Origin: Methylocystis sp. H62
Lineage (GTDB): Bacteria; Pseudomonadota; Alphaproteobacteria; Rhizobiales; Beijerinckiaceae
Reading direction: 5' to 3'
Length of the DNA: 64,000 bases
NCBI RefSeq assembly: GCF_015709515.1
Contig: NZ_JADNQZ010000049.1
Coordinates: 62,001 to 126,000, forward strand
The translations under genes were made by a program, and so were the position numbers. The notes below the pieces were generated by a model that made no database searches, was not told the DNA's origin, and saw only the letters and a list, made by a program, of their open reading frames with translations. Of this stretch, positions 1-64,000 are shown piece after piece; the first letter of the stretch is position 1, and each line of letters opens with the position of its first letter.

Positions 1-2
1 TT

Positions 3-1100
3 CTCGCGATCGACGGTCTTGCCCGCCAGGGTGAGATTCAGACGCCGCGTGGAAGCATCCGTACGCCGGCCTTCATGCCGGTCGGCACCGCGGCGACGGT
101 GAAAGCGATGTTCGTCGAAGACGTGCGCGCCGCGGGCGCCGACATTCTGCTCGGCAATGTCTATCATCTCATGCTGCGGCCGGGCGCAGAGAGGATCGCG
201 CGGCTGGGCGGGCTGCATGAATTCATGCGCTGGCCCTATCCAATCTTGACGGATTCCGGCGGCTTTCAGGTGATGTCGCTTGCGAAGTTGCGCAAGCTCG
301 ATGAAAGCGGCGTGACCTTTCAGTCGCATATCGACGGTTCACGCCATCATCTTTCGCCCGAGCGTTCGATGGAAATTCAGGATCTCCTCGGGTCGGACAT
401 TCAGATGCAGCTTGACGAATGCGTGCGCCTGCCATGTTCCGAAGGCGAGGCCGAACGCGCCATGCGTCTTTCGCTGCGTTGGGCCGAGCGTTCACGCAAG
501 GCGTTTTGCGAACGCCCGGGCAGGGCGGTGTTCGGCATTGTGCAAGGCGGCGAATCGAAGCGGCTTCGAATCGAAAGCGCCCAGGCGCTCGCCGGCATGG
601 ATTTCCATGGGATCGCGGTCGGCGGTCTGGCCGTCGGCGAACCTCAGGTCGTGATGCTCGACATGCTCGAGACGACCGCCCCGCATTTGCCCGAATCAAA
701 ACCTCGTTATCTGATGGGCGTGGGCGCGCCGGATGACATCGTTGAGGCCGTCGCGCGGGGAATCGACATGTTTGATTGTGTGATGCCGACTCGCGCCGGC
801 CGCCACGGCCTTGCCTATACGCGCCACGGACGGGTGACGTTGCGCAATGCGCGCCACGCCGACGATCCGCGGCCGCTCGACGCGCAGTCATCCTGCCCCG
901 CCGCGCGCGACTATTCGCGCGCCTATCTGCATCACCTCGTCAAAGCGGGGGAAATCCTCGGGATGATGCTGCTGACGCAGGCCAATGTCGCCTATTATCA
1001 GGAGCTGATGGCGGGCCTGCGCGCAGCCATCGGCGCCGGGCGCCTCGCCGACTTCATCGCCGAGACGCGCGCCAAATGGATCGAGGGCGAAAGCGCTTAA
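3..1100 (+). CDS. tgt: tRNA-guanine transglycosylase (5' end outside window)
   Basis: This enzyme exchanges G34 of tRNA Asp/Asn/His/Tyr for a queuosine precursor. The reading frame is open to the window edge, so the true start lies upstream; about 365 residues are visible, close to the full family length. The two catalytic aspartates are present: Asp84 in TDSGGFQ and Asp258 in FDCVMPTR (D102 and D280 in the Zymomonas enzyme). The usual C-terminal zinc site, CxCxxC plus a His in TEHN, is degraded. Aligned on PLD...SRAY.HH, the ligands read Ser296, Cys298, Ala301 and Ala327, so only one of four survives. The surrounding fold sequence is well conserved and the frame is intact, so the gene looks functional rather than decayed. 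Family identity is certain; the consequence of the lost zinc site is not. Confidence 0.96.
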
Positions 1101-1306
1101 GTCACATCAGCCGAGTTTACGGCCGAGATAATATGGTTTACGAAAACAATATTCGGCGGGGGCGGAGCATGGGCCGCTACCATGAAGAGCTCACCAGAAG
1201 ATTTTTGATCGGCGTTCGGCAGGAAGCGCCAGCAAATGCTCGTCGGCAGACGCATCTGGGACGCGAGAGCGTTCGCGCGCGCCCGTCAAAATCCAAACTG
1301 GCGTCG

Positions 1307-1603
1307 ATGGAGAATGGGATGTCGCATCCTGGCGAAATTCTTGCCCGTCATCTGCAGGACCTCGGTCTGACGGCGTCGGATCTGGCGCGTGATATCGACG
1401 TGCCGGTCAATCGGGTCACCGCCATTATCAATGGCCAGCGAGGCGTCACCGCCGATACGGCGCTGCGACTTGGACACTGGTTCGGCGTCCAGCCCGAAGA
1501 TTGGCTGGAGCTGCAGACGCAATATGAGCTTTCGCTCGCGCGCCGCGCGGCCGGAGCGAGGATCAAGTCATTGCCAAGCCTCGCCGATCGTCAGCGCGAC
1601 TGA
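1307..1603 (+). CDS. HigA-type XRE antitoxin-like HTH protein (orphan)
   Basis: 98 residues starting MENGMSHPGE. The pattern HPGEIL, an HTH of the form ASDLARDIDVPVNRVTAI, and TALRLGHWFGVQPEDWLELQ are the signature of HigA/VapI antitoxins, which bind DNA and neutralise a HigB-type mRNA interferase. No HigB-like frame lies in the 206 bases upstream on either strand, so the protein appears to be an orphan. Only 3 bases separate its stop from the ATG of the following methyltransferase, so the two are probably co-transcribed and may be translationally coupled. It could act as a regulator of the methyltransferase rather than an antitoxin; that is inference. An in-frame ATG at 1319 is an alternative start. 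Confidence 0.85.
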   Translation: MENGMSHPGEILARHLQDLGLTASDLARDIDVPVNRVTAIINGQRGVTADTALRLGHWFGVQPEDWLELQTQYELSLARRAAGARIKSLPSLADRQRD

Positions 1604-1606
1604 GGC

Positions 1607-2806
1607 ATGGGCGCAGTTCAAAAGCTCGCGGAAGCGGAATTTTTTCAGGACCTGCTTTGGTCCGCAGAATTCGGCGCGGCGACCCGCGCCGTTGTCGCTG
1701 AGGGCGTTCCTTATTACATCAACGCCTTTTGGACCGCCGGACAAAGGCGCGCGCATCCGCTGCATGAGATCAGCTATCGCGCCTGTTTCAAGCCGCAGCT
1801 CCCGGCCTTTTTCATCGATCGGCTGACGCAGCCGGGAGACGTCGTCTGCGATCCGTTCATGGGCCGCGGCACGACCATCCTGCAGGCGGCGCTGATGGGG
1901 CGGAGGCCCATCGGCTCCGACGCCAATCCTTTGTCGCTGCTGCTGACGCGGCCGCGGCTGCGGCCTCCTGCGCTTTGCGATATCGAGGCGCGGCTCGCGG
2001 CCGCGCCCTGGGGGCGCGGCGAAATTGAGCGCGAGGACCTTCTCGCATTTTACCACGCTGAGACGCTGCGGCAGATATGCGCGCTGCGTCGCTATCTGCT
2101 GATCCGCGCAAATGATGGCCGCCTCGACGCCGTGGATGGCTGGATCCGCATGGTGGCGCTCAATCGATTGACTGGCCACTCGCCGGGATTCTTTTCAGTC
2201 TACACGATGCCGCCGAACCAGGCCGTTTCCGTGAAGGCGCAATTGAAAATCAATGCGCGTCGGGAACAAACGCCGCCGCGGCGCGATATCGCCGAGCTGA
2301 TTTTCAAAAAATCGCGCGCGCTTCTGGCGGAGGACGCGCCGGCAGCCTGCGACGCGCAGCTCGTCGTGGCGAACGCCGCCTGTTTGGAGCATATCGCCGA
2401 TGCGACAGTCGATCTCGTCGTCACGTCGCCGCCTTTTCTCGACGTCGTCGACTATCGCGGCGACAATTGGCTGCGAAACTGGTTTGCGGGAATCGACGTC
2501 GAGAGCATCCGCCTCTCGCAGCTTCGCGCGCCGGAAGACTGGCGCGCGATGACTCGCGACGTTTTCCAAGAACTGGCCCGTGTCGTGAAGCCGGGCGGTC
2601 ACGTCGCTTACGAGGTTGGCGAGGTCAGGGGCGGGGCGCTCCCGCTCGAACAGCTGGTCTGGCGCGCGCTCGATGATCTTCCGTTCGAGCGATTGGGCGT
2701 GCTCGTCAATGAGCAAAGCTTCACAAAGACCAGCAATTGCTGGGGCGTCGCCAACAATGTGAAGGGCGTCAACAGCAACCGAATCGTGATCGCGCGGCGT
2801 TTGTGA
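1607..2806 (+). CDS. Orphan amino-type DNA methyltransferase
   Basis: 399 residues with the two signatures of an S-adenosylmethionine-dependent amino-methyltransferase: DPFMGRGTT (motif I, residues 82-90) and TSPPF (motif IV, residues 273-277). TSPPF-type motif IV occurs in N4-cytosine and some N6-adenine DNA methylases. Motif I precedes motif IV with about 180 residues between, unlike the beta order in which DPFxGSGTT comes last; a target-recognition region could sit in the gap. The segment HPLHEISYRACFKP just before motif I resembles motif X. No restriction endonuclease is next to it: upstream is a HigA-like regulator 3 bases away, downstream the convergent recG. The role could be epigenetic marking or a relic of a restriction system. 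The methylated base and target cannot be read from the sequence. Confidence 0.8.
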   Translation: MGAVQKLAEAEFFQDLLWSAEFGAATRAVVAEGVPYYINAFWTAGQRRAHPLHEISYRACFKPQLPAFFIDRLTQPGDVVCDPFMGRGTTILQAALMGRRPIGSDANPLSLLLTRPRLRPPALCDIEARLAAAPWGRGEIEREDLLAFYHAETLRQICALRRYLLIRANDGRLDAVDGWIRMVALNRLTGHSPGFFSVYTMPPNQAVSVKAQLKINARREQTPPRRDIAELIFKKSRALLAEDAPAACDAQLVVANAACLEHIADATVDLVVTSPPFLDVVDYRGDNWLRNWFAGIDVESIRLSQLRAPEDWRAMTRDVFQELARVVKPGGHVAYEVGEVRGGALPLEQLVWRALDDLPFERLGVLVNEQSFTKTSNCWGVANNVKGVNSNRIVIARRL

Positions 2807-2813
2807 TCTCGCA

Positions 2814-4916
2814 TCAGCCGGCGCGCAGAAGGCGCACGGCGTCGTCGCGTTCGAAGAGGTAGAGCAGGGCGCGCAAGGCCTGGCCTCTGTCGCTCGCAAG
2901 CTCGGGATCGCGACGCAGAATCAATTCGGCGTCGTCGCGCGCCACGGCGAGGAGTCGCGCATGGGCGGAAAGATCGGCGAGCCGAAAGCTCGGCAGACCC
3001 GCCTGGCGCACGCCGAGAATTTCGCCTTCGCCGCGCAGTCGGAGATCTTCTTCGGCGATGCGAAATCCGTCCTCGGTCTGGCGGATGATCATCAGCCGCG
3101 CCTTCGACGCTTCGCTCAACGGGCCCTTGTACAGAAGCAGGCATGAGGACTTTCCCGAGCCGCGTCCAACGCGTCCGCGCAGCTGATGCAGCTGCGCAAG
3201 GCCGAAGCGCTCGGCGTGTTCGATGACCATGATCGTCGCTTCGGGAACGTCGACGCCAACTTCGATGACCGTGGTCGCCACCAGAATTTTGACCTCGCCG
3301 CGCTGAAAGGCTTCCATCACCGCATCCTTCTCGCCGCCTTTCATTCGGCCGTGAACGAGGCCGACCGCCGCTCCAAAAAGCTTCGACAGATCGGCGTGCC
3401 GCTCTTGCGCAGCGGAGAGGTCCAGCTCCTCATTCTCCTCAACAAGCGGACAGACCCAATAGGCCCGTGCGCCCTCCGCCAAGGCGCGGCGCAGCCCGGC
3501 AATCACCTCATCAATTCTTTCGGCCGGAAGCGCGCGCGTCGAGATCGGCGTGCGGCCGGGCGGCTTTTCGTCGAGCGCCGAGCAGTCCATGTCGCCGAAG
3601 GCGGTCAGCGCCAGCGTCCGCGGAATGGGCGTCGCGGTCATCACCAGCACGTCGACGGCGTCGCCCTTGGCGCCGAGCGCCAGCCGCTGCTCGACGCCGA
3701 AGCGATGCTGCTCGTCGACGACGGCGAGGCCGAGATCGTGAAAGGCGAGATCGCTTTGCACGAGAGCATGCGTGCCGATGACGACGTCGACGTCTCCCGC
3801 ACCAATGGCGGCGTGGAGGGCTGTGCGCTCGCTTGGCTTGGCGCGGCCTGTCAGCAGCGCGACGCGCAGTCCCGCGGAGGCGAGTGTTGGCGTAAGCCGA
3901 TCATAGTGCTGCCGCGCGAGGATCTCGGTCGGGGCCATCAAGGCGCTTTGCCGGCCGGTCTCGGCGACGCTCGCGATGGCGAGCGCCGCGACGACAGTTT
4001 TGCCGGATCCGACGTCGCCCTGAACGAGTCGAAGCATGCGCTGTTCCGACGCAAGATCGGCGCGGATTTCGTCAAGCGTGCGCTGCTGCGCGCGCGTCAG
4101 GCGAAACGGCAGGGCGGATTCGATCGGTCGGGCGTAGCGGCCGTCGCCCTTGTGCGCGCGACCCGGAGGGCGACGCATCTTGGCGCGGATGAGGCGCAGC
4201 GCGAGCTGGCTCGCGAGCAATTCATCGAGCGCGAGACGCTGACGGGCAGGATGCTGCGCCGAGAGCGCATCAACGCTTGCCGGCCGGTGCGCCGCGCGCA
4301 GCGCGTCTGCAAAGGCGGGAAGTTTGTTGGCGGCGAGAACGCTGGCGTCCTGCCATTCTGGAAGGTTCGGGAGGCGCGTCAGCGCTTCTTCCGTCGCGCG
4401 TAAAACGTAACGCGCCTGCAAGCCCTCGGTGAGGCCATAGACGGCCTCAAATGCGGGGAGCTTCGCCAATCCGGCTTCGTCGAGCACGCGGTCCGGATGC
4501 ACGATTTGGCGGCGACCGTCATAAAGCTCGATGCGTCCCGAAATCCAGCGCGTCGCGCCAAGCGGCAGGCTGCGTTCGATCCAGTCGGGATTGGCGAGAA
4601 AGAACACGAGCTCGACGTCGCCGGTGTCATCCTCGACGAGCACGCGATAGGGCGATTTCGAATATCGGCCCTGAGGGCGACGATGCTCGGTGACGCGCGC
4701 CTTCAACACCACCATCGTCTCGAGCGGCGCGGCGGCGATCGTGGGCCGCACGCTGCGGTCGATAACGGTCGACGGAAGATGAAAAAGCAGATCGACGAGT
4801 CGCGCTTCCGTTCCCGGCTTGGCGAGGAGCCGGTCGAACAGTTTGGCGGTCTTCGGCCCGACGCCGGGCAGTGCGGCGATGCGACCGAAGACGGGATCGA
4901 GCAGAGAGGGACGCAT
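2814..4916 (-). CDS. recG: ATP-dependent DNA helicase RecG
   Basis: A superfamily 2 helicase that remodels stalled replication forks and branches recombination intermediates. The protein shows an N-terminal HhH-like start (IAALPGVGPKTAKLFDRLL), an OB wedge domain, Walker A GDVGSGKT near residue 300, DEQHRFGVEQR near residue 400, and RGRVGRG and TEDGFRIAEEDLRLRGEGE in the C-terminal helicase lobe. The start at 4916 gives 700 residues, the normal RecG length; the frame stays open to 5033 but the extra residues resemble nothing in the family and would run into the upstream dipeptidase gene. Its stop lies 7 bases from the convergent methyltransferase stop. The upstream dipeptidase gene ends 34 bases before the start, so the two may be transcribed together. 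Confidence 0.97.
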   Translation of the reverse strand: MRPSLLDPVFGRIAALPGVGPKTAKLFDRLLAKPGTEARLVDLLFHLPSTVIDRSVRPTIAAAPLETMVVLKARVTEHRRPQGRYSKSPYRVLVEDDTGDVELVFFLANPDWIERSLPLGATRWISGRIELYDGRRQIVHPDRVLDEAGLAKLPAFEAVYGLTEGLQARYVLRATEEALTRLPNLPEWQDASVLAANKLPAFADALRAAHRPASVDALSAQHPARQRLALDELLASQLALRLIRAKMRRPPGRAHKGDGRYARPIESALPFRLTRAQQRTLDEIRADLASEQRMLRLVQGDVGSGKTVVAALAIASVAETGRQSALMAPTEILARQHYDRLTPTLASAGLRVALLTGRAKPSERTALHAAIGAGDVDVVIGTHALVQSDLAFHDLGLAVVDEQHRFGVEQRLALGAKGDAVDVLVMTATPIPRTLALTAFGDMDCSALDEKPPGRTPISTRALPAERIDEVIAGLRRALAEGARAYWVCPLVEENEELDLSAAQERHADLSKLFGAAVGLVHGRMKGGEKDAVMEAFQRGEVKILVATTVIEVGVDVPEATIMVIEHAERFGLAQLHQLRGRVGRGSGKSSCLLLYKGPLSEASKARLMIIRQTEDGFRIAEEDLRLRGEGEILGVRQAGLPSFRLADLSAHARLLAVARDDAELILRRDPELASDRGQALRALLYLFERDDAVRLLRAG

Positions 4917-4950
4917 GAAGGTTCGGTTCAGCTCGCCGACGCGGAACGGG

Positions 4951-5595
4951 TCATTTGATCTCGACATCATAGCTCGGCGCGCCGTCCGCGCCCTTGTAAG
5001 TGAAATGCCACCATTCGCGCGGAAAATTTTCAAAGCCGTGGCGGCGCATCAAGCTCACGAGCGCGTCGCGATGCGCCCGCGCCGTCTTCGAGGTTTTAGC
5101 TTTCGTCCATGAGCGCGTATCGAAAAAATCGAATGGCGTGCCGAAATTCCAGCCTTTGACGCCGATATCGACGGCCAATCCCGTCGAATGGGTGGAATGT
5201 TCGGCGATATAGCCCTCGGGAAACAGCGCGCTCTTCGCGAGGCGTGGATAATGTTCGGTCTTCGTCCGCTGGTCGGCGTTGCGCGACCAGTCGACGAAGG
5301 CCGAAACGGCGCGCAGCGGCCGGTAGCAATCGTAGACGACGAGCGAAATTTTGCGGGCGCGCGCATCCTTCTGCGCGGCGGCCAGCGCTTTGGCGGCCTC
5401 AGTGCGCAGCCAGCATTGCGGCGCGTCATAGCCGGGCACCGGCGCGCCAGTAAAATTATCGGCGCCGGCATAGCGCATCTCCTGAACGATAGTCGGCGCA
5501 ACGTCAGCAAGGCGCGTGAAGCCTGGCGGCGGCTCGCCGGCGTGCGCATGTGGCGCGGAAAGCGCCCCGATAAAAAGAAACATCACTCTGCGCAT
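4951..5595 (-). CDS. D-Ala-D-Ala dipeptidase, VanX/DdpX family (exported)
   Basis: 214 residues with a signal peptide (MRRVMFLFIGALSAPHAHA), predicting a periplasmic enzyme. Family zinc motifs are intact: SxHxxGxAxD with His136 and Asp143, and EWWH with Glu194 and His197; YDCYRP carries the conserved arginine (Arg92). VanX-type enzymes cleave D-alanyl-D-alanine; in Gram-negatives such as E. coli the homologue DdpX salvages D-Ala from cell-wall turnover. The export signal fits scavenging rather than vancomycin resistance, and there is no VanH or ligase nearby. Start chosen at 5595 because it yields the complete signal peptide. Confidence 0.88.
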   Translation of the reverse strand: MRRVMFLFIGALSAPHAHAGEPPPGFTRLADVAPTIVQEMRYAGADNFTGAPVPGYDAPQCWLRTEAAKALAAAQKDARARKISLVVYDCYRPLRAVSAFVDWSRNADQRTKTEHYPRLAKSALFPEGYIAEHSTHSTGLAVDIGVKGWNFGTPFDFFDTRSWTKAKTSKTARAHRDALVSLMRRHGFENFPREWWHFTYKGADGAPSYDVEIK

Positions 5596-5676
5596 GGCGG
5601 CTCCACGTGCGTTGGCGCAATTCGCTGCTCCCGAAGCCTGACTATAGGTCTTTCCAACGCAATCGGGAGGCCTTTG

Positions 5677-5970
5677 ATGTCCGAGAAACTCGCGCCTTTC
5701 GCCGGCCTCACGCTCGCCGCTCTCGCCGCCGCGATCGCATGGGGCGCGACGGCGCTCGCTGGCGATCGTTGCAAGGCGATGGGCGCCATGGGCGCTTCGA
5801 TCGCCATCCACGATCAGCGCAAAAATGTCATCGGCGCCATCGAAGACGGGAAGTCTATTATCGTGCAGCGCTATGGCGAGGACGATCACGGCAGGCCTTG
5901 GGCCTATGTGGCGAGCCCCGGCGGCAAACGGCTCGGCTGGCTCTATCGCGAATTCATCAGCTGCTCTTGA
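5677..5970 (+). CDS. Small exported SH3-like domain protein
   Basis: 97 residues: an N-terminal hydrophobic signal or anchor (residues 5-27, APFAGLTLAALAAAIAWGAT), followed by about 70 residues ending in GKRLGWLYREFISCS. The body, with DGKSIIVQRYGEDDHGRPWAYV, resembles bacterial SH3-type modules that bind cell-wall or protein ligands, but the match is weak. A ribosome site GGGAGG sits 6 bases before the ATG. It is divergent from the dipeptidase gene, so both probably use promoters in the 80 bases between them. No catalytic residues are evident; function unknown. Confidence 0.6.
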   Translation: MSEKLAPFAGLTLAALAAAIAWGATALAGDRCKAMGAMGASIAIHDQRKNVIGAIEDGKSIIVQRYGEDDHGRPWAYVASPGGKRLGWLYREFISCS

Positions 5971-6030
5971 TCGGGGCGTCATGAGGACTGACTATGTTTC
6001 GGAAGTTCGACGGCGCAGTTGGAGAGACGC

Positions 6031-6738
6031 ATGACAATTCGGATTGGCCGTCGGCAGTTTCTCGCCGCCTCCGCCGCCGCTGGCGCGGCGCTCAACGCCG
6101 CCGCGGCGAGCGCCGAGAACGACGCCGCTGTTTTGCGCAAGGGCGGGGTTAACACGCCGCTGCCGTTGCCATTTGATCCCGCGAAGATCAAAGGGCTTTC
6201 GGAAAAGCTCCTCATCTCACATTACGAGAACAACTATATCGGCGCGATCAAGCGCCTCAATGCGATCGGCCAGGAACTTGCGGCGCTCGATTTCGACAAG
6301 GCTCCGGGGTTTCAGATCAACGGCTTAAAGCGCGAAGAGCTTATCGCCACCAATTCCATGATCCTGCATGAAGTTTATTTCGCCGGGCTTGGCGACGGAA
6401 GCAAGCCGGGCGCCGATTTTGCGCAGGCGATCGATCGCGATTTCGGAGGATTCGCGCGTTGGCGGTCCGAATTCCTGGGCATGGGCAAGGCGCTCGGCGG
6501 CGGCTCCGGCTGGGTCATTCTTGCCTATGACAAGCATGGCAAGCGGCTCGTCAACTCTTGGGCGAATGACCACACGCAGAGCATGGCTGGCGGCGATCCC
6601 CTGCTGGTCCTCGATATGTTCGAGCACGCCTATCAGATGGATTTCGGCGCCAAGGCCGCCGACTACGTAAAAGTTGTGATGGAGGCGTTCAACTGGTCGA
6701 ACGCCGATCGCCTCTACGCCAAATATAGTAAGACGTAG
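6031..6738 (+). CDS. Tat-exported iron/manganese superoxide dismutase
   Basis: 235 residues. The start at 6031 follows a GGAGAG ribosome site and gives an N-terminus MTIRIGRRQFLAASAAAGAA, a twin-arginine signal, so the enzyme is expected to fold with its metal in the cytoplasm and act in the periplasm. The Fe/Mn SOD fold is clear, with metal ligands His64 (SHYENNY), His113 (ILHEVYF), Asp195 and His199 (DMFEHAYQMDFG). The usual NHxxxW-type second-sphere pattern is altered to NSMILHEVYFAG, so metal preference cannot be assigned. It would convert superoxide made outside the inner membrane to peroxide. Its convergent neighbour is pyrE. Confidence 0.92.
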   Translation: MTIRIGRRQFLAASAAAGAALNAAAASAENDAAVLRKGGVNTPLPLPFDPAKIKGLSEKLLISHYENNYIGAIKRLNAIGQELAALDFDKAPGFQINGLKREELIATNSMILHEVYFAGLGDGSKPGADFAQAIDRDFGGFARWRSEFLGMGKALGGGSGWVILAYDKHGKRLVNSWANDHTQSMAGGDPLLVLDMFEHAYQMDFGAKAADYVKVVMEAFNWSNADRLYAKYSKT

Positions 6739-6750
6739 CGACCGCGAAGA

Positions 6751-7434
6751 TCATCCCTTCGCCTTGGCGAGGCCGCCATGCGCCGCCGACCAGGCGACGG
6801 GATCGGCGATGAAGGCTTCAACTTCGTTGAGCGCGTCATCGGGGAAATATTTGTGCTCGCGGGCCACGGCGAGCACGTCTCGCCAGGTCGCGAGCGCATG
6901 CAGGCTGATGCCGAGCGCGGCCAGCTCCTCGCGCGCGCCAGCGAAGATATCATAGAAGAAGAACACGAAGACATGGTCGCAGCGCTGCCCCGAGTCGCGC
7001 AGCGCCTGCACGAAGTCCTTCTTCGAGCCGCCGTCGGTCGCCAAATCCTCGACCAGCAGGGCGCGGCCGCCCTCCATCACATCGCCTTCGATGCGGGCGT
7101 TGCGGCCGAAGCCCTTGGGCTTCTTGCGCACATATTGCATCGGCAGCATGAGGCTGTCGGCGATCCAGGCCGCGAAGGGAATGCCGGCGGTCTCGCCGCC
7201 CGCCACGACGTCGAGCGACTCATAGCCGATGTCGCGCTCGATCGTCCGCGTCGCGAATTCGACGAGGCGACGCCGCAGCCGCGGAAAGGCGATGATCTTG
7301 CGCATGTCGATATAGACCGGCGACGCCCAGCCGGCGGTGGTTATGAAAGGCTTATCGACATTCACGAGCACCGCTTGCACTTCGATCAGCGCCTTGGCGG
7401 TCTCTCGCGCGGCGGTTTGGCGGTCGTTCGACAT
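6751..7434 (-). CDS. pyrE: Orotate phosphoribosyltransferase
   Basis: 227 residues. It joins orotate to PRPP to make OMP in pyrimidine biosynthesis. The PRPP-binding loop [14 protein letters not shown] and the substrate loop region [16 protein letters not shown] are typical of the alphaproteobacterial PyrE group. The gene stands alone, followed upstream on the same strand by a glutathione transferase gene whose stop is 44 bases away. Its 3' end faces the superoxide dismutase gene. Confidence 0.95.
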
Positions 7435-7478
7435 GGATGCGGCGTGCCCTTCTTAGAAAAACGCCGCGCAGCCATAGC

Positions 7479-8183
7479 CTATTTCGCGCCGCCGCGCTCG
7501 CTGGTCTGACCGAAAAGTATTTCGCGCTCCAGCGCCGTAAAATCGAGACGCGACCGCTCATAGGGCGCGCCGGCCGCATAGGCGCGGATCACCGCCGGCC
7601 GGGAATGGATCGCCTCGAACCAGCGCTTGAGATGCGGGAAGTCGTGCAGATCCTGGCCCTGATCCTCATGCGGAACGATCCAGGGATAGCAGGCGATGTC
7701 GGCGATCGAATATTCGCCAGCGAGAAAAGGCGTCTTGGCGAGCTGACTGTCCATCACGCCGTAGAGCCGGCCTGTCTCAATACGGTAGCGCTCGATCGCG
7801 TAGGGAATTTTTGCGGGGGCGTATTTGGCGAAGTGGTGGTTTTGACCGGCCATCGGGCCAAGCCCGCCGACCTGCCAGAACAGCCACTGCAGCGTTCGCG
7901 CACGCGCATGGAGGTCTGTGGGAAGGAGCCGCCCGGTCTTCTCCGCGAGATAGACGAGAATCGCGCCCGATTCGAAGAGCGCGACCGGAGCGCCGCCATC
8001 CGCCGTCTCGCGGTCGATGATCGCCGGCATGCGATTGTTCGGAGAAATCGCGAGAAACTCGGGCTTGAATTGGTCCCCTTTGGTGATGTCGACAGGCTTG
8101 ATCCGATAAGCGAGTCCCGCTTCCTCGAGAAAAATCGTGACTTTGTGGCCGTTGGGGGTCGGCCAGTAATGAAGATCGATCAT
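7479..8183 (-). CDS. Glutathione S-transferase, YfcG/YghU (nu) type
   Basis: 234 residues. The N-terminal thioredoxin-like domain starts YWPTPNGHKVTIFLEE, with the TPNG motif that in E. coli YfcG/YghU provides the glutathione-contacting residues instead of Cys, Ser or Tyr. The cis-proline MPAII and glutathione-binding ALFESGAIL follow, and the helical C-terminal domain carries FLAGEYSIADIACYPWI. Enzymes of this group act as disulfide-bond reductases and on organic peroxides. The start at 8183 (MIDLHYW) is favoured over the 19-residue longer frame because it matches the family N-terminus. Confidence 0.92.
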   Translation of the reverse strand: MIDLHYWPTPNGHKVTIFLEEAGLAYRIKPVDITKGDQFKPEFLAISPNNRMPAIIDRETADGGAPVALFESGAILVYLAEKTGRLLPTDLHARARTLQWLFWQVGGLGPMAGQNHHFAKYAPAKIPYAIERYRIETGRLYGVMDSQLAKTPFLAGEYSIADIACYPWIVPHEDQGQDLHDFPHLKRWFEAIHSRPAVIRAYAAGAPYERSRLDFTALEREILFGQTSERGGAK

Positions 8184-8283
8184 GGACGCAGTCCGACGGG
8201 AGACCAGACTCTGTTGTAAGCCCTCGCGTCGCAAGATCAATCGCTCAGGTCATGCTAGGCTGGGGGCCCGGGAGTGGATCGCC

Positions 8284-8766
8284 ATGCTGATCAGATATTC
8301 GAAGATTTTGCTGACCGCTGCGCTCGGCGCGCTCATTCTGCTCGTCGCCATCAACAATGTCACGGACTACGACACGAATTACCAGTTCGTCAGCCATGTG
8401 ATGTCGATGGATCAGGTGCCGGCCGGCAGCCCGCTCGAGTGGCGCGCGGTCACGAGTGTGACGCTGCACCGGATGTTCTATGCATTTATTATCGCGATCG
8501 AATTCTCCGCCGCTGCGCTTGTTCTCGCCGGCGTGTGGCGGCTGTTGCTGAGGCGCAAGGCGGAGGCGGCGCGATTCAACGCCGCAAAGAATGTCGCGAT
8601 TGCGGGTCTTGCGCTCGCCGTTGGCCTCTACCTGTTCGGCTTCATGGCCGTCGGCGGGGAATGGTTCCAGATGTGGCGGTCCATGCCAGACGCCGAGCAA
8701 GCCGCGTTCCGGTTCATCGGCTGCGCGGCGCTGGTGATGCTGTTTCTCGGTCAGCGCGACGACTAA
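8284..8766 (+). CDS. DUF2165-family small integral membrane protein
   Basis: 160 residues with four hydrophobic segments (about residues 7-24, 64-85, 101-123 and 140-155). The motifs NVTDYDTNYQFVSHVMSMD, SPLEWRAV and GGEWFQMWRS in the loops match the uncharacterised DUF2165 family of inner-membrane proteins. No enzymatic residues are evident. It is transcribed divergently from the glutathione transferase gene, with about 100 bases between them holding both promoters. Confidence 0.75.
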   Translation: MLIRYSKILLTAALGALILLVAINNVTDYDTNYQFVSHVMSMDQVPAGSPLEWRAVTSVTLHRMFYAFIIAIEFSAAALVLAGVWRLLLRRKAEAARFNAAKNVAIAGLALAVGLYLFGFMAVGGEWFQMWRSMPDAEQAAFRFIGCAALVMLFLGQRDD

Positions 8767-8770
8767 CGCG

Positions 8771-8971
8771 TCACAGCCGCTTCAGCATATTGTATCCGAG
8801 CAGACCGCCAAGTCCCGCCCCGACGACTGCGATGAGCGGGCCGCCGATCGCGACGCCGGTCAGACCGCCGAGAACGGCGCCTACGCCGCCAAAAAGATAT
8901 TTGTTCTTTTTAACGGTGGGGTTTTCGTCGGTCAGTTCGTTCTCAACGATGGGATTTTTGTCATCCGCCAT
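8771..8971 (-). CDS. Small glycine-zipper membrane protein
   Basis: 66 residues: an acidic hydrophilic N-terminal third, then a glycine-rich hydrophobic stretch (GGVGAVLGGLTGVAIGGPLIAVVGAGLGGLLGY) with the GxxxG spacing of glycine-zipper membrane helices, probably two helices in a hairpin. There is no cleavable signal. The stop is 4 bases from the convergent DUF2165 gene stop. Function unknown; such proteins are often envelope-stress or pore-like components, but nothing here proves that. Confidence 0.65.
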   Translation of the reverse strand: MADDKNPIVENELTDENPTVKKNKYLFGGVGAVLGGLTGVAIGGPLIAVVGAGLGGLLGYNMLKRL

Positions 8972-9116
8972 TGCAAAGTCCTCGTGAAAGAGCCGCAGTG
9001 GCGAATTAAGCAGAGCGGCGCTGAAATCAAGAGCGGGTCCGAAGAACAGTCAGGAAGTAGCGATTCGGTCACAGCTACGGATCGGCGGCGGCGACCCGGA
9101 TGCATTGACGTTGCGA

Positions 9117-10094
9117 TCAATCTCGCCGCGCCAAATTCTCCTCCGGTGCGCCCAGCTCCAAACTGATCCCCTGCATCTTGAGATGAGCCCAGTTCTTGAG
9201 GTCTTTCACGGTAAAGCCTTTCAAGAACGGATTTCCATTGACGATTTTTTCGCGGGTTTTGCCCGGCTGTCCGTCGACGCTGGCGATCACGGTAGCCGCA
9301 TCGACCTCTTCCGGCGCGGACAGGATGGCCGCCGCGCCGCCGGGTCCGGCAAAATGCGCCAGATAAAGAGATCCGGGCGTGACCGGCAGACCCTTCTTCA
9401 TCAGGATCGACGTGTTCTGCTCGACATAGCGCGCCGTCATTTCTCGAGAGAGGTCAGGGTCCTTGCGTAAGTCGAGAATCTCTTTGTCGCTCAGAGCGCC
9501 GACGAGGTCGGGACGGTGCTTCTTGATCAGCCCCATCCAGGTGGCGCTGATGAACTGTCCCAGTCCGGCCGCGGAGGAAAACTTGTTTCTAGCGTCCGGA
9601 TTTCCCTGTGACTCGGACAGGGTGATCCTGTCGACCAGAGCCTTGAGCGACGAGGCGGCCTGATCGGGAAAAGCTGGAAAATGAACGTCGTGGAAGTGCA
9701 GTTTCAGTCCGAATCCGACGGCGAAGATCAGCATTAGAGCGACTGGAGAAACGCGTGTGCTTTGTTCGTCGTGGGCCTGCCTGCGCGTGGCGCAAGCTTC
9801 TTCCCGATAAGGCGCGGTCAGGCTGATATATTCAGCGGTCTGTGGTTGTATTTGCGCGCTTTTGAGAGAGGACAGAACACTTTGCAGCGTCTGGTCGTCG
9901 AACCCCAGATTGATCCTGATCTCGACCTTTCTTCCTGCGTCTGAACTCTCTCTGTCAGAGACCAACGTCGCGTGTTCGCAAGCGGAAATTCTGACCGCGG
10001 CTTCTGCCCCCGCGCAAGCTGGCGAAGCTTTGTCCTCGCGTGCTCGCACGCTCGCTTCTTGGGACGTCTCGTTTGGAGAGCTTGCCTCGTCCAT
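9117..10094 (-). CDS. Membrane-anchored lysozyme-like transglycosylase (SLT fold)
   Basis: 325 residues. A polar N-terminal 115 residues precedes one membrane segment (about residues 117-130), then a lysozyme-like SLT domain: ITLSESQGNPDARN holds the likely catalytic Glu161, followed by SSAAGLGQFISATW and YLAHFAGPGGAAAIL, all standard for lytic transglycosylases. The catalytic domain should be periplasmic and cleave peptidoglycan glycan strands. The N-terminal part contains KVEIRINLGFDDQTLQSVLS, which resembles a small ligand or coiled module but is not recognised. It is monocistronic. The cytoplasmic extension ahead of the anchor is unusual for SLT enzymes. Confidence 0.78.
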   Translation of the reverse strand: MDEASSPNETSQEASVRAREDKASPACAGAEAAVRISACEHATLVSDRESSDAGRKVEIRINLGFDDQTLQSVLSSLKSAQIQPQTAEYISLTAPYREEACATRRQAHDEQSTRVSPVALMLIFAVGFGLKLHFHDVHFPAFPDQAASSLKALVDRITLSESQGNPDARNKFSSAAGLGQFISATWMGLIKKHRPDLVGALSDKEILDLRKDPDLSREMTARYVEQNTSILMKKGLPVTPGSLYLAHFAGPGGAAAILSAPEEVDAATVIASVDGQPGKTREKIVNGNPFLKGFTVKDLKNWAHLKMQGISLELGAPEENLARRD

Positions 10095-10499
10095 CAGCTC
10101 ACTCCTCGCTTGTGTGGCGAATATCCAATGGCAGACGAAGGGAGCAGCATCCTGTTATCAAACTGTAAACGATGCTTAGGAAAGCGAGCTTGCGCGGGTC
10201 TGGGAAAGGCGCAGCGCCTCGGCGCTTTGAAAATCGCCTCAATCTTCCGACGCCTGCTTCGAGCCTGAAACTGATTGAGGAAGATCGGCATTCAAAATTC
10301 GCGAGAGGGCTGGGAGCCTCATGAAGAAGCATTTTATTGCCGTGGAACGAACGATTTCCTTCCGGATCAATTCTATTTTCTGAATCATGGTGTTTGAAAT
10401 ATTTGCGTGGCTGCGGCGCAAGTCGCGCAGGTTGTTAATCCATTCTCAAGCAATCAGCGTGAGGCTCAAAAATCTTGCGCTCCCATTCGAAGGCTTGCC
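10095..10499. other. 405-bp gene-free spacer
   Basis: The stretch separates the divergent transglycosylase and coiled-coil genes and should hold both promoters. It is locally AT-richer at about 10260-10400. A short palindrome, GGCGCAGCGCC at about 10210, was the only structure seen. No RNA gene, tandem repeat or convincing reading frame was found. Confidence 0.5.
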
Positions 10500-11264
10500 A
10501 TGACCGAGCAAACGGGATTTGCCGCCCTCGACCTTAGCCCTGCCGCGGCGCCTGCGGCTGATGTTCCGGAGCTGAAGGTAGGGACCGCGGACGCGGCGAT
10601 CTCCGCAGATGTGTCTGATCATTCCAAGGCGACTGCCGCGCAACGCCTGCTGCCGGCGTTCAAAAGCGCTTTCATCCACGGCTCACGGCTTCTTTGGACT
10701 GCGTTGCTCTATGGCGCCGCCGCACTCGCCGGCTGGCTCATCGCCGAGGCAGCCTGGCCGACGGTCTCCGCCTTGCCGGATCTCGTCCGAACGATGGCGA
10801 CGCAGGAAAACGCCGAGCGCGCCGCCGCTCTGCGAACCGCGCAGAAGACGGAGGAGGACATTCGTGCGCTCCGCGCTGAGATGGAGGCGATGCGATCTTC
10901 GATGCAAGCGGCGTCTCCCGGCGCCGACGCTGTCGAAACTCTTGGCAAACGTATCGACGCGATGAAGACGGAAACGAACTCCGCAATCGGCGCGCTGTCC
11001 GGTCAGGTCGAAGGACTGCGGCGCGACGCGGCCGCCAAGCCTGCGCCGACAGGCGCGTCCTCGGAGCAAGCCGGCGCGCGTTCGCCGCGAAGCGAATACG
11101 TCATCCTCGAACAAGGCGCGTCGCGGCGGACGACCGTCTCCGCGACCGTGAAAGTCGGCGAGGGACTGCGGCGCCCCAAAATACGTCGCGGGGACGCGTT
11201 CGAACCGGCAAGATATCCGGACGCGCCCGGCGCGCCGCGCCCGCTCGGCGCCTACGGACGGTAG
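10500..11264 (+). CDS. Membrane-anchored coiled-coil protein of unknown function
   Basis: 254 residues from MTEQTGFAALD. An alanine-rich, acidic cytoplasmic N-terminus is followed by a single membrane segment (about residues 63-82). A predicted coiled coil (about 100-178, heptad-like with ENAERAAALRTAQKTEEDI and ALRAEMEAMRSSM) follows, then a proline/arginine-rich tail. There is no enzymatic motif. The topology (anchor then coiled coil) resembles cell-envelope scaffold proteins, which is only a description. An in-frame upstream start at 10407 was not used because the added residues are not protein-like. Confidence 0.7.
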   Translation: MTEQTGFAALDLSPAAAPAADVPELKVGTADAAISADVSDHSKATAAQRLLPAFKSAFIHGSRLLWTALLYGAAALAGWLIAEAAWPTVSALPDLVRTMATQENAERAAALRTAQKTEEDIRALRAEMEAMRSSMQAASPGADAVETLGKRIDAMKTETNSAIGALSGQVEGLRRDAAAKPAPTGASSEQAGARSPRSEYVILEQGASRRTTVSATVKVGEGLRRPKIRRGDAFEPARYPDAPGAPRPLGAYGR

Positions 11265-11525
11265 GATAGAGGAGTCGACCGGATCGCTTACTATCGTGGC
11301 GCAGCTTGGGCGACCTGAATCGAACTTTGTACGCGCCCTAAATTGACGGACGACTTATCCGTCCAAGGCGAGGTAATGGCGACCGCGACTAAAACTATTC
11401 ATCGAAGAGAATGCCCAGTTTGGAGGCCTGGAGGATTGGAGTTTCCCTCACGCGCAGTTTTGTTTGCTCGCCTATGCTGCTGCCGCAAGCGAGGAGCAGT
11501 TACAACGTTCGGACCTTCGAAAATG

Positions 11526-11969
11526 CTATTTGGCTTGGCCGCCTACGACACAAACGAAGCGGTCATTGAGATTGACCTCGACTGATCCGTTGTCGCCCTC
11601 GAAGATCATGACGCCAGCAAGACGTATCACCTGGGAGCCCTCTGCATACATGACAAACCTGTTTTTTGCGAGCAGCGCTGCCGCGTTAAACGGCCGCGGT
11701 CCAATCTTGGATATTACATATGTCAGACAGACGCCGCGGTCGTTGCAATATTTCTGTCCCTCAAATCTTACTACATACGCAATATGTTCGATGTTCAACA
11801 TGCGCGGCGCAGCATCGGGTGGTATCTTGTCGCCCAAGAGGCGCTCTATATCCCGAATTCTTCCTCGAGGCGGCGGCGCCGTAATTTCATGTGAACTCGA
11901 GAAGGCGTAAGCTCCCGTGGAGCATTCCAGCAGGGCAATTACGATTGGGATAATGTAGGACGTCCTCAC
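11526..11969 (-). CDS. Secreted protein of unknown function
   Basis: 147 residues with a signal peptide (MRTSYIIPIVIALLECSTGAYA). The mature part contains HIAYVVRFEGQKYCNDRGVCLTYVIS, with two cysteines 6 residues apart that could form a disulfide, and ends NLNDRFVCVVGGQAK. No family is recognised. The region has lower GC than its neighbours, which is compatible with transfer or relaxed selection. Confidence 0.55.
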   Translation of the reverse strand: MRTSYIIPIVIALLECSTGAYAFSSSHEITAPPPRGRIRDIERLLGDKIPPDAAPRMLNIEHIAYVVRFEGQKYCNDRGVCLTYVISKIGPRPFNAAALLAKNRFVMYAEGSQVIRLAGVMIFEGDNGSVEVNLNDRFVCVVGGQAK

Positions 11970-12067
11970 AATCCATGCTCGCCGAATGGACAGCTTTCGA
12001 AAACCTTAGCCTCGGCGTTTTGGTTTGCTCGTCAGCAACGGCGCCGTCCAGCACTCAATCTACTAAG

Positions 12068-12152
12068 TGGTGCCCCTGGCCGGAGTCGAACCAGCACTCC
12101 TTGCGGAACTCGATTTTGAGTCGAGCGCGTCTACCAATTCCGCCACAGGGGC
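12068..12152 (-). tRNA. tRNA-Leu(CAA)
   Basis: Read on the minus strand the 85 bases form a complete class II tRNA. The acceptor stem GCCCCTG pairs with CAGGGGC, the anticodon arm is CTCGA-CTCAAAA-TCGAG giving anticodon CAA, there is a variable arm, the T arm is GCTGGTTCGACTCCGGC, and the 3' CCA is encoded (12068-12070). It decodes UUG. The gene stands alone; no integrase or duplicated tRNA end is nearby. Confidence 0.97.
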
Positions 12153-12175
12153 CCTGCCGGCGGGAAGCCGGCGAA

Positions 12176-12200
12176 GCGGCGCGGATATTAGCCGCGCCGC
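12176..12200. repeat. Perfect 9-bp inverted repeat upstream of tRNA-Leu
   Basis: GCGGCGCGG (12176-12184), a 7-base AT-rich loop, then CCGCGCCGC (12192-12200). It lies 24 bases beyond the 5' end of the tRNA gene, in its promoter region. There is no T run, so it is not a classical terminator. It may be a fragment of a REP-type palindrome. Confidence 0.6.
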
Positions 12201-12283
12201 GGCGCCCGTCAACCCGCGAAACTTCTTTCTTCAACGCTTACGTGCTATGCGCGGGCAGCGCGCCGCGCCAACCCCGGGAACAG

Positions 12284-12862
12284 ATGAAAAAGCTCTACGA
12301 CTGGACCATGTCGCTCGCCGCGAGCCGGCATGCGCCCCTGGCGCTCGGCGCGATCGCTTTTGCGGAGAGCTCCTTCTTCCCAGTGCCGCCCGACGTGATC
12401 CTCGTGCCGATGACGCTCGCCGAGCCGAAGAAGGCCTGGTATTTCGCCGGCATCTGCACGATCGCCTCGGTCGCGGGCGGGGCGCTCGGCTACGCGTTCG
12501 GCGCGCTGTTCTACGATACGATCGGCCAGTGGCTGATCAATCTCTATGGCTACGGCGAGAAGATGGAGGCGCTGCGCGCCTTCTACGCGCAATGGGGGGC
12601 GATCTTCATCCTGGTCAAGGGCTTCACGCCCATCCCCTTTAAGCTCGTGACCATCGTCTCGGGGCTTCTCGCCTATAATTTCCCGCTGTTCATCGTGCTG
12701 TCGATGGTGACGCGCGGCGCGCGGTTTTTCGTGCTGGCGGCGGCGATCAATCATTTCGGCGATCCGATCCGCGCGAAGCTCGAAAGCCACTTCGGACTTT
12801 TCATCGCGTCGCTGGCGGTGATCGTCGTCGCCGGATTCGCCCTTGCGGCGAAGATGTTTTGA
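12284..12862 (+). CDS. YqaA/DedA-like inner-membrane protein
   Basis: 192 residues with about five membrane segments. The motif FAESSFFPVPPDVILVPM near residue 30 and GFTPIPFKLVTIVSGLLAYN near residue 120 are the hallmarks of the SNARE-associated/DedA superfamily, YqaA branch. Members are linked to envelope integrity and probably lipid transport. The stop (TGA 12860-12862) overlaps a possible TTG start of dsbB, so the two genes form an operon. Confidence 0.88.
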   Translation: MKKLYDWTMSLAASRHAPLALGAIAFAESSFFPVPPDVILVPMTLAEPKKAWYFAGICTIASVAGGALGYAFGALFYDTIGQWLINLYGYGEKMEALRAFYAQWGAIFILVKGFTPIPFKLVTIVSGLLAYNFPLFIVLSMVTRGARFFVLAAAINHFGDPIRAKLESHFGLFIASLAVIVVAGFALAAKMF

Positions 12863-12879
12863 GCGCGAGAGTCAATCGA

Positions 12880-13392
12880 ATGGCGTGGCGCAGCGTCGTT
12901 CATTGCATCTTCGAGCCGCGCAACGCCTCGCTCCTCATCCTCGCCGCCGCCGTGGCGGCGATCGGCGGCGCCTGGGCTTATGAGTCGCTCGGCTATCTGC
13001 CGTGCGAGCTTTGCTACAAGGAGCGCGTGCCGTACTACGCGGCGTTCGCGCTCGCGCCGCTTGCCGCCTTCGCCGCGCAGACGGGCAGGAAGAGTGTGGC
13101 CCGCGCAGCCTTCCTGGCGATGGCGCTGCTTTTTGCCGGCAACGCCATCCTTTCGATCTATCATTCGGGCGTCGAGTGGAAGATTTTCGCCGGGCCGTCC
13201 GACTGTTCGGGGCCGCTGTCGACCGCGCCGTCGGTCGCCGATTTCATGAAGCAGCTTCAAGCGGTGAAAGTCGTGCGCTGCGACGAGCCGAATCTATGGA
13301 TTTTCGGCCTGACGTTGGCGAATTGGAACGTCGCGATTTCCGCGGCGCTGGCGTGGATGGCCGTCGTCGGCGCGCGCCGCATACGATCTTAG
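12880..13392 (+). CDS. dsbB: Disulfide bond formation protein B
   Basis: 170 residues, four membrane helices. DsbB oxidises periplasmic DsbA and passes electrons to quinone. The first cysteine pair is CELC (residues 42 and 45) in the first periplasmic loop. The second pair is Cys in GPSDCSG and in VVRCDEP in the long second loop, so both active pairs are present. The ATG at 12880 was preferred to TTG at 12859, though the latter overlaps the stop of the YqaA-like gene. No dsbA is nearby. Confidence 0.93.
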   Translation: MAWRSVVHCIFEPRNASLLILAAAVAAIGGAWAYESLGYLPCELCYKERVPYYAAFALAPLAAFAAQTGRKSVARAAFLAMALLFAGNAILSIYHSGVEWKIFAGPSDCSGPLSTAPSVADFMKQLQAVKVVRCDEPNLWIFGLTLANWNVAISAALAWMAVVGARRIRS

Positions 13393-13451
13393 TTCGGCGC
13401 CCAGTCGGCGCTCATGGCGTCTTGACCCGAAGTTCGTTGAGACGCTTTCCT

Positions 13452-14633
13452 TTAGCCCGCCGCCAGCCTGGCGCTCGCCCTGAGCTTTTCCGTCTCACTC
13501 TTCAGCTGTCCGCAGGCGGCGAGAATGTCGCGCCCGCGCGGCGTGCGCACCGGGCTGGCATAGCCGGCGTTGAAGACGATGTCGGAGAAGCGCTCGATCG
13601 TTTCCCAATCCGAACATTCGAAGGGCGCGCCCGGCCAGGGATTGAAGGGGATCAGATTGATCTTTGCCGGCAGGCCTTTCAGGAGCCGCACCAGTTCCCT
13701 GGCGTCGGCGGGCGAGTCGTTCACGCCCTTCAGCATCACATATTCGAAGGTGATCCGCCTTGCGTTCGACGCGCCGGGATAGTCGCGGCAGGCCTGCAGC
13801 AGCTCTTTGATCGGATATTTCTTGTTCAGCGGCACGAGTTCGTTGCGCAGCTCGTCGCGCACCGCGTGCAGCGAAATCGCCAGCGCCGGCCCGCATTCTG
13901 AGCCTAAGCGTTCAAACTGCGGCACGACGCCGGAGGTCGATACGGTGATGCGGCGCTTGGACAGCGCCAGCCCGTCGCCGTCGGCCATGACTTCGACCGC
14001 CGCCATGACATTGTCGAGATTATAGAGCGGCTCGCCCATGCCCATGAAGACGATGTTGGAGACGGCGCGCACGCCTTCGCCGGCCGGCACCAGCCCGTCC
14101 GTCGGCCGTTCGCGATCAGGAAAATCGCCGAGCCGCTGCCGGGCGACGAGCAATTGCCCGACAATCTCGGCGCTCGTCAGATTGCGCACGAGCCGCTGCG
14201 TGCCCGTGTGGCAGAAGCTGCAATTCAAGGTGCAGCCCACCTGCGATGAGACGCAAAGCGTTCCGCGGTCGCGTTCGGGAATATAAACGCATTCGACTTC
14301 GGCGCCCTTGTCGAAGGCGTCGACCGGCTGCAGCCGCAGCAGCCATTTGCGCGTGCCGTCGACGGAAATCTGCTCCTCGACGATCTCCGGCAGGCGCAGC
14401 GCAAAGGCGTCGGCAAGCTGCGCCCGCATCGTTTTCGAGACATTCAGCATCTCGCCAAAGTCGCGCGCGCCGCGGAAATAGACCCAATGCCAGATCTGCG
14501 ACACGCGCATGCGGATCTCGCGCTCGGGAAGCCCGAAGGCGCGCAAGGCGTCGCCGATCTCGGCGCGGGTCATGCCGGCGAGCGAAGGCTTAAGCGTCAT
14601 CGTGGGCGCAACGGGAGTGTCGGATAGGCGCAT
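13452..14633 (-). CDS. rlmN: Dual-specificity RNA methyltransferase RlmN
   Basis: 393 residues. This radical-SAM enzyme makes 2-methyladenosine at A2503 of 23S rRNA and A37 of some tRNAs. The radical-SAM cluster motif CTLNCSFC, the flanking [15 protein letters not shown] context, MGMGEPLYN and a C-terminal catalytic cysteine in DILAACGQL are all present. The N-terminal [20 protein letters not shown] matches the family. A second possible start is MTLKPSL, 11 residues in. It is a single gene, convergent with dsbB. Confidence 0.97.
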
Positions 14634-14711
14634 GAAATCCTCGGAACAGCGTTCCTTATATCATGTCTTCGCGCGATATTTTGAGAGCGCCATCCATGGA
14701 CGCTGCGCGGA

Positions 14712-15203
14712 TCAGCCGGCGGGCGCTTCCCTGTTCTGCATCGACTGCAGGAAGCGTTTCCAGTTTTCAGGCGTCACGACCTCGCGGTAGCGGGCGGTCT
14801 GGGCAGGGTCCAGGAATTCCAGCATGAATGCGCCTTCGACCCACACTTCCGACAGCTGGAACAATCCGCCGCCGCGATCGCAAGCCCGCGCCGGCCAGCC
14901 GGCCCGTGTCGCGATGGCGATAATCTCCTCCGCGGGCCGAGCCACGCAAATCGCGAGATGCGCTTCGGAAAGACGCGTTCCCTGATTTTGCGGGGTCCAA
15001 TAGCCTTCGTCAGGGCCGCAGGCCAGCACATGGCCGCGCGGCGCGATCTCAAGCTCGACTTCGCCGTCGCCCGACCACGCCATCCAGGAGTTGGTGCCCG
15101 CAGGCGGGAAGGGCGTCGCTTCGCCCTGCATGATCTCGGCAAGCACTTTGGCGACGACTTCCGGATTGTCCGCCGGAATGGAAGCGTGGGCGATGCAGGT
15201 CAT
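14712..15203 (-). CDS. Protein of unknown function co-transcribed with TetR regulator
   Basis: 163 residues, no signal or membrane segment. Segments such as NSWMAWSGDGEVELEIAPRGHVL and TRLSEAHLAICVARPAEEIIAIATRAGWPARACDRGGGLF are loosely reminiscent of glyoxalase/VOC-like beta-alpha folds, but metal ligands cannot be identified and the assignment is not safe. Its ATG overlaps the TetR stop in an ATGA arrangement, so it is the second gene of the repressor operon and probably shares its induction. Confidence 0.6.
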   Translation of the reverse strand: MTCIAHASIPADNPEVVAKVLAEIMQGEATPFPPAGTNSWMAWSGDGEVELEIAPRGHVLACGPDEGYWTPQNQGTRLSEAHLAICVARPAEEIIAIATRAGWPARACDRGGGLFQLSEVWVEGAFMLEFLDPAQTARYREVVTPENWKRFLQSMQNREAPAG

Positions 15204-15832
15204 TTTTCTTCTCCATCTCGAAAATCACTTGCCTGTGAAAAATCGCGTTCATCGGCGGCCGAGCGGCGACCGAGCAGAACGGCGATCGCCTCGGACGCCG
15301 CGCGGCCGGCCTCAACGCCGTCCATTCCCCAGAAATCCCTGAGCGCCGACCAGGCGTAGGCGCTGTCGATCAGCTGGACGATCGCGGCGCGCCGGCGCTG
15401 GGCCACGCCATCCATCTCGGGCAGCGCGTCGGCGACGCAGGCGAGCATCGCCGTCTGACGCTGCGGGTTCGAGCTTAAGCGCATTTCGCGGCCGGTTTCG
15501 GATGAGATCGACGCTCTGATCAGTCCCTCGTCTTCGTCAAATCGAGGGAAAAGCCGCAGCGGCGTGGCGATCAGATCGTCAGCGGTCTGCGGAAAGCCCG
15601 AACTGCCGACGCGCGCCTGCATGCGCGGCCAGACCGCCTTCAAGAGATCCTCGCGGGTCAGGAAGTGACGGTAGACCGTTCGCTCGGTCACCTTTGCCCG
15701 CTCGGCCACTTTGGCGATGGTGAGGGCGTCCAGCTTTGCCTCGCGCATCTCGTCGATCGTGGCGTCGAGAATACGCATTCGCGTATGATCCTTGTGGGCC
15801 TCGCGAAGAGATGTCAGTTCATGTGACGTCAT
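15200..15832 (-). CDS. TetR-family transcriptional repressor
   Basis: 210 residues. The N-terminal HTH (about residues 18-65) reads RILDATIDEMREAKLDALTIAKVAERAKVTERTVYRHFLTREDLLKAVW, a canonical TetR pattern. The C-terminal ligand domain is not assigned. The gene diverges from a multidrug exporter, and a perfect 8+8 palindrome overlaps its own start codon, so autoregulation and control of the exporter are likely. Inference: it is released by a substrate of the exporter. Confidence 0.9.
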   Translation of the reverse strand: MTSHELTSLREAHKDHTRMRILDATIDEMREAKLDALTIAKVAERAKVTERTVYRHFLTREDLLKAVWPRMQARVGSSGFPQTADDLIATPLRLFPRFDEDEGLIRASISSETGREMRLSSNPQRQTAMLACVADALPEMDGVAQRRRAAIVQLIDSAYAWSALRDFWGMDGVEAGRAASEAIAVLLGRRSAADERDFSQASDFRDGEEK

Positions 15833-15849
15833 GTCATAGTGTATGACAT
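15831..15849. promoter_or_regulatory. Probable TetR operator
   Basis: ATGTCATAGTGTATGACAT is a perfect inverted repeat with 8-bp arms and a 3-bp spacer. Its left end overlaps the repressor start codon (15830-15832). A further TGACGTCA palindrome lies just inside the repressor gene (15824-15831). Size and location fit a TetR dimer site controlling the repressor and the divergent exporter. Confidence 0.75.
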
Positions 15850-16007
15850 TTGCCTCTCGCGGATGTCAAGCGCGCGTGCGATCTTCAAGACTCGATCGTG
15901 CTTTCAAGGCTCGCTGCGACGCCGGGCAGGGGGCGTTTATTGATGTCATTCAGCAAAACCGATAAACGCTGCGCGCTCACGCCCAAGAGGGCCGACGGAG
16001 CGACTCC

Positions 16008-17564
16008 TTGCACAGCGCCGCGCCAGACGCATCCGATCCTTCGCTCAAGGCGACCCGCCGGGAGTGGATCGGGCTCGCCATCCTCGCTCTGCCCTGCCTG
16101 GTCTATGCGATGGACTTCACGGTGCTCAATCTCGCCATTCCGGCGCTGACGGCGGAGCTGCGGCCGAGCGCGTCGCAGCTGCTGTGGATCATCGACATCT
16201 ACGGCTTCATGGTGTCCGGCTTCCTGATGATCATGGGCGGGCTCGGCGATCGCCTCGGCCGGCGCAAGGTGCTGCTGCTGGGCGCCGCGGCGTTCGGCGC
16301 CGTATCGATCCTGGCGGCATTCTCGAAATCGGCGCAGATGCTGATTTTTGCGCGCGCCGCGCTCGGCGTTGCGGGAGCGACCCTCGCGCCGTCGACGCTG
16401 TCGCTGCTCGCCAACATGTTCCGCGATCCGTCGGAACGCACCTTTGCGGTCAGCATGTGGATTTCGAGCTTCTCCGCCGGCGCCATCATCGGGCCGCTCG
16501 TCGGCGGCGCGCTGATCCAATCTTTCGGCTGGGGTTCGGTCTTTCTCGCGGGCGTCCCGGTGATGGTCCTGCTGCTTGTGCTCGGGCCGATGCTACTGCC
16601 GGAATATCGCGATCCCAAGGCGGGCCGATTGGATATCGCGAGCGCGCTTCTGTCGCTCGCGGCGGTGCTGTCCTTCGTTTACGGATTGAAGCGCGCCGCC
16701 GAGGCGGGCTTCGGCGCCGACGCGATCGGAGCGGTGGCGGCAGGCGTCGCGCTCGCGTTCCTGTTCCTGCGCCGACAGTCGCGGCTCGAAGATCCTTTGA
16801 TCGATCTCGCGCTGTTTCGCTCGCGGTCGCTGAACACCGCGCTTTGCATCAACATGCTCGGCGTCTTCTTCATGTTCGGGTCGTTCATTCTGCTCGCACA
16901 GTATTTTCAGCTCGTTGCTGGTTTGACGCCGCTCGATGCAGGGTTGTGGTCGACGCCGTCGGCGATCGTCTTCATGATCGGCTCCTTCGCCACGCCCGCG
17001 CTGGCGCGCCGCATCGCGCCGGTCAATCTTCTCGCCGGCGGGCTCATCGTCGCCGCGGCTGGATTCGTCGGCCTCGCGCTGGCGGCTGGATTCTACGGGG
17101 TGCTTCTATCGTCTCTGCTCCTCGTCGGCTTCACGCCGGTGATCGCGCTGACGACGGAAATCATCGTCACATCGGCGCCGCCCGAGCGCGCCGGCGCGGC
17201 GTCAGCCTTGTCGGAAACGGCGATCGAACTCGGCGGCGCCCTTGGCATCGCCGCGCTCGGCAGTCTCGGCACGCTGATCTATCGAGCAAAAATGGCCGCC
17301 GTCGTCGCGGGGCTGTCGGCGGACATCGCTCGGGCGGCCGGCGCGACGCTTGGCGGCGCGGCGGATGCGGTCAAATTCTTGCCCGCCGAGCAGGCTGAGC
17401 GGACGCTCTCCGCCGCGCGCGACGCCTTCTGCGCCGGTTTTCAGGCGACCGCCTGGTTGGGCGCGTTGGGGCTTGTCGGCGCCGCGTTCGCGACGAAGAT
17501 TGCGCTCAAGCAAGCGCGTCCTCCGGAAGGCGCAGGCGAAAAGCCGAGTTCGGCCCCGGCGTAG
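16008..17564 (+). CDS. 14-TM drug exporter, MFS DHA2 (EmrB/QacA) family
   Basis: 518 residues with about 14 membrane helices. Motif A between helices 2 and 3 reads GGLGDRLGRRKVLLLG. DFTVLNLAIPAL in helix 1 is typical of the QacA/EmrB group (motif D1), and the motif C-like GPLVGGALIQSFGWG is in helix 5. These are proton-driven exporters of drugs or toxic organics in the inner membrane. A TTG start is preceded by GGAG (15996-15999). No EmrA-type adaptor is adjacent. Control by the divergent TetR is likely. Confidence 0.9.
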   Translation: MHSAAPDASDPSLKATRREWIGLAILALPCLVYAMDFTVLNLAIPALTAELRPSASQLLWIIDIYGFMVSGFLMIMGGLGDRLGRRKVLLLGAAAFGAVSILAAFSKSAQMLIFARAALGVAGATLAPSTLSLLANMFRDPSERTFAVSMWISSFSAGAIIGPLVGGALIQSFGWGSVFLAGVPVMVLLLVLGPMLLPEYRDPKAGRLDIASALLSLAAVLSFVYGLKRAAEAGFGADAIGAVAAGVALAFLFLRRQSRLEDPLIDLALFRSRSLNTALCINMLGVFFMFGSFILLAQYFQLVAGLTPLDAGLWSTPSAIVFMIGSFATPALARRIAPVNLLAGGLIVAAAGFVGLALAAGFYGVLLSSLLLVGFTPVIALTTEIIVTSAPPERAGAASALSETAIELGGALGIAALGSLGTLIYRAKMAAVVAGLSADIARAAGATLGGAADAVKFLPAEQAERTLSAARDAFCAGFQATAWLGALGLVGAAFATKIALKQARPPEGAGEKPSSAPA

Positions 17565-17650
17565 CATGTCGCCCGTCATGCGCTTGTCACGGCGCGCGTC
17601 GAGCTTTAGCCTTCAGCGCATTCTGTTGTTTTTTGCGCTTGGGGGATTTC

Positions 17651-18763
17651 ATGAGACTCGCCTCATACAATGTCGAGAATCTTTTCGATCGCGCACGCGC
17701 CATGAATCTTAAGAGCCTTTCTCAAGGCAAGCCTATTCTCGAGAGGTTCGCGGAGTTGAATGCGCTGCTAGCGCAGCCCTCATACAGCGCCGCCGACAAG
17801 AAGCGCATGGCAAAACTTGTCATTGAACTCGATTTGGAAAAATCCGACATCGGCGATTTCGTGATCCTGCGGCGCAACAGGGGCGGACTGATCAAACGCC
17901 CCAAGTCAGGCGGCGTTGAGATTGTCGCGAGCGGGCGCGCCGATTGGGTCGGCTCGCTGGAGTTGCGCGACGAGCCCGTCGACGAACAGGCGATGCGGAA
18001 TACGGCGCGGGTGATGAGAGATATCGAGGCGGACGTTCTCGGCGTCGTCGAAGTCGAGAGCCGGCCGGTGCTGCGGGATTTCAACGCGGACGTCGTCGCT
18101 GCGCTCGGCGGCGAGGCGTTCCGGCACGCGATGGTGATCGACGGCAACGACACGCGCGGCATCGACGTCGGCCTGTTGACGCGGCAGGGGTTTCCCATCG
18201 GCGTGCTGCGCAGCCACGTCGACGAAATGCTGGACGAGCGCAATCCGATCTTTTCGCGTGATTGCGCCGAGTTCGAGGTGTCGTCGCCGTCCGGCGCGCG
18301 CCTGCTGGTGATGCTCAATCACTTCAAGAGCAAGGGTTTCGGCTCGCAGCAATCATCCAACGCCAAACGTCGCGCGCAGGCGAAACGCGTCGCGGAGATC
18401 TACGACGAGCGCATCGCCATGGGGATCAAGAACATCGTCGTGATGGGCGACTTCAACGACACGCCGGACAGCGAACCTTTGAATCCTCTCATCGAAGGCA
18501 CGGATCTGAAGGACATCTTTTTGCATCCGAAATTTGATGACGGCGGTTTCCCAGGCACCTACGGCAGTTGCGCCGCGGACAACAAGATCGACTTCATTCT
18601 GCTGTCGCCGGCGCTGTTCGAAAGGGTCAAGGGCGGCGGCGTGTTTCGCAAAGGCATGTGGCCCGGCGCGCGCGCAAAACGCTGGGAGGCCTATCCCGAA
18701 GTCGCCCGAAAGGAAGACGCAGCGTCGGATCATGCGGCAATATGGGTGGACATCGACCTTTAA
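17651..18763 (+). CDS. Endonuclease/exonuclease/phosphatase (EEP) family protein
   Basis: 370 residues, cytosolic. EEP landmarks are SYNVENLFDRA at the start, a catalytic VVEVES element, GDFNDTPDSEPL and the terminal SDHAAIWVDI. Such enzymes hydrolyse phosphodiesters in nucleic acids or other phosphoesters; the substrate cannot be told. A GGGGGA ribosome site precedes the ATG at 17651. Its stop overlaps the convergent DUF72 gene by 4 bases. A second EEP gene lies at 49835-50800. Confidence 0.85.
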   Translation: MRLASYNVENLFDRARAMNLKSLSQGKPILERFAELNALLAQPSYSAADKKRMAKLVIELDLEKSDIGDFVILRRNRGGLIKRPKSGGVEIVASGRADWVGSLELRDEPVDEQAMRNTARVMRDIEADVLGVVEVESRPVLRDFNADVVAALGGEAFRHAMVIDGNDTRGIDVGLLTRQGFPIGVLRSHVDEMLDERNPIFSRDCAEFEVSSPSGARLLVMLNHFKSKGFGSQQSSNAKRRAQAKRVAEIYDERIAMGIKNIVVMGDFNDTPDSEPLNPLIEGTDLKDIFLHPKFDDGGFPGTYGSCAADNKIDFILLSPALFERVKGGGVFRKGMWPGARAKRWEAYPEVARKEDAASDHAAIWVDIDL

Positions 18764-19569
18764 CGCGACATTCGCTCGATCAGCGCCATGGCGGCGGCGG
18801 GGTTGCGTTCCTTAGCGCCGCTGATGACGTAGAGAAAGACGTCGCGGGGCGTCGCCGCCTTCTGTTGCGTTCGCGCGACATAGTCAAGCCCGCCCGGCGC
18901 AGCGCCGCTCGCCCATTGTCGCGCACGCTGCGTCCATTGCTCGAGCGCGTTATCGTCATAGCCGAGTGGAGCATCGGGACGCGTTCCCATGATGCGCGCA
19001 TAGACGAAGGGCGCCGTCAGATCGGCGATAAGCGGATATTTTGAATCGCCAGCGACGACGATGGCGACCCCATGCTGACGCGCCAGCGCGATGAATTCAG
19101 CCGTCTTGAAGCTCTCATGGCGCGGCTCAATCGCGTGCATCAGCGGTAGGCCGCCGATGTTCTTTGGCAGCAGGGAAAGAAAGGCGTCGAAGAACCCCGC
19201 GTCGAATTTCTTGTTGGGCAGGAACTGCCACAAGATGGGTCCGAGTTTGTCCCCAAGCTCCATCACGCCGCTTGCGAAAAAGCGGTCGATCGACTCTCCC
19301 GCTTCTCGTGGCGTCTTGCGCATCACCGCGAAGCGCGGCGCCTTGACGCTGAAAATGAAATCTTCGGGCGTTTCGTCGCGCCATTTGGCGAAGCTCGCGG
19401 CGCTCTGCGTGCGATAATAGGTGCCGTTGATTTCAATGGAGGCGAGCTTGCGGCTCGCATATTCGAGTTCGCGCTTATGCGCGAGGTCAGCGGGATAAAA
19501 GGATTCGCGCCAGGGGGCGTAATTCCAGCCGCCGACGCCGACATAGACGCGTCCGGTCTTTCGACTCAT
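18760..19569 (-). CDS. DUF72 family protein (YecE-like)
   Basis: 269 residues. The start YVGVGGWNYAPWRESFYP, LEYASRKLASIEINGTYYRTQ, FIFSVKAPRFAVM and the AIEPRHESF segment are the conserved landmarks of the DUF72/YecE TIM-barrel family, whose biochemical role is unknown. The start at 19569 fits the family; the frame stays open upstream without resemblance. It is convergent with the EEP gene. Confidence 0.9.
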   Translation of the reverse strand: MSRKTGRVYVGVGGWNYAPWRESFYPADLAHKRELEYASRKLASIEINGTYYRTQSAASFAKWRDETPEDFIFSVKAPRFAVMRKTPREAGESIDRFFASGVMELGDKLGPILWQFLPNKKFDAGFFDAFLSLLPKNIGGLPLMHAIEPRHESFKTAEFIALARQHGVAIVVAGDSKYPLIADLTAPFVYARIMGTRPDAPLGYDDNALEQWTQRARQWASGAAPGGLDYVARTQQKAATPRDVFLYVISGAKERNPAAAMALIERMSR

Positions 19570-19730
19570 TTGCGTTCCAGCGTAGTATGGACTGGCGAGG
19601 GCTTGAGAATTAGCTCCGCCGCGCCATCTTAGCGGCGTCGTCGACAACATATTTGTCTTCGTCGCCGGCTGTCGATGGTTGAAGCTGCGGCTTCTCGTAT
19701 TTACCGGGGTTCGTTTGGGGAGAAGGCGCC

Positions 19731-21065
19731 ATGGCGGCGAATTTTTTCTGGAGATTTCTATTCGCGCTGACCGCGACCGCGCTCGCCGCCTGCGATCGCG
19801 GCCCCGAAATGCCAGAGAGCGCTGGCTATGGACCCAATCCGACGCTGCCGTCGCCGCATCCGACCGGCGCCTTTCCTTACGTGAATATCGCGCGCGCCGT
19901 GGGCTGGCCAAGCGGCGAAAAACCCACGCCCGCCGAGGGGCTGGGCGTTGAAGCTTTTGCGACGGGGCTCGATCATCCGCGCTGGCTGTACGAATTGCCG
20001 AATGGCGACATTCTCGTCGCCGAAACCGATGCGCCGCCCAAGTCCGAAAACGAAGGCGGCGGCGGGGTTCGCGGCTTCTTCATGGGCCTTTATATGCGCC
20101 AGGCCGGCTCGAATAAGCCGAGCGCCAACCGCATCACGCTGCTACGTGACGCAGATGGCGACGGCGTGGCCGAGACGAAGGAGATTTTTTTGGAAAATCT
20201 CAGTTCGCCCTTCGGCATGGCGCTGGTGGGCGATCAGCTTTACGTCGCCAACGCCGATTCGCTCGTGCGCTTTCCGTATAAGGAAGGCGACACGCGCATC
20301 GAAGCGCAGCCGGAGAAGGTCGTGGATCTGCCTGCGGGACGCAATCATCACTGGACGAAGAGCCTTGTCGCGGATCCTGTGGGCTCGCGTCTTTACGTGG
20401 GCGTCGGGTCCAACTCCAATGCGGGCGAGAATGGCATGGAGGAAGAGCATAATCGCGCCGACATTCTGGAGATCGATCAAGCGACCGGCGACACGCGGGT
20501 TTTCGCCTCGGGACTGCGCAACCCAGTCGGGATGGACTGGAACCCCGCGACAGGCGACCTCTGGGTCGCGGTGAACGAACGCGACGAGATCGGCGACAAT
20601 CTGGTGCCCGACTACATGACAAAGGTGCGCGACGGCGCCTTTTACGGCTGGCCATATAGCTATTTCGGACAGCATGTCGACGAGCGCGTGCAGCCGCAGG
20701 ATCGGGAACTCGTCAAGCAGGCGATCCGGCCGGACTATGCGCTCGGCTCTCACACTGCCTCGCTTGGATTCACCTTCGTCGGCGATTCCGCCCTCGGGCC
20801 GTTCCAGAACGGCGCGATCATCGGCCAGCATGGATCGTGGAATCGCAGTCCCCGCGTGGGCTACCGCGTCATTTTTGTAAAGTTCGAGAATGGCGCGCCG
20901 GTGGGCGCCCCGAAAGAGGTGCTGACCGGCTTTCTGAACGAGCGCGGCGAAGCGCGGGGCAGGCCGGTCGGCGTCATCGTCGATAAGCGCGGCGCGCTGC
21001 TGGTGGCCGACGACGTCGGCGGCGTCGTGTGGCGGGCGAGCGCCGCCAAGAAGGAAATCGACTAG
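19731..21065 (+). CDS. L-sorbosone dehydrogenase-like PQQ beta-propeller lipoprotein
   Basis: 444 residues. The N-terminus ends in a lipobox (ALAACDRG, Cys at residue 21), so it should be a lipoprotein of the periplasm. The remainder is a six-bladed propeller of the soluble glucose/L-sorbosone dehydrogenase superfamily: [46 protein letters not shown], and the diagnostic [19 protein letters not shown]. Homologues oxidise sugars or aldehydes with PQQ; substrate here is unknown. Methanotrophs make PQQ for methanol dehydrogenase, so the cofactor would be available. Confidence 0.85.
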
Positions 21066-21151
21066 CCGGCTTCGCTCGCATTTGGCCGCCGCCTATGCTA
21101 TCGGCTGCGGTCAGCCCGGTTTTTTCGGGCGGAGTCAAGGGTCTGGCGCAC

Positions 21152-21937
21152 ATGTCCGATATTTTCCATGAGGTCGATGAAGATGTCCGGCGCGACAAGG
21201 CGGCGGACCTTTGGCGGCGCTATCACACGCCGATCCTGATCTTCGCCGTGCTGATCGTCGCTGCGACCGGCGCGTGGAGCTATTACCAGACCAACCGTCA
21301 AAAAACGGCGGAAGCCGCGAACGCCCGTTTTGAAGCCGCGATCGCGCTCGCCAACGAAGGCAAGGCTCAAGAGGCAGCGGCCGCTTTCGACGCTGTCGCC
21401 AAGGACGCTCCCAAAGGCTATGCGGCGCTCGCGCGCATCCGGGCTGCGGAACTGCGCGAAGACAGAGCGCGCGCGCTCCAGGAATTGGAGGCGATCGCCG
21501 ACGACAAGAATGTCGACAAACTGAATCAGGAAGTCGCGCTGCTGCGCGCCGCGCTGATCATCCTCGAGAGCGGCGACCGCCAGAAAATGGAACGCGCGCT
21601 CGGGCCCATGATGACCTCGAACGGCGCCTTCCGCTTCTCGGCGCAAGAATTGAATGGTCTCGACGCGCTGGCCAATGACGATTTCGAAGAGGCCGAGAGG
21701 GACTTCAACGTTCTGCTCAGCGATCGCGACGCTCCGCAATCCGTGCGTCAGCGCGCTGCGGCCTATCAGGGGCTGCTGCACGCGAAACGCGGACCCAAGC
21801 CGGCGGCGGCGCCGACGGCGGGAGCCGGGGGAGCCGCGAGCGGCGGCAATGTCACCGTGACGCCGGTGATCGAGCCGGAACAGGAAGGCGCTGCGCCGTC
21901 CGGCGAGGCGCCGTTCGAGGTGAAGCCCTCGAAATAG
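21152..21937 (+). CDS. YfgM-like membrane-anchored TPR protein
   Basis: 261 residues. An acidic N-terminus ([24 protein letters not shown]), one membrane segment (about 29-46) and a TPR-like helical domain match the YfgM family, which in E. coli associates with the SecYEG translocon and periplasmic chaperones. The C-terminal tail is alanine/proline-rich. It lies just upstream of der, the same neighbourhood as yfgM-bamB-der in E. coli; bamB itself is missing here. Confidence 0.88.
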
Positions 21938-21974
21938 TTGGCGAAGGGGCGGGCAGCGCAGCGAGAAACGAGTC

Positions 21975-23375
21975 ATGTCCTTTTCGCTCGCGATCATCGG
22001 CCGGCCGAACGTCGGCAAATCGACGCTGTTCAACCGGCTGACCGGCAAGAAGCTGGCGCTTGTCGATGACCGTCCCGGCGTCACCCGCGATCGCCGGGAG
22101 GGCGAAGCCAAGCTCGCAGATCTGCGCTTCACCATCATCGACACGGCCGGGCTGGAGGAAGGCCGGGGACCGACTCTGGAAGGGCGCATGCGCGCCCAGA
22201 CAGAGAACGCGATCCTCTCCGCCGACGCAATTCTCTTTCTCATCGACGCGCGCGTTGGCGTCACGCCCGACGACAAATATTTCGCCGATCTCGTCCGTCG
22301 CGCCGGCAAGCCGGTTATTCTGATCGCCAATAAGGCGGAAGGAAAGGCCGGCGGGCCAGGCGTCTACGATGCCTTTTCGCTGGGTCTTGGCGATCCCGTG
22401 CCGTTTTCCGCCGAGCATGGCGAAGGCATGAGCGCGCTCTATGACGCGCTGCGCGAGGCTCTGCCCGAGGAGACCGCCGAACCTTTCGAAGACGACGTCG
22501 CCATTGAAGAAAATCTGCGCAACGACGATGAGGACGGCAGCGACCTCGATGTCACGAAGCCGCTGCGCATCGCGGTCGTTGGACGGCCCAACGCCGGAAA
22601 ATCGACGCTCATCAACCGCATTCTCGGCGAGGAGCGCCTGCTGACGGGACCCGAAGCCGGAATCACGCGCGATTCGATCTCCGTCGATTTCGTGTGGCGC
22701 GACCGGAAGATGAAGCTCTTCGACACGGCCGGTCTGCGCAAGCGCGCCCGCGTCGTGGACAAGCTGGAAAAGCTGTCGGCCGCCGACGCGCTGCGCGCGG
22801 TGCGATTCTCGGAAGTCGTCGTGCTGCTTGTCGATTCGACGATCCCTTTCGAGAAGCAGGATCTCTCGATCGCCGACCTCGCGGCGCGCGAGGGGCGCGC
22901 CGTCGTCATTGCGCTCGGCAAATGGGACCTCGTCGAGAACCGCGACGCGACGCTCATCAAGCTGCGCGAAGATGCAGAACGCCTGCTGGCGCAGCTGCGC
23001 GGCTGTCCGGTGGTTCCGGTGTCGGGCGCGACGGGGCAGGGGCTCGACAAGCTCATGCAAGCGATCCTCGCGGTTCACGAAATTTGGAACAAGCGCATAG
23101 GGACGGGGCGACTCAATCGATGGCTGCTGACGCAAATCGAGGAGACGCCGCCGCCGGCGGTCTCGGGGCGGCGCATCAAGATACGCTACATGACGCAAGC
23201 CAAATCGCGGCCGCCGCATTTCGTGCTCTTCGGCAATCAGCTCGACGAGCTGCCGACGAGTTACGAGCGCTTTCTGATCAACGGTCTGCGCAAGACCTTC
23301 GACCTTCCCGGCGTGCCGATCAGGATTTCGAAAAAGTCGGGGGAGAACCCGTTCGAAGGACGTCACAAGGGCTGA
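21975..23375 (+). CDS. der: Ribosome biogenesis GTPase Der (EngA)
   Basis: 466 residues with two tandem GTPase domains and a C-terminal KH-like domain. The P-loops are GRPNVGKST (near residue 10) and GRPNAGKST (near residue 204), with DTAG and NKAE/GKWD elements following each. Der acts in maturation of the 50S ribosomal subunit and is essential. It lies 37 bases after the YfgM-like gene, likely co-transcribed. Confidence 0.98.
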
Positions 23376-23417
23376 GCGACTCTTGTGTCATGACGCCGCT
23401 CGCGAGATTGTCGCGCC

Positions 23418-24428
23418 ATGCTCAAGCCTTCTCCTGAAAAACTTCTCGCGCTCGGCATGTCGTTCTGGAACGCCAAGACGCTGCTTTCTGCGGTGGAGCT
23501 CGGCGTCTTCGACGCGCTCGCCGACGGCCCCGCCGAGCTTGCGACGCTGACGACGAAGCTCGGGTTGCACAAGCGCTCCGCGCACGATTTTTTCGACGCG
23601 CTTGTAGCAATGAAAGTTCTGGAGCGCGATGCGGCCGGGCGCTACGCCAATACGCCCGAGACGGATTTCTTCCTTGTGCGCGGACGGCCGAGCTATGTCG
23701 GCGGGCTGCTGGAGATGGCCAATGCGCGTCTCTATGAGAGCTGGGGACATCTGTCTGAGGCGCTGAAAACCGGTCGCCGACAGAGCGAAGATCAGGACGC
23801 CAGCGATCTTTTCGCGGCCCTCTACGCCGATCCGCAACGTCTGCGCGGCTTCCTCTCCGCGATGAGCGGCGTGAGCGCCGGAGCCGCCCAGGCGATCGCC
23901 GACAAATTCTCCTGGCGGGACTATCGGACCTTCGTCGACGTCGGCGCCGCGCAGGGCATGGTTCCCGTCACGATCGCGCGAGCGCATCCGCATCTTTCGG
24001 GCGGCGGCTTCGATCTTCCCCAAGTCGGACCGATATTCGAAGAATTTGTCGCCGCCAACGGGCTCGCGGAGCGACTGCGGTTCTATCCCGGCGACTTTTT
24101 CAAGGACGATCTGCCCCAAGCCGACGTCATCATCATGGGGCACATCCTTCATGACTGGGATATCGAGCAAAAGCGGATGCTGTTGAAGAAGGCCTTCAAC
24201 GCCCTTCCAGAAGGCGGCGCGCTGATCGTCTATGAAGCCATGATCGATAATGATCGTCGCGAGAACGCTTTCGGCCTGCTGATGAGCCTCAATATGCTGA
24301 TCGAGACCGACGGCGGCTTCGACTTTACGGGGGGCGACTGCGAGGGCTGGATGAAGGAAGCCGGGTTCTCCAGCTCCCGGGTCGAGCATCTGACGGGACC
24401 GGATTCCATGGTGGTCGGCGTCAAATAG
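23418..24428 (+). CDS. O-methyltransferase, plant OMT/ASMT-like
   Basis: 336 residues: an N-terminal winged-helix dimerisation domain ([27 protein letters not shown]) and a C-terminal S-adenosylmethionine-binding domain with [20 protein letters not shown] (motif I) and [23 protein letters not shown], whose His in HILHDW is the usual catalytic base. The substrate is unknown, and homologues methylate hydroxyls of small aromatics or carotenoid/bacteriochlorophyll intermediates. There is no biosynthetic cluster nearby, 42 bases after der. Confidence 0.85.
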
Positions 24429-24512
24429 AGCCGCCGCGCGCGCGAACGCGTCCAAGGCGCCTGCGACGAATCCCCGCGCCGCCGCGCCGGATTTTGGTTG
24501 GACAGAAGCTAG

Positions 24513-24529
24513 TTTTGAATTATTCTAAT
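24513..24529. promoter_or_regulatory. Irr-box-like operator upstream of rubrerythrin
   Basis: TTTTGAATTATTCTAAT matches 12 of the 14 fixed positions of the Irr (iron control element) palindrome known from Rhizobiales, roughly TTTAGAA-N3-TTCTAAA. The core also forms a perfect GAATTA-TTC-TAATTC palindrome (24517-24531). It lies 54 bases before the rubrerythrin start, in an AT-rich promoter-like patch. Irr binding is inference by consensus. Confidence 0.6.
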
Positions 24530-24582
24530 TCCTGTGTCGCGGCCTAACGGCCGCGCCGACTCGAATACTCGGAGGCAAGAAA

Positions 24583-25002
24583 ATGGCTATGCTCAAGGGC
24601 AGCAAGACCGAAGAAAATTTGAAGGCCGCCTTCGCCGGCGAATCGCAGGCGAATCGCCGTTATCTCTATTTCGCTCAAAAGGCCGACGTCGAGGGCTACA
24701 ATGACGTGGCCACCGTGTTCCGCTCCACCGCCGAAGGCGAGACCGGCCACGCCCATGGCCATCTGGAGTTCCTGGAGGTCGTCGGCGACCCTGCGACCGG
24801 CCTGCCGATCGGCAAGACCGCCGATAACCTCAAGGCCGCCGTCGCCGGGGAAACCCACGAATATACGGACATGTATCCCGGCATGGCGCGCTCCGCCCGC
24901 GACGAGGGCTTCGAGGAGATCGCCGACTGGTTCGAGACGCTCGCCAAGGCCGAGCGTTCGCATGCCGGCCGCTTCCAGCGCGCCCTGGACGAACTGAAGT
25001 AA
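24583..25002 (+). CDS. Rubrerythrin-type diiron protein lacking rubredoxin domain
   Basis: 139 residues forming one ferritin-like four-helix bundle. Diiron ligands are supplied by two repeats: GESQANRRY with [11 protein letters not shown], and AGETHEY with [11 protein letters not shown], giving the paired ExxH motifs. There is no C-terminal CxxC rubredoxin module, so an external electron donor is needed. Rubrerythrins reduce peroxide or handle iron. GGAGG precedes the ATG. Next genes are an Fe-S electron-transfer-like protein and a DUF3501 gene, a conserved trio in proteobacteria, so the Fe-S protein may be the missing donor (inference). Confidence 0.93.
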
Positions 25003-25022
25003 GCAGAGAATTACGTCCTTCG

Positions 25023-25180
25023 CGTCATGGCCGGGCTTGACCCGGCCATCCACGCGATGGGACCGGCGAAAGGCTCAGAGCCTGACCCGCGCGCCAGCGG
25101 CTGGGCTTCAGCATCCCTGTCGTGCGGCGACCGCTCCGCAGCATCCCCGCGTGGATGGCCGGGACAAGCCCGGCCATGAC
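25023..25180. repeat. REP-like inverted repeat, family A
   Basis: Outer arms CGTCATGGCCGGGCTTGACC and the complement-like CGTGGATGGCCGGGACAAGC...CCATGAC flank about 90 bases. The right arm (25150-25180) is repeated base for base at 63456-63486. Each arm is itself a hairpin (GGCCGGGNNNN-CCCGGCC). It sits between the rubrerythrin and Fe-S genes and could act as an mRNA stabiliser or weak terminator. Confidence 0.75.
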
Positions 25181-25206
25181 GGCCGTTGTGTTTTGGAACA
25201 GCAAAG

Positions 25207-26553
25207 ATGAGAGAAGGCAGCCTCGAGGCTCCGATCCGGTATCCGCTGGATTGGCGGAGCGCCGATTTCTATGACGATGCGAAGCTCGACGCGGAAATGC
25301 GCCGGGTTTTCGATATTTGTCACACGTGCCGGCGCTGTTTCAATCTGTGCGACTCCTTCCCGCGGCTGTTCGATCTCATCGACGAATCGAAAAGCGGCGA
25401 GCTCGACACTGTCGCGAGCGCGGACTTCAAGAAGGTCGTCGACGCCTGCACCCTCTGCGACATGTGTTTCATGTCGAAGTGCCCCTATGTGCCGCCGCAT
25501 GAGTTCAACATCGACTTTCCGCATCTGATCCTGCGCTACCGCGCGGTCGAAGCGAAAAAGAACGGCGTGCCCGCGGTCGATCGCGCGCTTGCCGACACTG
25601 ACCGCTACGGCAAATGGGCGACGCTGATCTCAGGCGCGGCCAATTGGGCGACGCGCCGCGACAACACGACGATGCGCGGCCTCGAAGAGAAAGTCGCGGG
25701 CGTCGATCGCAACGCCGAGCTGCCAAAATACGCGAGCAAGACGCTTGAAGCGCAGGCGACTGCGAATCCGCCCGCGCGGAACGACTCGGCGCCGGCCAAG
25801 GCGCGCAAGGCGGTGCTCTACGCCACCTGCTACGGCGACTACAACGATACGTCGATCGGCATGTCGGCGCTCGCCGTGCTCGCGAGGAACGGCGTCGAGA
25901 CCAAAGTCGTGCATCCGGCCTGCTGCGGCATGCCGAAGCTCGAACAGGGGATGCTCGACGACGTGGCGGAGGCGGCGCGCAAGGTCGCCGCGGCCTTCGC
26001 GCCCTACATCGACCAGGGCTACGACATTGTTGCGCCGGTGCCGTCCTGTGCGCTGATGCTGAAATTCGAATGGCCGCTGATTCTGCCGGAGGACGAAAGC
26101 GTCAAGCGTTTGGCTGAGGCGACATTCGACCTTTCCGAATATGTCGTCGACATCGCGCGCAAAGAGGGGCTGGCCGAAGGCATGGCGCCGCTCGATGGGG
26201 GCGTCGCCTTCCATGTCTCCTGTCATTCGCGCGCCCAGAATATCGGCCAGAAAGGCGCCGAGCTGCTTGCGCTGATCCCTGAAGCCGATGTCGCCGTGGT
26301 CGAGCGCTGCTCGGGCCATGGCGGCGCCTGGGGCTACAAGAAGGGCAATTTCGAAACGGCGATGAAGGTGGGCAAGCCCGCCGCGCGGCAGTTGCAGAAC
26401 GCCGACAAGAAGCACGTCGTTTCCGAATGCCCGCTTGCCGGACTGCATATCGAACAGGAGATCGAGACGCTCGGCGGCGAGACGCCGAAGCCGGAACGCG
26501 TCGGCCATCCGATCGTGCTGATGGCGAGAGCTTACGGGTTGTCAAACCCGTAG
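25207..26553 (+). CDS. GlpC/HdrD-like double [4Fe-4S] CCG-domain protein
   Basis: 448 residues from ATG at 25207. Two ferredoxin-type clusters near the N-terminus are ligated by CHTCRRCFNLC and CTLCDMCFMSKCP. Two CCG domains follow, with HPACCGMP and ERCSGHGGAWGYKKG, as in heterodisulfide reductase HdrD and glycerol-3-phosphate dehydrogenase GlpC. There is no flavin domain, so it probably relays electrons between a quinone or donor and a partner. Neighbours (rubrerythrin, DUF3501) rather than glpAB argue against a role in glycerol metabolism. Membrane attachment is not predicted from sequence. Confidence 0.87.
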   Translation: MREGSLEAPIRYPLDWRSADFYDDAKLDAEMRRVFDICHTCRRCFNLCDSFPRLFDLIDESKSGELDTVASADFKKVVDACTLCDMCFMSKCPYVPPHEFNIDFPHLILRYRAVEAKKNGVPAVDRALADTDRYGKWATLISGAANWATRRDNTTMRGLEEKVAGVDRNAELPKYASKTLEAQATANPPARNDSAPAKARKAVLYATCYGDYNDTSIGMSALAVLARNGVETKVVHPACCGMPKLEQGMLDDVAEAARKVAAAFAPYIDQGYDIVAPVPSCALMLKFEWPLILPEDESVKRLAEATFDLSEYVVDIARKEGLAEGMAPLDGGVAFHVSCHSRAQNIGQKGAELLALIPEADVAVVERCSGHGGAWGYKKGNFETAMKVGKPAARQLQNADKKHVVSECPLAGLHIEQEIETLGGETPKPERVGHPIVLMARAYGLSNP

Positions 26554-26571
26554 CGGCTGGACCCGAACCTT

Positions 26572-26697
26572 ACCCTCCCCTTGAGGGGGAGGGTCGCGCC
26601 GAAGGCGCGGGGTGGGGTGGCCCGCCCCTCGTTTTCGTTGTAGTCACCCCACCCCGAAGCGCTTCGCGCTTCGACCCTCCCCCTCGAGGGGAGGGTG
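26572..26697. repeat. REP-like inverted repeat, family B
   Basis: ACCCTCCCCTTGAGGGGGAG at the left and ACCCTCCCCCTCGAGGGGAG at the right form hairpins, and CGGGGTGGGGTGG pairs with CACCCCACCCCG between them, so the whole 126 bases can fold into a long cruciform. Related elements lie at 33496-33630 and 36005-36209. It fills the gap between the Fe-S and DUF3501 genes. Confidence 0.75.
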
Positions 26698-26715
26698 TTA
26701 GATGCGAGGCGCCTC

Positions 26716-27306
26716 ATGACAGATCGTCACCAACTGACCCCCGCCGATATTCTCCCCTGGGCGGAATACGCCAAGGACCGCGCCGAACATCGCAAGCGCC
26801 TCACCGCGATCAAGCGCAACCGCCGGGTCGAGGTCGGACCTTACGTCACCTTCTACTTCGAGAATTTCGACACGATGTGGATACAGGTGCAGGAGATGCT
26901 GCACATCGAAAAAGGCGGCGCGGCGCAACTCGCCGATGAGCTTGCGGCCTATAATCCGCTGGTGCCCAAAGGCAAGGAACTCGTCGCGACATTCATGATC
27001 GAGATCGACGACGCGCTGCGGCGGGCGCGCGTATTGTCGCAACTCGGCGGAGTGGAGGAGACGGCCTCCATCGAAGTCGGCGGCGAGCGCGTCGTCGGCA
27101 AGGCCGAGCAGGATCAGGATCGCACCACGTCTGAAGGCAAGGCGAGCAGCGTGCAATTCGTGCACTTTCCCTTTACGCAGGCGCAGATTGCGGCGTTCAG
27201 GGAGCCGAACACGCGGGTGATTTTGGGCCTGTCGCATCCCAGCTACAGCCATATGGCCGTGTTGTCAGAAGCGACGCGCGCATCGCTGGCGGAGGATTTC
27301 GGCTGA
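26716..27306 (+). CDS. DUF3501 family protein
   Basis: 196 residues, cytosolic, no cysteines. LTPADILPWAEYAKDRAEHRKRLTAIKRNRRVEVGPYVTFYFEN and MWIQVQEMLHIEKG are the conserved start of DUF3501, a family of unknown function nearly always found with rubrerythrin and the HdrD-like gene. The C-terminal part ends with VILGLSHPSYSHMAVLSE. The start at 26716 gives the family N-terminus. Its role may be assembly or regulation of the diiron/Fe-S pair, which is inference. Confidence 0.88.
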   Translation: MTDRHQLTPADILPWAEYAKDRAEHRKRLTAIKRNRRVEVGPYVTFYFENFDTMWIQVQEMLHIEKGGAAQLADELAAYNPLVPKGKELVATFMIEIDDALRRARVLSQLGGVEETASIEVGGERVVGKAEQDQDRTTSEGKASSVQFVHFPFTQAQIAAFREPNTRVILGLSHPSYSHMAVLSEATRASLAEDFG

Positions 27307-27310
27307 GCCG

Positions 27311-27736
27311 CTAAAGCCGGTCAACGCGCGTTTGCGCCGACCCCAGCGTCGGACGAAATGCGCGCAGCACGACTTTCAAAAAGCCGGGCGACAATCTTCG
27401 TTTGTCCCTGCGAGATGGATCGAGCGAAAAGGATCGCTCGAGAACGTCGTAATTATATTCCGAGACAACGACCCAAGCCTGTTTGTGCTCGTTCAATCCG
27501 AGTCGGCGAATTTCGAGCGGCGGTATTTCCACGGCCTCCTGGTCGTCCCGCGGCGGCGTTCCGGTGATCGCGAGCAATGCAAGATGGGTGAGCGCATCCG
27601 GGCCTTTTGCTGCAACGGCGACGCAGACGGGGCGTTCCTTTCGGCCGTCCGTTTCTCCGCGATCACGTTGCCAGAGCCAAAGATAGGGATAAGCCGAGAC
27701 AATCTCGCCGGTCGAAAGTTTCGGCGCGTCAGCCAA
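27311..27736 (-). CDS. PemK-like toxin of a type II toxin-antitoxin pair
   Basis: 141 residues from a TTG start (27734-27736). The start GEIVSAYPYLWLWQRDRGETDGRKERPVCVAVAA and LLAITGTPPRDDQEAVEIPPLEIRRLGL resemble a rhizobial family annotated as PemK-like growth inhibitors (SH3-like mRNA interferase fold). Catalytic residues are not certain. It follows the Phd-type antitoxin gene with a single base between, as expected for a toxin-antitoxin operon. Confidence 0.7.
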   Translation of the reverse strand: MADAPKLSTGEIVSAYPYLWLWQRDRGETDGRKERPVCVAVAAKGPDALTHLALLAITGTPPRDDQEAVEIPPLEIRRLGLNEHKQAWVVVSEYNYDVLERSFSLDPSRRDKRRLSPGFLKVVLRAFRPTLGSAQTRVDRL

Positions 27737-27737
27737 T

Positions 27738-27977
27738 CTACTGATCCAAAACGCGGTCGATTTCCTTGGTCAGCAGATCGGCGAGAGCAGGCGGCGTTTC
27801 TCCGGCGCCAAAAACATGTTGCACGTCGGCGCCCGCGCGCAGGCGGTTGAAGTCTTCGATCGACATCATGACAAAACGATCCTTCCGATGCTCGGTGATG
27901 ACAACAGGCTCGCGCGCTGCGACGGCTTTGACGTCGCCGAGATTTTTATCGAGGTCTACGGTGGTGAAGCGGCGCAT
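27738..27977 (-). CDS. Phd/YefM-type antitoxin
   Basis: 79 residues. MRRFTTVDLDKNLGDVKAVAAREPVVITEHRKDRFVMMSIEDFNRL is a standard Phd/YefM N-terminal DNA-binding fold (the 'PVxITxHxKxxxVLxSxxxY' pattern). The C-terminal tail would bind the toxin. It is first in the operon with the PemK-like gene, and such antitoxins usually repress their own promoter with the toxin as co-repressor. Confidence 0.85.
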   Translation of the reverse strand: MRRFTTVDLDKNLGDVKAVAAREPVVITEHRKDRFVMMSIEDFNRLRAGADVQHVFGAGETPPALADLLTKEIDRVLDQ

Positions 27978-28012
27978 GGCTGATTTTCCAAAAAAATCCA
28001 TTATATATAGAT

Positions 28013-28162
28013 ATGTTGGTTATTCAAGAAGCGGCGCTGCTTGGCGTTTCCGTGCGGACCTTGCAGGATTGGGAGCAAGGCCGCCAACCCCTCGGGCGCC
28101 GCGATGACGCTCCACAAATCGCCGAGCTTCGTCCCGAAGTCTTGCGCGATCTTGCGGCGTGA
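28013..28162 (+). pseudogene. Remnant of an XRE-type HTH (antitoxin-like) gene
   Basis: A 49-codon frame beginning MLVIQEAALLGVSVRTLQDW matches the recognition-helix half of XRE antitoxins (usual form LGVSVRTLQDWEQGRRQPSGxA). The middle differs: in the frame it reads QGRQPLGRRDDAPQ, but the +1 frame over the same bases reads SGAAMTL, the expected family sequence, before the match returns to the first frame at QIAELRPEVLRDL. Two compensating frameshifts are therefore likely, and the first half of the gene is missing. It lies just beyond the promoter of the Phd/PemK pair. Confidence 0.6.
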
Positions 28163-28195
28163 ATCGCTACCTGAGAAAAGCGAAAGAACGCCGGC

Positions 28196-28236
28196 CATGC
28201 CCGCGCTTGTCGCGGCCGGGACAAGCCGGGCCTTGA
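28196..28236. repeat. Partial family A REP-like element
   Basis: CATGCCCGCGCTTGTCGCGG followed by CCGGGACAAGCCGGGCCTTGA, a degenerate single copy of the family A arm seen at 25150-25180 and 63456-63486. It lies in the 160 bases between the HTH remnant and prfC, which otherwise hold nothing recognisable. Confidence 0.55.
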
Positions 28237-28323
28237 CTGCGGTCGAAAGAGCAACGGGATTGCAGGCGGCGGCGCTTGTCGATAAGTCGAATGCCTGACT
28301 TTTCTTCCTGACCCGAGCTAGCC

Positions 28324-29910
28324 TTGACCATTCCCACCACTCGCGACCCAGTCTCGCGGCGGCGGACGTTTGCGATCATCTCGCATCCCGACGCCGGCAA
28401 GACGACGCTCACCGAAAAGCTGCTGCTGTTCGGCGGCGCGATTCAGCTTGCCGGCGCCGTCAAGGCCAAGCGTAACGCCCAGCAGACGCGCTCGGACTGG
28501 ATGAGCATCGAGCGCGAACGCGGCATCTCGGTCGTCACCTCGGTGATGACGTTCGAATACGGCGGTTGCGTCTTCAATTTGCTCGATACGCCAGGCCACG
28601 AGGACTTTTCGGAAGACACCTACCGCACGCTGTCCGCCGTCGACGCCGCGGTGATGGTGATCGACGCCGCCAAGGGCATCGAGGCGCGCACGCGCAAGCT
28701 CTTTGAAGTCTGCCGCTTGCGCGACATTCCGATCGTCACCTTCATCAACAAGCTCGACCGCGAGGCGCGCGATCCTTTCGATCTCATCGACGAAATCGAG
28801 AAGACTCTCGCGCTCGACGCGACGCCGATCACCTGGCCGATCGGTTCGGGCAGAAGCTTTGCCGGCACCTACCGCTTCGCGACGAAAACGGTTCGGCGGA
28901 TCGACGAGGACGCCGAACCGTTGCAAACGAGCGGGCTCGATGATCCGCTCTTCGATACGCTCCTGCCGGGCGGCGCTAATGAATGGCGCGAGGAGGCGAT
29001 GCTCGCCGAAGAGGGCAACAAGCCGTTCGATCTTTCGGCTTTCCGCGAAGGCCATTTGACGCCCGTCTTCTTCGGCAGCGCGCTGCGCAACTTCGGCGTT
29101 CGCGATCTGATCGACGCGATGGCGGAATATGCGCCGAGCCCGCGCGCGCAGGAGGCGGACAAGCGTCTGGTCGAGGCGAAGGAGCCGAAGATGACCGGCT
29201 TCGTCTTCAAGATCCAGGCGAATATGGACCCGAACCATCGCGATCGCATCGCCTTCATGCGCGTCTGCTCGGGCCGGCTCACGCGCGGCATGAAGGCGAA
29301 ACTCATTCGCACGGGCAAGAATATTCCGATCAACGCCCCGCAGTTCTTCTTTGCGCGCGACCGCTCGATCGCCGACGAAGCATACGCCGGCGACGTTGTG
29401 GGCTTGCCCAATCACGGACAACTGCGCATTGGCGACACGCTGACCGAGGGCGAGGAGATCGTCTTTCGCGGCGTGCCGAGCTTCGCGCCGGAAATCCTGC
29501 GCCGCATTCTCATCGGCGACGCCATGAAGGCGAAGAAGCTGCGCGAAGCCTTGCAGCAGCTTGCGGAAGAGGGCGTCGTGCAAGTCTTCACGCCGCATGA
29601 CGGCTCCGGTTCGATCGTCGGCGTCGTCGGCGCGCTGCAGCTCGATGTGCTGGCGACGCGGCTCCAGGGGGAATATGGATTGCAGACGCGCTATGAGCAG
29701 TCGCGCTTCGCCATCTGCCGCTGGATTGCATCTGACGACCCAGCGAAGCTGAAAAGCTTCATCGATTCGAACGGCTCCAGCATCGCCGACGATCTCGACG
29801 GGTCGCCGGTGTTCATGAGTTCGTCGGCGTTCCAGCTCAACTATGACGCCGAACGCAATCCGGCGATCACATTCTCGGATGTGAAGGACTATCAGAAGCG
29901 AGCGGCGTAG
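28324..29910 (+). CDS. prfC: Peptide chain release factor 3
   Basis: 528 residues, normal length for RF3, a GTPase that removes RF1/RF2 from the ribosome after termination. The P-loop SHPDAGKTTLTEKLL, switch I RTRSDWMSIERERGISVVTS region, DTPGHEDFSEDTYRTL and NKLDRE are all present. It stands alone. Confidence 0.98.
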   Translation: MTIPTTRDPVSRRRTFAIISHPDAGKTTLTEKLLLFGGAIQLAGAVKAKRNAQQTRSDWMSIERERGISVVTSVMTFEYGGCVFNLLDTPGHEDFSEDTYRTLSAVDAAVMVIDAAKGIEARTRKLFEVCRLRDIPIVTFINKLDREARDPFDLIDEIEKTLALDATPITWPIGSGRSFAGTYRFATKTVRRIDEDAEPLQTSGLDDPLFDTLLPGGANEWREEAMLAEEGNKPFDLSAFREGHLTPVFFGSALRNFGVRDLIDAMAEYAPSPRAQEADKRLVEAKEPKMTGFVFKIQANMDPNHRDRIAFMRVCSGRLTRGMKAKLIRTGKNIPINAPQFFFARDRSIADEAYAGDVVGLPNHGQLRIGDTLTEGEEIVFRGVPSFAPEILRRILIGDAMKAKKLREALQQLAEEGVVQVFTPHDGSGSIVGVVGALQLDVLATRLQGEYGLQTRYEQSRFAICRWIASDDPAKLKSFIDSNGSSIADDLDGSPVFMSSSAFQLNYDAERNPAITFSDVKDYQKRAA

Positions 29911-29937
29911 GCCGCCGACAGCGGCGAAGAAAACCGC

Positions 29938-30288
29938 TCACCTGCAGTAATCGATCGCGAAGACGTCGTTGGTGAAGGCGCCTGAATAAAGGATCTGCCT
30001 CGGAAGCGAAGTGATGAGCGTAATGTGCGCGTTCAGCAGCTTGCCATAGGCCTGAATGATGTATCCCCCGTTCTCTCTTGCAATGTCTTCGACGGCGTAT
30101 GCGTCGGTTCGTCCATCGTCCACTATCGCGAGCGTCGAACTGATCGGGGAATAGGCGACCGTATAGGGGGCTGCATAGAGATTGTCGCTATGGCGGCAGA
30201 GCAGCGTCAAAGGCTTCGCTTGCGCCGAATTTGCAAAAACCGAGGCGGTCGTAACCGCTAACAACGCCGCTGCAATGTTCACTTTCAT
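29938..30288 (-). CDS. Secreted protein of unknown function
   Basis: 116 residues from MKVNIAAALLAVTTASVFANSAQA, a clear signal peptide. The mature chain KPLTLLCRHSDNLYAAPYTVAYSP... ends in DVFAIDYCR, with one cysteine near each end that could pair. No family is recognised. The frame extends 19 residues upstream but those would bury the signal peptide. Confidence 0.6.
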   Translation of the reverse strand: MKVNIAAALLAVTTASVFANSAQAKPLTLLCRHSDNLYAAPYTVAYSPISSTLAIVDDGRTDAYAVEDIARENGGYIIQAYGKLLNAHITLITSLPRQILYSGAFTNDVFAIDYCR

Positions 30289-30372
30289 CACCCATGTGTT
30301 GCTTGGGGCGAGTTGAAACATGCCTTGTTTGCGCGACGACGACAAGACGCGGCGCCCGGCCGGCGCAAAGGG

Positions 30373-30516
30373 CTAGGCGCCCTTGATCAGCGCCAAGAAC
30401 GCCCCGACGAGCGCCACGGTCGCGGCGAGAATGAGGACGTTTGCGGAGAACTCCAGAGCCTTTTGGGTCTCGGTCAGGACCGCGGAGAAATAATTGCTGT
30501 GCAGCAGAGCTGTCAT
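30373..30516 (-). CDS. 47-residue single-pass membrane protein
   Basis: A short frame, MTALLHSNYFSAVLTETQKA followed by a hydrophobic helix with VLILAATVALVGAFLALI near the C-terminus, ending KGA. An AGGGAA ribosome site precedes the ATG at a normal distance. The start has an amphipathic character and the end looks like a tail anchor. Nothing identifies a function; downstream of the TetR operon on the same strand, it could be part of that unit (50 bases gap). Confidence 0.5.
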   Translation of the reverse strand: MTALLHSNYFSAVLTETQKALEFSANVLILAATVALVGAFLALIKGA

Positions 30517-30565
30517 GTTTGTTCCCTAAGACGCGCCGCGAGCGGACGGGAGCGATTGGTCAGGT

Positions 30566-31213
30566 TTAGACTCCGGCGAGTCCACGAAGACTTAAGCCCG
30601 CCAGCGTGTCGACGAGCCGCTCGAGCGCCTCTTCGTCGAATTTGAGCGAGAAGGGCGGCTGCGCCAGCCGCTCCGCGTCTCGCACGAAGAACATCGGCTG
30701 CTGGGCAAGCCACAGCATCGCGAATGTGACGGTCTCCGCGGAGGCGTCTTGCGGCAGGAACCGCCGTACGACCCGTTCCGCCAAACGAAAGATGCGGGGT
30801 GGCGAATGCGCGATGAAGGCGCTGAAGACTTCGCTCGGCTGCACGCTTTCCCAGGCGAAGATGCGCAGAAAGCGGCTGACGCGATCGCGCTTGACGAGCG
30901 GCAGCAGAAACTGATGCAGATAGCGTCGGAGCGCGTCCTCAGGCGAAAGCGCATCGAGCTCTTCGGGGTCCAAGAACGCATTCTCTTCGAAGGCGCGCGT
31001 CGCGGCGATCAACACTTCGCGATAAAGTCCGTCCTTGCCGCCGAAGTGGTAATTGACGGCCGCCTGGTTGGCCATCGCCCTTTGGGTGATGAGCCGCACC
31101 GAGCCGCCGTCATACCCATATTCCGCGAAGACCGACGTCGCCGCTTTGATGAGCGCGGCGCGCGTCGTCTCCGTCGAGCGAGACGCGACGCGCGCCTGAT
31201 CCAGATTACTCAA
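30566..31213 (-). CDS. TetR/AcrR repressor with CerR-type C-terminal domain
   Basis: 215 residues. The HTH region RAALIKAATSVFAEYGYDGGSVRLITQRAMANQAAVNYHFGGKDGLY is typical, with the AAVNYHFGGK variant found in the CerR/DUF1956 subgroup. The C-terminal domain includes RFLRIFAWESVQPSEVF. It is second in an operon with a membrane protein 10 bases upstream. The operator-like palindrome upstream of that gene suggests autoregulation. CerR-type proteins often control efflux genes, but no transporter is adjacent. Confidence 0.88.
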   Translation of the reverse strand: MSNLDQARVASRSTETTRAALIKAATSVFAEYGYDGGSVRLITQRAMANQAAVNYHFGGKDGLYREVLIAATRAFEENAFLDPEELDALSPEDALRRYLHQFLLPLVKRDRVSRFLRIFAWESVQPSEVFSAFIAHSPPRIFRLAERVVRRFLPQDASAETVTFAMLWLAQQPMFFVRDAERLAQPPFSLKFDEEALERLVDTLAGLSLRGLAGV

Positions 31214-31223
31214 GGCATCATCC

Positions 31224-31832
31224 TCAAAAAGGATATAGGTTGACGAGGCTAGTCACTGCGCCGCCGAGCGACGTCGCGCCATTCCACGCCTTGCGGCCGA
31301 GCGGAGCCAATTTGGATGAGAGCCCTGTCGGGTCGAGCTTGGCCAACAAACTCCGTTCCTGTTGCTCCGCGTTCTCGCCCATCGTCTGGGGAGAGGCGGG
31401 CGGCTCGGCGTTGGTGGTCGGAAGCGCCGGCGGCGTCGACTCGACAGGGTTTCTCTTTTCCGGAGACGGCCTGCGCAAGGCGACGACTTTCGTCGGCCTG
31501 ACAGGGATCGTCTCCGTCTGTTCAGCGGCGGCTTCGTTCGACCAATCCGAGATGCGCTCCTGCGGATAGACGGCGAACAGCGCCGGAGCCGGCGAAGCGT
31601 TTTTCAACTTCAAGGATGGGCGCTCCGTCTCCGCGGAAGCGATCCGGTCGATGATTTTGCCGCTCACCGGGTCGGTCGTGAAAGCGATTTCCTTCAACGC
31701 TTCGCCATTCTTCCATTGCGGCGGCAGGAAAGCGATGAGCCAGGTCGCGACGAAGCAGACCGCGGCATCGATGAGCAGCCTGCGTGACTTGGCGCTAAGC
31801 GCGGCAAATTTTGTTTCCAGATGATCGCTCAT
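31224..31832 (-). CDS. Single-pass membrane protein upstream of tetR
   Basis: 202 residues. A short cytoplasmic start (MSDHLETKFAALSAKSRRLL), one membrane segment (about residues 22-36, AAVCFVATWLIAFL) and a long proline/glutamate-rich periplasmic region with TTNAEPPASPQTMG. The last 40 residues (LAKLDPTGLSSKLAPLGRKAWNGATSLGG) look amphipathic. No domain is recognised. It is the first gene of the TetR operon, 33 bases from a perfect operator, so it is probably induced by the regulator's ligand. Confidence 0.65.
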   Translation of the reverse strand: MSDHLETKFAALSAKSRRLLIDAAVCFVATWLIAFLPPQWKNGEALKEIAFTTDPVSGKIIDRIASAETERPSLKLKNASPAPALFAVYPQERISDWSNEAAAEQTETIPVRPTKVVALRRPSPEKRNPVESTPPALPTTNAEPPASPQTMGENAEQQERSLLAKLDPTGLSSKLAPLGRKAWNGATSLGGAVTSLVNLYPF

Positions 31833-31842
31833 GACGAACCTC

Positions 31843-31882
31843 CGTTTAAAACGACTGATTGAAATTCAAACGCTCGTTTGAA
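31843..31882. promoter_or_regulatory. Probable TetR (CerR-type) operator pair
   Basis: TTCAAACGCTCGTTTGAA (31865-31882) is a perfect inverted repeat with 8-bp arms and a 2-bp spacer, the size and TTCAAACG half-site typical of AcrR/CerR-type operators. A second weaker palindrome, CGTTTAAAACG (31843-31853), lies closer to the start codon of the operon. Both would block the promoter of the membrane protein/tetR operon. Confidence 0.75.
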
Positions 31883-32209
31883 GCGAAAATATGGCGATGC
31901 GGCGACGCGTTATTTCTGGCGATTTGGGCGAGCGCAACATGCGTCATTTTGGCGCTTCAGGAAACGGAGACGCTGGCGTGCGAAGCTTGCGCGGCCCACC
32001 CAAAGCCCCCACAACAAAACTGGGCTGACGAAGCACGCGCGAGACTTGGCTTGGGCTTAGACCCGCGACGACGGCCGCTCTTCCCGTCGCGGCTTCGCCG
32101 TGATAAGCGACGCGTCTCACGATGCGCGTCCTAAGGACCGGCTTCGCCGATAAGACCGGGAGCCGGTTTTTGTTTTCGTTCAGCGCCGTTAGGCATAGAG
32201 GTCTATCCA
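31883..32209 (+). other. Structured leader or small-RNA region upstream of glyA
   Basis: This 327-bp spacer has no credible gene. Three successive hairpins precede glyA: CCGCGACG/CGTCGCGG (32063-32070 and 32085-32092), GACGCG/CGCGTC (32109-32114 and 32125-32130) and a terminator-like third (separate entry). A direct repeat CGGCTTCGCCG...ATAAG occurs at 32090 and 32139; its first copy can form an alternative hairpin exclusive with the first stem. This could be a transcription-attenuating leader or an independent small RNA. No known riboswitch consensus was recognised. Confidence 0.45.
32137..32175 (+). terminator. Terminator-like hairpin before glyA
   Basis: ACCGGCT (32137-32143) pairs with AGCCGGT (32161-32167) around a 17-base loop, followed by TTTTGTTTT. 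It ends about 35 bases before the glyA ATG, so it would either end a small RNA or attenuate glyA. Confidence 0.5.
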
Positions 32210-33484
32210 ATGAGCCAATCCGGTTTCTTCACCGCCTCCCTCAGCGCTTCCGATCCGGAAATCGCGAAGGCGATCGAACTCGAACTCGGCCGCCAGAGGC
32301 ATGAGATCGAACTGATCGCGTCGGAGAACATTGTCTCAAAGGCGGTGTTGGAGGCCCAGGGCTCGGTTCTCACCAACAAATATGCCGAGGGCTATCCGGG
32401 AAAGCGCTATTACGGCGGCTGCCAATTCGTCGACATCGCCGAGACTCTCGCGATCGACCGCGCCAAGAAGCTGTTTGACTGCGGTTTCGCCAATGTGCAG
32501 CCCAACTCCGGCTCGCAGGCCAATCAGGCGGTGTTCCTCGCGCTTCTTCAGCCGGGCGACGTCTTCATGGGGCTGGATCTCGCCGCCGGCGGTCATCTGA
32601 CGCATGGGTCGCCGGTCAATGTCTCCGGCCGCTGGTTCAAGCCGGTGAGCTATACGGTGCGCAAGGACGATCAGCGCATCGACATGGAGCAGGTCGCCGC
32701 GCTCGCTAACGAGCATAAGCCGAAGCTCATCATCGCGGGCGGCTCTGGCTATTCCCGCATCTGGGACTTCGAAGGCTTCCGCAAGATCGCCGACAGCGTC
32801 GGCGCCTATTTCATGGTGGACATGGCGCATTTCGCCGGTCTGGTCGCCGCGGGACTTCATCCGTCGCCGCTGCCGCATGCGCATGTCGTCACCACCACCA
32901 CGCATAAGACGCTGCGCGGTCCGCGCGGCGGCATGGTGCTGACGAATGACGAGGCCATCGCCAAGAAGATCAACTCGGCGGTCTTCCCCGGCCTGCAGGG
33001 CGGTCCGCTGATGCATGTCATCGCCGGAAAGGCCGTGGCGTTCGGCGAGGCGCTGACCCCGCAGTTCAAGACCTATCAGCAGCAGGTCAAGGACAATGCG
33101 CAAATGCTCGCGCAGACGCTCGTCGACGCCGGTCTCGCGATCGTGTCGGGCGGCACCGACAACCATCTGATGCTCGTCGATCTGCGCCCCAAGAAGATCA
33201 CCGGCAAGGCGGCGGAAGCCGCGCTTGGCCGCGCGCACATCACCTGCAACAAGAACGGCATTCCCTTCGATCCGGAAAAGCCCTTCGTCACCTCCGGCAT
33301 TCGTCTCGGCTCGCCGGCGGCGACCTCGCGCGGTTTCGCCCAGAACGAGTTCAAAGAGGTCGGGCAGATGATCGTCGAGGTGCTCGACGGCCTCTCCTCG
33401 AAGGGCGAAGAAGGCAACGCCGCGACGGAAGCCGCGGTGAAGGAAAAGGTTCACGCGCTGACCGCGAAGTTCCCGATCTATTGA
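32210..33484 (+). CDS. glyA: Serine hydroxymethyltransferase
   Basis: 424 residues. It converts serine and tetrahydrofolate to glycine and methylene-tetrahydrofolate with PLP. The cofactor lysine is Lys233 in [14 protein letters not shown], and the substrate/PLP elements [12 protein letters not shown] and SGSQAN follow the family. In serine-cycle methanotrophs this enzyme also feeds C1 carbon assimilation. It is first in a series with nrdR and the riboflavin genes. Confidence 0.98.
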
Positions 33485-33495
33485 GCGGGGTGTCC

Positions 33496-33630
33496 AACCT
33501 TCTCCCGCTTGCGGGAGAAGGCGCCACGTCGAAGGCGCGACGGATGAGGGTTCTCTCCGTCGCATGGACTGTGATAGCCCTCACCCGACCCCGCTTCGCG
33601 GGGCCACCCTCTCCCGCATGCGGGAGAGGG
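33496..33630. repeat. REP-like inverted repeat, family B
   Basis: AACCTTCTCCCGCTTGCGGG and CCCTCTCCCGCATGCGGGAG each form hairpins and flank a GC-rich core containing GACCCCGCTTCGCGGGGCC. Related to 26572-26697 and 36005-36209. It fills the 160 bases between glyA and nrdR; the nrdR start is 15 bases beyond its right arm. Confidence 0.75.
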
Positions 33631-33644
33631 GAAAGGCGCCCCAC

Positions 33645-34145
33645 ATGCGCTGTCCCTATTGCGGCTCCGTCGACACGCAGGTGAAGGACTCCCGTCCTGC
33701 CGAGGACTCGTCCTGCATTCGGCGTCGCCGTGTCTGTCCGACTTGCGGCGGCCGCTTCACGACCTTTGAGCGCGTGCAGCTGCGCGAAATCATCGTCGTC
33801 AAGAAGTCGGGTCGGCGGGCGCCATTCAATCGCGACAAGTTGACGCGCTCGGTTGAAATCGCCTTGCGCAAGCGTCCGGTCGAGGCGGACCGCGTCGAGC
33901 AGATGATTTCCGGAATCGTTCGTCAGCTCGAAAGCCTCGGCGAAGTCGAGGTGGAAAGTCAGCGGATCGGCGAATTGGTCATCGAAGGCCTGCGTTCGCT
34001 GGACCCCGTCGCCTATGTGCGTTTCGCCTCGGTGTATCGCGATTTCCGCGAAGTTCGCGACTTCTCCGCGGTGATCGATGAATTGGAGAGCGGCGGCGAC
34101 GGCGCGGCTTTTGCACCGGACTCCGACGACCCAGAGAAGGCATGA
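33645..34145 (+). CDS. nrdR: Transcriptional repressor NrdR
   Basis: 166 residues. The N-terminal zinc ribbon ([13 protein letters not shown] ... [12 protein letters not shown]) and a central ATP-cone domain ([20 protein letters not shown]) are complete. NrdR senses ATP/dATP and represses ribonucleotide reductase genes. The start at 33645 gives the exact family N-terminus. Its stop overlaps the ribD ATG by 4 bases; glyA-nrdR-rib is a common alphaproteobacterial order. Confidence 0.98.
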
Positions 34146-35272
34146 CGATCCACGAAGCCTTTCCGCAGACCGCGACCGACGACGCCTATATGGCGGCGGC
34201 GCTTGCGCTCGGCCGGCGCAATCTGGGCCGCACCGCGCCCAATCCCGCGGTCGGCGCGCTGCTTGTGCGCGACGGCGTCGTGATCGCCCGCGGCTGGACC
34301 GCGCCGGGCGGGCGCCCGCATGCGGAGGCGATCGCCATGGCCGCGGCGGGCGAGGCGGCGCGCGGCGCAACGCTTTACGTCACTTTGGAGCCCTGCGCGC
34401 ATCATGGGGCGACGCCGCCTTGCGTCGACTCGATCATCGCCGGCGGCGTCGCGCGCGTCGTCACCGCGCTGGAGGACCCCGACCCGCGCGTCTCGGGCGA
34501 CGGCTTCGCCCGATTGCGTGAAGCGGGAATCGAGGTCCTTATTGGTCCCGGCGCCGCTGCGGCGCGCGCCGATCATCTCGGGCACGTTTTACGCGTCACC
34601 CGTCGCCGCCCGATGATGACGCTTAAGTTGGCCATGACGGCGGATGGCTACGCCGCAGGCGCCGCGCATGATCCGCGCCTGCACATCACCGGACCTATCT
34701 CTGACGCATTCACGCATGTGCAGCGATCGCTGCATGATGCGATCATGATCGGCGGCGGCACGGCGCGCGACGACGATCCGCTGATGACCGTGCGCCTGCC
34801 GGGCATGCAGCGGCTCAAGCCGCTCCGCGTCGTGCTCGACGAGAAGCTGTCGCTGTCGCCGCGATCGCGCCTGGCGTCGACGGCGCGTGAAACGCCGCTG
34901 CTCGTGATCGCTGGAGCGGCCGTCGCCGATGAAGCGGCCAAAGCGTTTGAAAACGCCACCGGCGCAGAGGTTGTCCGCATCGCGACGCGGGAAGGCCTGC
35001 TTGATCTTACCAGCGCCCTAAGACTTTTGGCAGATCGCGGCGTCACCCGCGTCTTCAGCGAAGGCGGGCCGCGCGTCGCCGAAAGTCTGCTCGCCGCGGA
35101 TCTTGCCGATGAGGTCATCCTGCACACCGCCGTCAAGCCGCTCGGGCGGGCAGGCCGTCCCGCGCTGACCCCTGCGGCGCGCGCCGCCCTCGAGGACGAT
35201 TCGCGTTACCGTCTGATCGAAACGCGCGCGCTCGGCGCCGACACCATGACCCGATACGCGCGGGTCGACTGA
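34142..35272 (+). CDS. ribD: Bifunctional riboflavin biosynthesis deaminase/reductase
   Basis: 376 residues. N-terminal cytidine-deaminase-like domain with zinc motif HAEAIAMA and [12 protein letters not shown]-terminal reductase domain ([46 protein letters not shown]). It performs the second and third steps of riboflavin synthesis from GTP. Overlaps nrdR by 4 bases and shares one base with ribE. Confidence 0.97.
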
Positions 35273-35910
35273 TGTTCACCGGAATCGTGACCGATGTGGG
35301 CGAAGTTATTGCGATGACGCCGCGCGGCGAACTGCGCCACCTGCGCATCGCCTGTTCATACGATCCCGACGGCATCGCTCTGGGCGCCTCCATCGCCTGC
35401 TCGGGCGTGTGCCTGACGGTCGTCGCCGTCGCGCGCGAGGGTGCGCGAACGATCTTCGAGGTCGACGCCGCCGCCGAGACGCTCGCCGTCACGACGGTCG
35501 GAACATGGGCCTGCGGAACGCGCGTCAATCTCGAACGCGCGTTGAAGATCGGCGACGAACTCGGCGGCCATATCGTCACCGGCCATGTCGACGGCGTCGC
35601 GCGCACCATATCGCGCGACGATTTCTGCGATAGGGCGCCCGAAGGACGCCCGTTTGAAGAAACACGCATGTCCAGATTCTGGATCGAGGCGCCGCGTGCT
35701 CTGTCGCGCTTCGTCGCCAAGAAAGGCTCCGTAGCGCTCGACGGCGTTTCGCTCACGGTGAACGACGTCGACGGCGATCGCTTTTCCGTGCTGCTCATTC
35801 CGCATACGCTGAGCGTTACGACGCTCGGCGGGCGCAGAGCAGGGGATGCGCTCAATATCGAAGTCGATCTGATGGCGCGCTATGCGGCAAGGTTGAGCGA
35901 AGCGCGGTAG
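35272..35910 (+). CDS. ribE: Riboflavin synthase alpha subunit
   Basis: 212 residues beginning [12 protein letters not shown], the conserved N-terminus, with two lumazine-binding repeats (second containing KKGSVALDGVSLTVNDV). It dismutates two lumazines into riboflavin and the pyrimidine substrate reused by RibH. The gene starts on the last base of the ribD stop. Note that naming of ribE/ribC varies between species. Confidence 0.96.
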   Translation: MFTGIVTDVGEVIAMTPRGELRHLRIACSYDPDGIALGASIACSGVCLTVVAVAREGARTIFEVDAAAETLAVTTVGTWACGTRVNLERALKIGDELGGHIVTGHVDGVARTISRDDFCDRAPEGRPFEETRMSRFWIEAPRALSRFVAKKGSVALDGVSLTVNDVDGDRFSVLLIPHTLSVTTLGGRRAGDALNIEVDLMARYAARLSEAR

Positions 35911-36004
35911 GCTGAGTTTGGCGGGAGGATGTGTATAACGGCCATACCGGCTGACAGAGCGCCGCTCGTGTGACATAACGCGCCGAGAAAATTGGTTCGC
36001 GGAT

Positions 36005-36209
36005 TTCCCTCCCACAAGGAGAGGGTGGCCCCGGCCAGGGCGTCCGTAGGGACGCCCTTTGTAAACGACAGGCTTTTGGCCGAGTCGGGTGTGGGGTTTT
36101 GCGCCTCAGCGATACGCTGTGGCGGCGCGTCCCGCACCTTTGCAATTGAGAACGCGAACCCTCGCTTGGCTGCTTCGCAGCCCAACCTTCTCCCGGCGGG
36201 AGAAGGTTG
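36005..36209. repeat. REP-like palindromic region, family B
   Basis: The 322-bp gap between ribE and ribH is mostly this element. Arms are CCCTCCCACAAGGAGAGGG-like at the left and AACCTTCTCCCGGCGGGAGA at the right; GGGCGTCC-GTA-GGGACGCCC (36038-36056) adds a third hairpin. No FMN riboswitch consensus was recognised. It splits the otherwise tight riboflavin series. Confidence 0.65.
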
Positions 36210-36232
36210 CGTGCACTCATGGAGTCGCCTGA

Positions 36233-36715
36233 ATGGCTGGTTTTGCACCCGACGACGCTGACTCTGCGCCCGTTCCCGGCGCGCATATTCTCGTCGTCAC
36301 CACCAAATTCAACGCCCACATCGTCGCCATGCTGCGCGAAGGCGCGCTTGACGCCTTGCGCGCGCTCCAGGCGCAGGCGACGGTGATCGAAGTCCCCGGC
36401 GCGCTGGAGATCGCCACAGCGGCCGCGATCGCGCTCGACGACGCCGAGCTTGCCGGCGCGCCCTATGATGGAGTCGTTGCGCTTGGATGCGTCATCCGCG
36501 GCGAGACCTATCATTTCGAACTCGTCGCCAATGAAAGCACGCGCGCGCTGATGAATCTTTCCGTCTCGCGCCGCCTGCCGCTCGGCAACGGCGTGCTCAC
36601 TGTGGAGAATGAGGCGCAGGCGATCGTGCGCGCCGATCCCAAGCAGGGCGACAAGGGCGCTGACGCGGCGCGCGCGGCGCTCGCGCTCGTGCGCCTCAAA
36701 CGGGGCGTCGTATGA
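36233..36715 (+). CDS. ribH: 6,7-dimethyl-8-ribityllumazine synthase
   Basis: 160 residues. It condenses the ribityl-pyrimidine with dihydroxybutanone phosphate. Family elements TTKFNAHIVAMLREGAL, VPGALEIATAA, GCVIRGETYHFE (with the catalytic His) and VSRRLPLGNGVLTVENEAQA are all present. Its stop overlaps nusB by 4 bases. Confidence 0.97.
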   Translation: MAGFAPDDADSAPVPGAHILVVTTKFNAHIVAMLREGALDALRALQAQATVIEVPGALEIATAAAIALDDAELAGAPYDGVVALGCVIRGETYHFELVANESTRALMNLSVSRRLPLGNGVLTVENEAQAIVRADPKQGDKGADAARAALALVRLKRGVV

Positions 36716-37164
36716 GCGTCGATCAACGCTCGGCGTCGCGTCTGGCGATCGTGCAGGCGCTTTACCAAATGGAAGTCGCCGGCAAAGGGCTCAACGAAAT
36801 TTTCGCCGAGTTCGAGTCTCACTGGATTGGACGCGAGATCGAAGGCGCGCAATATAAGCCGGCGGACGCCGCCTTTTTTCGCGACGTGCTGCAAGGAGTC
36901 CTGACCGACCAGGTCGCGATCGACCGGCAGATCGATCGCGCGCTGTCCGGCGGTTGGCCGTTGTCACGATTGGAGTCCGTCATGCGCGCCGCCCTGCGCG
37001 CCGGCGTCTATGAACTGCGGTCGCGCAAGGACGTCCCGGCGCGCGTCGTCATCAAGGAATATGTCGACGTCGCCGGCGCCTTTTTCGGGCCGACCGAGTC
37101 GGGCATGGTGAACGCCGTGCTCGACAGGATCGCGCATGAGGAGCGCGCCGAAGAGTTGAGTTGA
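36712..37164 (+). CDS. nusB: Transcription antitermination factor NusB
   Basis: 150 residues, all-helical. SASRLAIVQALYQMEV at the start and LESVMRAALRAGVYELRSRKDVPARVVIKEYVDVAGAFFG are characteristic of NusB, which with NusE binds boxA RNA and supports rRNA antitermination. It is translationally coupled to ribH through ATGA, a widespread arrangement. Confidence 0.97.
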   Translation: MSVDQRSASRLAIVQALYQMEVAGKGLNEIFAEFESHWIGREIEGAQYKPADAAFFRDVLQGVLTDQVAIDRQIDRALSGGWPLSRLESVMRAALRAGVYELRSRKDVPARVVIKEYVDVAGAFFGPTESGMVNAVLDRIAHEERAEELS

Positions 37165-37186
37165 CAGGAAAGCAGCCGCCCGTCTT

Positions 37187-37300
37187 CCTCGTCCTTCGAG
37201 ACGCCCGCTGCGCGGGCTCCTCAGGATGAGGAAGACGGCGGCGCCCAAACCTCGCCCTCATGCTGAGGAGCGAGAGAAGCTCGCGTCTCGAAGCACGAGG
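37187..37300. repeat. REP-like inverted repeat, family C
   Basis: CCTCGTCCTTCGAGACGC at the left pairs with GCGTCTCGAAGCACGAGG at the right; inside, CTCCTCAGGATGAGG and CCCTCATGCTGAGGAG pair with each other. The whole space between nusB and thiL is this element, a type common in Rhizobiales genomes. Confidence 0.7.
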
Positions 37301-37308
37301 GCGAAGCC

Positions 37309-38256
37309 ATGCAGCGCTACAGCGAAGACGACATCATCGCCCGCATCTTCGCGCCGATCGCCGGCGCGGCGGCGCTTGGACTCAAGGACGACGCGGCGCT
37401 TCTCGCGCCCGAAAGCGCGCCGCTCGTCGTCACGACCGACATGGTTGTCGCGGGCGTACATTTCTTCGCGGATGATGACCCTTCGCTGATCGCCAAGAAG
37501 GCGCTGCGCGTCAATCTCTCCGACCTTGCCGCCAAAGGCGCGGAGCCGATCGGCTTTCTGCTGGGCCTGGCGCTGCCGGCCCACTGGACCAACGCTTGGC
37601 TGGACGCTTTCGCCGCCGGGCTCGCCGAGGATGCGCGCGACTATGGCGCGCCGCTCATCGGCGGCGATACGGCTGCGACTCCGGGGCCGCTGACCATCTC
37701 GATCACGGCGCTTGGTCGCACGCGGCGCTTCGTGCCCCGCACCGGGGCAAGGCCAGGGGACGCCATCTTCGTGTCGGGCCCGATCGGAGACGCCGCGCTG
37801 GGTCTCGCGCTGCGCCGCGATCCGGCGCTGGCGCGACGGCTGTCGGATGAGGCGCGCGACTATCTGATCGGGCGCTATCTCCTGCCACAGCCGCGCCTCG
37901 ATCTCTCGACGTGGCTTTGCGCCAACGCCAGCGCCGCGATGGACATTTCGGACGGACTCGCCGGCGATCTTGCAAAGCTTTGCCGCGCCTCTGGCGTGAG
38001 CGCGATTGTCGATCTCGCCTCGGCGCCGCTTTCCAACGCGGCGCGAGAGGCGATCGCCCTCGACCCCGCACTCTTTGAAACGGCGATAACCGGCGGAGAC
38101 GACTACGAAATCCTCATCGCCGCAGGAAGCGAAGCGCCGCCTGCCGCGCCAGCCTGTCGGATCGGCGAATTTGTGGCGGGAAGCGTACCGCCGATTTTTC
38201 TCGACGGACACAAAAAGCCCGTCTTTTTCAAAAAATTGTCCTTCCAACACTTCTGA
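37309..38256 (+). CDS. thiL: Thiamine-monophosphate kinase
   Basis: 315 residues. It phosphorylates thiamine monophosphate to the active diphosphate. The AIRS-like fold landmarks include LKDDAALLAPESAPLVVTTDMVVAGVHF, KALRVNLSDLAAKGAEP, GGDTAATPGPLTIS and MDISDGLAGDLAKL, which hold the magnesium/ATP-binding acidic residues. It follows nusB as in many proteobacteria. Confidence 0.97.
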   Translation: MQRYSEDDIIARIFAPIAGAAALGLKDDAALLAPESAPLVVTTDMVVAGVHFFADDDPSLIAKKALRVNLSDLAAKGAEPIGFLLGLALPAHWTNAWLDAFAAGLAEDARDYGAPLIGGDTAATPGPLTISITALGRTRRFVPRTGARPGDAIFVSGPIGDAALGLALRRDPALARRLSDEARDYLIGRYLLPQPRLDLSTWLCANASAAMDISDGLAGDLAKLCRASGVSAIVDLASAPLSNAAREAIALDPALFETAITGGDDYEILIAAGSEAPPAAPACRIGEFVAGSVPPIFLDGHKKPVFFKKLSFQHF

Positions 38257-38442
38257 AAAATACGGGATCGCGCAGCATTGCCGTGCGGCCACGTTTCTGG
38301 CAGAAAGCCCGCTGGAAAGCTGCTGTCCCCGCCAGATTCGCTCGGCGGGGCCGCTGCTCCTTTTTTTGTTGCGCGACTCCGTTCGCGGCGACGCGACCAA
38401 TTCGGCCATTCCCCGGTCGAGGAACGAAAAGGCGAAGCCAAA

Positions 38443-40623
<2,181 letters not shown>

Positions 40624-40643
40624 GCGACGCGACACGCGTTTTA

Positions 40644-40677
40644 AGAGGGGCGGGGGAAACCTCGCCCCTCTTTTTTT
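40644..40677 (+). terminator. Intrinsic terminator of hppA
   Basis: AGAGGGGCG (40644-40652) and CGCCCCTCT (40663-40671) form a perfect 9-bp stem with a 10-base loop, followed by six more T. It begins 21 bases after the hppA stop and is the clearest rho-independent terminator in the window. Confidence 0.9.
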
Positions 40678-40726
40678 GAACTTGTCTTGTAAATAAATAT
40701 CAGCAACTTCTCCTGGGTTCAGGAAT

Positions 40727-40953
40727 ATGGCCCGCGTTCGCGAGAACTTTACGACCCAAGTCGAAAGCGCTTTGCTCGCCGAGATTCGCATGCTTGCAAA
40801 GCACGAGGGCCGGCAGCTTGAATCCGTCGTAGAGGACGCGCTGCGAACCTATGTCAAAAACGCAGCAGGACGAAGCCGCGACATCGCGTCATGGACGCCT
40901 ATCAATCGAGCCTTGAGCGCTACGGCGCCCTTTATGAGAAGCTCGCCAAGTGA
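40727..40953 (+). pseudogene. Antitoxin-like ribbon-helix-helix gene, frameshifted
   Basis: The first 44 codons (MARVRENFTTQVESALLAEI...) are an intact ribbon-helix-helix-type antitoxin start. The family's C-terminal sequence, HRVMDAYQSSLERYGALYEKLAK, is encoded directly downstream but in another frame, ending TGA at 40951-40953. Adding one A to the five-A run at 40856-40860 would restore a 75-residue protein. As written the frame runs to 40975 with an unrelated tail. No partner toxin follows. Either a slipped homopolymer in the organism or a sequencing error. Confidence 0.7.
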
Positions 40954-41090
40954 ACCGACCTGCGCGTCACGATGATTGGCGCTAGGCATCGGCGGCACGG
41001 GCCCAAGGCATGTGACTTTCCCGCGAGCGTCTTGCATTATCACGATGGACAAGCGCGCCAGTCGAACCTTCGGCCGCCCGGGCGGACTTC

Positions 41091-43124
41091 ATGACCCATC
41101 CTTTCTATTGTCTGCACACGCATGGCTTCATCCGAGTCGCCGTCGCGACGCCGAACGTGCGTGTCGCCGATCCGGCTTTCAACGTTGCGCGGACGATCGA
41201 ACTGGCGCGAGACGCTGACAAGCACGGCGCCTCGCTCGTGCTGTTTCCCGAGCTTGGATTGTCCTCATATGCGATCGACGATCTCTTGCAGCAGGAGGCG
41301 CTTCTTAACGCCGTTGACGCAGCGCTCGTCGACCTCGTCGAGGCTTCTCAAGCCATCCACCCGCTGATCGTCGTCGGCGCGCCGCTGCGCCATCGCGGCC
41401 GTCTCTATAATTGCGCCGTGGCGATCCTGCGCGGCCGCGTGCTCGCCGTGACGCCCAAGGTCTATCTGCCGAACTATCGCGAGTTCTACGAACAGCGCCA
41501 TTTCGCTTCGGGCGCTTTCATCTCTGGCGAGGACATCGCTGTCGCCGGACAAACCGCGCCCTTCGGCTCTGATACGCTTCTCGAAGCGACGGATTTTCCC
41601 GGACTCGTGATCCACACGGAAATTTGCGAGGACGTATGGGTCCCCATTCCCCCTTCGGCGCGTGCGGCTTTGGCGGGCGCGACCGTGCTGCTCAATCTCT
41701 CGGCGTCGAACGCGATCGTCGGCAAATCCGACTATCGCGAGACGCTCTGCGCTGCGCATTCGGCGCGCTGTCTTGCGGCCTATCTCTATTCGGCGGCGGG
41801 GCAGGGCGAGTCGACGACGGACCTCGCGTGGGACGGAGAAGCGCTGATCTGCGAGAAGGGCGACGTTCTCGCCAAGGCGCCGCGCTTTTCCGATGAGCCA
41901 CAGCTGGCGCTGGCCGATATCGATATCGGTCGCCTCCTCGCTGAGCGGATGCGGCAAGGCACGTTCGGAGCCTGCGCCGACGTGGAGCAGGGCGCGATAA
42001 ACTATCGCCGCATCGCCTTCGAACTCGCTCCCGTCTGCGACCGCGATCTTGGGTTTCTGCGCGAGGTCGGACGCTTTCCCTTTGTCCCGGCGGATGAAAC
42101 GCGGCTCGCCGAGCTGTGTTTCGAGGCGTTCAACATACAATCGCACGGCCTCGAACAACGGCTGCGCGCCACGAAAATAAAAAAGGCGGTGATCGGCGTC
42201 TCTGGCGGGCTCGACTCTACACAGGCGTTATTGGTCGCGGTGACCGCGATGGATGCGCTCGGTCTGCCGCGCGAAAATGTGCTCGGCTTCACGCTGCCGG
42301 CCTTCGCCACGAGCGAAAGCACCAAGGCCAACGCTTGGCGGCTGATGCGCGCGCTCGGCGTCACCGCGCAAGAAATCGATGTCACCGCGGCTTGTAAGCA
42401 AATGCTCGCCGACATCGATCATCCGGCCGCGCGCGGGGAAGCGGTTTACGACACAACTTACGAGAATGTGCAGGCGGGCGCGCGCACGTCGCTGCTGTTT
42501 CGTCTTGCCAACCGCCATGGCGCGCTGGTCATCGGCACTGGCGACCTGTCCGAACTCGCCCTCGGTTGGTCCACCTATGGCGTTGGCGATCAGATGTCGC
42601 ATTACAACGTCAACGCCTCAGTGCCCAAGACGCTTATTCAGCACCTCATCCGCTGGTGCGCGCGCGACGCGCGATTTGGCGCGGAAACGGTCGGCGTGCT
42701 CGAGGACGTTCTCGCGACGGAAATCTCCCCCGAGCTGGTGCCCGGTGAAGAGAGACAGCGCACCGAGGAAACGGTCGGGCCCTATGCGCTGCAGGATTTC
42801 AATCTTTACTATGCGACACGCTACGGATTTACGCCGGCGAAGATCGCCTTTCTCGCTTGGCGCGCCTGGCGACATGCGGCTGCGGGATCATGGCCCATAG
42901 GCGTCGCTGAAGAGGACAAGATCGCCTATGACCTCTCGACGATCAAACATTGGCTCGGCGTTTTCGTGAAGCGATTCTTTGAGGGCAGTCAGTTCAAGCG
43001 GTCGGCGATGCCGAACGGCCCCAAAGTCAGTTCGGGAGGGTCGCTGTCGCCGCGTGGTGATTGGCGCGCGCCATCGGATTCGGTTGCGGACGCGTGGCTG
43101 AGTTCGCTCGACGATATTCCCTGA
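41091..43124 (+). CDS. nadE: Glutamine-dependent NAD+ synthetase
   Basis: 677 residues in two domains. The N-terminal nitrilase-like amidase carries the Glu/Lys/Cys triad in [23 protein letters not shown] and [10 protein letters not shown]. The C-terminal NAD synthase domain has the ATP P-loop SGGLDST (near residue 370) and [19 protein letters not shown]. It converts deamido-NAD to NAD with ammonia from glutamine. Single gene with its own promoter. Confidence 0.97.
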
Positions 43125-43195
43125 CGCGCAAATTGAGCCGGCCACTCGAAAGAGCGCCCGGCTCATTTACGACTGCGAGATTACGCGACGACCGC

Positions 43196-43369
43196 TTAGG
43201 CGCGCCGGACGAGGCCGAGAACGACCGATACGACCAGCAGAACCAACGCCAGCCAGAACAATATCCGGGCGCCGTCCACCGCGACGCCGGCCACGCCGCC
43301 AAAGCCCAGAAATCCGGCAATGAGAGCGATGACCAGGAACACCACGGCCCAATACAGAAGGTTGCCCAT
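43196..43369 (-). CDS. DUF1328 (YtjA-like) small membrane protein
   Basis: 57 residues: MGNLLYWAVVFLVIALIAGF, then LGFGGVAGVAVDGARIL and a second membrane helix ending GLVRRA. The two-helix hairpin with GFGGVAG between helices is diagnostic for DUF1328, a family associated with stress but without known function. GGAGGT precedes the ATG by a normal distance. Confidence 0.88.
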   Translation of the reverse strand: MGNLLYWAVVFLVIALIAGFLGFGGVAGVAVDGARILFWLALVLLVVSVVLGLVRRA

Positions 43370-43518
43370 TTTGACCTCCGCTTGTGAACTCTCGTCCTAA
43401 AACGCGTCCGCTGCATACATGTTCCGACGCGAACGCATCCCCGCGATTGCTTAGGTCTCGACGCCCGCGAAATCTGCATTAAGATAGCCAAAGCGTTACC
43501 TGCACAGTGACGTGATCT

Positions 43519-44182
43519 ATGTGCTATTCGCTTGAGGCAAGCATTACGGCTGGGCTCGGCCTAGGGTTGGCGGGCTACGGAATGGTTGCAAAAGCGCTGC
43601 GCCACGACCGGCGCATCTTGCTTTTCGCGGCATTCCCGCTTGTGTTCTCGGCGCACCAGTTCGTCGAAGCTGCGGTATGGCTCACGCGGGCCGATCCCGT
43701 CGCCGGGCAGCCTTATCGTTATGTCTACACCTTAATCGCTTTTACAATGTGGCCTGTGCTGACGCCTGCGGCAGCCGCCTATGCGGAATCGGATCCGGAG
43801 CGAAATCGTCTTTGGTGGACCATGGGCGGCGTGCATTGTCCTGGCCGCCTATCTTATTGCCAAACTCGCCGGCGCCGACGGCATCGACCTGTCGGTGTAT
43901 CGGCATTCGCTCGCTTACGATCCGCTGTTCGAGCGTCCGCCGCTCGTGACGGATTTTCTCTATCTCGTAATGACCGTGTCGCCGCTCATTTTCAGCCAGC
44001 GACGGGCGATCAACGTTTTCGGCGTCGCGGTGTTGGCGACGTTTTTCTTGGCGCTCGCCGCTAACCGGCCGGCTTGGTATTCGGTTTGGTGTCTCGCTGC
44101 TGCGCTGTTCAGCCTGATCATCGCGCTCGCGATTGAAGAAGAGCGCAGCTCCGACTTCGACGGACTGGAAATGCAGCGCTAG
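43519..44182 (+). pseudogene. Multi-pass membrane protein split by a frameshift
   Basis: Two overlapping frames encode consecutive parts of one protein. The first (43519 to about 43828) reads MCYSLEASITAGLGLGLAG ... WPVLTPAAAAYAESDPERNRLWWTMG. The second continues AACIVLAAYLIAKLAGADG ... and ends LEMQR at 44182. One extra base near GGCGGCG at 43825-43831 explains the break; joined, the product would be about 220 residues with 6-7 membrane helices. The MCYS start and the FPLVFSAHQFVEAAVWL segment resemble a family of unknown membrane proteins (DUF6629-like, tentative). May be a sequencing error. Confidence 0.65.
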
Positions 44183-45045
44183 CGAGCGCTGGCCGCGTTC
44201 GTCGCCCATTCGATGTAGCGCTTGCGCAGCAGGCGACTCGTGTCGCCCGGCGCGCCAGATCCGATGGGGCGGCCATCGAGCGAGACGACCGGCAGCACAA
44301 GATTGGAGGCGCTCGTGAGGAAGGCTTCCTTCGCCTCATAAGCCTCGGCGACCGAGAAACTGCGCTCCTCGACGGTCAATCCTTCCCGCTCCGCGAGCAA
44401 CTGCACGGCTTTCCGTGTACAGCCGGGAAGAACGGCCGAGGAGTTTAGACGTGTCACGAGCACGTTCTCGCGGGTGAGGATGAAGGCGGTCGAGGATGAG
44501 CCTTCGGTCACGAAACCGTCCTGATCGACCATCCAAGCCTCCTGGCAGCCGCCCTCAAGCGCCGCTTGCTTCGCCAGGACCTGCGCGAGCAGCGCCGTGC
44601 TCTTGATGTCGCGTCGCGCCCATCGAAGATCAGGAACGGTAAGTACTTTTACGCCGGTTTCGGCGGCGGGCGAGGCGATGATGTTTTTCTTCTGAGCGAA
44701 GGCGACGAACGTCGGCGCCGCTTCCGCGGGAAATCCGAACTCGCGCTCGGCGGCGGCGCCTCTGGTGATCTGGAGATAGACGAGGCCTTCGCTCAAGCCA
44801 TTCTTGGCGATAAGTTCGGCCTCGATTTCCGCGATGCCCGCCATCGGTACAGGATTTTCCATACGCAGTTCGCGCAGCGAACGCTCGAGTCGCGAAAGAT
44901 GCGATGCATTGTCGATCAGCCTGCCGCCAATGACGGCGGCGACCTCATAAACGCCGTCGGCGAACAGGAAGCCGCGGTCTAGAATCGACACGCGCGCCTC
45001 GTCGATGGGGATGTAAGCGCCGTTCACGTAAGCGATATCAGACAC
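44179..45045 (-). CDS. D-amino acid transaminase-like class IV aminotransferase
   Basis: 288 residues. PLP-dependent fold type IV enzyme; the start MSDIAYVNGAYIPIDEARVSILDRGFLFADGVYEV and the cofactor lysine in RRDIKSTALLAQV match bacterial D-alanine aminotransferases. EGSSSTAFILT and the TSASNLVLPVVSLDG segment complete the active site. D-alanine transamination could link to the peptidoglycan genes in the window, but branched-chain enzymes share the fold, so substrate is moderately certain. Its stop overlaps the convergent frameshifted gene by 4 bases. Confidence 0.88.
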   Translation of the reverse strand: MSDIAYVNGAYIPIDEARVSILDRGFLFADGVYEVAAVIGGRLIDNASHLSRLERSLRELRMENPVPMAGIAEIEAELIAKNGLSEGLVYLQITRGAAAEREFGFPAEAAPTFVAFAQKKNIIASPAAETGVKVLTVPDLRWARRDIKSTALLAQVLAKQAALEGGCQEAWMVDQDGFVTEGSSSTAFILTRENVLVTRLNSSAVLPGCTRKAVQLLAEREGLTVEERSFSVAEAYEAKEAFLTSASNLVLPVVSLDGRPIGSGAPGDTSRLLRKRYIEWATNAASAR

Positions 45046-45257
45046 GGTTGGCTCCCGGGAGAAGGGAGCGCAATCTACAGCAGCGCTCGCGGCTTGTCCT
45101 GCCGACGCTTCGGGCTCTATCGCTAGGGCCGGGGAGGCCTAGATAGATGGTCTGCGGTGATCGCCCTTGAGGGCTCCTCGCGACCTCGGTCGCGGACGCC
45201 GATGCGCTGGCGCGCTTTGAGAAGCGGATAATACGCTGACGAGCGGAAGGAGGATCC

Positions 45258-46658
45258 TTGGGCGAGGACATCAAAACCACGGGCTTCACGCCCGCCGACA
45301 AGACGCGCTTTGCCGGCCGGCTCGCGCAGGAAACCGATCTCGCGCGCGTCCTGTTCGAACAGGACAAATTTTCGCGCGACGGCCACATGGTCGGCTTCGA
45401 AGTCGAAACCTGGATCGTCGATCACAATTATGCGCCGTCCTCGATCAACCAGGAAGTTCTCGAAACTCTCAATGATCCGCTCGTCGTGCCGGAGCTGTCG
45501 CGCTTTAACGTCGAGTTGAATTGCGCGCCGTTCCACCTCAAAGGCGATGCGCTAACGCAAGCGCACAGGTCGCTGACGGATCTATGGGCGAAATGCAACG
45601 ACGTGGCGCATCGGCTCGACGCCAATCTGGTGATGATCGGCACGCTGCCGACGATCCGCGACAGCGATCTGACGATTGCCAATATGTCGCCGCTCAACCG
45701 CTACTATGCGCTCAACCAGGAGGTGCTTCGTCTGCGCGGCGGGCAGCCGTTGCACGTCAATATCGCGGGCCGCGACCGCCTTGCGTCCGAGCACAAGGAT
45801 GTGATGCTCGAGGCTGCGACGACCTCGTTTCAAATCCATCTCAAAGCCCCGGCCGATCTGGCGCATCTCTATTACAACGCCTCGGTGGCGGCGTCGGGGC
45901 CGATCCTCGCCGCCAGCGGCAACGCGCCTTTCCTTTTCGGCAAGGCGTTGTGGGAGGAAACGCGCATTCCGCTGTTTGAACAGGCGGTGAAGATGCCGGG
46001 CCCGGCCAGGGTCTGCATGGGCTCCGGCTACGCCGACGGGTCTCTCATCGAGATCTTCGAGGAAAATCTTCGCGACTATGAGGCGCTGCTTCCCGTGGCC
46101 TATGACGACCCGCCCGAGGCGATGCGCCACCTGCGGTTGCATAATGGCGTCATCTGGCGCTGGAACCGTCCGCTGATCGGCTTCGACGAGAACGGGGCGC
46201 CGCATCTGCGGGTCGAACACCGCATTCTGCCCGCGGGACCGACCTTCATCGATATGATGGCCAACGCCGCGCTTTACCTGGGCCTCGCGCGCGCCATCGC
46301 CATGAGCGGGGACGGCGGCGCCGGCGGCCTCGCCTTCGCCGACGCCAAACGAAATTTTTACGCCGCGGCGCGCTTTGGCCTCGACGCTAAGCTCGAATGG
46401 CCGGGCGAAGGCGAGATCGCCGCAGATCGTCTGCTGCTCGATCGGCTGATTCCCGACGCCAGGGCGGGGCTTCGCGACCTGGGCGTCGCCGAAGCCGATT
46501 TCCTCGATATCGTCGAAGCTCGGGTGCAGACGCGGCAAACCGGGGCGGCTTGGCAGCGAAAAGCCCTTGAGGCGCGCGGCGGGGACCTTTATGCCCTGAT
46601 GGCGGCCTATTGCGAGCGCCAGCGGAGCGGCGCCCCCGTCCATCAGTGGGAAACATGA
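45258..46658 (+). CDS. GCS2-type glutamate-cysteine ligase-like carboxylate-amine ligase
   Basis: 466 residues from a TTG start with a strong GGAAGGAGG site. VGFEVETWIVD near residue 48 and SRFNVELNCAP are the metal/ATP-binding glutamate motifs of the GCS2 superfamily, with SFQIHLKAP and HLRVEHRILPAGPTFIDMMANA downstream. Such ATP-dependent ligases join a glutamyl or other carboxyl group to an amine; true glutathione synthesis is not shown, since no gshB follows. It overlaps an M14-type amidohydrolase gene by 4 bases, suggesting a two-step modification pathway. Confidence 0.82.
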   Translation: MGEDIKTTGFTPADKTRFAGRLAQETDLARVLFEQDKFSRDGHMVGFEVETWIVDHNYAPSSINQEVLETLNDPLVVPELSRFNVELNCAPFHLKGDALTQAHRSLTDLWAKCNDVAHRLDANLVMIGTLPTIRDSDLTIANMSPLNRYYALNQEVLRLRGGQPLHVNIAGRDRLASEHKDVMLEAATTSFQIHLKAPADLAHLYYNASVAASGPILAASGNAPFLFGKALWEETRIPLFEQAVKMPGPARVCMGSGYADGSLIEIFEENLRDYEALLPVAYDDPPEAMRHLRLHNGVIWRWNRPLIGFDENGAPHLRVEHRILPAGPTFIDMMANAALYLGLARAIAMSGDGGAGGLAFADAKRNFYAAARFGLDAKLEWPGEGEIAADRLLLDRLIPDARAGLRDLGVAEADFLDIVEARVQTRQTGAAWQRKALEARGGDLYALMAAYCERQRSGAPVHQWET

Positions 46659-47722
46659 CGAGAACAGTGACCGACGCGCCTTGCGCCTTGCTCGACCGGC
46701 TGCCTGATGGATTTCTCGACTGCCCCGCCAATCGCCTGAAGGACATCCTTCCTCGACCGACGCTGTTCGACCTTCCGGGCCGCGACCCGCAACCGGTGTT
46801 CGTGTCTACGCTGCTGCATGGGAATGAGACGAGCGGGCTCGCCGCCGTGCAGGAGACTTTGCGCCGTCACGCCGCGCGCGGGCTCAATCGGTCGCTCATC
46901 CTGTTCATCGGCAATGTCGACGCCGCGGCGGCGAATGTGCGCACGCTACCCAGTCAGCGCGACTTCAACCGGGTGTGGCGCGGCACGGCCTTTCCCGATG
47001 ATCCGCTCGCGCATATGGCGCGCTGGATTTACGACTACGTCGAGAAGCGCCGAGCCTTCGCCGCCGTCGACATCCACAACAACACCGGTTTCAATCCTCA
47101 CTACAGCTGCATCACCAGGCTTGAGCCGAAATACGTCGCGCTCGCGCAGCTTTTCTCCCGCATCGTCGTGCATTTTCAGCGCCCGCGCGGCACCAGCGCC
47201 GCGGCCTTCGCGGAACTATGTCCGGCGATCACGGTCGAATGCGGCAAGTCGGGCGCCGATGCCGGCGTGGCGCATGTCGTCGAATTGCTCGACGCCTGCC
47301 TCTCGATCGCAGAGCTTCCCGATCACGCGCCGGCCCCGCACGACATCGAATTGCTGCGCACCTGCGCCATCGTGAAGCCGCCCGCCGGCGCAAGCTTTTC
47401 CTTCGACGGAACGCCGGCGGACTTTGTCTTCCGCCCCGATATCGACCATCTGAATTTCAGCGAATTGGGCGCTGGCGCCTCTTTCGGCGCGTTGGGCGAC
47501 GAAGACGCGCGCCTGGAAGTCCTCTCCGGCGAGGGGTTCGACACGCAACCGCTCAACTATTTCGATTATGCCGGCGGTGAAATCAGGCTCGCGCGCCCCG
47601 CCATTCCGGCCATGCTGACAGTCGATCGCCGCGCGGTGCAGCAGGATTGTCTATGCTATCTGATGCACCGCATCGGCATGGACGGCTTGGGATATAGCCG
47701 CACTGACGCGAACGCGCATTAG
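46655..47722 (+). CDS. M14-family metallohydrolase (AstE/aspartoacylase-like)
   Basis: 355 residues, no signal peptide. Zinc ligands are His55 and Glu58 in LLHGNETSG and His141 in VDIHNNTGFNPHYSC; Glu195 in TVECGKSG is the likely catalytic base. The order and RDFNRVWRG (substrate-binding arginines) match the succinylglutamate desuccinylase/aspartoacylase branch of M14, which cleaves N-acyl amino acids. The start codon overlaps the ligase stop (ATGA), so both act in the same process. The natural substrate is unknown. Confidence 0.85.
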   Translation: MTRTVTDAPCALLDRLPDGFLDCPANRLKDILPRPTLFDLPGRDPQPVFVSTLLHGNETSGLAAVQETLRRHAARGLNRSLILFIGNVDAAAANVRTLPSQRDFNRVWRGTAFPDDPLAHMARWIYDYVEKRRAFAAVDIHNNTGFNPHYSCITRLEPKYVALAQLFSRIVVHFQRPRGTSAAAFAELCPAITVECGKSGADAGVAHVVELLDACLSIAELPDHAPAPHDIELLRTCAIVKPPAGASFSFDGTPADFVFRPDIDHLNFSELGAGASFGALGDEDARLEVLSGEGFDTQPLNYFDYAGGEIRLARPAIPAMLTVDRRAVQQDCLCYLMHRIGMDGLGYSRTDANAH

Positions 47723-48075
47723 GGTTTCTCCGGCCGCACGTCCTCGATGACATAGAGGCCTTTCGCGTCGCGACTGATCGTGAATTTGATCTTCATGCCT
47801 TTCGACAGGCTGGAGAGATCAACGTTCGGCGCCACGCGAAACGCCATTGTCATAGGCGACATTTCCAGCGGTCCCGTGATCGGCCCATGGGTGATCATGA
47901 TCCCTCGCTCGTCCGCGTCGACCGCTCTGACGACGCCCTCGCCTTGCCCGGTCGTCTTCTCCGCCTGTTCCGTCACCTGGGCGACAGTGTAGCGCGGCGC
48001 GCCTTGGACCGCCGCGCCGCCAATCCCGATAGAGATGGCGGCGCATGCCGCGACGCGTGCAAATCGCGTGTTCAT
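47719..48075 (-). CDS. CusF-like periplasmic copper-binding protein
   Basis: 118 residues with a signal peptide (MNTRFARVAACAAISIGIGGAAVQG). The mature OB-like domain contains VRAVDADERGIMITHGPITG followed by MSPMTMAFRV: the His and two Met typical of the CusF Cu(I)/Ag(I) site. The tryptophan that caps copper in E. coli CusF (in GWPAMTMRF) is absent. It lies 30 bases downstream of csp1 on the same strand, a fitting partner for copper handling. Confidence 0.85.
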   Translation of the reverse strand: MNTRFARVAACAAISIGIGGAAVQGAPRYTVAQVTEQAEKTTGQGEGVVRAVDADERGIMITHGPITGPLEMSPMTMAFRVAPNVDLSSLSKGMKIKFTISRDAKGLYVIEDVRPEKP

Positions 48076-48105
48076 CGAAGTTCCCGATCTTGCTGTTGAG
48101 GTCGG

Positions 48106-48549
48106 TTAGACTTTACGGCACTCGTCGGCGCATTTCTGGCACGCTTTGCCGCAGGCCACGCATTCGGCGATCTTCGGAAACTTGTCGCACTGCTTTTTGC
48201 AGTCTTCGCAAATCATGGCCACCGTCTTCGCCAGCGGACCGACATGCGACGAGTTGAGCGCTGCAAGCGACGCCAGCGCGTTGCATGCGGCGACAAGCTG
48301 CAGCGAGGCGTCCGCACATTCGGCCATGCTCGTGTCTTTCATCGCAAACATGCCAAGACAGTGCCGAAGGCAGTCATTGCCGGTGGAGACACATTCGATG
48401 CTCGCATGTTCCAGGTTTTTGTAGAGCGGCGGATGCATATCCTCCATTTTGGCCGCGCTGTCCTGTTGGCCGGTTGCCTGAGCAAACGCTTGGGAGGCGG
48501 ACACGACGGCGGCGGCGGTTCCGACTGCGATGAATTCGCGACGTTCCAT
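48106..48549 (-). CDS. csp1: Copper storage protein Csp1-type, Tat-exported
   Basis: 147 residues. The N-terminus MERREFIAVGTAAAVVSASQ is a twin-arginine signal. The mature four-helix bundle contains 13 cysteines, the number found in Csp1 of Methylosinus trichosporium, spaced along helices as in IECVSTGNDCLRHCL, ECVACGKACQKCADECRK. Csp1 tetramers store many Cu(I) ions for the particulate methane monooxygenase. The ATG at 48549 follows GGAG. Downstream is a CusF-like gene. This is the best indicator of a methanotroph. Confidence 0.95.
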   Translation of the reverse strand: MERREFIAVGTAAAVVSASQAFAQATGQQDSAAKMEDMHPPLYKNLEHASIECVSTGNDCLRHCLGMFAMKDTSMAECADASLQLVAACNALASLAALNSSHVGPLAKTVAMICEDCKKQCDKFPKIAECVACGKACQKCADECRKV

Positions 48550-48693
48550 GATCTTTCTCCAGTGAGTTCCTGACGCCAAATGCCGAAGGAACTTTTCCGC
48601 CGGCATGGCTGGCTCATGTCATCTTTTCGTAACCCGCTGCGGTGCGGTCAGCAAGCAACTCGGGCTCAAGGCCCATGCGCGTCGATGTTTTTC

Positions 48694-49293
48694 TTACCTG
48701 CGAAAGATGACGCTGAGATTGTTGGCGGGCATTTCCACGACCTGGGGCTCCCCAAACCCTTTCTCTCGCGCGCATGCCGCAACATCGTCGAGATCGCGGA
48801 TGCCCCACGCCGCGTCGCGCGCGCGAAGGCTCCCGTCGAACTCTGCGTTGCTGAGCGCAGTGTGCGCGCCGCCGCATCTGTATGGACCGTATAAATAGAG
48901 CGGGGCGCCCTCGCGCAAAGCCCTGCTCCCGCCCTCGAACAACGCCTCGGTCGCGCTCCAGGGCGAAATGTGGGTCATGTTGATGCAGATGATGGCGTCC
49001 GCCGTACTGATAGGCCAAGGAAATTCCTCGACGTTCAGTGCGAGCGGCGCATCCACATTGGCGAGTCGTGTGGAGGCGATCCAGGCCGAAATGCTCTCGC
49101 GCGCTTCAGCGTTCGGGTCCGACGGACAGAATGTCAGTCCGGGCAGATGCTGTGCGAAAAATGTGACATGTTCTCCCGTGCCGCTCGCAATTTCGAGCGC
49201 CACCCCTCTTGTCGGCAAGACGTTGCGCAGGACATCGAGGATCGGGCCGCGATTGCGCGCGGTCGATGGCGCGAAGAGGCGCTTGTCATTCAT
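48694..49293 (-). CDS. DUF938 SAM-dependent methyltransferase-like protein
   Basis: 199 residues, cytosolic. The start MNDKRLFAPSTARNRGPILDVL and ALEIASGTGEHVTFFAQHLP (SAM-binding motif I), INMTHISPWSATEALF and LYLYGPYRCGG are specific to the DUF938 family. The substrate is unknown. It is on the same strand as csp1, 144 bases upstream, so it may be in the same transcript, though the spacing allows a separate csp1 promoter. Confidence 0.9.
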   Translation of the reverse strand: MNDKRLFAPSTARNRGPILDVLRNVLPTRGVALEIASGTGEHVTFFAQHLPGLTFCPSDPNAEARESISAWIASTRLANVDAPLALNVEEFPWPISTADAIICINMTHISPWSATEALFEGGSRALREGAPLYLYGPYRCGGAHTALSNAEFDGSLRARDAAWGIRDLDDVAACAREKGFGEPQVVEMPANNLSVIFRR

Positions 49294-49459
49294 CTGTTTA
49301 TCTCACGGCAACACCCTTGGTTGGATCGTAGGCACGAAATTTGATGCGCCTCATACGCGAAAGGCGGGCGCTGACACTCCCTAATCAAGAAGGGCGCCTG
49401 CGCGACGGCCTGCAAAAACTCGTCTCTTGCCGCCTCGAACCGTCGATGAGGTCTCGGAA

Positions 49460-49780
49460 ATGTCTCAGCTCTTCGAGCTTGTCGCCTCAAAGCATCCATC
49501 GTTTGTCGTATTGGCGACGCTCCGCCTTCCCGGCCACCCCCTGCGGCGCTTTACCAAAGAAGAGGCGGCGATCCTTTCCCGCGCCCTCGACTCCGTCGCG
49601 CAGGGCGACCGCGGCGAACAGCAAATTTATATGAGCCCGATCGCCAGCGATCATGACTTCGATGCGAGGGTCGCGCAGAGCGGCATCATCGTCTCCTCCG
49701 AAGGTCAAGCGGACGTTGAGCTGGACTGGAGCGAAACGCGCGCCATGGCCGAACAGTTGAGATCGTTTGCGTCCGGGTAG
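49460..49780 (+). CDS. Hypothetical protein, 106 residues
   Basis: MSQLFELVASKHPSFVVLAT... ending AMAEQLRSFASG, acidic and soluble. RRFTKEEAAILSRALDSVAQG looks helical and IIVSSEGQADVELDW looks like strands. No family was recognised. GAGGTC precedes the ATG. The frame could start further upstream at 49427. Confidence 0.5.
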   Translation: MSQLFELVASKHPSFVVLATLRLPGHPLRRFTKEEAAILSRALDSVAQGDRGEQQIYMSPIASDHDFDARVAQSGIIVSSEGQADVELDWSETRAMAEQLRSFASG

Positions 49781-49834
49781 CAAGGAACGGATTGCGCTTG
49801 AGCGTCGCGTTCGGGTTCACTAGCGGCGCCGCGG

Positions 49835-50800
49835 TCATTTTGCGACCAGCTCAAACTGAGCGACCACGGGCGCGTGAAGCGATCCCTCGACAGGTTCTTC
49901 CGCGCAGACTTCGTCCTGCAGCCCTTCATTCAGGATCGTGGTCTCGCGCCAATCGGCGGCCAATGCGCGGGAGGCAAGGAGGTGGTCGATCAGCGTTGGA
50001 CGTCCCGCATGCACCACGGTGAACCGCCGCGACGGCGCAACGCGCTCTTCCAAGGCGACGAGGGCCCGGTCGCCCTCCGCCGCTTCGTCTCCGCCGCCGC
50101 GCAAGAGTCGGGTCGGCGCGTCATGCGCGTCGGCGTTGAAGTCGCCGACAATTGCGATCTGCGCCTGCGGCTCCGCGTCAAAAAGAGTCTCGGCGAACAG
50201 CCGGGCCTCCAGCGCCTGGCCTTCGCGCTTGAGCGCCGCGACGAACTGGCCCTCGATTTGTGCGCGGCTCGACCCGAAACCGCGCGCCGTCGCGATAGGA
50301 ATGGCGCGCGGCGCGCGTAGATGCAGATTGACGACGTGGAGCGCGCATCCGTTGGGAAGCTCGACAGCAGCGTAGAGCAGGGGCCTGTCCCAAGCGATCT
50401 CCACCGGCTCCGGCTGGGAGCCGTCGGCGTCCCGCGGCGGCGGCCAGCTCCATCGCGCCACGATGTCGTGGTGGATCTGCCGTTGCGCGCGCATCGGCCA
50501 CCGCGAAAGGATTGCGAGATTGTGGACGTCGGCGGGGGCGTCGCCGCCCGGCCTAACGGTCGTCGCCCGATGAAAATTCGCGTATCGGGTCGTCGCAAGC
50601 AACCGGTCGAGCGCGATATATTGCCGCGCGTCATGCTTGTGACGCCTCTGCGCATGAATTTCCTGCAGGCACAATATATCGGCGTCGAGCGTCTCCAGCA
50701 GGGGGCGTAGCGCGTCGGTTCGGCGCGCAAACGCCGCCGGTTTGGTCCCCGACCAATCGAGATTTTCCAGATTGAAGGTCGCGACTCGGAACGCTTGCAT
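49835..50800 (-). CDS. Endonuclease/exonuclease/phosphatase (EEP) family protein
   Basis: 321 residues. VATFNLENLDW, LCLQEIHAQ (catalytic Glu), VVNLHLRAPRAIP, IVGDFNADAHDAPT and HAGRPTLIDHLLASR are a complete EEP set. No signal peptide. It differs clearly in sequence from the EEP gene at 17651. The substrate (DNA, RNA, or phospholipid headgroups) cannot be predicted. Start at the ATG 50800; a TTG 6 bases upstream is possible. Confidence 0.85.
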   Translation of the reverse strand: MQAFRVATFNLENLDWSGTKPAAFARRTDALRPLLETLDADILCLQEIHAQRRHKHDARQYIALDRLLATTRYANFHRATTVRPGGDAPADVHNLAILSRWPMRAQRQIHHDIVARWSWPPPRDADGSQPEPVEIAWDRPLLYAAVELPNGCALHVVNLHLRAPRAIPIATARGFGSSRAQIEGQFVAALKREGQALEARLFAETLFDAEPQAQIAIVGDFNADAHDAPTRLLRGGGDEAAEGDRALVALEERVAPSRRFTVVHAGRPTLIDHLLASRALAADWRETTILNEGLQDEVCAEEPVEGSLHAPVVAQFELVAK

Positions 50801-50904
50801 CGTCAATCATCGCCCGAAGAGTCTGCATCCGCCAGCAGATTGCGCCTCGACGAGTTCAACATTTAGCGGCAATATCGGCGCTATTTCCAATCCGGGAGCG
50901 TGAT

Positions 50905-51594
50905 GTGTCCCTATTTGACGGGATTCCTTTCTTTGTTGGTCTCGACCCGACGCGCGGCGAGCAGCTGGCGCGCCAATGCGTGCGCAGGCGCTACGCCGAG
51001 CATGAGCTGGTCCTCGATTTCGACGATCCTTCGACCGATGTGTATTTCATCGTCAGCGGCGACGTTCGGGTGCTGATACGCACCGCCGCGGGCAAGGAAA
51101 TGATTTTCGGGGACTTCGGACCGGGCAAATTCTTCGGCGAGATGGCGGCGGTCGATGGGGCCAAGCGCTCCGCCAATGTGACGGCGCTCACCAACGCGGA
51201 ACTTTTGCTGGTGCCGCCAGTGGTCTTCAAGGAGATCCTGTTCGGCGAGCCGGAGATTTGCGAGCGGCTGTTGCGTCTGCTGACGGCGCGGGTGCGGGAA
51301 CTGAATACGCGCCTGTTCGAGCGCTCGGTGCTCGACCTCAAGCATCGGCTCTATTCCGAATTGTTGCGCATGTCGGCGCCGCGCAAGGGGTCGACGGGAC
51401 AATCGATCGTATCGCCGCCGCCGTTTCAGCATGATCTCGCCGCCCGTATCGGTTGTCGGCGCGAACAGGTCAGCCGCGAACTCTCGGCCATGATCGACGA
51501 AGGACTTGCCGAAAAAATTCGCGGCGGTCTCGTGCTGTTGCGCCCGTCGGTCTTGGAGAAGCGGGTTCAAGAGGCGCTCAACGAAGCCGAATGA
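50905..51594 (+). CDS. Crp/Fnr-family transcriptional regulator
   Basis: 229 residues, GTG start. The N-terminal cyclic-nucleotide-binding barrel includes VYFIVSGDVRVLIRT and the phosphate-binding-cassette-like segment FGPGKFFGEMAAVDGAKRSANVTAL, in which GEMA and the Arg-Ser pair resemble cAMP-binding cassettes. The C-terminal HTH is HDLAARIGCRREQVSRELSAMIDEGLAEKI. No Fnr cysteines are present. This makes a cAMP or cGMP effector plausible; a cyclase gene lies 3.5 kb downstream. Confidence 0.9.
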   Translation: MSLFDGIPFFVGLDPTRGEQLARQCVRRRYAEHELVLDFDDPSTDVYFIVSGDVRVLIRTAAGKEMIFGDFGPGKFFGEMAAVDGAKRSANVTALTNAELLLVPPVVFKEILFGEPEICERLLRLLTARVRELNTRLFERSVLDLKHRLYSELLRMSAPRKGSTGQSIVSPPPFQHDLAARIGCRREQVSRELSAMIDEGLAEKIRGGLVLLRPSVLEKRVQEALNEAE

Positions 51595-51703
51595 CCCATG
51601 TGCGGTCTCGCACAAACAGATGAGGAACAGGGCGCTACCGTCGCTATGCTGCCAACAAGAGGCAAAGGACCCGTGGCAGAGCAAGCGACTGGGAGAACCC
51701 GAA

Positions 51704-52111
51704 ATGATTCCCGAATTGACGCCGATCGAGCGTTGCGCCGAAGTGGCGGGTCTGCGCGGCCATGAACTCATCCTGGGCGTGAGCCCCAGCGACAAGCACC
51801 ATCGCATGCTGGCGCGATACCGCCGGGCCGTCTCGCTCGACGCCGCGCGCGGGCGAGTCGTCGCCGACATCCGCAACGCGGTTGAGATCGGCGCGTCGCG
51901 CCGCGCCGCCGACCTGCTGATCGTGCTGCGCTGGCTCCTCGCGCCGGGCGCGTCTTGCGACGATTCACGCGCCATCGCGCGTCCGCGTCGCCGCGTGGTC
52001 TCGGCGCGCTGGCGCAGGGGCGTCATTCCCTCGTCGTCGTCGGTCGCCGAGCAGTCGTCGACTGAAAGCGGCGAAGTGGTCTCACTCTTCGATGGCGGGC
52101 TCCGGCGTTAG
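51704..52111 (+). CDS. Hypothetical protein, 135 residues
   Basis: MIPELTPIERCAEVAGLRGHELILGVSPSDKHHRMLARYRRAV... a mostly helical N-terminal half, then an Arg-rich tail and a Ser-rich end (PSSSSVAEQSSTESGEV). No family recognised; probably a small regulator or adaptor. It follows the Crp/Fnr gene on the same strand after 109 bases. Confidence 0.5.
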   Translation: MIPELTPIERCAEVAGLRGHELILGVSPSDKHHRMLARYRRAVSLDAARGRVVADIRNAVEIGASRRAADLLIVLRWLLAPGASCDDSRAIARPRRRVVSARWRRGVIPSSSSVAEQSSTESGEVVSLFDGGLRR

Positions 52112-52376
52112 CCGCGCGTCGCGCCTGTGCTTTCAAGGCAACACCCGAGAATTTGTTGCATTCGCCGTTTGTGCAAGGAGAATGGGCAGAAAAGTCCGTA
52201 AACCGTTGCTGCATAGGATTAATTCGTAGCAGACACATTGCGCCGTCGTGTCGTTCGCATCGTCGCATCGTCCGGCGCTAGCTTGCTACTCCAGGCGACA
52301 TGAGTCAGCTTCCGGTTCAGCTGACGGTCCGGGCTTCAATCGCCGTTTTTCGATTTTTTACGGGGGCTTGCCATTT

Positions 52377-53735
52377 ATGTTCGCATATAAAGCGGCGCCG
52401 AGGCTTTTGGGCGCACTGTTTGCCGCATTCGCAGTTTTCAGTCCGGCTCTGGCGCAGGAGGATCCGCGCGCCGAACAGGAGCGCCTCGCAGCCTATATTC
52501 AGCATAATCCAACCGACTATGACGCGACCTATCGCTACGTCCTGCTGTCGACGGAGCTACGCGACTATGAGGCGGGAATCGGCGCGCTTGAACGCATGCT
52601 GATGTTCAACCCGAACTTGTCGCGCGCCCGAAAGGAGCTTGGCTTCCTTTATGCGCGGCTCGGCGCCTATGAAATCTCGGCGCAGCATTTGCGCACCGCG
52701 CTCGCCGAAGGCGGCCTCGATGCGGTTCAGGTGGCTCAGGTCGAAGCTCAGCTGCCCGACATCGAGAAGCGCACACAAGCCAACCGGCTTTATCTGCGGA
52801 TGCACGTCGGCCTGCGGGCGCAATCGAACGCGAATTTCTTTCCGACCAATAATCTTTTCCAGGTCGGCGGCGTCGGCGTTGCGTCGGCCGCCTCGCGCAA
52901 GGGCGACATCAACAGCTTCCAATTGGTGCAGGCCGCCCATGATCTGGATTTTCAGAACGGGCGCGGCGACCAGCTCGAGACGCGCGTGACGGGCTACGCC
53001 ACCGAGCAGTTTCGTCTGCCGCAATACAGCGTCGCGCTGTTCGCCGGCTCGGTCGGACCACGCATCCATATCGCGCCCGATCTTTATCCGGGCCTCTCCA
53101 TCAAGCCCTACGTGACCGGCGCGGTGGCGCTGCTCGGCGGCAGCAATTATCTGAACGCTGGCGGCGCAGGCATGAGTTTCGGCGCGGAACTTGGTCGCGA
53201 CCTGTGGTTTGAGCCGGGCGCCGAATGGCGGGCGATCTGGGTCGATCCCTCGCCGGGATTCCTCGGCTATACCGGTTTTTCGCCCTATTCGACGGTATCG
53301 ACGTTGGCGACTGGCGACGTCGTCACCGGCTACCTGAGCAGCTCCTACAGACTGACAAACGACCTGAGGCTTGAAGGTCGCGTCGCCTATACGCGGGCGT
53401 GGGCGGGCAATCCGCAGCAATCTTCCGATCAGGTGGACGTTCAGGCGATGCTGCGGCTCGAGGTCGACCCGCCATTTCCAATTATTCCGCGCCGATGGAC
53501 CCTCGCGCCTTATGGCCGCTTTACGCATCTTGCCTTCGACGCCGCCAATCCGGTGATCAATCCCTTCGTCGCGCGTCGAGACACCGTCTGGATCGGCGGC
53601 CTGATGGTGGACTTGCCGATTACCCCGTATTTCGGTTTCGCCGGCAACGTCGAGTATGCGCGCAACGATTCGAATCTGCCGAATTTCAAGACTGACAACG
53701 TGTCCGTCAGTTTCGGGCCAACGGCAAAGTTCTGA
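52377..53735 (+). CDS. TPR plus outer-membrane beta-barrel protein (Slam-like)
   Basis: 452 residues. Signal peptide MFAYKAAPRLLGALFAAFAV...LAQ, then TPR-like helices (about 30-150: AGIGALERMLMFNPNLSRARKELGFLYARLGAYEISAQHLRTAL), then a C-terminal barrel of amphipathic strands ending SVSFGPTAKF with a terminal Phe as in outer-membrane proteins. This layout resembles surface lipoprotein assembly modulators (Slam/DUF560). Downstream after 12 bases is a secreted FecR-domain protein, a possible client. Confidence 0.72.
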   Translation: MFAYKAAPRLLGALFAAFAVFSPALAQEDPRAEQERLAAYIQHNPTDYDATYRYVLLSTELRDYEAGIGALERMLMFNPNLSRARKELGFLYARLGAYEISAQHLRTALAEGGLDAVQVAQVEAQLPDIEKRTQANRLYLRMHVGLRAQSNANFFPTNNLFQVGGVGVASAASRKGDINSFQLVQAAHDLDFQNGRGDQLETRVTGYATEQFRLPQYSVALFAGSVGPRIHIAPDLYPGLSIKPYVTGAVALLGGSNYLNAGGAGMSFGAELGRDLWFEPGAEWRAIWVDPSPGFLGYTGFSPYSTVSTLATGDVVTGYLSSSYRLTNDLRLEGRVAYTRAWAGNPQQSSDQVDVQAMLRLEVDPPFPIIPRRWTLAPYGRFTHLAFDAANPVINPFVARRDTVWIGGLMVDLPITPYFGFAGNVEYARNDSNLPNFKTDNVSVSFGPTAKF

Positions 53736-53747
53736 CGGAGACGATAA

Positions 53748-54989
53748 ATGAAAAAGTTCTCCGCGGCCGCCACAACCGCTCTCGCGCTCGTCGCAGGCCC
53801 CGCGCTCGCAGATAACGTCGGGAACGTCGGCGCGGTCAATCAGAGTGCGCACGGCACGCCGCCGGGCGCCGCGAAGCGCTCGCTCTCGGTTGGTCTTGGC
53901 GTGCAACGGCGCGAACGCATCGAGACGAGTCCGTACGGCAGCGCCCAGATCGTCTTTAACGACACATCGACGATGACCGTCGGACGCAACAGCGCCGTCA
54001 CCGTTGACGATTTTGTCTATTCACAAGGCGGCGGCGGTCAGCAGGGCGTGTCGATGGCGAAGGGCGTCATGCGCTTCGTCGGCGGCGGCGTCAGCCACGA
54101 AGGCGGCACACGGCTGCGGACGCCGACGGCGTCCATCGGCGTGCGCGGCGGGACGGCGCTGGTTCGGGTTGGCGGCTCATGCGGCACGCTCGTCGTGCAT
54201 CAATATGGTTTCATCGACGTCGGCGGCCAGGCGCTCACGCGCCCGGGTTATGGGGTCTGCGCGCCGAGCGGCGGGCCGGTGTCGGAGCCTTTCCTCGTGC
54301 CGCCTGAGACGATCGCGCAAATCGTCGCGGCATTGGAGAGCGGTAAAGGACAGCGTGGCGGCGCCAAGCGCGAGCCGACGAACGAAGAGGCGAACCTTGC
54401 CCTCGGCAATGATCGTCCGCCGGACGTCGTCAGTCCGCCGGGCCTCGACGCGCTGGGTCCGGTTTGGTTCGGCAATGCGATCGTGCAGAGCCGCGCCAAC
54501 GTCGACAATCAGCCTGCGCCGCTGCCGACGCCAGCGCGCCAGGGCGGAAATGACGGCCACCACGACGATCATGATCACGGCGGACATGGCGGCCATGATC
54601 ACGGTGGTCATGAAGGCGGCGAGGGCGGCCACGGCGGCCACGGCGAGGGCGGTCACGGCGGACATGGCGAGGGCGGCCATGGCGGACATGGCGAGGGCGG
54701 CCACGGCGGACATGGCGAAGGTGGTCACGGCGGCGAAGGCGGCCACGGCGGCGGTTATGGAGGCGGCCATGGCGAAGGCGGCCATGGCGGCGGCTATGAA
54801 GGCGGCGAGGGCGGCCAGTACGGTGGTGGCGAGGGCGGTCACGGCGGCGAAGGCGGCGGTGGAGGCCTCTTCGGGGGCGGCGGCTCGGGCCATGGAAGCG
54901 GCGGGGGCCAAGGGAGTCACGGAAGCAGCGGTCATGGGAGCGGCGGTCACGGAGGCGGGCCCGTTGCGATTGACGGTCCGGGCGACTAG
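53748..54989 (+). CDS. Secreted FecR-domain protein with long His/Gly-rich tail
   Basis: 413 residues. Signal peptide MKKFSAAATTALALVAGPALA, a FecR-like domain (about 45-150: RRERIETSPYGSAQIVFND, MTVGRNSAVTVDDFVY, VSHEGGTRLRTPTASIGVRGGTA) and a linker with a CGT/GVC cysteine pair. The last 145 residues or so are almost only Gly, His and Glu, in GGHGGHGEG repeats starting DGHHDDHDHGG. The tail should bind transition metals such as copper, nickel or zinc. FecR domains normally sense at the envelope. Between the barrel and the cyclase genes, so probably in one operon. Confidence 0.82.
   Translation: MKKFSAAATTALALVAGPALADNVGNVGAVNQSAHGTPPGAAKRSLSVGLGVQRRERIETSPYGSAQIVFNDTSTMTVGRNSAVTVDDFVYSQGGGGQQGVSMAKGVMRFVGGGVSHEGGTRLRTPTASIGVRGGTALVRVGGSCGTLVVHQYGFIDVGGQALTRPGYGVCAPSGGPVSEPFLVPPETIAQIVAALESGKGQRGGAKREPTNEEANLALGNDRPPDVVSPPGLDALGPVWFGNAIVQSRANVDNQPAPLPTPARQGGNDGHHDDHDHGGHGGHDHGGHEGGEGGHGGHGEGGHGGHGEGGHGGHGEGGHGGHGEGGHGGEGGHGGGYGGGHGEGGHGGGYEGGEGGQYGGGEGGHGGEGGGGGLFGGGGSGHGSGGGQGSHGSSGHGSGGHGGGPVAIDGPGD
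54570..54970 (+). repeat. Tandem repeats encoding the His/Gly tail
   Basis: Imperfect tandem units of about 24-27 bases, GGCGGACATGGCGAGGGCGG and close variants, spell GGHGGHGEG. Four near-identical copies lie at 54630-54740, then degenerate ones. The unit count may vary between strains by slippage. Confidence 0.75.
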
Positions 54990-55053
54990 TTCTGCGGCGT
55001 CGCCAGCATCGCCAATCCCCCCGGCGGCGGGGTGACCGTCATGCGAGGTGGAG

Positions 55054-57270
55054 ATGTTGAAGCGGCGTCGCGCCTACCTTCTCGCGATCGTCGCCGCTGC
55101 GGTTCTCATTTTTCCCTGGGGAGTTATTCAACCCCGGGCGCTCGACGACCTTCGCAACTTTGTCTTCGACACGTTTCAGCGTTTGGCTCCTCGCGCCTAT
55201 GATCCCGAGACGCCGACGCGGGTCGTCGGCGTCGACGAAAAAAGTCTCAGCGCCTATGGGCAATGGCCTTGGCCGCGCGCCCGGCTCGCCGAACTTCTTG
55301 ACCGATTGCGGGAACTCGGCGCGGCGTCCATCGCCTTCGACTTCATCTTCGCGGAGGCGGATCGCGCCGGAGCGTCCCAGCTCATCGAGGCGATTCCCGA
55401 CCCACGCGCCCGCGCCGAGGTGGCGAAGCTCATCGCAAAAGCGCCGAGCGGCGATCAAGTCCTGGCGCAGGCGCTCTCGAAGGCGCCCGCAACGCTTGGA
55501 GTCACGCTGACCGACGCCGTTTCAGCGCCGCTGCCGGCGAAGTCGGGAGTGGTCACCGCCGGCGACGATCCCGCACCCTTTCTCGCCGCGTTCGCCGGCG
55601 CGGTCGGCCCGGAGCGAAAGCTTGCGGAAGCGGCGCGAGGGCTTGGCGCGACAAACTGGCTGCCGGATCACGACCAGATCGTTCGTCGGGTGCCGCTGGT
55701 GACGCGCGCCGGAGACGTTCTCATGCCCTCCCTGGCGCTCGAAGCCCTGCGCATCGCCCAGGGCGAGCCGGCCATCGTCATTCGGTCTTCAAACGCCAGC
55801 GGACAAACCGCTTTCGGCAAGCAGACGGGCGTCAACGCGATTAAGGTCGGCGCCTTCGAAATTGCGACCGGCCCCAACGCGGAGGTCCGGCCACGCTATT
55901 CGCACAGCGACGCCGTGCGGGATATTTCAGCCAAGGACGTGCTCGAGGGCCACGTTGCGCGCGACGAGATCGAGGGGCGCATCATCTTCGTCGGCGCGTT
56001 GGCGACGGGTCTCGGCGACGTCCGCGCAACGCCTTTGGAGCCGGTCGTTCCCGGAGTCGACGTGCATGCGCAGATCGTCGAATCGATCGCCTCGGGCTCG
56101 CTGCTCGCGCGCCCGGACTGGGCGCACGGACTGGAGTTCGTCGTCGCCGCATTCTCGTTTTTGCTGATCATGAGCCTGCTCTTCGTCGCGCCGCCGCTCG
56201 TCTCGGCGGCGGCGGCGCCGCTCGCCGTCGCGGGGCTGTTCGCCGGCGCCTTTTATCTGTTCGATCGCCGCGGCCTGCTGCTCGATCCCTCTTATCCGAG
56301 TCTCGCGATCCTTGGCGGGTATCTCTTTGGCGCAGTGACGCTCTGGCGGTCCGAAACGTCCGCGCGTCGCCATGTGCGTCAGGCCTTCGGTAAGTTCGTC
56401 TCGCCTGCCGTCGTCGATCGCCTCGCCGAACATCCGGAACGGCTGGTGCTCGGCGGCGAGACGCGCGAATTGACCGTGCTGTTTTCCGATCTGCGCAATT
56501 TCTCGGGGATTTCGGAAGGCATGAGCGCACGCGAACTCACGCAGTTCATGAATGAATATTTGACCCCGATGACCGACGCCATCCTCGAAGCGGAGGGCAC
56601 GATCGACAAATATATGGGCGACGCGGTGCTCGCCTTCTGGAACGCGCCGCTCGATATCGACGACCATCCGCGCAAGGCCGTTCAGGCCGCCCTGACGATG
56701 CGCGAGGCTCTCGTCAGCCTCAACAGAAAGCGCGCCGCGGCCGCTGCGTCGTCGGGCAATGATGCGCAGCCTGCTGCGATGGGGCTTGGCCTCAATCTCG
56801 GCCCTTGCAGCGTCGGCAACATGGGATCCATCCGCCGCTTCGACTATTCGATTCTTGGCGACACGGTGAATCTCGCGTCGCGGCTCGAAGGGGCGAGCAA
56901 GGCCTTTCAGACGGACATTGTCGCCTCTGGCGTGGTGCGCGACGCCGCGCCCGACTTCGCCTGGCTTGACCTTGGGCGTGTCCGCGTCGTCGGAAAGAGC
57001 GAACCGACGAGGGTTTTCGCGCTCGTCGGCGACAGCGGGGTGGTCGTCTCGGACTCGTATGTGCGCTGGCGCATGTCGCATGACCTCATGCGCCAGGAAT
57101 ATGACTCCGGCCGATTCGAAGCCGCCGCCGAGGGGGCCTCGGCGTTGGCGCGATCGGTTCCCGAGCCCTGGCCCGCGCTCTATGTCGTGTTGGAGCAGCG
57201 GTATCGAGGTCTCGCCAGGGAGGGGTCGCAGGATAACTGGTCTTCGGTATGGAATCTTTCGAGCAAGTGA
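55054..57270 (+). CDS. CHASE2-domain adenylate/guanylate cyclase
   Basis: 738 residues. An N-terminal membrane segment, a large extracytoplasmic CHASE2 sensor (about 30-340; RVVGVDEKSLSAYGQWPWPRARLAELLDRL, AASIAFDFIF), three closely spaced membrane helices (about 355-430) and a C-terminal class III cyclase domain. Metal aspartates are in LFSDLRNFSG (near residue 477) and YMGDAVLAFWNAP (near 522); substrate elements are in SILGDTVNLASRLEG. It should make cAMP (or cGMP) in response to a periplasmic signal, perhaps from the FecR-type neighbour. ATG at 55054 has a GAGGTGG site. Confidence 0.93.
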   Translation: MLKRRRAYLLAIVAAAVLIFPWGVIQPRALDDLRNFVFDTFQRLAPRAYDPETPTRVVGVDEKSLSAYGQWPWPRARLAELLDRLRELGAASIAFDFIFAEADRAGASQLIEAIPDPRARAEVAKLIAKAPSGDQVLAQALSKAPATLGVTLTDAVSAPLPAKSGVVTAGDDPAPFLAAFAGAVGPERKLAEAARGLGATNWLPDHDQIVRRVPLVTRAGDVLMPSLALEALRIAQGEPAIVIRSSNASGQTAFGKQTGVNAIKVGAFEIATGPNAEVRPRYSHSDAVRDISAKDVLEGHVARDEIEGRIIFVGALATGLGDVRATPLEPVVPGVDVHAQIVESIASGSLLARPDWAHGLEFVVAAFSFLLIMSLLFVAPPLVSAAAAPLAVAGLFAGAFYLFDRRGLLLDPSYPSLAILGGYLFGAVTLWRSETSARRHVRQAFGKFVSPAVVDRLAEHPERLVLGGETRELTVLFSDLRNFSGISEGMSARELTQFMNEYLTPMTDAILEAEGTIDKYMGDAVLAFWNAPLDIDDHPRKAVQAALTMREALVSLNRKRAAAAASSGNDAQPAAMGLGLNLGPCSVGNMGSIRRFDYSILGDTVNLASRLEGASKAFQTDIVASGVVRDAAPDFAWLDLGRVRVVGKSEPTRVFALVGDSGVVVSDSYVRWRMSHDLMRQEYDSGRFEAAAEGASALARSVPEPWPALYVVLEQRYRGLAREGSQDNWSSVWNLSSK

Positions 57271-57348
57271 CGTCTTCGTCCGAGCGCGACTGCTGTCCAG
57301 CCGCATGGCCGCACGTATTATGGGTTCTCTTATGATCGCTACTCGCGC

Positions 57349-58035
57349 ATGATCTCAAAACCGGTGCAGAATTATTGGGCCCTGATCGCCGGGCGTCACG
57401 ACGCGGATGCTTTTTCGGTTATCGACGCCGCCTATCGCGAACCGCAACGCAGGTATCATGATTGGGGCCATATCGTCGATTTGCTGACGAAGCTCGACTG
57501 CTCGAAGGCGCTCGCCGTACGGCCAGATCTGATCGCCGCCGCGATCTTTTGGCATGACGCTGTCTATGAGACACGCGACGACGACGGTCTGCTTCGTCCC
57601 GACGCCGAAAATGTTCGCGCCAGCGCAACGCTCTTCGAACGTCACTCGAAATTCGACGAAACAGATGCGCAGGCCATCCATGACCTGATCATGGCGACAG
57701 CGAACCACCTCAACGCGCGCGCGACGGTTGAGCATTACCCCGGTTTTTCGCGCGATCTGGACCTCTTCCTCGACCTCGATCTTTCCTCGCTCGGCGCGTC
57801 CTGGTCCGAGTTCGAGCAGAATCTGGCGCGGCTTCGTTTCGAATACGCCTGGGTGCCCGAGCCGCTCTTTTGCCTTGGGCGGCTCCAGATGATCGACACA
57901 TTCGCCGCGCATGGAGACGCGCTTTACCGCCTCGACGAGACGCGCAAGCTCTGGTGCGCGCGGGCGCATCAAAATCTCGCGCGCGCGCAGGAGCAATTGC
58001 GCCGGCAGGTGGCGCGGCTCGCCTCGTCGGCCTAG
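57349..58035 (+). CDS. HD-domain metal-dependent phosphohydrolase
   Basis: 228 residues. YHDWGHIVDLL and FWHDAVYE contain the HD residues, and the sequence matches the COG4339 predicted metal-dependent phosphohydrolases (N-terminal QNYWALIAGRH, C-terminal HEDA-type segments replaced by QAIHDLIMATANHL). The natural substrate is unknown. Being next to a cyclase, a cyclic-nucleotide phosphodiesterase role is an attractive but unproved inference. 78 bases after the cyclase. Confidence 0.82.
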   Translation: MISKPVQNYWALIAGRHDADAFSVIDAAYREPQRRYHDWGHIVDLLTKLDCSKALAVRPDLIAAAIFWHDAVYETRDDDGLLRPDAENVRASATLFERHSKFDETDAQAIHDLIMATANHLNARATVEHYPGFSRDLDLFLDLDLSSLGASWSEFEQNLARLRFEYAWVPEPLFCLGRLQMIDTFAAHGDALYRLDETRKLWCARAHQNLARAQEQLRRQVARLASSA

Positions 58036-58147
58036 AGCGTTTCCCGATTACATGGAATCATGTGATCGATTGGGAATCGCTCAATATAGAAATATTGGAG
58101 CAGTTTCCTATCGAAAAAGCCTGTCAACTTTTTCGGAACCTGCTCCC
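58035..58147. repeat. Two tandem imperfect hairpins (REP-like, family D)
   Basis: The first hairpin spans 58035-58082, with GAGCG...CGCTC outer ends and long imperfect arms around a CATGGAATCATG core. The second spans 58096-58146, with GGAGCAGTTTCC facing GGAACCTGCTCC and GAAAAAG facing CTTTTTC. It sits between convergent genes and may terminate both. Similar GAGC...GCTC elements are familiar from other Rhizobiales. Confidence 0.65.
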
Positions 58148-58148
58148 G

Positions 58149-59744
58149 TTACAAAGCGAGCGCCGAGCGCACCTTCGCCGAATAGCCGTAGATGTCGTCG
58201 TAAAGCTTCAGTGCGCCGTCGTCGTTGACCCCGGCAGTGAAATATTCGATGTGCACCGGAATGGGCTTCGCCAGATTGATGCGGCGCTCCTTCTTGCCGA
58301 TCAGAGCCTTCAGGCGCTTTTCGTCATAGCCAGGACGCCCGATGATTTCTTCCGCGAGCTTGAACGGATTCTGGACACGTACGCATCCGTGACTGTATGC
58401 GCGCTTGGCGCGGGCGAAGAGTTTCTTCTGCGGCGTGTCGTGCATGTAAATCAAGAGGTCGTTCGGAAATACGAATTTGAGCCGGCCAAGCGCGTTCTTC
58501 TCGCCGGGCTCCTGCTGAACGAATGGCTTTCCATTACGGTAGGTCACTTTGTATCCGCGCGTGCGAAGCTTGGAGAGCTTGCCGCCGGTTTTGGGCTCCA
58601 GCTCCTTCTCTATGATCGACTCCGGAACGGTCCAGGTCGGATTGATGATGATATATGGCATCACGTCGGAAAACACCGGCGTCGGCGACGTCTTCTTGCC
58701 CACGACAACGCGCCCGCGAAACACAATTTGATTATCTCGCGTGAATGTCGTCTCGAACTGCGGAATATTGACTTCAAGGCGCGTCGCGCCCATGTCGCGC
58801 GGCTCCCAGCGCCACCGCTCCATATTGGCGATGATCTCCGCCTCGACGCGCTTCGCCTTGGCGTCGGAAAGCGACGCAAAATTCGTGATGGGCCGCGCAT
58901 CCGACTCGTGAGCTGCGGCGGCCTCGCGGCGCGGATGGCCGCGTGCGGCGCGTAGTTCGGCGAGCTTTTCGCGCAAGGCGGCGTAAGCAGGGTGCGGCGG
59001 ATTGAAGGCGGCAAGCCGCGCGCCGGCCTCATCCCCAGCCTCGGCGATCGCGTCGAGCGCTTGCGCCGGCTTCACCACCGATGGCCGCTCCTCAATGTCA
59101 GGGGAAATCGTTGCGGGGTTGACCCGGGCGCCGCTCGCTTGCGCCGCATAATCGGCCACGGCCTCCGATAGCGCCAGTTCGCCCTCGGCGCTCCAGGACG
59201 ACTCTTGCGCGGGAGTCTTTACGCGCAGGCCGTCGCGGCCGGCGTCGCGCAGAGTGTCCAGCGCGCTTTTCGCCGTTTTCGTGAAGCCATGCGCATCGCG
59301 CCAAATCGGCGCATAATCGCGCGTCTTGTAATAAGCGGCGATTTCCGATCGCTGGACGCTTCGGCTGTCGTCGGGCTCCTCATTCGACCAGTCGCGCAGC
59401 GCCTGCGCGAGGCTTTCGCGCGCTTCGGTCGCTTGCCGCTCATCGGCCCGCTGCTGTTCATCGACGCCCTGCGGCGCGTCGGCTCCCTTCTGCTTTTCGA
59501 GCTCTTGACCGAGCTCTTGGCGCTCATCGCTCTGCTGGTGCTCATCCGCTTCCCGCGGCGCATCGGCCGTCGGCCGGTTGAAGTTTTCGCGTTCTGACGA
59601 CGGCCTCGCCCTGCGCTCGGCGGCCGCCGGCGAATCGGGCGCGTCGTTTGGCGGGCTCGACATTTGCGCCATGGCCGGGGCGGCGAGCAGGGCGCCTGCG
59701 ATGACGAAAGGAGCAGCCTGCGGGAGAAGCGAAACGCGAAACAT
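58149..59744 (-). CDS. L,D-transpeptidase (YcbB-like), periplasmic
   Basis: 531 residues. Signal peptide MFRVSLLPQAAPFVIAGALLAAPAMA, a highly charged Glu/Gln-rich linker (about 40-120), a scaffold domain (RSEIAAYYKTRDYAPIW), and a C-terminal YkuD domain with the catalytic Cys in SHGCVRVQNP (near residue 453) and FPNDLLIYMHDTP. These enzymes make 3-3 peptidoglycan cross-links or attach proteins to the wall. The acidic linker is unusual in length. Start at ATG 59744 for the signal peptide. Confidence 0.93.
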   Translation of the reverse strand: MFRVSLLPQAAPFVIAGALLAAPAMAQMSSPPNDAPDSPAAAERRARPSSERENFNRPTADAPREADEHQQSDERQELGQELEKQKGADAPQGVDEQQRADERQATEARESLAQALRDWSNEEPDDSRSVQRSEIAAYYKTRDYAPIWRDAHGFTKTAKSALDTLRDAGRDGLRVKTPAQESSWSAEGELALSEAVADYAAQASGARVNPATISPDIEERPSVVKPAQALDAIAEAGDEAGARLAAFNPPHPAYAALREKLAELRAARGHPRREAAAAHESDARPITNFASLSDAKAKRVEAEIIANMERWRWEPRDMGATRLEVNIPQFETTFTRDNQIVFRGRVVVGKKTSPTPVFSDVMPYIIINPTWTVPESIIEKELEPKTGGKLSKLRTRGYKVTYRNGKPFVQQEPGEKNALGRLKFVFPNDLLIYMHDTPQKKLFARAKRAYSHGCVRVQNPFKLAEEIIGRPGYDEKRLKALIGKKERRINLAKPIPVHIEYFTAGVNDDGALKLYDDIYGYSAKVRSALAL

Positions 59745-59764
59745 GCTCGAACTCCAGTGAGCCT

Positions 59765-60115
59765 CTACAAGGCCTTGCGGCAAACAAAACGGATCGTTTG
59801 TCCGCGCACGCCATAGCCCTCGTCGGTCTCGACGGTGACGCCATGGCAATTCTGCGTAGGATCTGACTGCGCGACGGCGGTCGATTCCTGCCAGTCGACG
59901 GGGAGGATGAAGGGCTTCACGGACGAGAGTCCGGCGGCGACGCGCGCAGTCTGCGAATCCGGCGCCTTGACGAAGAGCGCCTTGGCGGCGGCGAAACTGA
60001 CATTGGCGGCGAGGATCGCGAAGGCGATCTTCATGGCCAGCGCGATGCGGATCGGTCGCGAAGCGAAGCTGGTCTTGGTCGTGCGGTTCGTCGTGTTGTT
60101 CATCGAACGGTTCAT
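59765..60115 (-). CDS. Secreted or anchored protein of unknown function
   Basis: 116 residues. A polar 20-residue start with many Thr/Asn precedes a hydrophobic stretch (RIALAMKIAFAILAANVSFAAA), giving a signal anchor or signal peptide, with an alternative start at MKIAFA (60034). The C-terminal part ATVAQSDPTQ-type region ends IRFVCRKAL and contains two cysteines. Family not recognised. Just upstream of the L,D-transpeptidase gene on the same strand. Confidence 0.5.
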   Translation of the reverse strand: MNRSMNNTTNRTTKTSFASRPIRIALAMKIAFAILAANVSFAAAKALFVKAPDSQTARVAAGLSSVKPFILPVDWQESTAVAQSDPTQNCHGVTVETDEGYGVRGQTIRFVCRKAL

Positions 60116-60251
60116 GGCGAGTGCCCCGAGGTCGTCCGCTCGATCAGCGGATGGTCAGACCCTAGAACGCCGCATGGGGAGTCGCGGTGCGCTGGCGCAC
60201 AGGGCGCCAGATGCAAGAACTCCCGGCCTTGTGGGCCGGGAGCCAAATTCA

Positions 60252-60986
60252 TCAGACGTCAAAGCCGCCGTCGCCGCCGCTGTCGAAGCCGCCGCCGTCA
60301 TCGAAGCCGGGGTCCGCGCCATAATCTGCGTCCTCCACCCCGCCTGCGTGGTCGCCGGAGTCATAACCGGCGTCGGTGGCGCCCGAGCCCGATTCATCGC
60401 CATAATAGTTGTTGATCACCGTATCGCCGCCGGTTGGTGTAAAGCCGGAGCCGATGCCGAGATTCCCCATCCCGCCATAGCCGGCGCCATGCGAGAACAG
60501 ATTGCGGATGCCGTCGGCGAGCAGCACGCCGCCCGCGACGCCCGCCGCGGTGCCGAGCGCGCCCTTGAGAAATCCGCCCGTTTCAGGCGCAGGCGGCTGC
60601 TGTTGGCCCCAGCCCTGCGGCGCGTAGCCGCCGGCCACGGGATTCATGCCGCCCTGCTGGGCGCCGCCCCAAGGTCCGCTCGGACGAGCCTGCTGGGGAG
60701 GTGGCGCCGGACGGGGACTGCCCCCGAACAGGCCGCCGAGAAATCCGCCGGCGGGCTTCGACTCAAGCTCCTGGACGCGGGCTTCGAGCTCCTCAATGCG
60801 CGCATTGGCGCCTTGCAGCGCCTGATCCTGCACGATCACGGTCTGCGCCAGGAGATAGGGCGCCGCCGGCTGAGCCTTGATCTGTTCGCTGATGAAAGCC
60901 TCCGCCGCCTGGTCGCGCGGCGTCGAGGCGGCGCTCTTGGTGCGCTCGAACAGTCCAGCGATGAGTTGGCGTTCTTCCGGTGACAT
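60252..60986 (-). CDS. DUF2076 family protein
   Basis: 244 residues. MSPEERQLIAGLFERTKSAAS and PAAPYLLAQTVIVQDQALQGANARIEELEARVQELES are the typical DUF2076 start, with a coiled-coil stretch. Then come a Pro/Gln-rich linker, a Gly/Ala-rich hydrophobic patch (FLKGALGTAAGVAGGVLLADGIRNLF) and an acidic Gly/Asp tail with no cysteines. Unknown function, possibly a periplasmic ligand-binding protein family. GGAG precedes the ATG chosen. Confidence 0.85.
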   Translation of the reverse strand: MSPEERQLIAGLFERTKSAASTPRDQAAEAFISEQIKAQPAAPYLLAQTVIVQDQALQGANARIEELEARVQELESKPAGGFLGGLFGGSPRPAPPPQQARPSGPWGGAQQGGMNPVAGGYAPQGWGQQQPPAPETGGFLKGALGTAAGVAGGVLLADGIRNLFSHGAGYGGMGNLGIGSGFTPTGGDTVINNYYGDESGSGATDAGYDSGDHAGGVEDADYGADPGFDDGGGFDSGGDGGFDV

Positions 60987-61130
60987 AGGGTTCTCCATCG
61001 TTGCCGCCCTCGAAGGGGTGGCGCAGGAAGATATGGCCCTGGCGCAAAACGCCGCCAAGCCCCAAGCGCGAACGCGGCCGATTAAACTTTCGAAATCTAG
61101 CGTAAGGCCGGGTCGCGCTAGATCTCCGCG

Positions 61131-63125
61131 CTATGCGTGCGGCCAATGGCGTTCGCGGAACCAGTTGCGATAGTCCGTCATCTTCGCGCGCTGCGCGGCC
61201 GGCGCGCGCCGGCTGCATGTCGCCGCCTCGGCGCTTCCGTCCGCCGCGCCCCACCGCAGCTCGACGCAGTCGTTGGGATTGTAGCCCATCTCAAGGTCCG
61301 CCGCGCGATCCATCACGTCTTTGAGCGAGAGCGTCCAGGCGGAGCCGTCGCTGCGCGTATAGGAAAAGGTGCGAGCCGCGAGTTCGCTCGCCAGCGCGCT
61401 TTGCAGTTGGGCCTGAACGCCCGCCGGACCTCTGCCAAACGGCATGGCGTAGCGATCGCTGCGCCGCGCGACGCGGTCGGGATATCCGCGCACCACATCT
61501 ATGGCGATCAGCAGGCGGAGATCGCGCGCCGGCGTCGAGAAGTCCTCCCATGCGCCGGAGGTCGCGAAGATCGCCGGACCGTCCGGCATCGATGCCTCGC
61601 CGCGCCCGCCGCTCTGGAACTTTCGACCGTTTTCCACCGCCGTCGCGCGCGTTTTAACCTGCTCCTCGAGCGCCGTGATCGCCGCCATCATCGCGCGCGT
61701 CGGATCTAGCGGCTCAGGCGACATCACCTCATCCATGCGATCGTAGAATTCCTCGGCGCCGAACTGCGACTGCTCCAGCGAGAAATCGCCGTAATCCGGG
61801 TTCTTGGCGATCTCGGCGTTGGTGAGCGCCCGCAACCCGCCGTTCTCGCGCACGATCGGCCGGAAGCGCTTGAAGCCCGGGCTGCCGAGGGAAGCGCCGT
61901 TCGCGAACAGGAAGTTGCCGCGCCAGAACCGCTTGCGCGTGACCGTGCCATCCGGCTCGGCGTCGACGGCGAGAAACACGCCGGCGGCGTCCGCCGTCTG
62001 CGGGACGCGTTGCACCAGCATCATGACGTGCCCATAGGGATCGGCGTAGGCCGTTCCGGGACGCAGCGTCTCCTGCGTCAGCGGGATCGTGTAAAAATCC
62101 GATTTGTCGCTGTTTGCCGGCGCGCGCACCGAACCGGAATGAACCACGTCGCCCACAGCCCGAAAATATCCGGCGACGCCGGCCGGCCGCTTGGGGGCAG
62201 GCGGTTTCGCGGGAGCCGCCGCGGGGGCGGCCGGCGATCCGGGCTGGACCTGCTGCGGCTGTGAAAACAGTTGCTGCAAGATATTCGTTGGCGCCGCTGC
62301 GGGCGCGGGCGCGGGGGCCGGCGAAGCGGCGGCCGACGCCACGGCTTGCTCCGGCGGCGGCGCGGGGCGGGTCAGCTGGGGATGCAGAATATCAAATCGT
62401 TCATTGCAGCGCGGCGACGCGCCGCCGCCTCCGCGAGAGCAATTCGAATAGGCGAAAGGCAAGCCCATCTTGAAGGCGAAATAGGCGCGCAAGAAGTATA
62501 CGAAATCGGCGCAGTCGGGCTTCAGCGATAGGGTGAGGCTGTCTTCGCCCGCGCCGAGATGATTGAACAGGACATTGCGCGACGGATTGCGCAGCACCTC
62601 ATGCCATGTCTTCCATGACTGTTCCGCTTCGAGCGGCGCGTCAAAAAGTTTGGCGACCCATGCCGAATACAAATTTTCAGTCGCGCGGTTCCATGAATTG
62701 TGCACCCGCCAGACGCTGCCTTCCGCCGCGCGCGACGCGGACGTCTTGCGCGCGCTCACGTCGATTTCCTTCGTGCTGCAGCTAGACGAAGTAGTGTTGA
62801 GCGTCGCATGCCACGCGCCGGCGGCCGGCGACGCAACCTCGGCGAACCAGACATAAGGGGGCCCGCCCCGCTGTCCGCGCGATCTGGCCGCGACCCTTCC
62901 ATCAGGCCCAATCAGCGAAAGCTCGCCGTCGAGCGGCTTTTCCGCAGCGACGAGGATGCGCAAGGGCGCGCCTGCCCAAGGCGACGCCGGCGACGTTACA
63001 ACCGCGACCTCAGCCGATTCCTCGCAGGGCGAATCTTGAGCCTGGGCGTTTGAGAAGGGAAAAAGAAAGGCAAAAAGGGCGCTTGCGACAGGCAAGGAAG
63101 CAGCGAATCGGCGCGCTGAAAACAT
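61131..63125 (-). CDS. Large exported protein with papain/NlpC-like catalytic elements
   Basis: 664 residues. Signal peptide MFSARRFAASLPVASALFAFLFPFSNAQA, an Ig-like or beta-rich domain (about 40-120), then KPDCADFVYFLRAYFAFKMGLPFAY (Cys near residue 205) and, after a Pro/Ala linker (about 250-310), GTAYADPYGHVMMLVQRV (His near residue 365). A Cys on a helix N-terminus followed by a strand-borne His resembles NlpC/P60-type peptidases, but spacing is long and the third residue is not clear. It may act on peptidoglycan. Not assigned to a named family. Confidence 0.6.
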   Translation of the reverse strand: MFSARRFAASLPVASALFAFLFPFSNAQAQDSPCEESAEVAVVTSPASPWAGAPLRILVAAEKPLDGELSLIGPDGRVAARSRGQRGGPPYVWFAEVASPAAGAWHATLNTTSSSCSTKEIDVSARKTSASRAAEGSVWRVHNSWNRATENLYSAWVAKLFDAPLEAEQSWKTWHEVLRNPSRNVLFNHLGAGEDSLTLSLKPDCADFVYFLRAYFAFKMGLPFAYSNCSRGGGGASPRCNERFDILHPQLTRPAPPPEQAVASAAASPAPAPAPAAAPTNILQQLFSQPQQVQPGSPAAPAAAPAKPPAPKRPAGVAGYFRAVGDVVHSGSVRAPANSDKSDFYTIPLTQETLRPGTAYADPYGHVMMLVQRVPQTADAAGVFLAVDAEPDGTVTRKRFWRGNFLFANGASLGSPGFKRFRPIVRENGGLRALTNAEIAKNPDYGDFSLEQSQFGAEEFYDRMDEVMSPEPLDPTRAMMAAITALEEQVKTRATAVENGRKFQSGGRGEASMPDGPAIFATSGAWEDFSTPARDLRLLIAIDVVRGYPDRVARRSDRYAMPFGRGPAGVQAQLQSALASELAARTFSYTRSDGSAWTLSLKDVMDRAADLEMGYNPNDCVELRWGAADGSAEAATCSRRAPAAQRAKMTDYRNWFRERHWPHA

Positions 63126-63237
63126 TTGTGACCCTCTCTTGGACCGCCCTCGATGGGTTTCTTCGTCAGAGGCCGGTTCGCAGGATACGGAGCTGGCGGG
63201 AATCCGGCTGTGGACCTGATGCGCGACTTTCGCTCAG

Positions 63238-63293
63238 CGGCCCATTGCTTACGGCCCATTGCTTACGGCCCATTGCTTACGGCCCATTGTTTG
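63238..63293. repeat. 14-bp tandem repeat, four copies
   Basis: CGGCCCATTGCTTA repeats head to tail at 63238, 63252 and 63266, and a fourth, slightly altered copy (CGGCCCATTGTTTG) ends at 63293. It lies in the 374-base gap between the large exported protein and the reductase. The rest of that gap holds the palindrome at 63393-63487 and nothing else recognisable. Confidence 0.85.
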
Positions 63294-63392
63294 AAAGAAA
63301 TGGGTCAAAATGGCGACGGCTTGGCCGCCACGGTAGCGGCGCCTCAACCTTGCACGGCGGCGGCTATCGTCAGGACGCCACCTTTCAGCGTC

Positions 63393-63487
63393 ATGCCCGC
63401 GCTCATCCACGCGGCGCCGCTGCGCAGGACTTTCAGCATTGGCGAAGTGTCCCGACGTGGATGGCCGGGACAAGCCCGGCCATGACG
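63393..63487. repeat. REP-like inverted repeat, family A
   Basis: CATGCCCGCGCTCATCCACG at the left and CGTGGATGGCCGGGACAAGC...CCATGACG at the right, the second arm identical to that at 25150-25180. It lies just past the stop of the reductase gene, so it may shield or terminate its mRNA. Confidence 0.75.
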
Positions 63488-63499
63488 TGAAACCTTTCC

Positions 63500-64000
63500 T
63501 CAAGCCGCCGTGAATTTCTCGCTGAAGATGCGGTCGTGCGGGACGCCGGCGGCACGGCCAGCTTCCTCGGCTGCGGCGATCAGCGCAGGTGGGCCGCAGG
63601 CGTAAATGTCCGGCCGCTCGGTCGCGCTCGACAGCGCCTGCGCGAGCGCTTCTACCGGCGTGCCGGTAAACTCGCGCCATTCCTGTTCCGGCTTCCACAC
63701 GCAGAGCGTCACGACGAGCTGCGGCAACGCCGCCTTGAGCTTCTCGATCACGTCGAGCGCGAAAAGCTCATCGACTTTGTTAACGCCGAAAAACAGCCGG
63801 CAAGGGCGCTGATCGGCGAATTCGCCCATTTGCCGCAGCATCGAGAGCGCCGGCGCGAGGCCGGTGCCGCCGACGACAAACCAGCGCGGCGCCGCGCTCG
63901 ACTCATCGAGGGTGAACTGCCCCTGCGGACCGCGCACATGCAGCGTATCGCCGATGGCGGCGCGATCACGGAGATAATCCGAAAAGGCGCCGTGCGGCTG
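63500..64000 (-). CDS. Ferredoxin-type reductase, FAD/NAD domain (5' end outside window)
   Basis: 166 residues visible; the frame is open to the window edge. GAFSDYLRDRAAIGDTLHVRGPQGQF is the FAD-binding beta-barrel end, VGGTGLAPALSMLRQM the NAD-binding loop and YACGPPALIAAAEEAG the conserved CGPP motif. Order and sequence resemble oxygenase reductases such as MmoC or BenC, which pass electrons from NADH through FAD and a 2Fe-2S domain (outside the window). Whether it serves a methane monooxygenase or another oxygenase cannot be decided here. Confidence 0.85.
   Translation of the reverse strand, partial: QPHGAFSDYLRDRAAIGDTLHVRGPQGQFTLDESSAAPRWFVVGGTGLAPALSMLRQMGEFADQRPCRLFFGVNKVDELFALDVIEKLKAALPQLVVTLCVWKPEQEWREFTGTPVEALAQALSSATERPDIYACGPPALIAAAEEAGRAAGVPHDRIFSEKFTAA

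Follow-up and report, generated by a model that had tools for sequence, protein, structure and literature searches.

The window analyzed in this study, a stretch of 64,000 nucleotides from the genome (4.54 Mb) of the methane-eating bacterium Methylocystis sp. H62, harbors a block of six genes at positions 50905 to 58035, all of them encoded on the + strand (Table 1). In order, these genes encode a Crp/Fnr regulator, a small protein, a TPR/barrel protein, a FecR-domain protein featuring a His/Gly tail, a CHASE2-cyclase, and an HD-pattern protein, and they are separated by gaps of 109, 265, 12, 58, and 78 bases, given the starts adopted here. For the barrel gene, a start near position 52377 was considered more likely than one at 52248, because the alignments of its relatives begin at about this position. 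The five genes listed in an earlier note on this DNA, namely those for the Crp/Fnr regulator, the TPR/barrel protein, the FecR protein with its His/Gly tail, the CHASE2-cyclase, and the protein encoded at 57349 to 58035, were all confirmed on the + strand, but the small gene located between the Crp and barrel genes had been overlooked. Judged from its arrangement, the group of barrel, FecR, cyclase, and HD genes could represent a single operon; a promoter scan of the block was uninformative.

Table 1. Genes and domains of the six-gene block, with positions referring to the window.
Feature	Position	Strand	Characteristics
Crp/Fnr regulator	50905..51594	+	229 aa, GTG start; cNMP_binding 71.9 bits, HTH_Crp_2 39.5 bits (Pfam)
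Small conserved gene, no recognized family	51704..52111	+	135 aa; kept with the block, dN/dS about 0.3
Outer-membrane protein (predicted)	52377..53735	+	Signal peptide, TPR helices at residues 30-133, 14-strand barrel at 136-451, C-terminal F
FecR-domain protein	53748..54989	+	413 aa, signal peptide-like start; begins 12 bp past the barrel gene
FecR domain (residues 57-143)	53916..54176	+	PF04773, 40.8 bits
His/Gly-rich tail	54513..54986	+	158 residues, 25 His, 85 Gly; lineage-specific, variable
CHASE2 receptor with class III adenylyl/guanylyl cyclase domain	55048..57270	+	740 aa
CHASE2 periplasmic sensor region (residues 24-366)	55117..56145	+	PF05226, 186.8 bits
Cyclase domain (residues 472-654)	56461..57009	+	PF00211 (Guanylate_cyc), 60.7 bits
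HD-pattern protein, candidate metal-dependent phosphohydrolase	57349..58035	+	228 aa; invariant H, HD, D pattern

Gene order and strand were preserved for all six genes in 24 of the 29 loci of the genus, including one locus (L107) in which the reading frame of the barrel gene is broken in three. Four further loci are cut by contig ends, and a single one (L106) deviates, since it carries the barrel gene and two FecR genes without the other genes of the block. Among 39 genomes of the genus, the barrel gene was found in 29 and CHASE2 in 30, with both occurring in 28 genomes, CHASE2 alone in two (G075 and G081), the barrel gene alone in one (G091, whose contig terminates beside this gene), and neither in eight, four of which are less than 90% complete. 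Pairwise comparisons with three relatives yielded dN/dS values between 0.06 and 0.31 over the six genes, the minimum being obtained for the Crp gene and the maximum for the small gene. Given the conserved order and these values, the sequence comparisons mark the gene block as more than a chance neighborhood. The claim that the genes belong together thus held within the genus, where the block was found complete rather than scattered among relatives.

Separation of the block was, nevertheless, also observed. The Crp, small, cyclase, and HD genes are kept at L033, a locus of another genus, and at L110 of the same genus without an adjacent barrel or FecR gene, and one genome (G060) carries a barrel gene and two FecR genes away from its CHASE2 gene, from which it follows that the two halves of the block are separable. 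At L037, likewise from outside the genus, the HD, barrel, FecR, and cyclase genes are consecutive.

The Crp regulator, featuring dN/dS values of 0.06 to 0.09, aligned to Crp structures, including that of Clr (7pza, E 6e-16). The FGE and KRS motifs of the window protein align with FGE and ERS of 4ev0, i.e., the cNMP-binding domain with its Glu and Arg-Ser residues is present. In Crp, these residues bind the phosphate, and the Crp/Fnr protein encoded in the window is likely a reader of cAMP. The neighboring small gene obtained no Pfam or NCBIfam match. It was detected in 27 of the 29 genus loci, being absent only from the contig-cut L096 and from L106, as well as in L033 and L110, and its dN/dS was about 0.3 in three pairs.

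Within the cyclase domain, residues D481, K521, D525, N608, and R612 were found to be invariant among 20 relatives, and D605 nearly so. In class III cyclases, such residues serve metal binding, base recognition, and transition-state stabilization. With both the CHASE2 and the cyclase domain scoring above the Pfam cut-offs and the catalytic residues in place, the protein represents a CHASE2 class III nucleotidyl cyclase, and the Lys/Asp pair of its base pocket suggests ATP as the substrate. Assignment of the HD-pattern protein is less firm. Residues H37, H41, H69-D70, H120, D136, and D144 are invariant in 10 aligned relatives, and the gene is linked to the cyclase gene within the genus and also at two loci from elsewhere, L033 and L037 of other genera. 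The pattern fits an HD-type metal site, making the protein a candidate phosphohydrolase. The protein matched neither Pfam nor NCBIfam families (E up to 0.05); searches of the PDB returned nothing for the single sequence and one non-credible match for the profile (GldL, E 0.17), and the structure model (pLDDT 49.5) was unusable. Of the HD phosphohydrolase proposed earlier, only the residue pattern was thus found.

The barrel gene carries a TPR_9 match (39.5 bits, Pfam), and the AlphaFold model of its product, computed with 16 sequences, featured helical TPR repeats followed by 14 long strands (mean pLDDT 84.2). An N-terminal TPR region preceding a 14-strand barrel is the layout of the Slam/type XI (DUF560, SlipAM) barrels. 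As in these systems, a partner gene lies next door to the gene for the modeled barrel. No SlipAM (PF04575) match was obtained for the window protein itself at E 0.05. Among 16 members of its family, two matched SlipAM at E 0.01, and an Elusimicrobia member reached a score of 34.1 against a cut-off of 22. A family profile (A3), combining the window protein with 15 proteins encoded next to CHASE2 cyclases, was searched against a class sample of 96 genomes, in which 4 of the 23 strong relatives exceeded the SlipAM cut-off and 10 of 12 SlipAM matches overlapped a family-profile match. A control profile (A2), consisting of 11 genus sequences and one other and reaching 7 of 14 chosen genomes, matched the SlipAM-positive G174 over its whole length (E 1.9e-69) and missed the SlipAM-positive G126, G129, G122, and G166. 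Taken together, the profile matches point to the window barrel family being distant kin of the Slam/type XI secretion barrels, connected only via intermediates. The protein is therefore termed Slam-like and not a member, because it has no SlipAM match of its own, its link runs via relatives, and the A2 profile misses four SlipAM-positive genomes.

The FecR partners of the barrel relatives were also compared with secretion cargo. FecR is the sole Pfam match of the window protein, which has no C-terminal eight-strand cargo barrel domain. In the relatives, however, TbpB/FHBP matches below the cut-off were detected at the end of six of seven long FecR partners and in none of eight short ones. A profile of eight long-partner ends recruited 29 PDB sequences with E values of at most 1 (best E 3e-6). 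Of these, 27, including the best 26, represent NHBA, fHbp, lactoferrin- or transferrin-binding protein B, or a lipoprotein labeled as being of that type, and the other two are pilus biosynthesis proteins (E 0.17). The families of NHBA, fHbp, and lactoferrin- and transferrin-binding protein B are known cargo of Slam. Hence, the term Slam-like, already used in the earlier note, is partly backed by the intermediates and by the cargo-type end of the relatives' long FecR partners, but it finds neither a SlipAM match nor such an end domain in the window itself.

To place the block in a wider context, the linkage of its gene families was determined across the class. In the even sample of 96 genomes, FecR was located within 5 kb of 38 out of 105 CHASE2 loci, compared to 0.86 expected when the numbers of FecR genes and the genome sizes are taken into account; the two genes share a strand in 26 of these pairs, and the 38 loci are spread over 27 of 44 CHASE2-bearing genomes. 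For the 23 strong barrel-profile matches of the same sample, FecR was found within 1 kb in 18 cases (0.034 expected), and CHASE2 within 8 kb in 12 (0.23 expected). FecR lies directly downstream on the same strand in 17 of the 23, a figure not to be read as a blind rate, because at least two of these matches (the window and G144) are contained in A3. No FecR gene was detected within 5 kb of any of five middle-scoring SlipAM-type barrel relatives.

In the wider family, represented by 20 loci and the window, 12 of the 21 have a FecR gene close to the CHASE2 cyclase. Furthermore, 80 CHASE2-cyclase loci were collected from named genomes, 47 of which are flanked by over 5 kb of sequence in either direction. 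Among these well-flanked loci, FecR was present in 31, and FecR together with a barrel-family match in 15, including an Elusimicrobia MAG; in 11 of the 15, the match is of barrel length. The Crp gene was near the cyclase in only 8 of the 47, and the small and HD genes in a single one, the Methylocystis-type locus L152. Based on this class-wide versus local occurrence, barrel, FecR, and CHASE2 would constitute the old core, and the Crp, small, and HD genes later or local additions. Barrel matches were also found in 10 of 37 loci, which does not represent a rate, since these loci were chosen for a nearby FecR gene.

A close counterpart exists in Sinorhizobium meliloti. On pSymB, the start of cyaK shares one base with a gene for a protein of 1190 aa in which FecR (residues 66-160, 57.6 bits) and TPR repeats (417-587) are combined in one chain, followed by a weak barrel match near the end (16.1 against a cut-off of 27). 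We take this gene, directly preceding cyaK, to be nsrA. In the available part of PMC7529298, NsrA is described as an outer-membrane receptor whose barrel occupies residues 600-1200 and which is required, along with CyaK, for the cAMP response that an outside protein elicits; the length of the encoded chain and its barrel position fit this description. In the same species, clr (SMc02175), cyaD1 (SMc02176), and the FecR gene SMc02177 are adjacent, the latter being Clr-activated and dispensable for signal perception according to the available text of PMC5498481. As in the window, the Sinorhizobium system (NsrA; CyaK, CyaD1, and CyaD2; Clr) comprises CHASE2 adenylyl cyclases and a Crp-type reader, and the combination of FecR, TPR, and a predicted outer-membrane receptor with these two components was found at both places. 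The receptor is, however, a single chain in S. meliloti and is divided between two proteins in the window, and the ligand in S. meliloti comes from the plant. By BLAST, the fused protein is similar to the window FecR part (E 1e-6), but no resemblance to the barrel of the window was obtained (best E 0.03).

Related arrangements were found in other bacteria. In Campylobacterota, CHASE2 cyclase, phosphodiesterase, FecR, and TPR genes are clustered and were proposed to form one pathway (PMC9239204, available in part). Three of these kinds, CHASE2 cyclase, FecR, and TPR, are shared with the window, with the fourth represented here only by a candidate phosphodiesterase; the enzyme of Campylobacterota is said there to hydrolyze cAMP, whereas the HD-pattern protein belongs to no recognized phosphodiesterase family. 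Campylobacterota are another phylum, and the likeness refers to the description of gene kinds. BiofilmReg-type operons of Burkholderia and Pseudomonas place a secreted FecR-domain protein beside a CHASE2 receptor, but their output consists of a histidine kinase and a response regulator, their FecR protein carries LysM, and, unlike the window, no barrel gene is mentioned in the accessible portion of the source (PMC5192318). In the MtxA operon of Magnetospirillum, the gene for a secreted protein is followed by a CHASE2 cyclase gene; MtxA is described in PMC4439547 as being without known homologues, and the likeness noted here is one of gene layout.

Regarding the FecI/FecR/FecA systems, the FecR domain sits there between the outer and the inner membrane. 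Neither an ECF sigma factor nor a TonB-dependent receptor was found among the open reading frames and families of the block and its neighbors, and the FecR protein of the window has a signal peptide-like start in place of the cytoplasmic sigma-binding part known from these systems.

In view of the Campylobacterota cluster (PMC9239204) and the NsrA/CyaK/Clr system of Sinorhizobium (PMC7529298, PMC5498481), as far as these sources are available, the statement of the earlier note that no pathway of this form had been described could not be upheld; the general plan of envelope-to-cAMP signaling is already known from other bacteria. What looks new is the division of the receptor into two proteins, the Slam-related barrel half, and the long FecR partners of the relatives, ending like a type XI cargo barrel. 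Literature searches yielded no paper that connects FecR with both CHASE2 and barrels of the Slam/type XI kind, and a term search of the main text available for the type XI papers PMC12282271 and PMC8406197 did not find the words FecR, CHASE, or cyclase. The block is therefore regarded as a variation on a known signaling plan, with precedents in the accessible parts of PMC9239204 and PMC5192318, yet with no paper combining all three families.

We consider it moderately probable that the block encodes a pathway from the cell envelope to cAMP, laid out like NsrA/CyaK/Clr of Sinorhizobium but with a split receptor. In this model, the TPR/barrel protein would reside in the outer membrane and combine with the FecR-domain protein into a complex serving reception or display, the FecR domain itself staying in the periplasm. 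Surface changes, concerning either a ligand or how the FecR protein is assembled, would reach the CHASE2 domain of the inner-membrane cyclase via the FecR domain and alter the cAMP output, which the adjacent Crp/Fnr protein would read and the HD-pattern protein may lower. This reading is favored by the block order in the genus, the FecR-CHASE2 and barrel-FecR linkages, the conservation of the catalytic residues, a fused FecR-TPR chain ahead of another CHASE2 cyclase (L113), and the precedents in S. meliloti and Campylobacterota; the dispensability of SMc02177 for perception, the dissimilarity of the barrels by BLAST, the sub-cut-off barrel match of the fused S. meliloti protein, the separability of the two halves, and the rarity of Crp and HD genes near the cyclase in the well-flanked loci speak against it.

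Alternatively, the barrel and FecR proteins may be outputs, with the cyclase sensing alone through CHASE2 and the Crp protein switching on a surface or secretion module composed of the barrel and its FecR cargo. The behavior of SMc02177, being activated by Clr and not needed to perceive the signal (PMC5498481, as far as available), would fit such an order of events, as would the resemblance of the barrel relatives to a secretion barrel, the cargo-type end domain of the long FecR partners, and the frequency of CHASE2 loci without FecR within 5 kb (67 of the 105). FecR is, however, joined to CHASE2 in many families and with several kinds of partner, for which a role as input or partner fits better, and the available text of PMC7529298 reports that the response is lost without NsrA, so the output model was judged rather unlikely.

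It appears improbable that the block consists of two separate neighbors, Crp/small/cyclase/HD and barrel/FecR, brought together by history. The loci L033 and L110, holding the first set without the second, and G060, where CHASE2 lies away from the barrel gene and the two FecR genes, agree with such a history. However, the proximity of barrel-FecR pairs to CHASE2 recurs among unrelated families far above expectation, the HD, barrel, FecR, and cyclase genes of L037 are consecutive, and a Paracoccus plasmid carries genes for a TPR protein, a FecR protein with a weak TbpB match, and a cyclase in direct succession.

The earlier model had described the cassette as a metal sensor, with the His/Gly tail of the FecR protein binding the metal. 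Determination of dN/dS indicated that the FecR core is under selection; values for the tail ranged between 0.30 and 0.97. Tails with at least eight His residues were found in 14 of the 29 FecR genes of the genus, the remaining 15 having zero to four His and ends that are short, Gly-rich without His, or Pro-rich. At L088, the barrel is 96% identical to that of the window, yet the FecR tail contains only three His residues. Elsewhere, in the other fetched loci, 1 of 93 FecR-profile matches had at least eight His within the last 120 residues. Judged from these comparisons, the His/Gly tail is not part of the conserved core. On the opposite strand, at a distance of about 2.9 kb upstream of Crp, lies a gene for a CusF-like copper protein (71.4 bits), adjoined by a Cys-rich gene. 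This pair is kept in L152; among the other genus stretches, only L032 and L110 reached that far, and the pair was not found in either. Despite the His-rich tail of the window protein (25 of 158 residues) and the copper-protein pair upstream, metal sensing is therefore very improbable, the tail being so unevenly distributed, no conserved metal-binding region being present, and the pair missing from L032 and L110.

Returning to the envelope pathway, the FecR domain itself may have a more general function. Tentatively, it is proposed to be a periplasmic read-out handle on surface-exported proteins, read by CHASE2, with the window barrel family representing a type XI branch dedicated to FecR. Several architectures could be accommodated. 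Besides a FecR cargo with its dedicated Slam-like barrel, these would include FecR-TPR-barrel chains of the NsrA type; fused FecR-TPR chains were found among the CHASE2 partners at L113, where the chain is encoded upstream of a second CHASE2 cyclase of the window's genus, and at L139, with a TonB-receptor barrel. Giant FecR proteins that accompany CHASE2 genes and contain cadherin, VWA, and RTX parts (L116 and L124) would follow the style of type I export, and the LysM-FecR protein of Burkholderia, as described in the available part of PMC5192318, may be a further case. In 80 of 83 FecR-profile matches, the start of the FecR domain falls among the first 200 residues; an N-terminal domain of this kind could stay periplasmic with the rest of the protein outside. 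Since the handle would remain in the periplasm, the cell would sense the export, anchoring, or binding of a surface protein and report it as cAMP or another output.

CHASE2 is a long-standing sensor domain without a known general ligand, and the FecR domain may be what it reads. The class-wide and statistically strong link between CHASE2, FecR, and the Slam-like barrel makes the question of the CHASE2 ligand testable. For type XI secretion, the FecR proteins would represent a new candidate kind of cargo, which may have a signaling role beside secretion.

Genes for giant proteins of about 1200–2300 aa with an N-proximal FecR domain were located close to CHASE2 cyclases in nine loci (L116, L124, L198, L203, L211–L213, L219, and L220), and cadherin/Ig, VWA or RTX parts were detected in the two proteins scanned. 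A FecR-TPR protein of 1227 aa, encoded immediately upstream of a second CHASE2 cyclase in L113, forms a pair resembling the receptor–cyclase system NsrA/CyaK of Sinorhizobium meliloti within the window's own genus. In L035, the low-complexity protein two genes away from the cyclase is of a similar kind to the window's His/Gly-rich tail; no FecR domain was found in it. Divergent from the CHASE2 cyclase in L050, a 420-aa protein featuring a Crp-like cyclic-nucleotide-binding region is encoded adjoining a FecR gene.

Features near CHASE2 cyclases and upstream of the block
Feature	Locus	Positions	Strand	Origin or source
His/Gly-rich protein, 467 aa, secreted-looking	L035	9527-10930	-	another genus
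Second CHASE2 cyclase and FecR-TPR protein	L113	4684-9000		genome G065, same genus
CusF-like copper protein gene and adjoining Cys-rich gene	window	47719-48606	-	Pfam match (CusF-like gene)

The CusF-like gene matched PF11604 (71.4 bits), and the Cys-rich 166-aa protein, for which Pfam gave no match, appears similar to a four-helix copper-storage (Csp) protein. This gene pair was retained in L152 and was not found within the L032 and L110 stretches.

Within the genus, L107 (genome G079) comprises three ORFs in place of one barrel frame and a single 983-aa frame covering the cyclase and HD genes, which are likely assembly errors, or possibly real decay or fusion. In genome G060 (L106/L109), the barrel gene is followed by two FecR genes with no cyclase adjoining, the CHASE2 cyclase being located elsewhere, flanked by two further FecR genes.

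In L033 and L110, the Crp, small, CHASE2 cyclase, and HD genes were grouped without barrel and FecR genes, which points to a sub-module able to separate from the barrel/FecR part.
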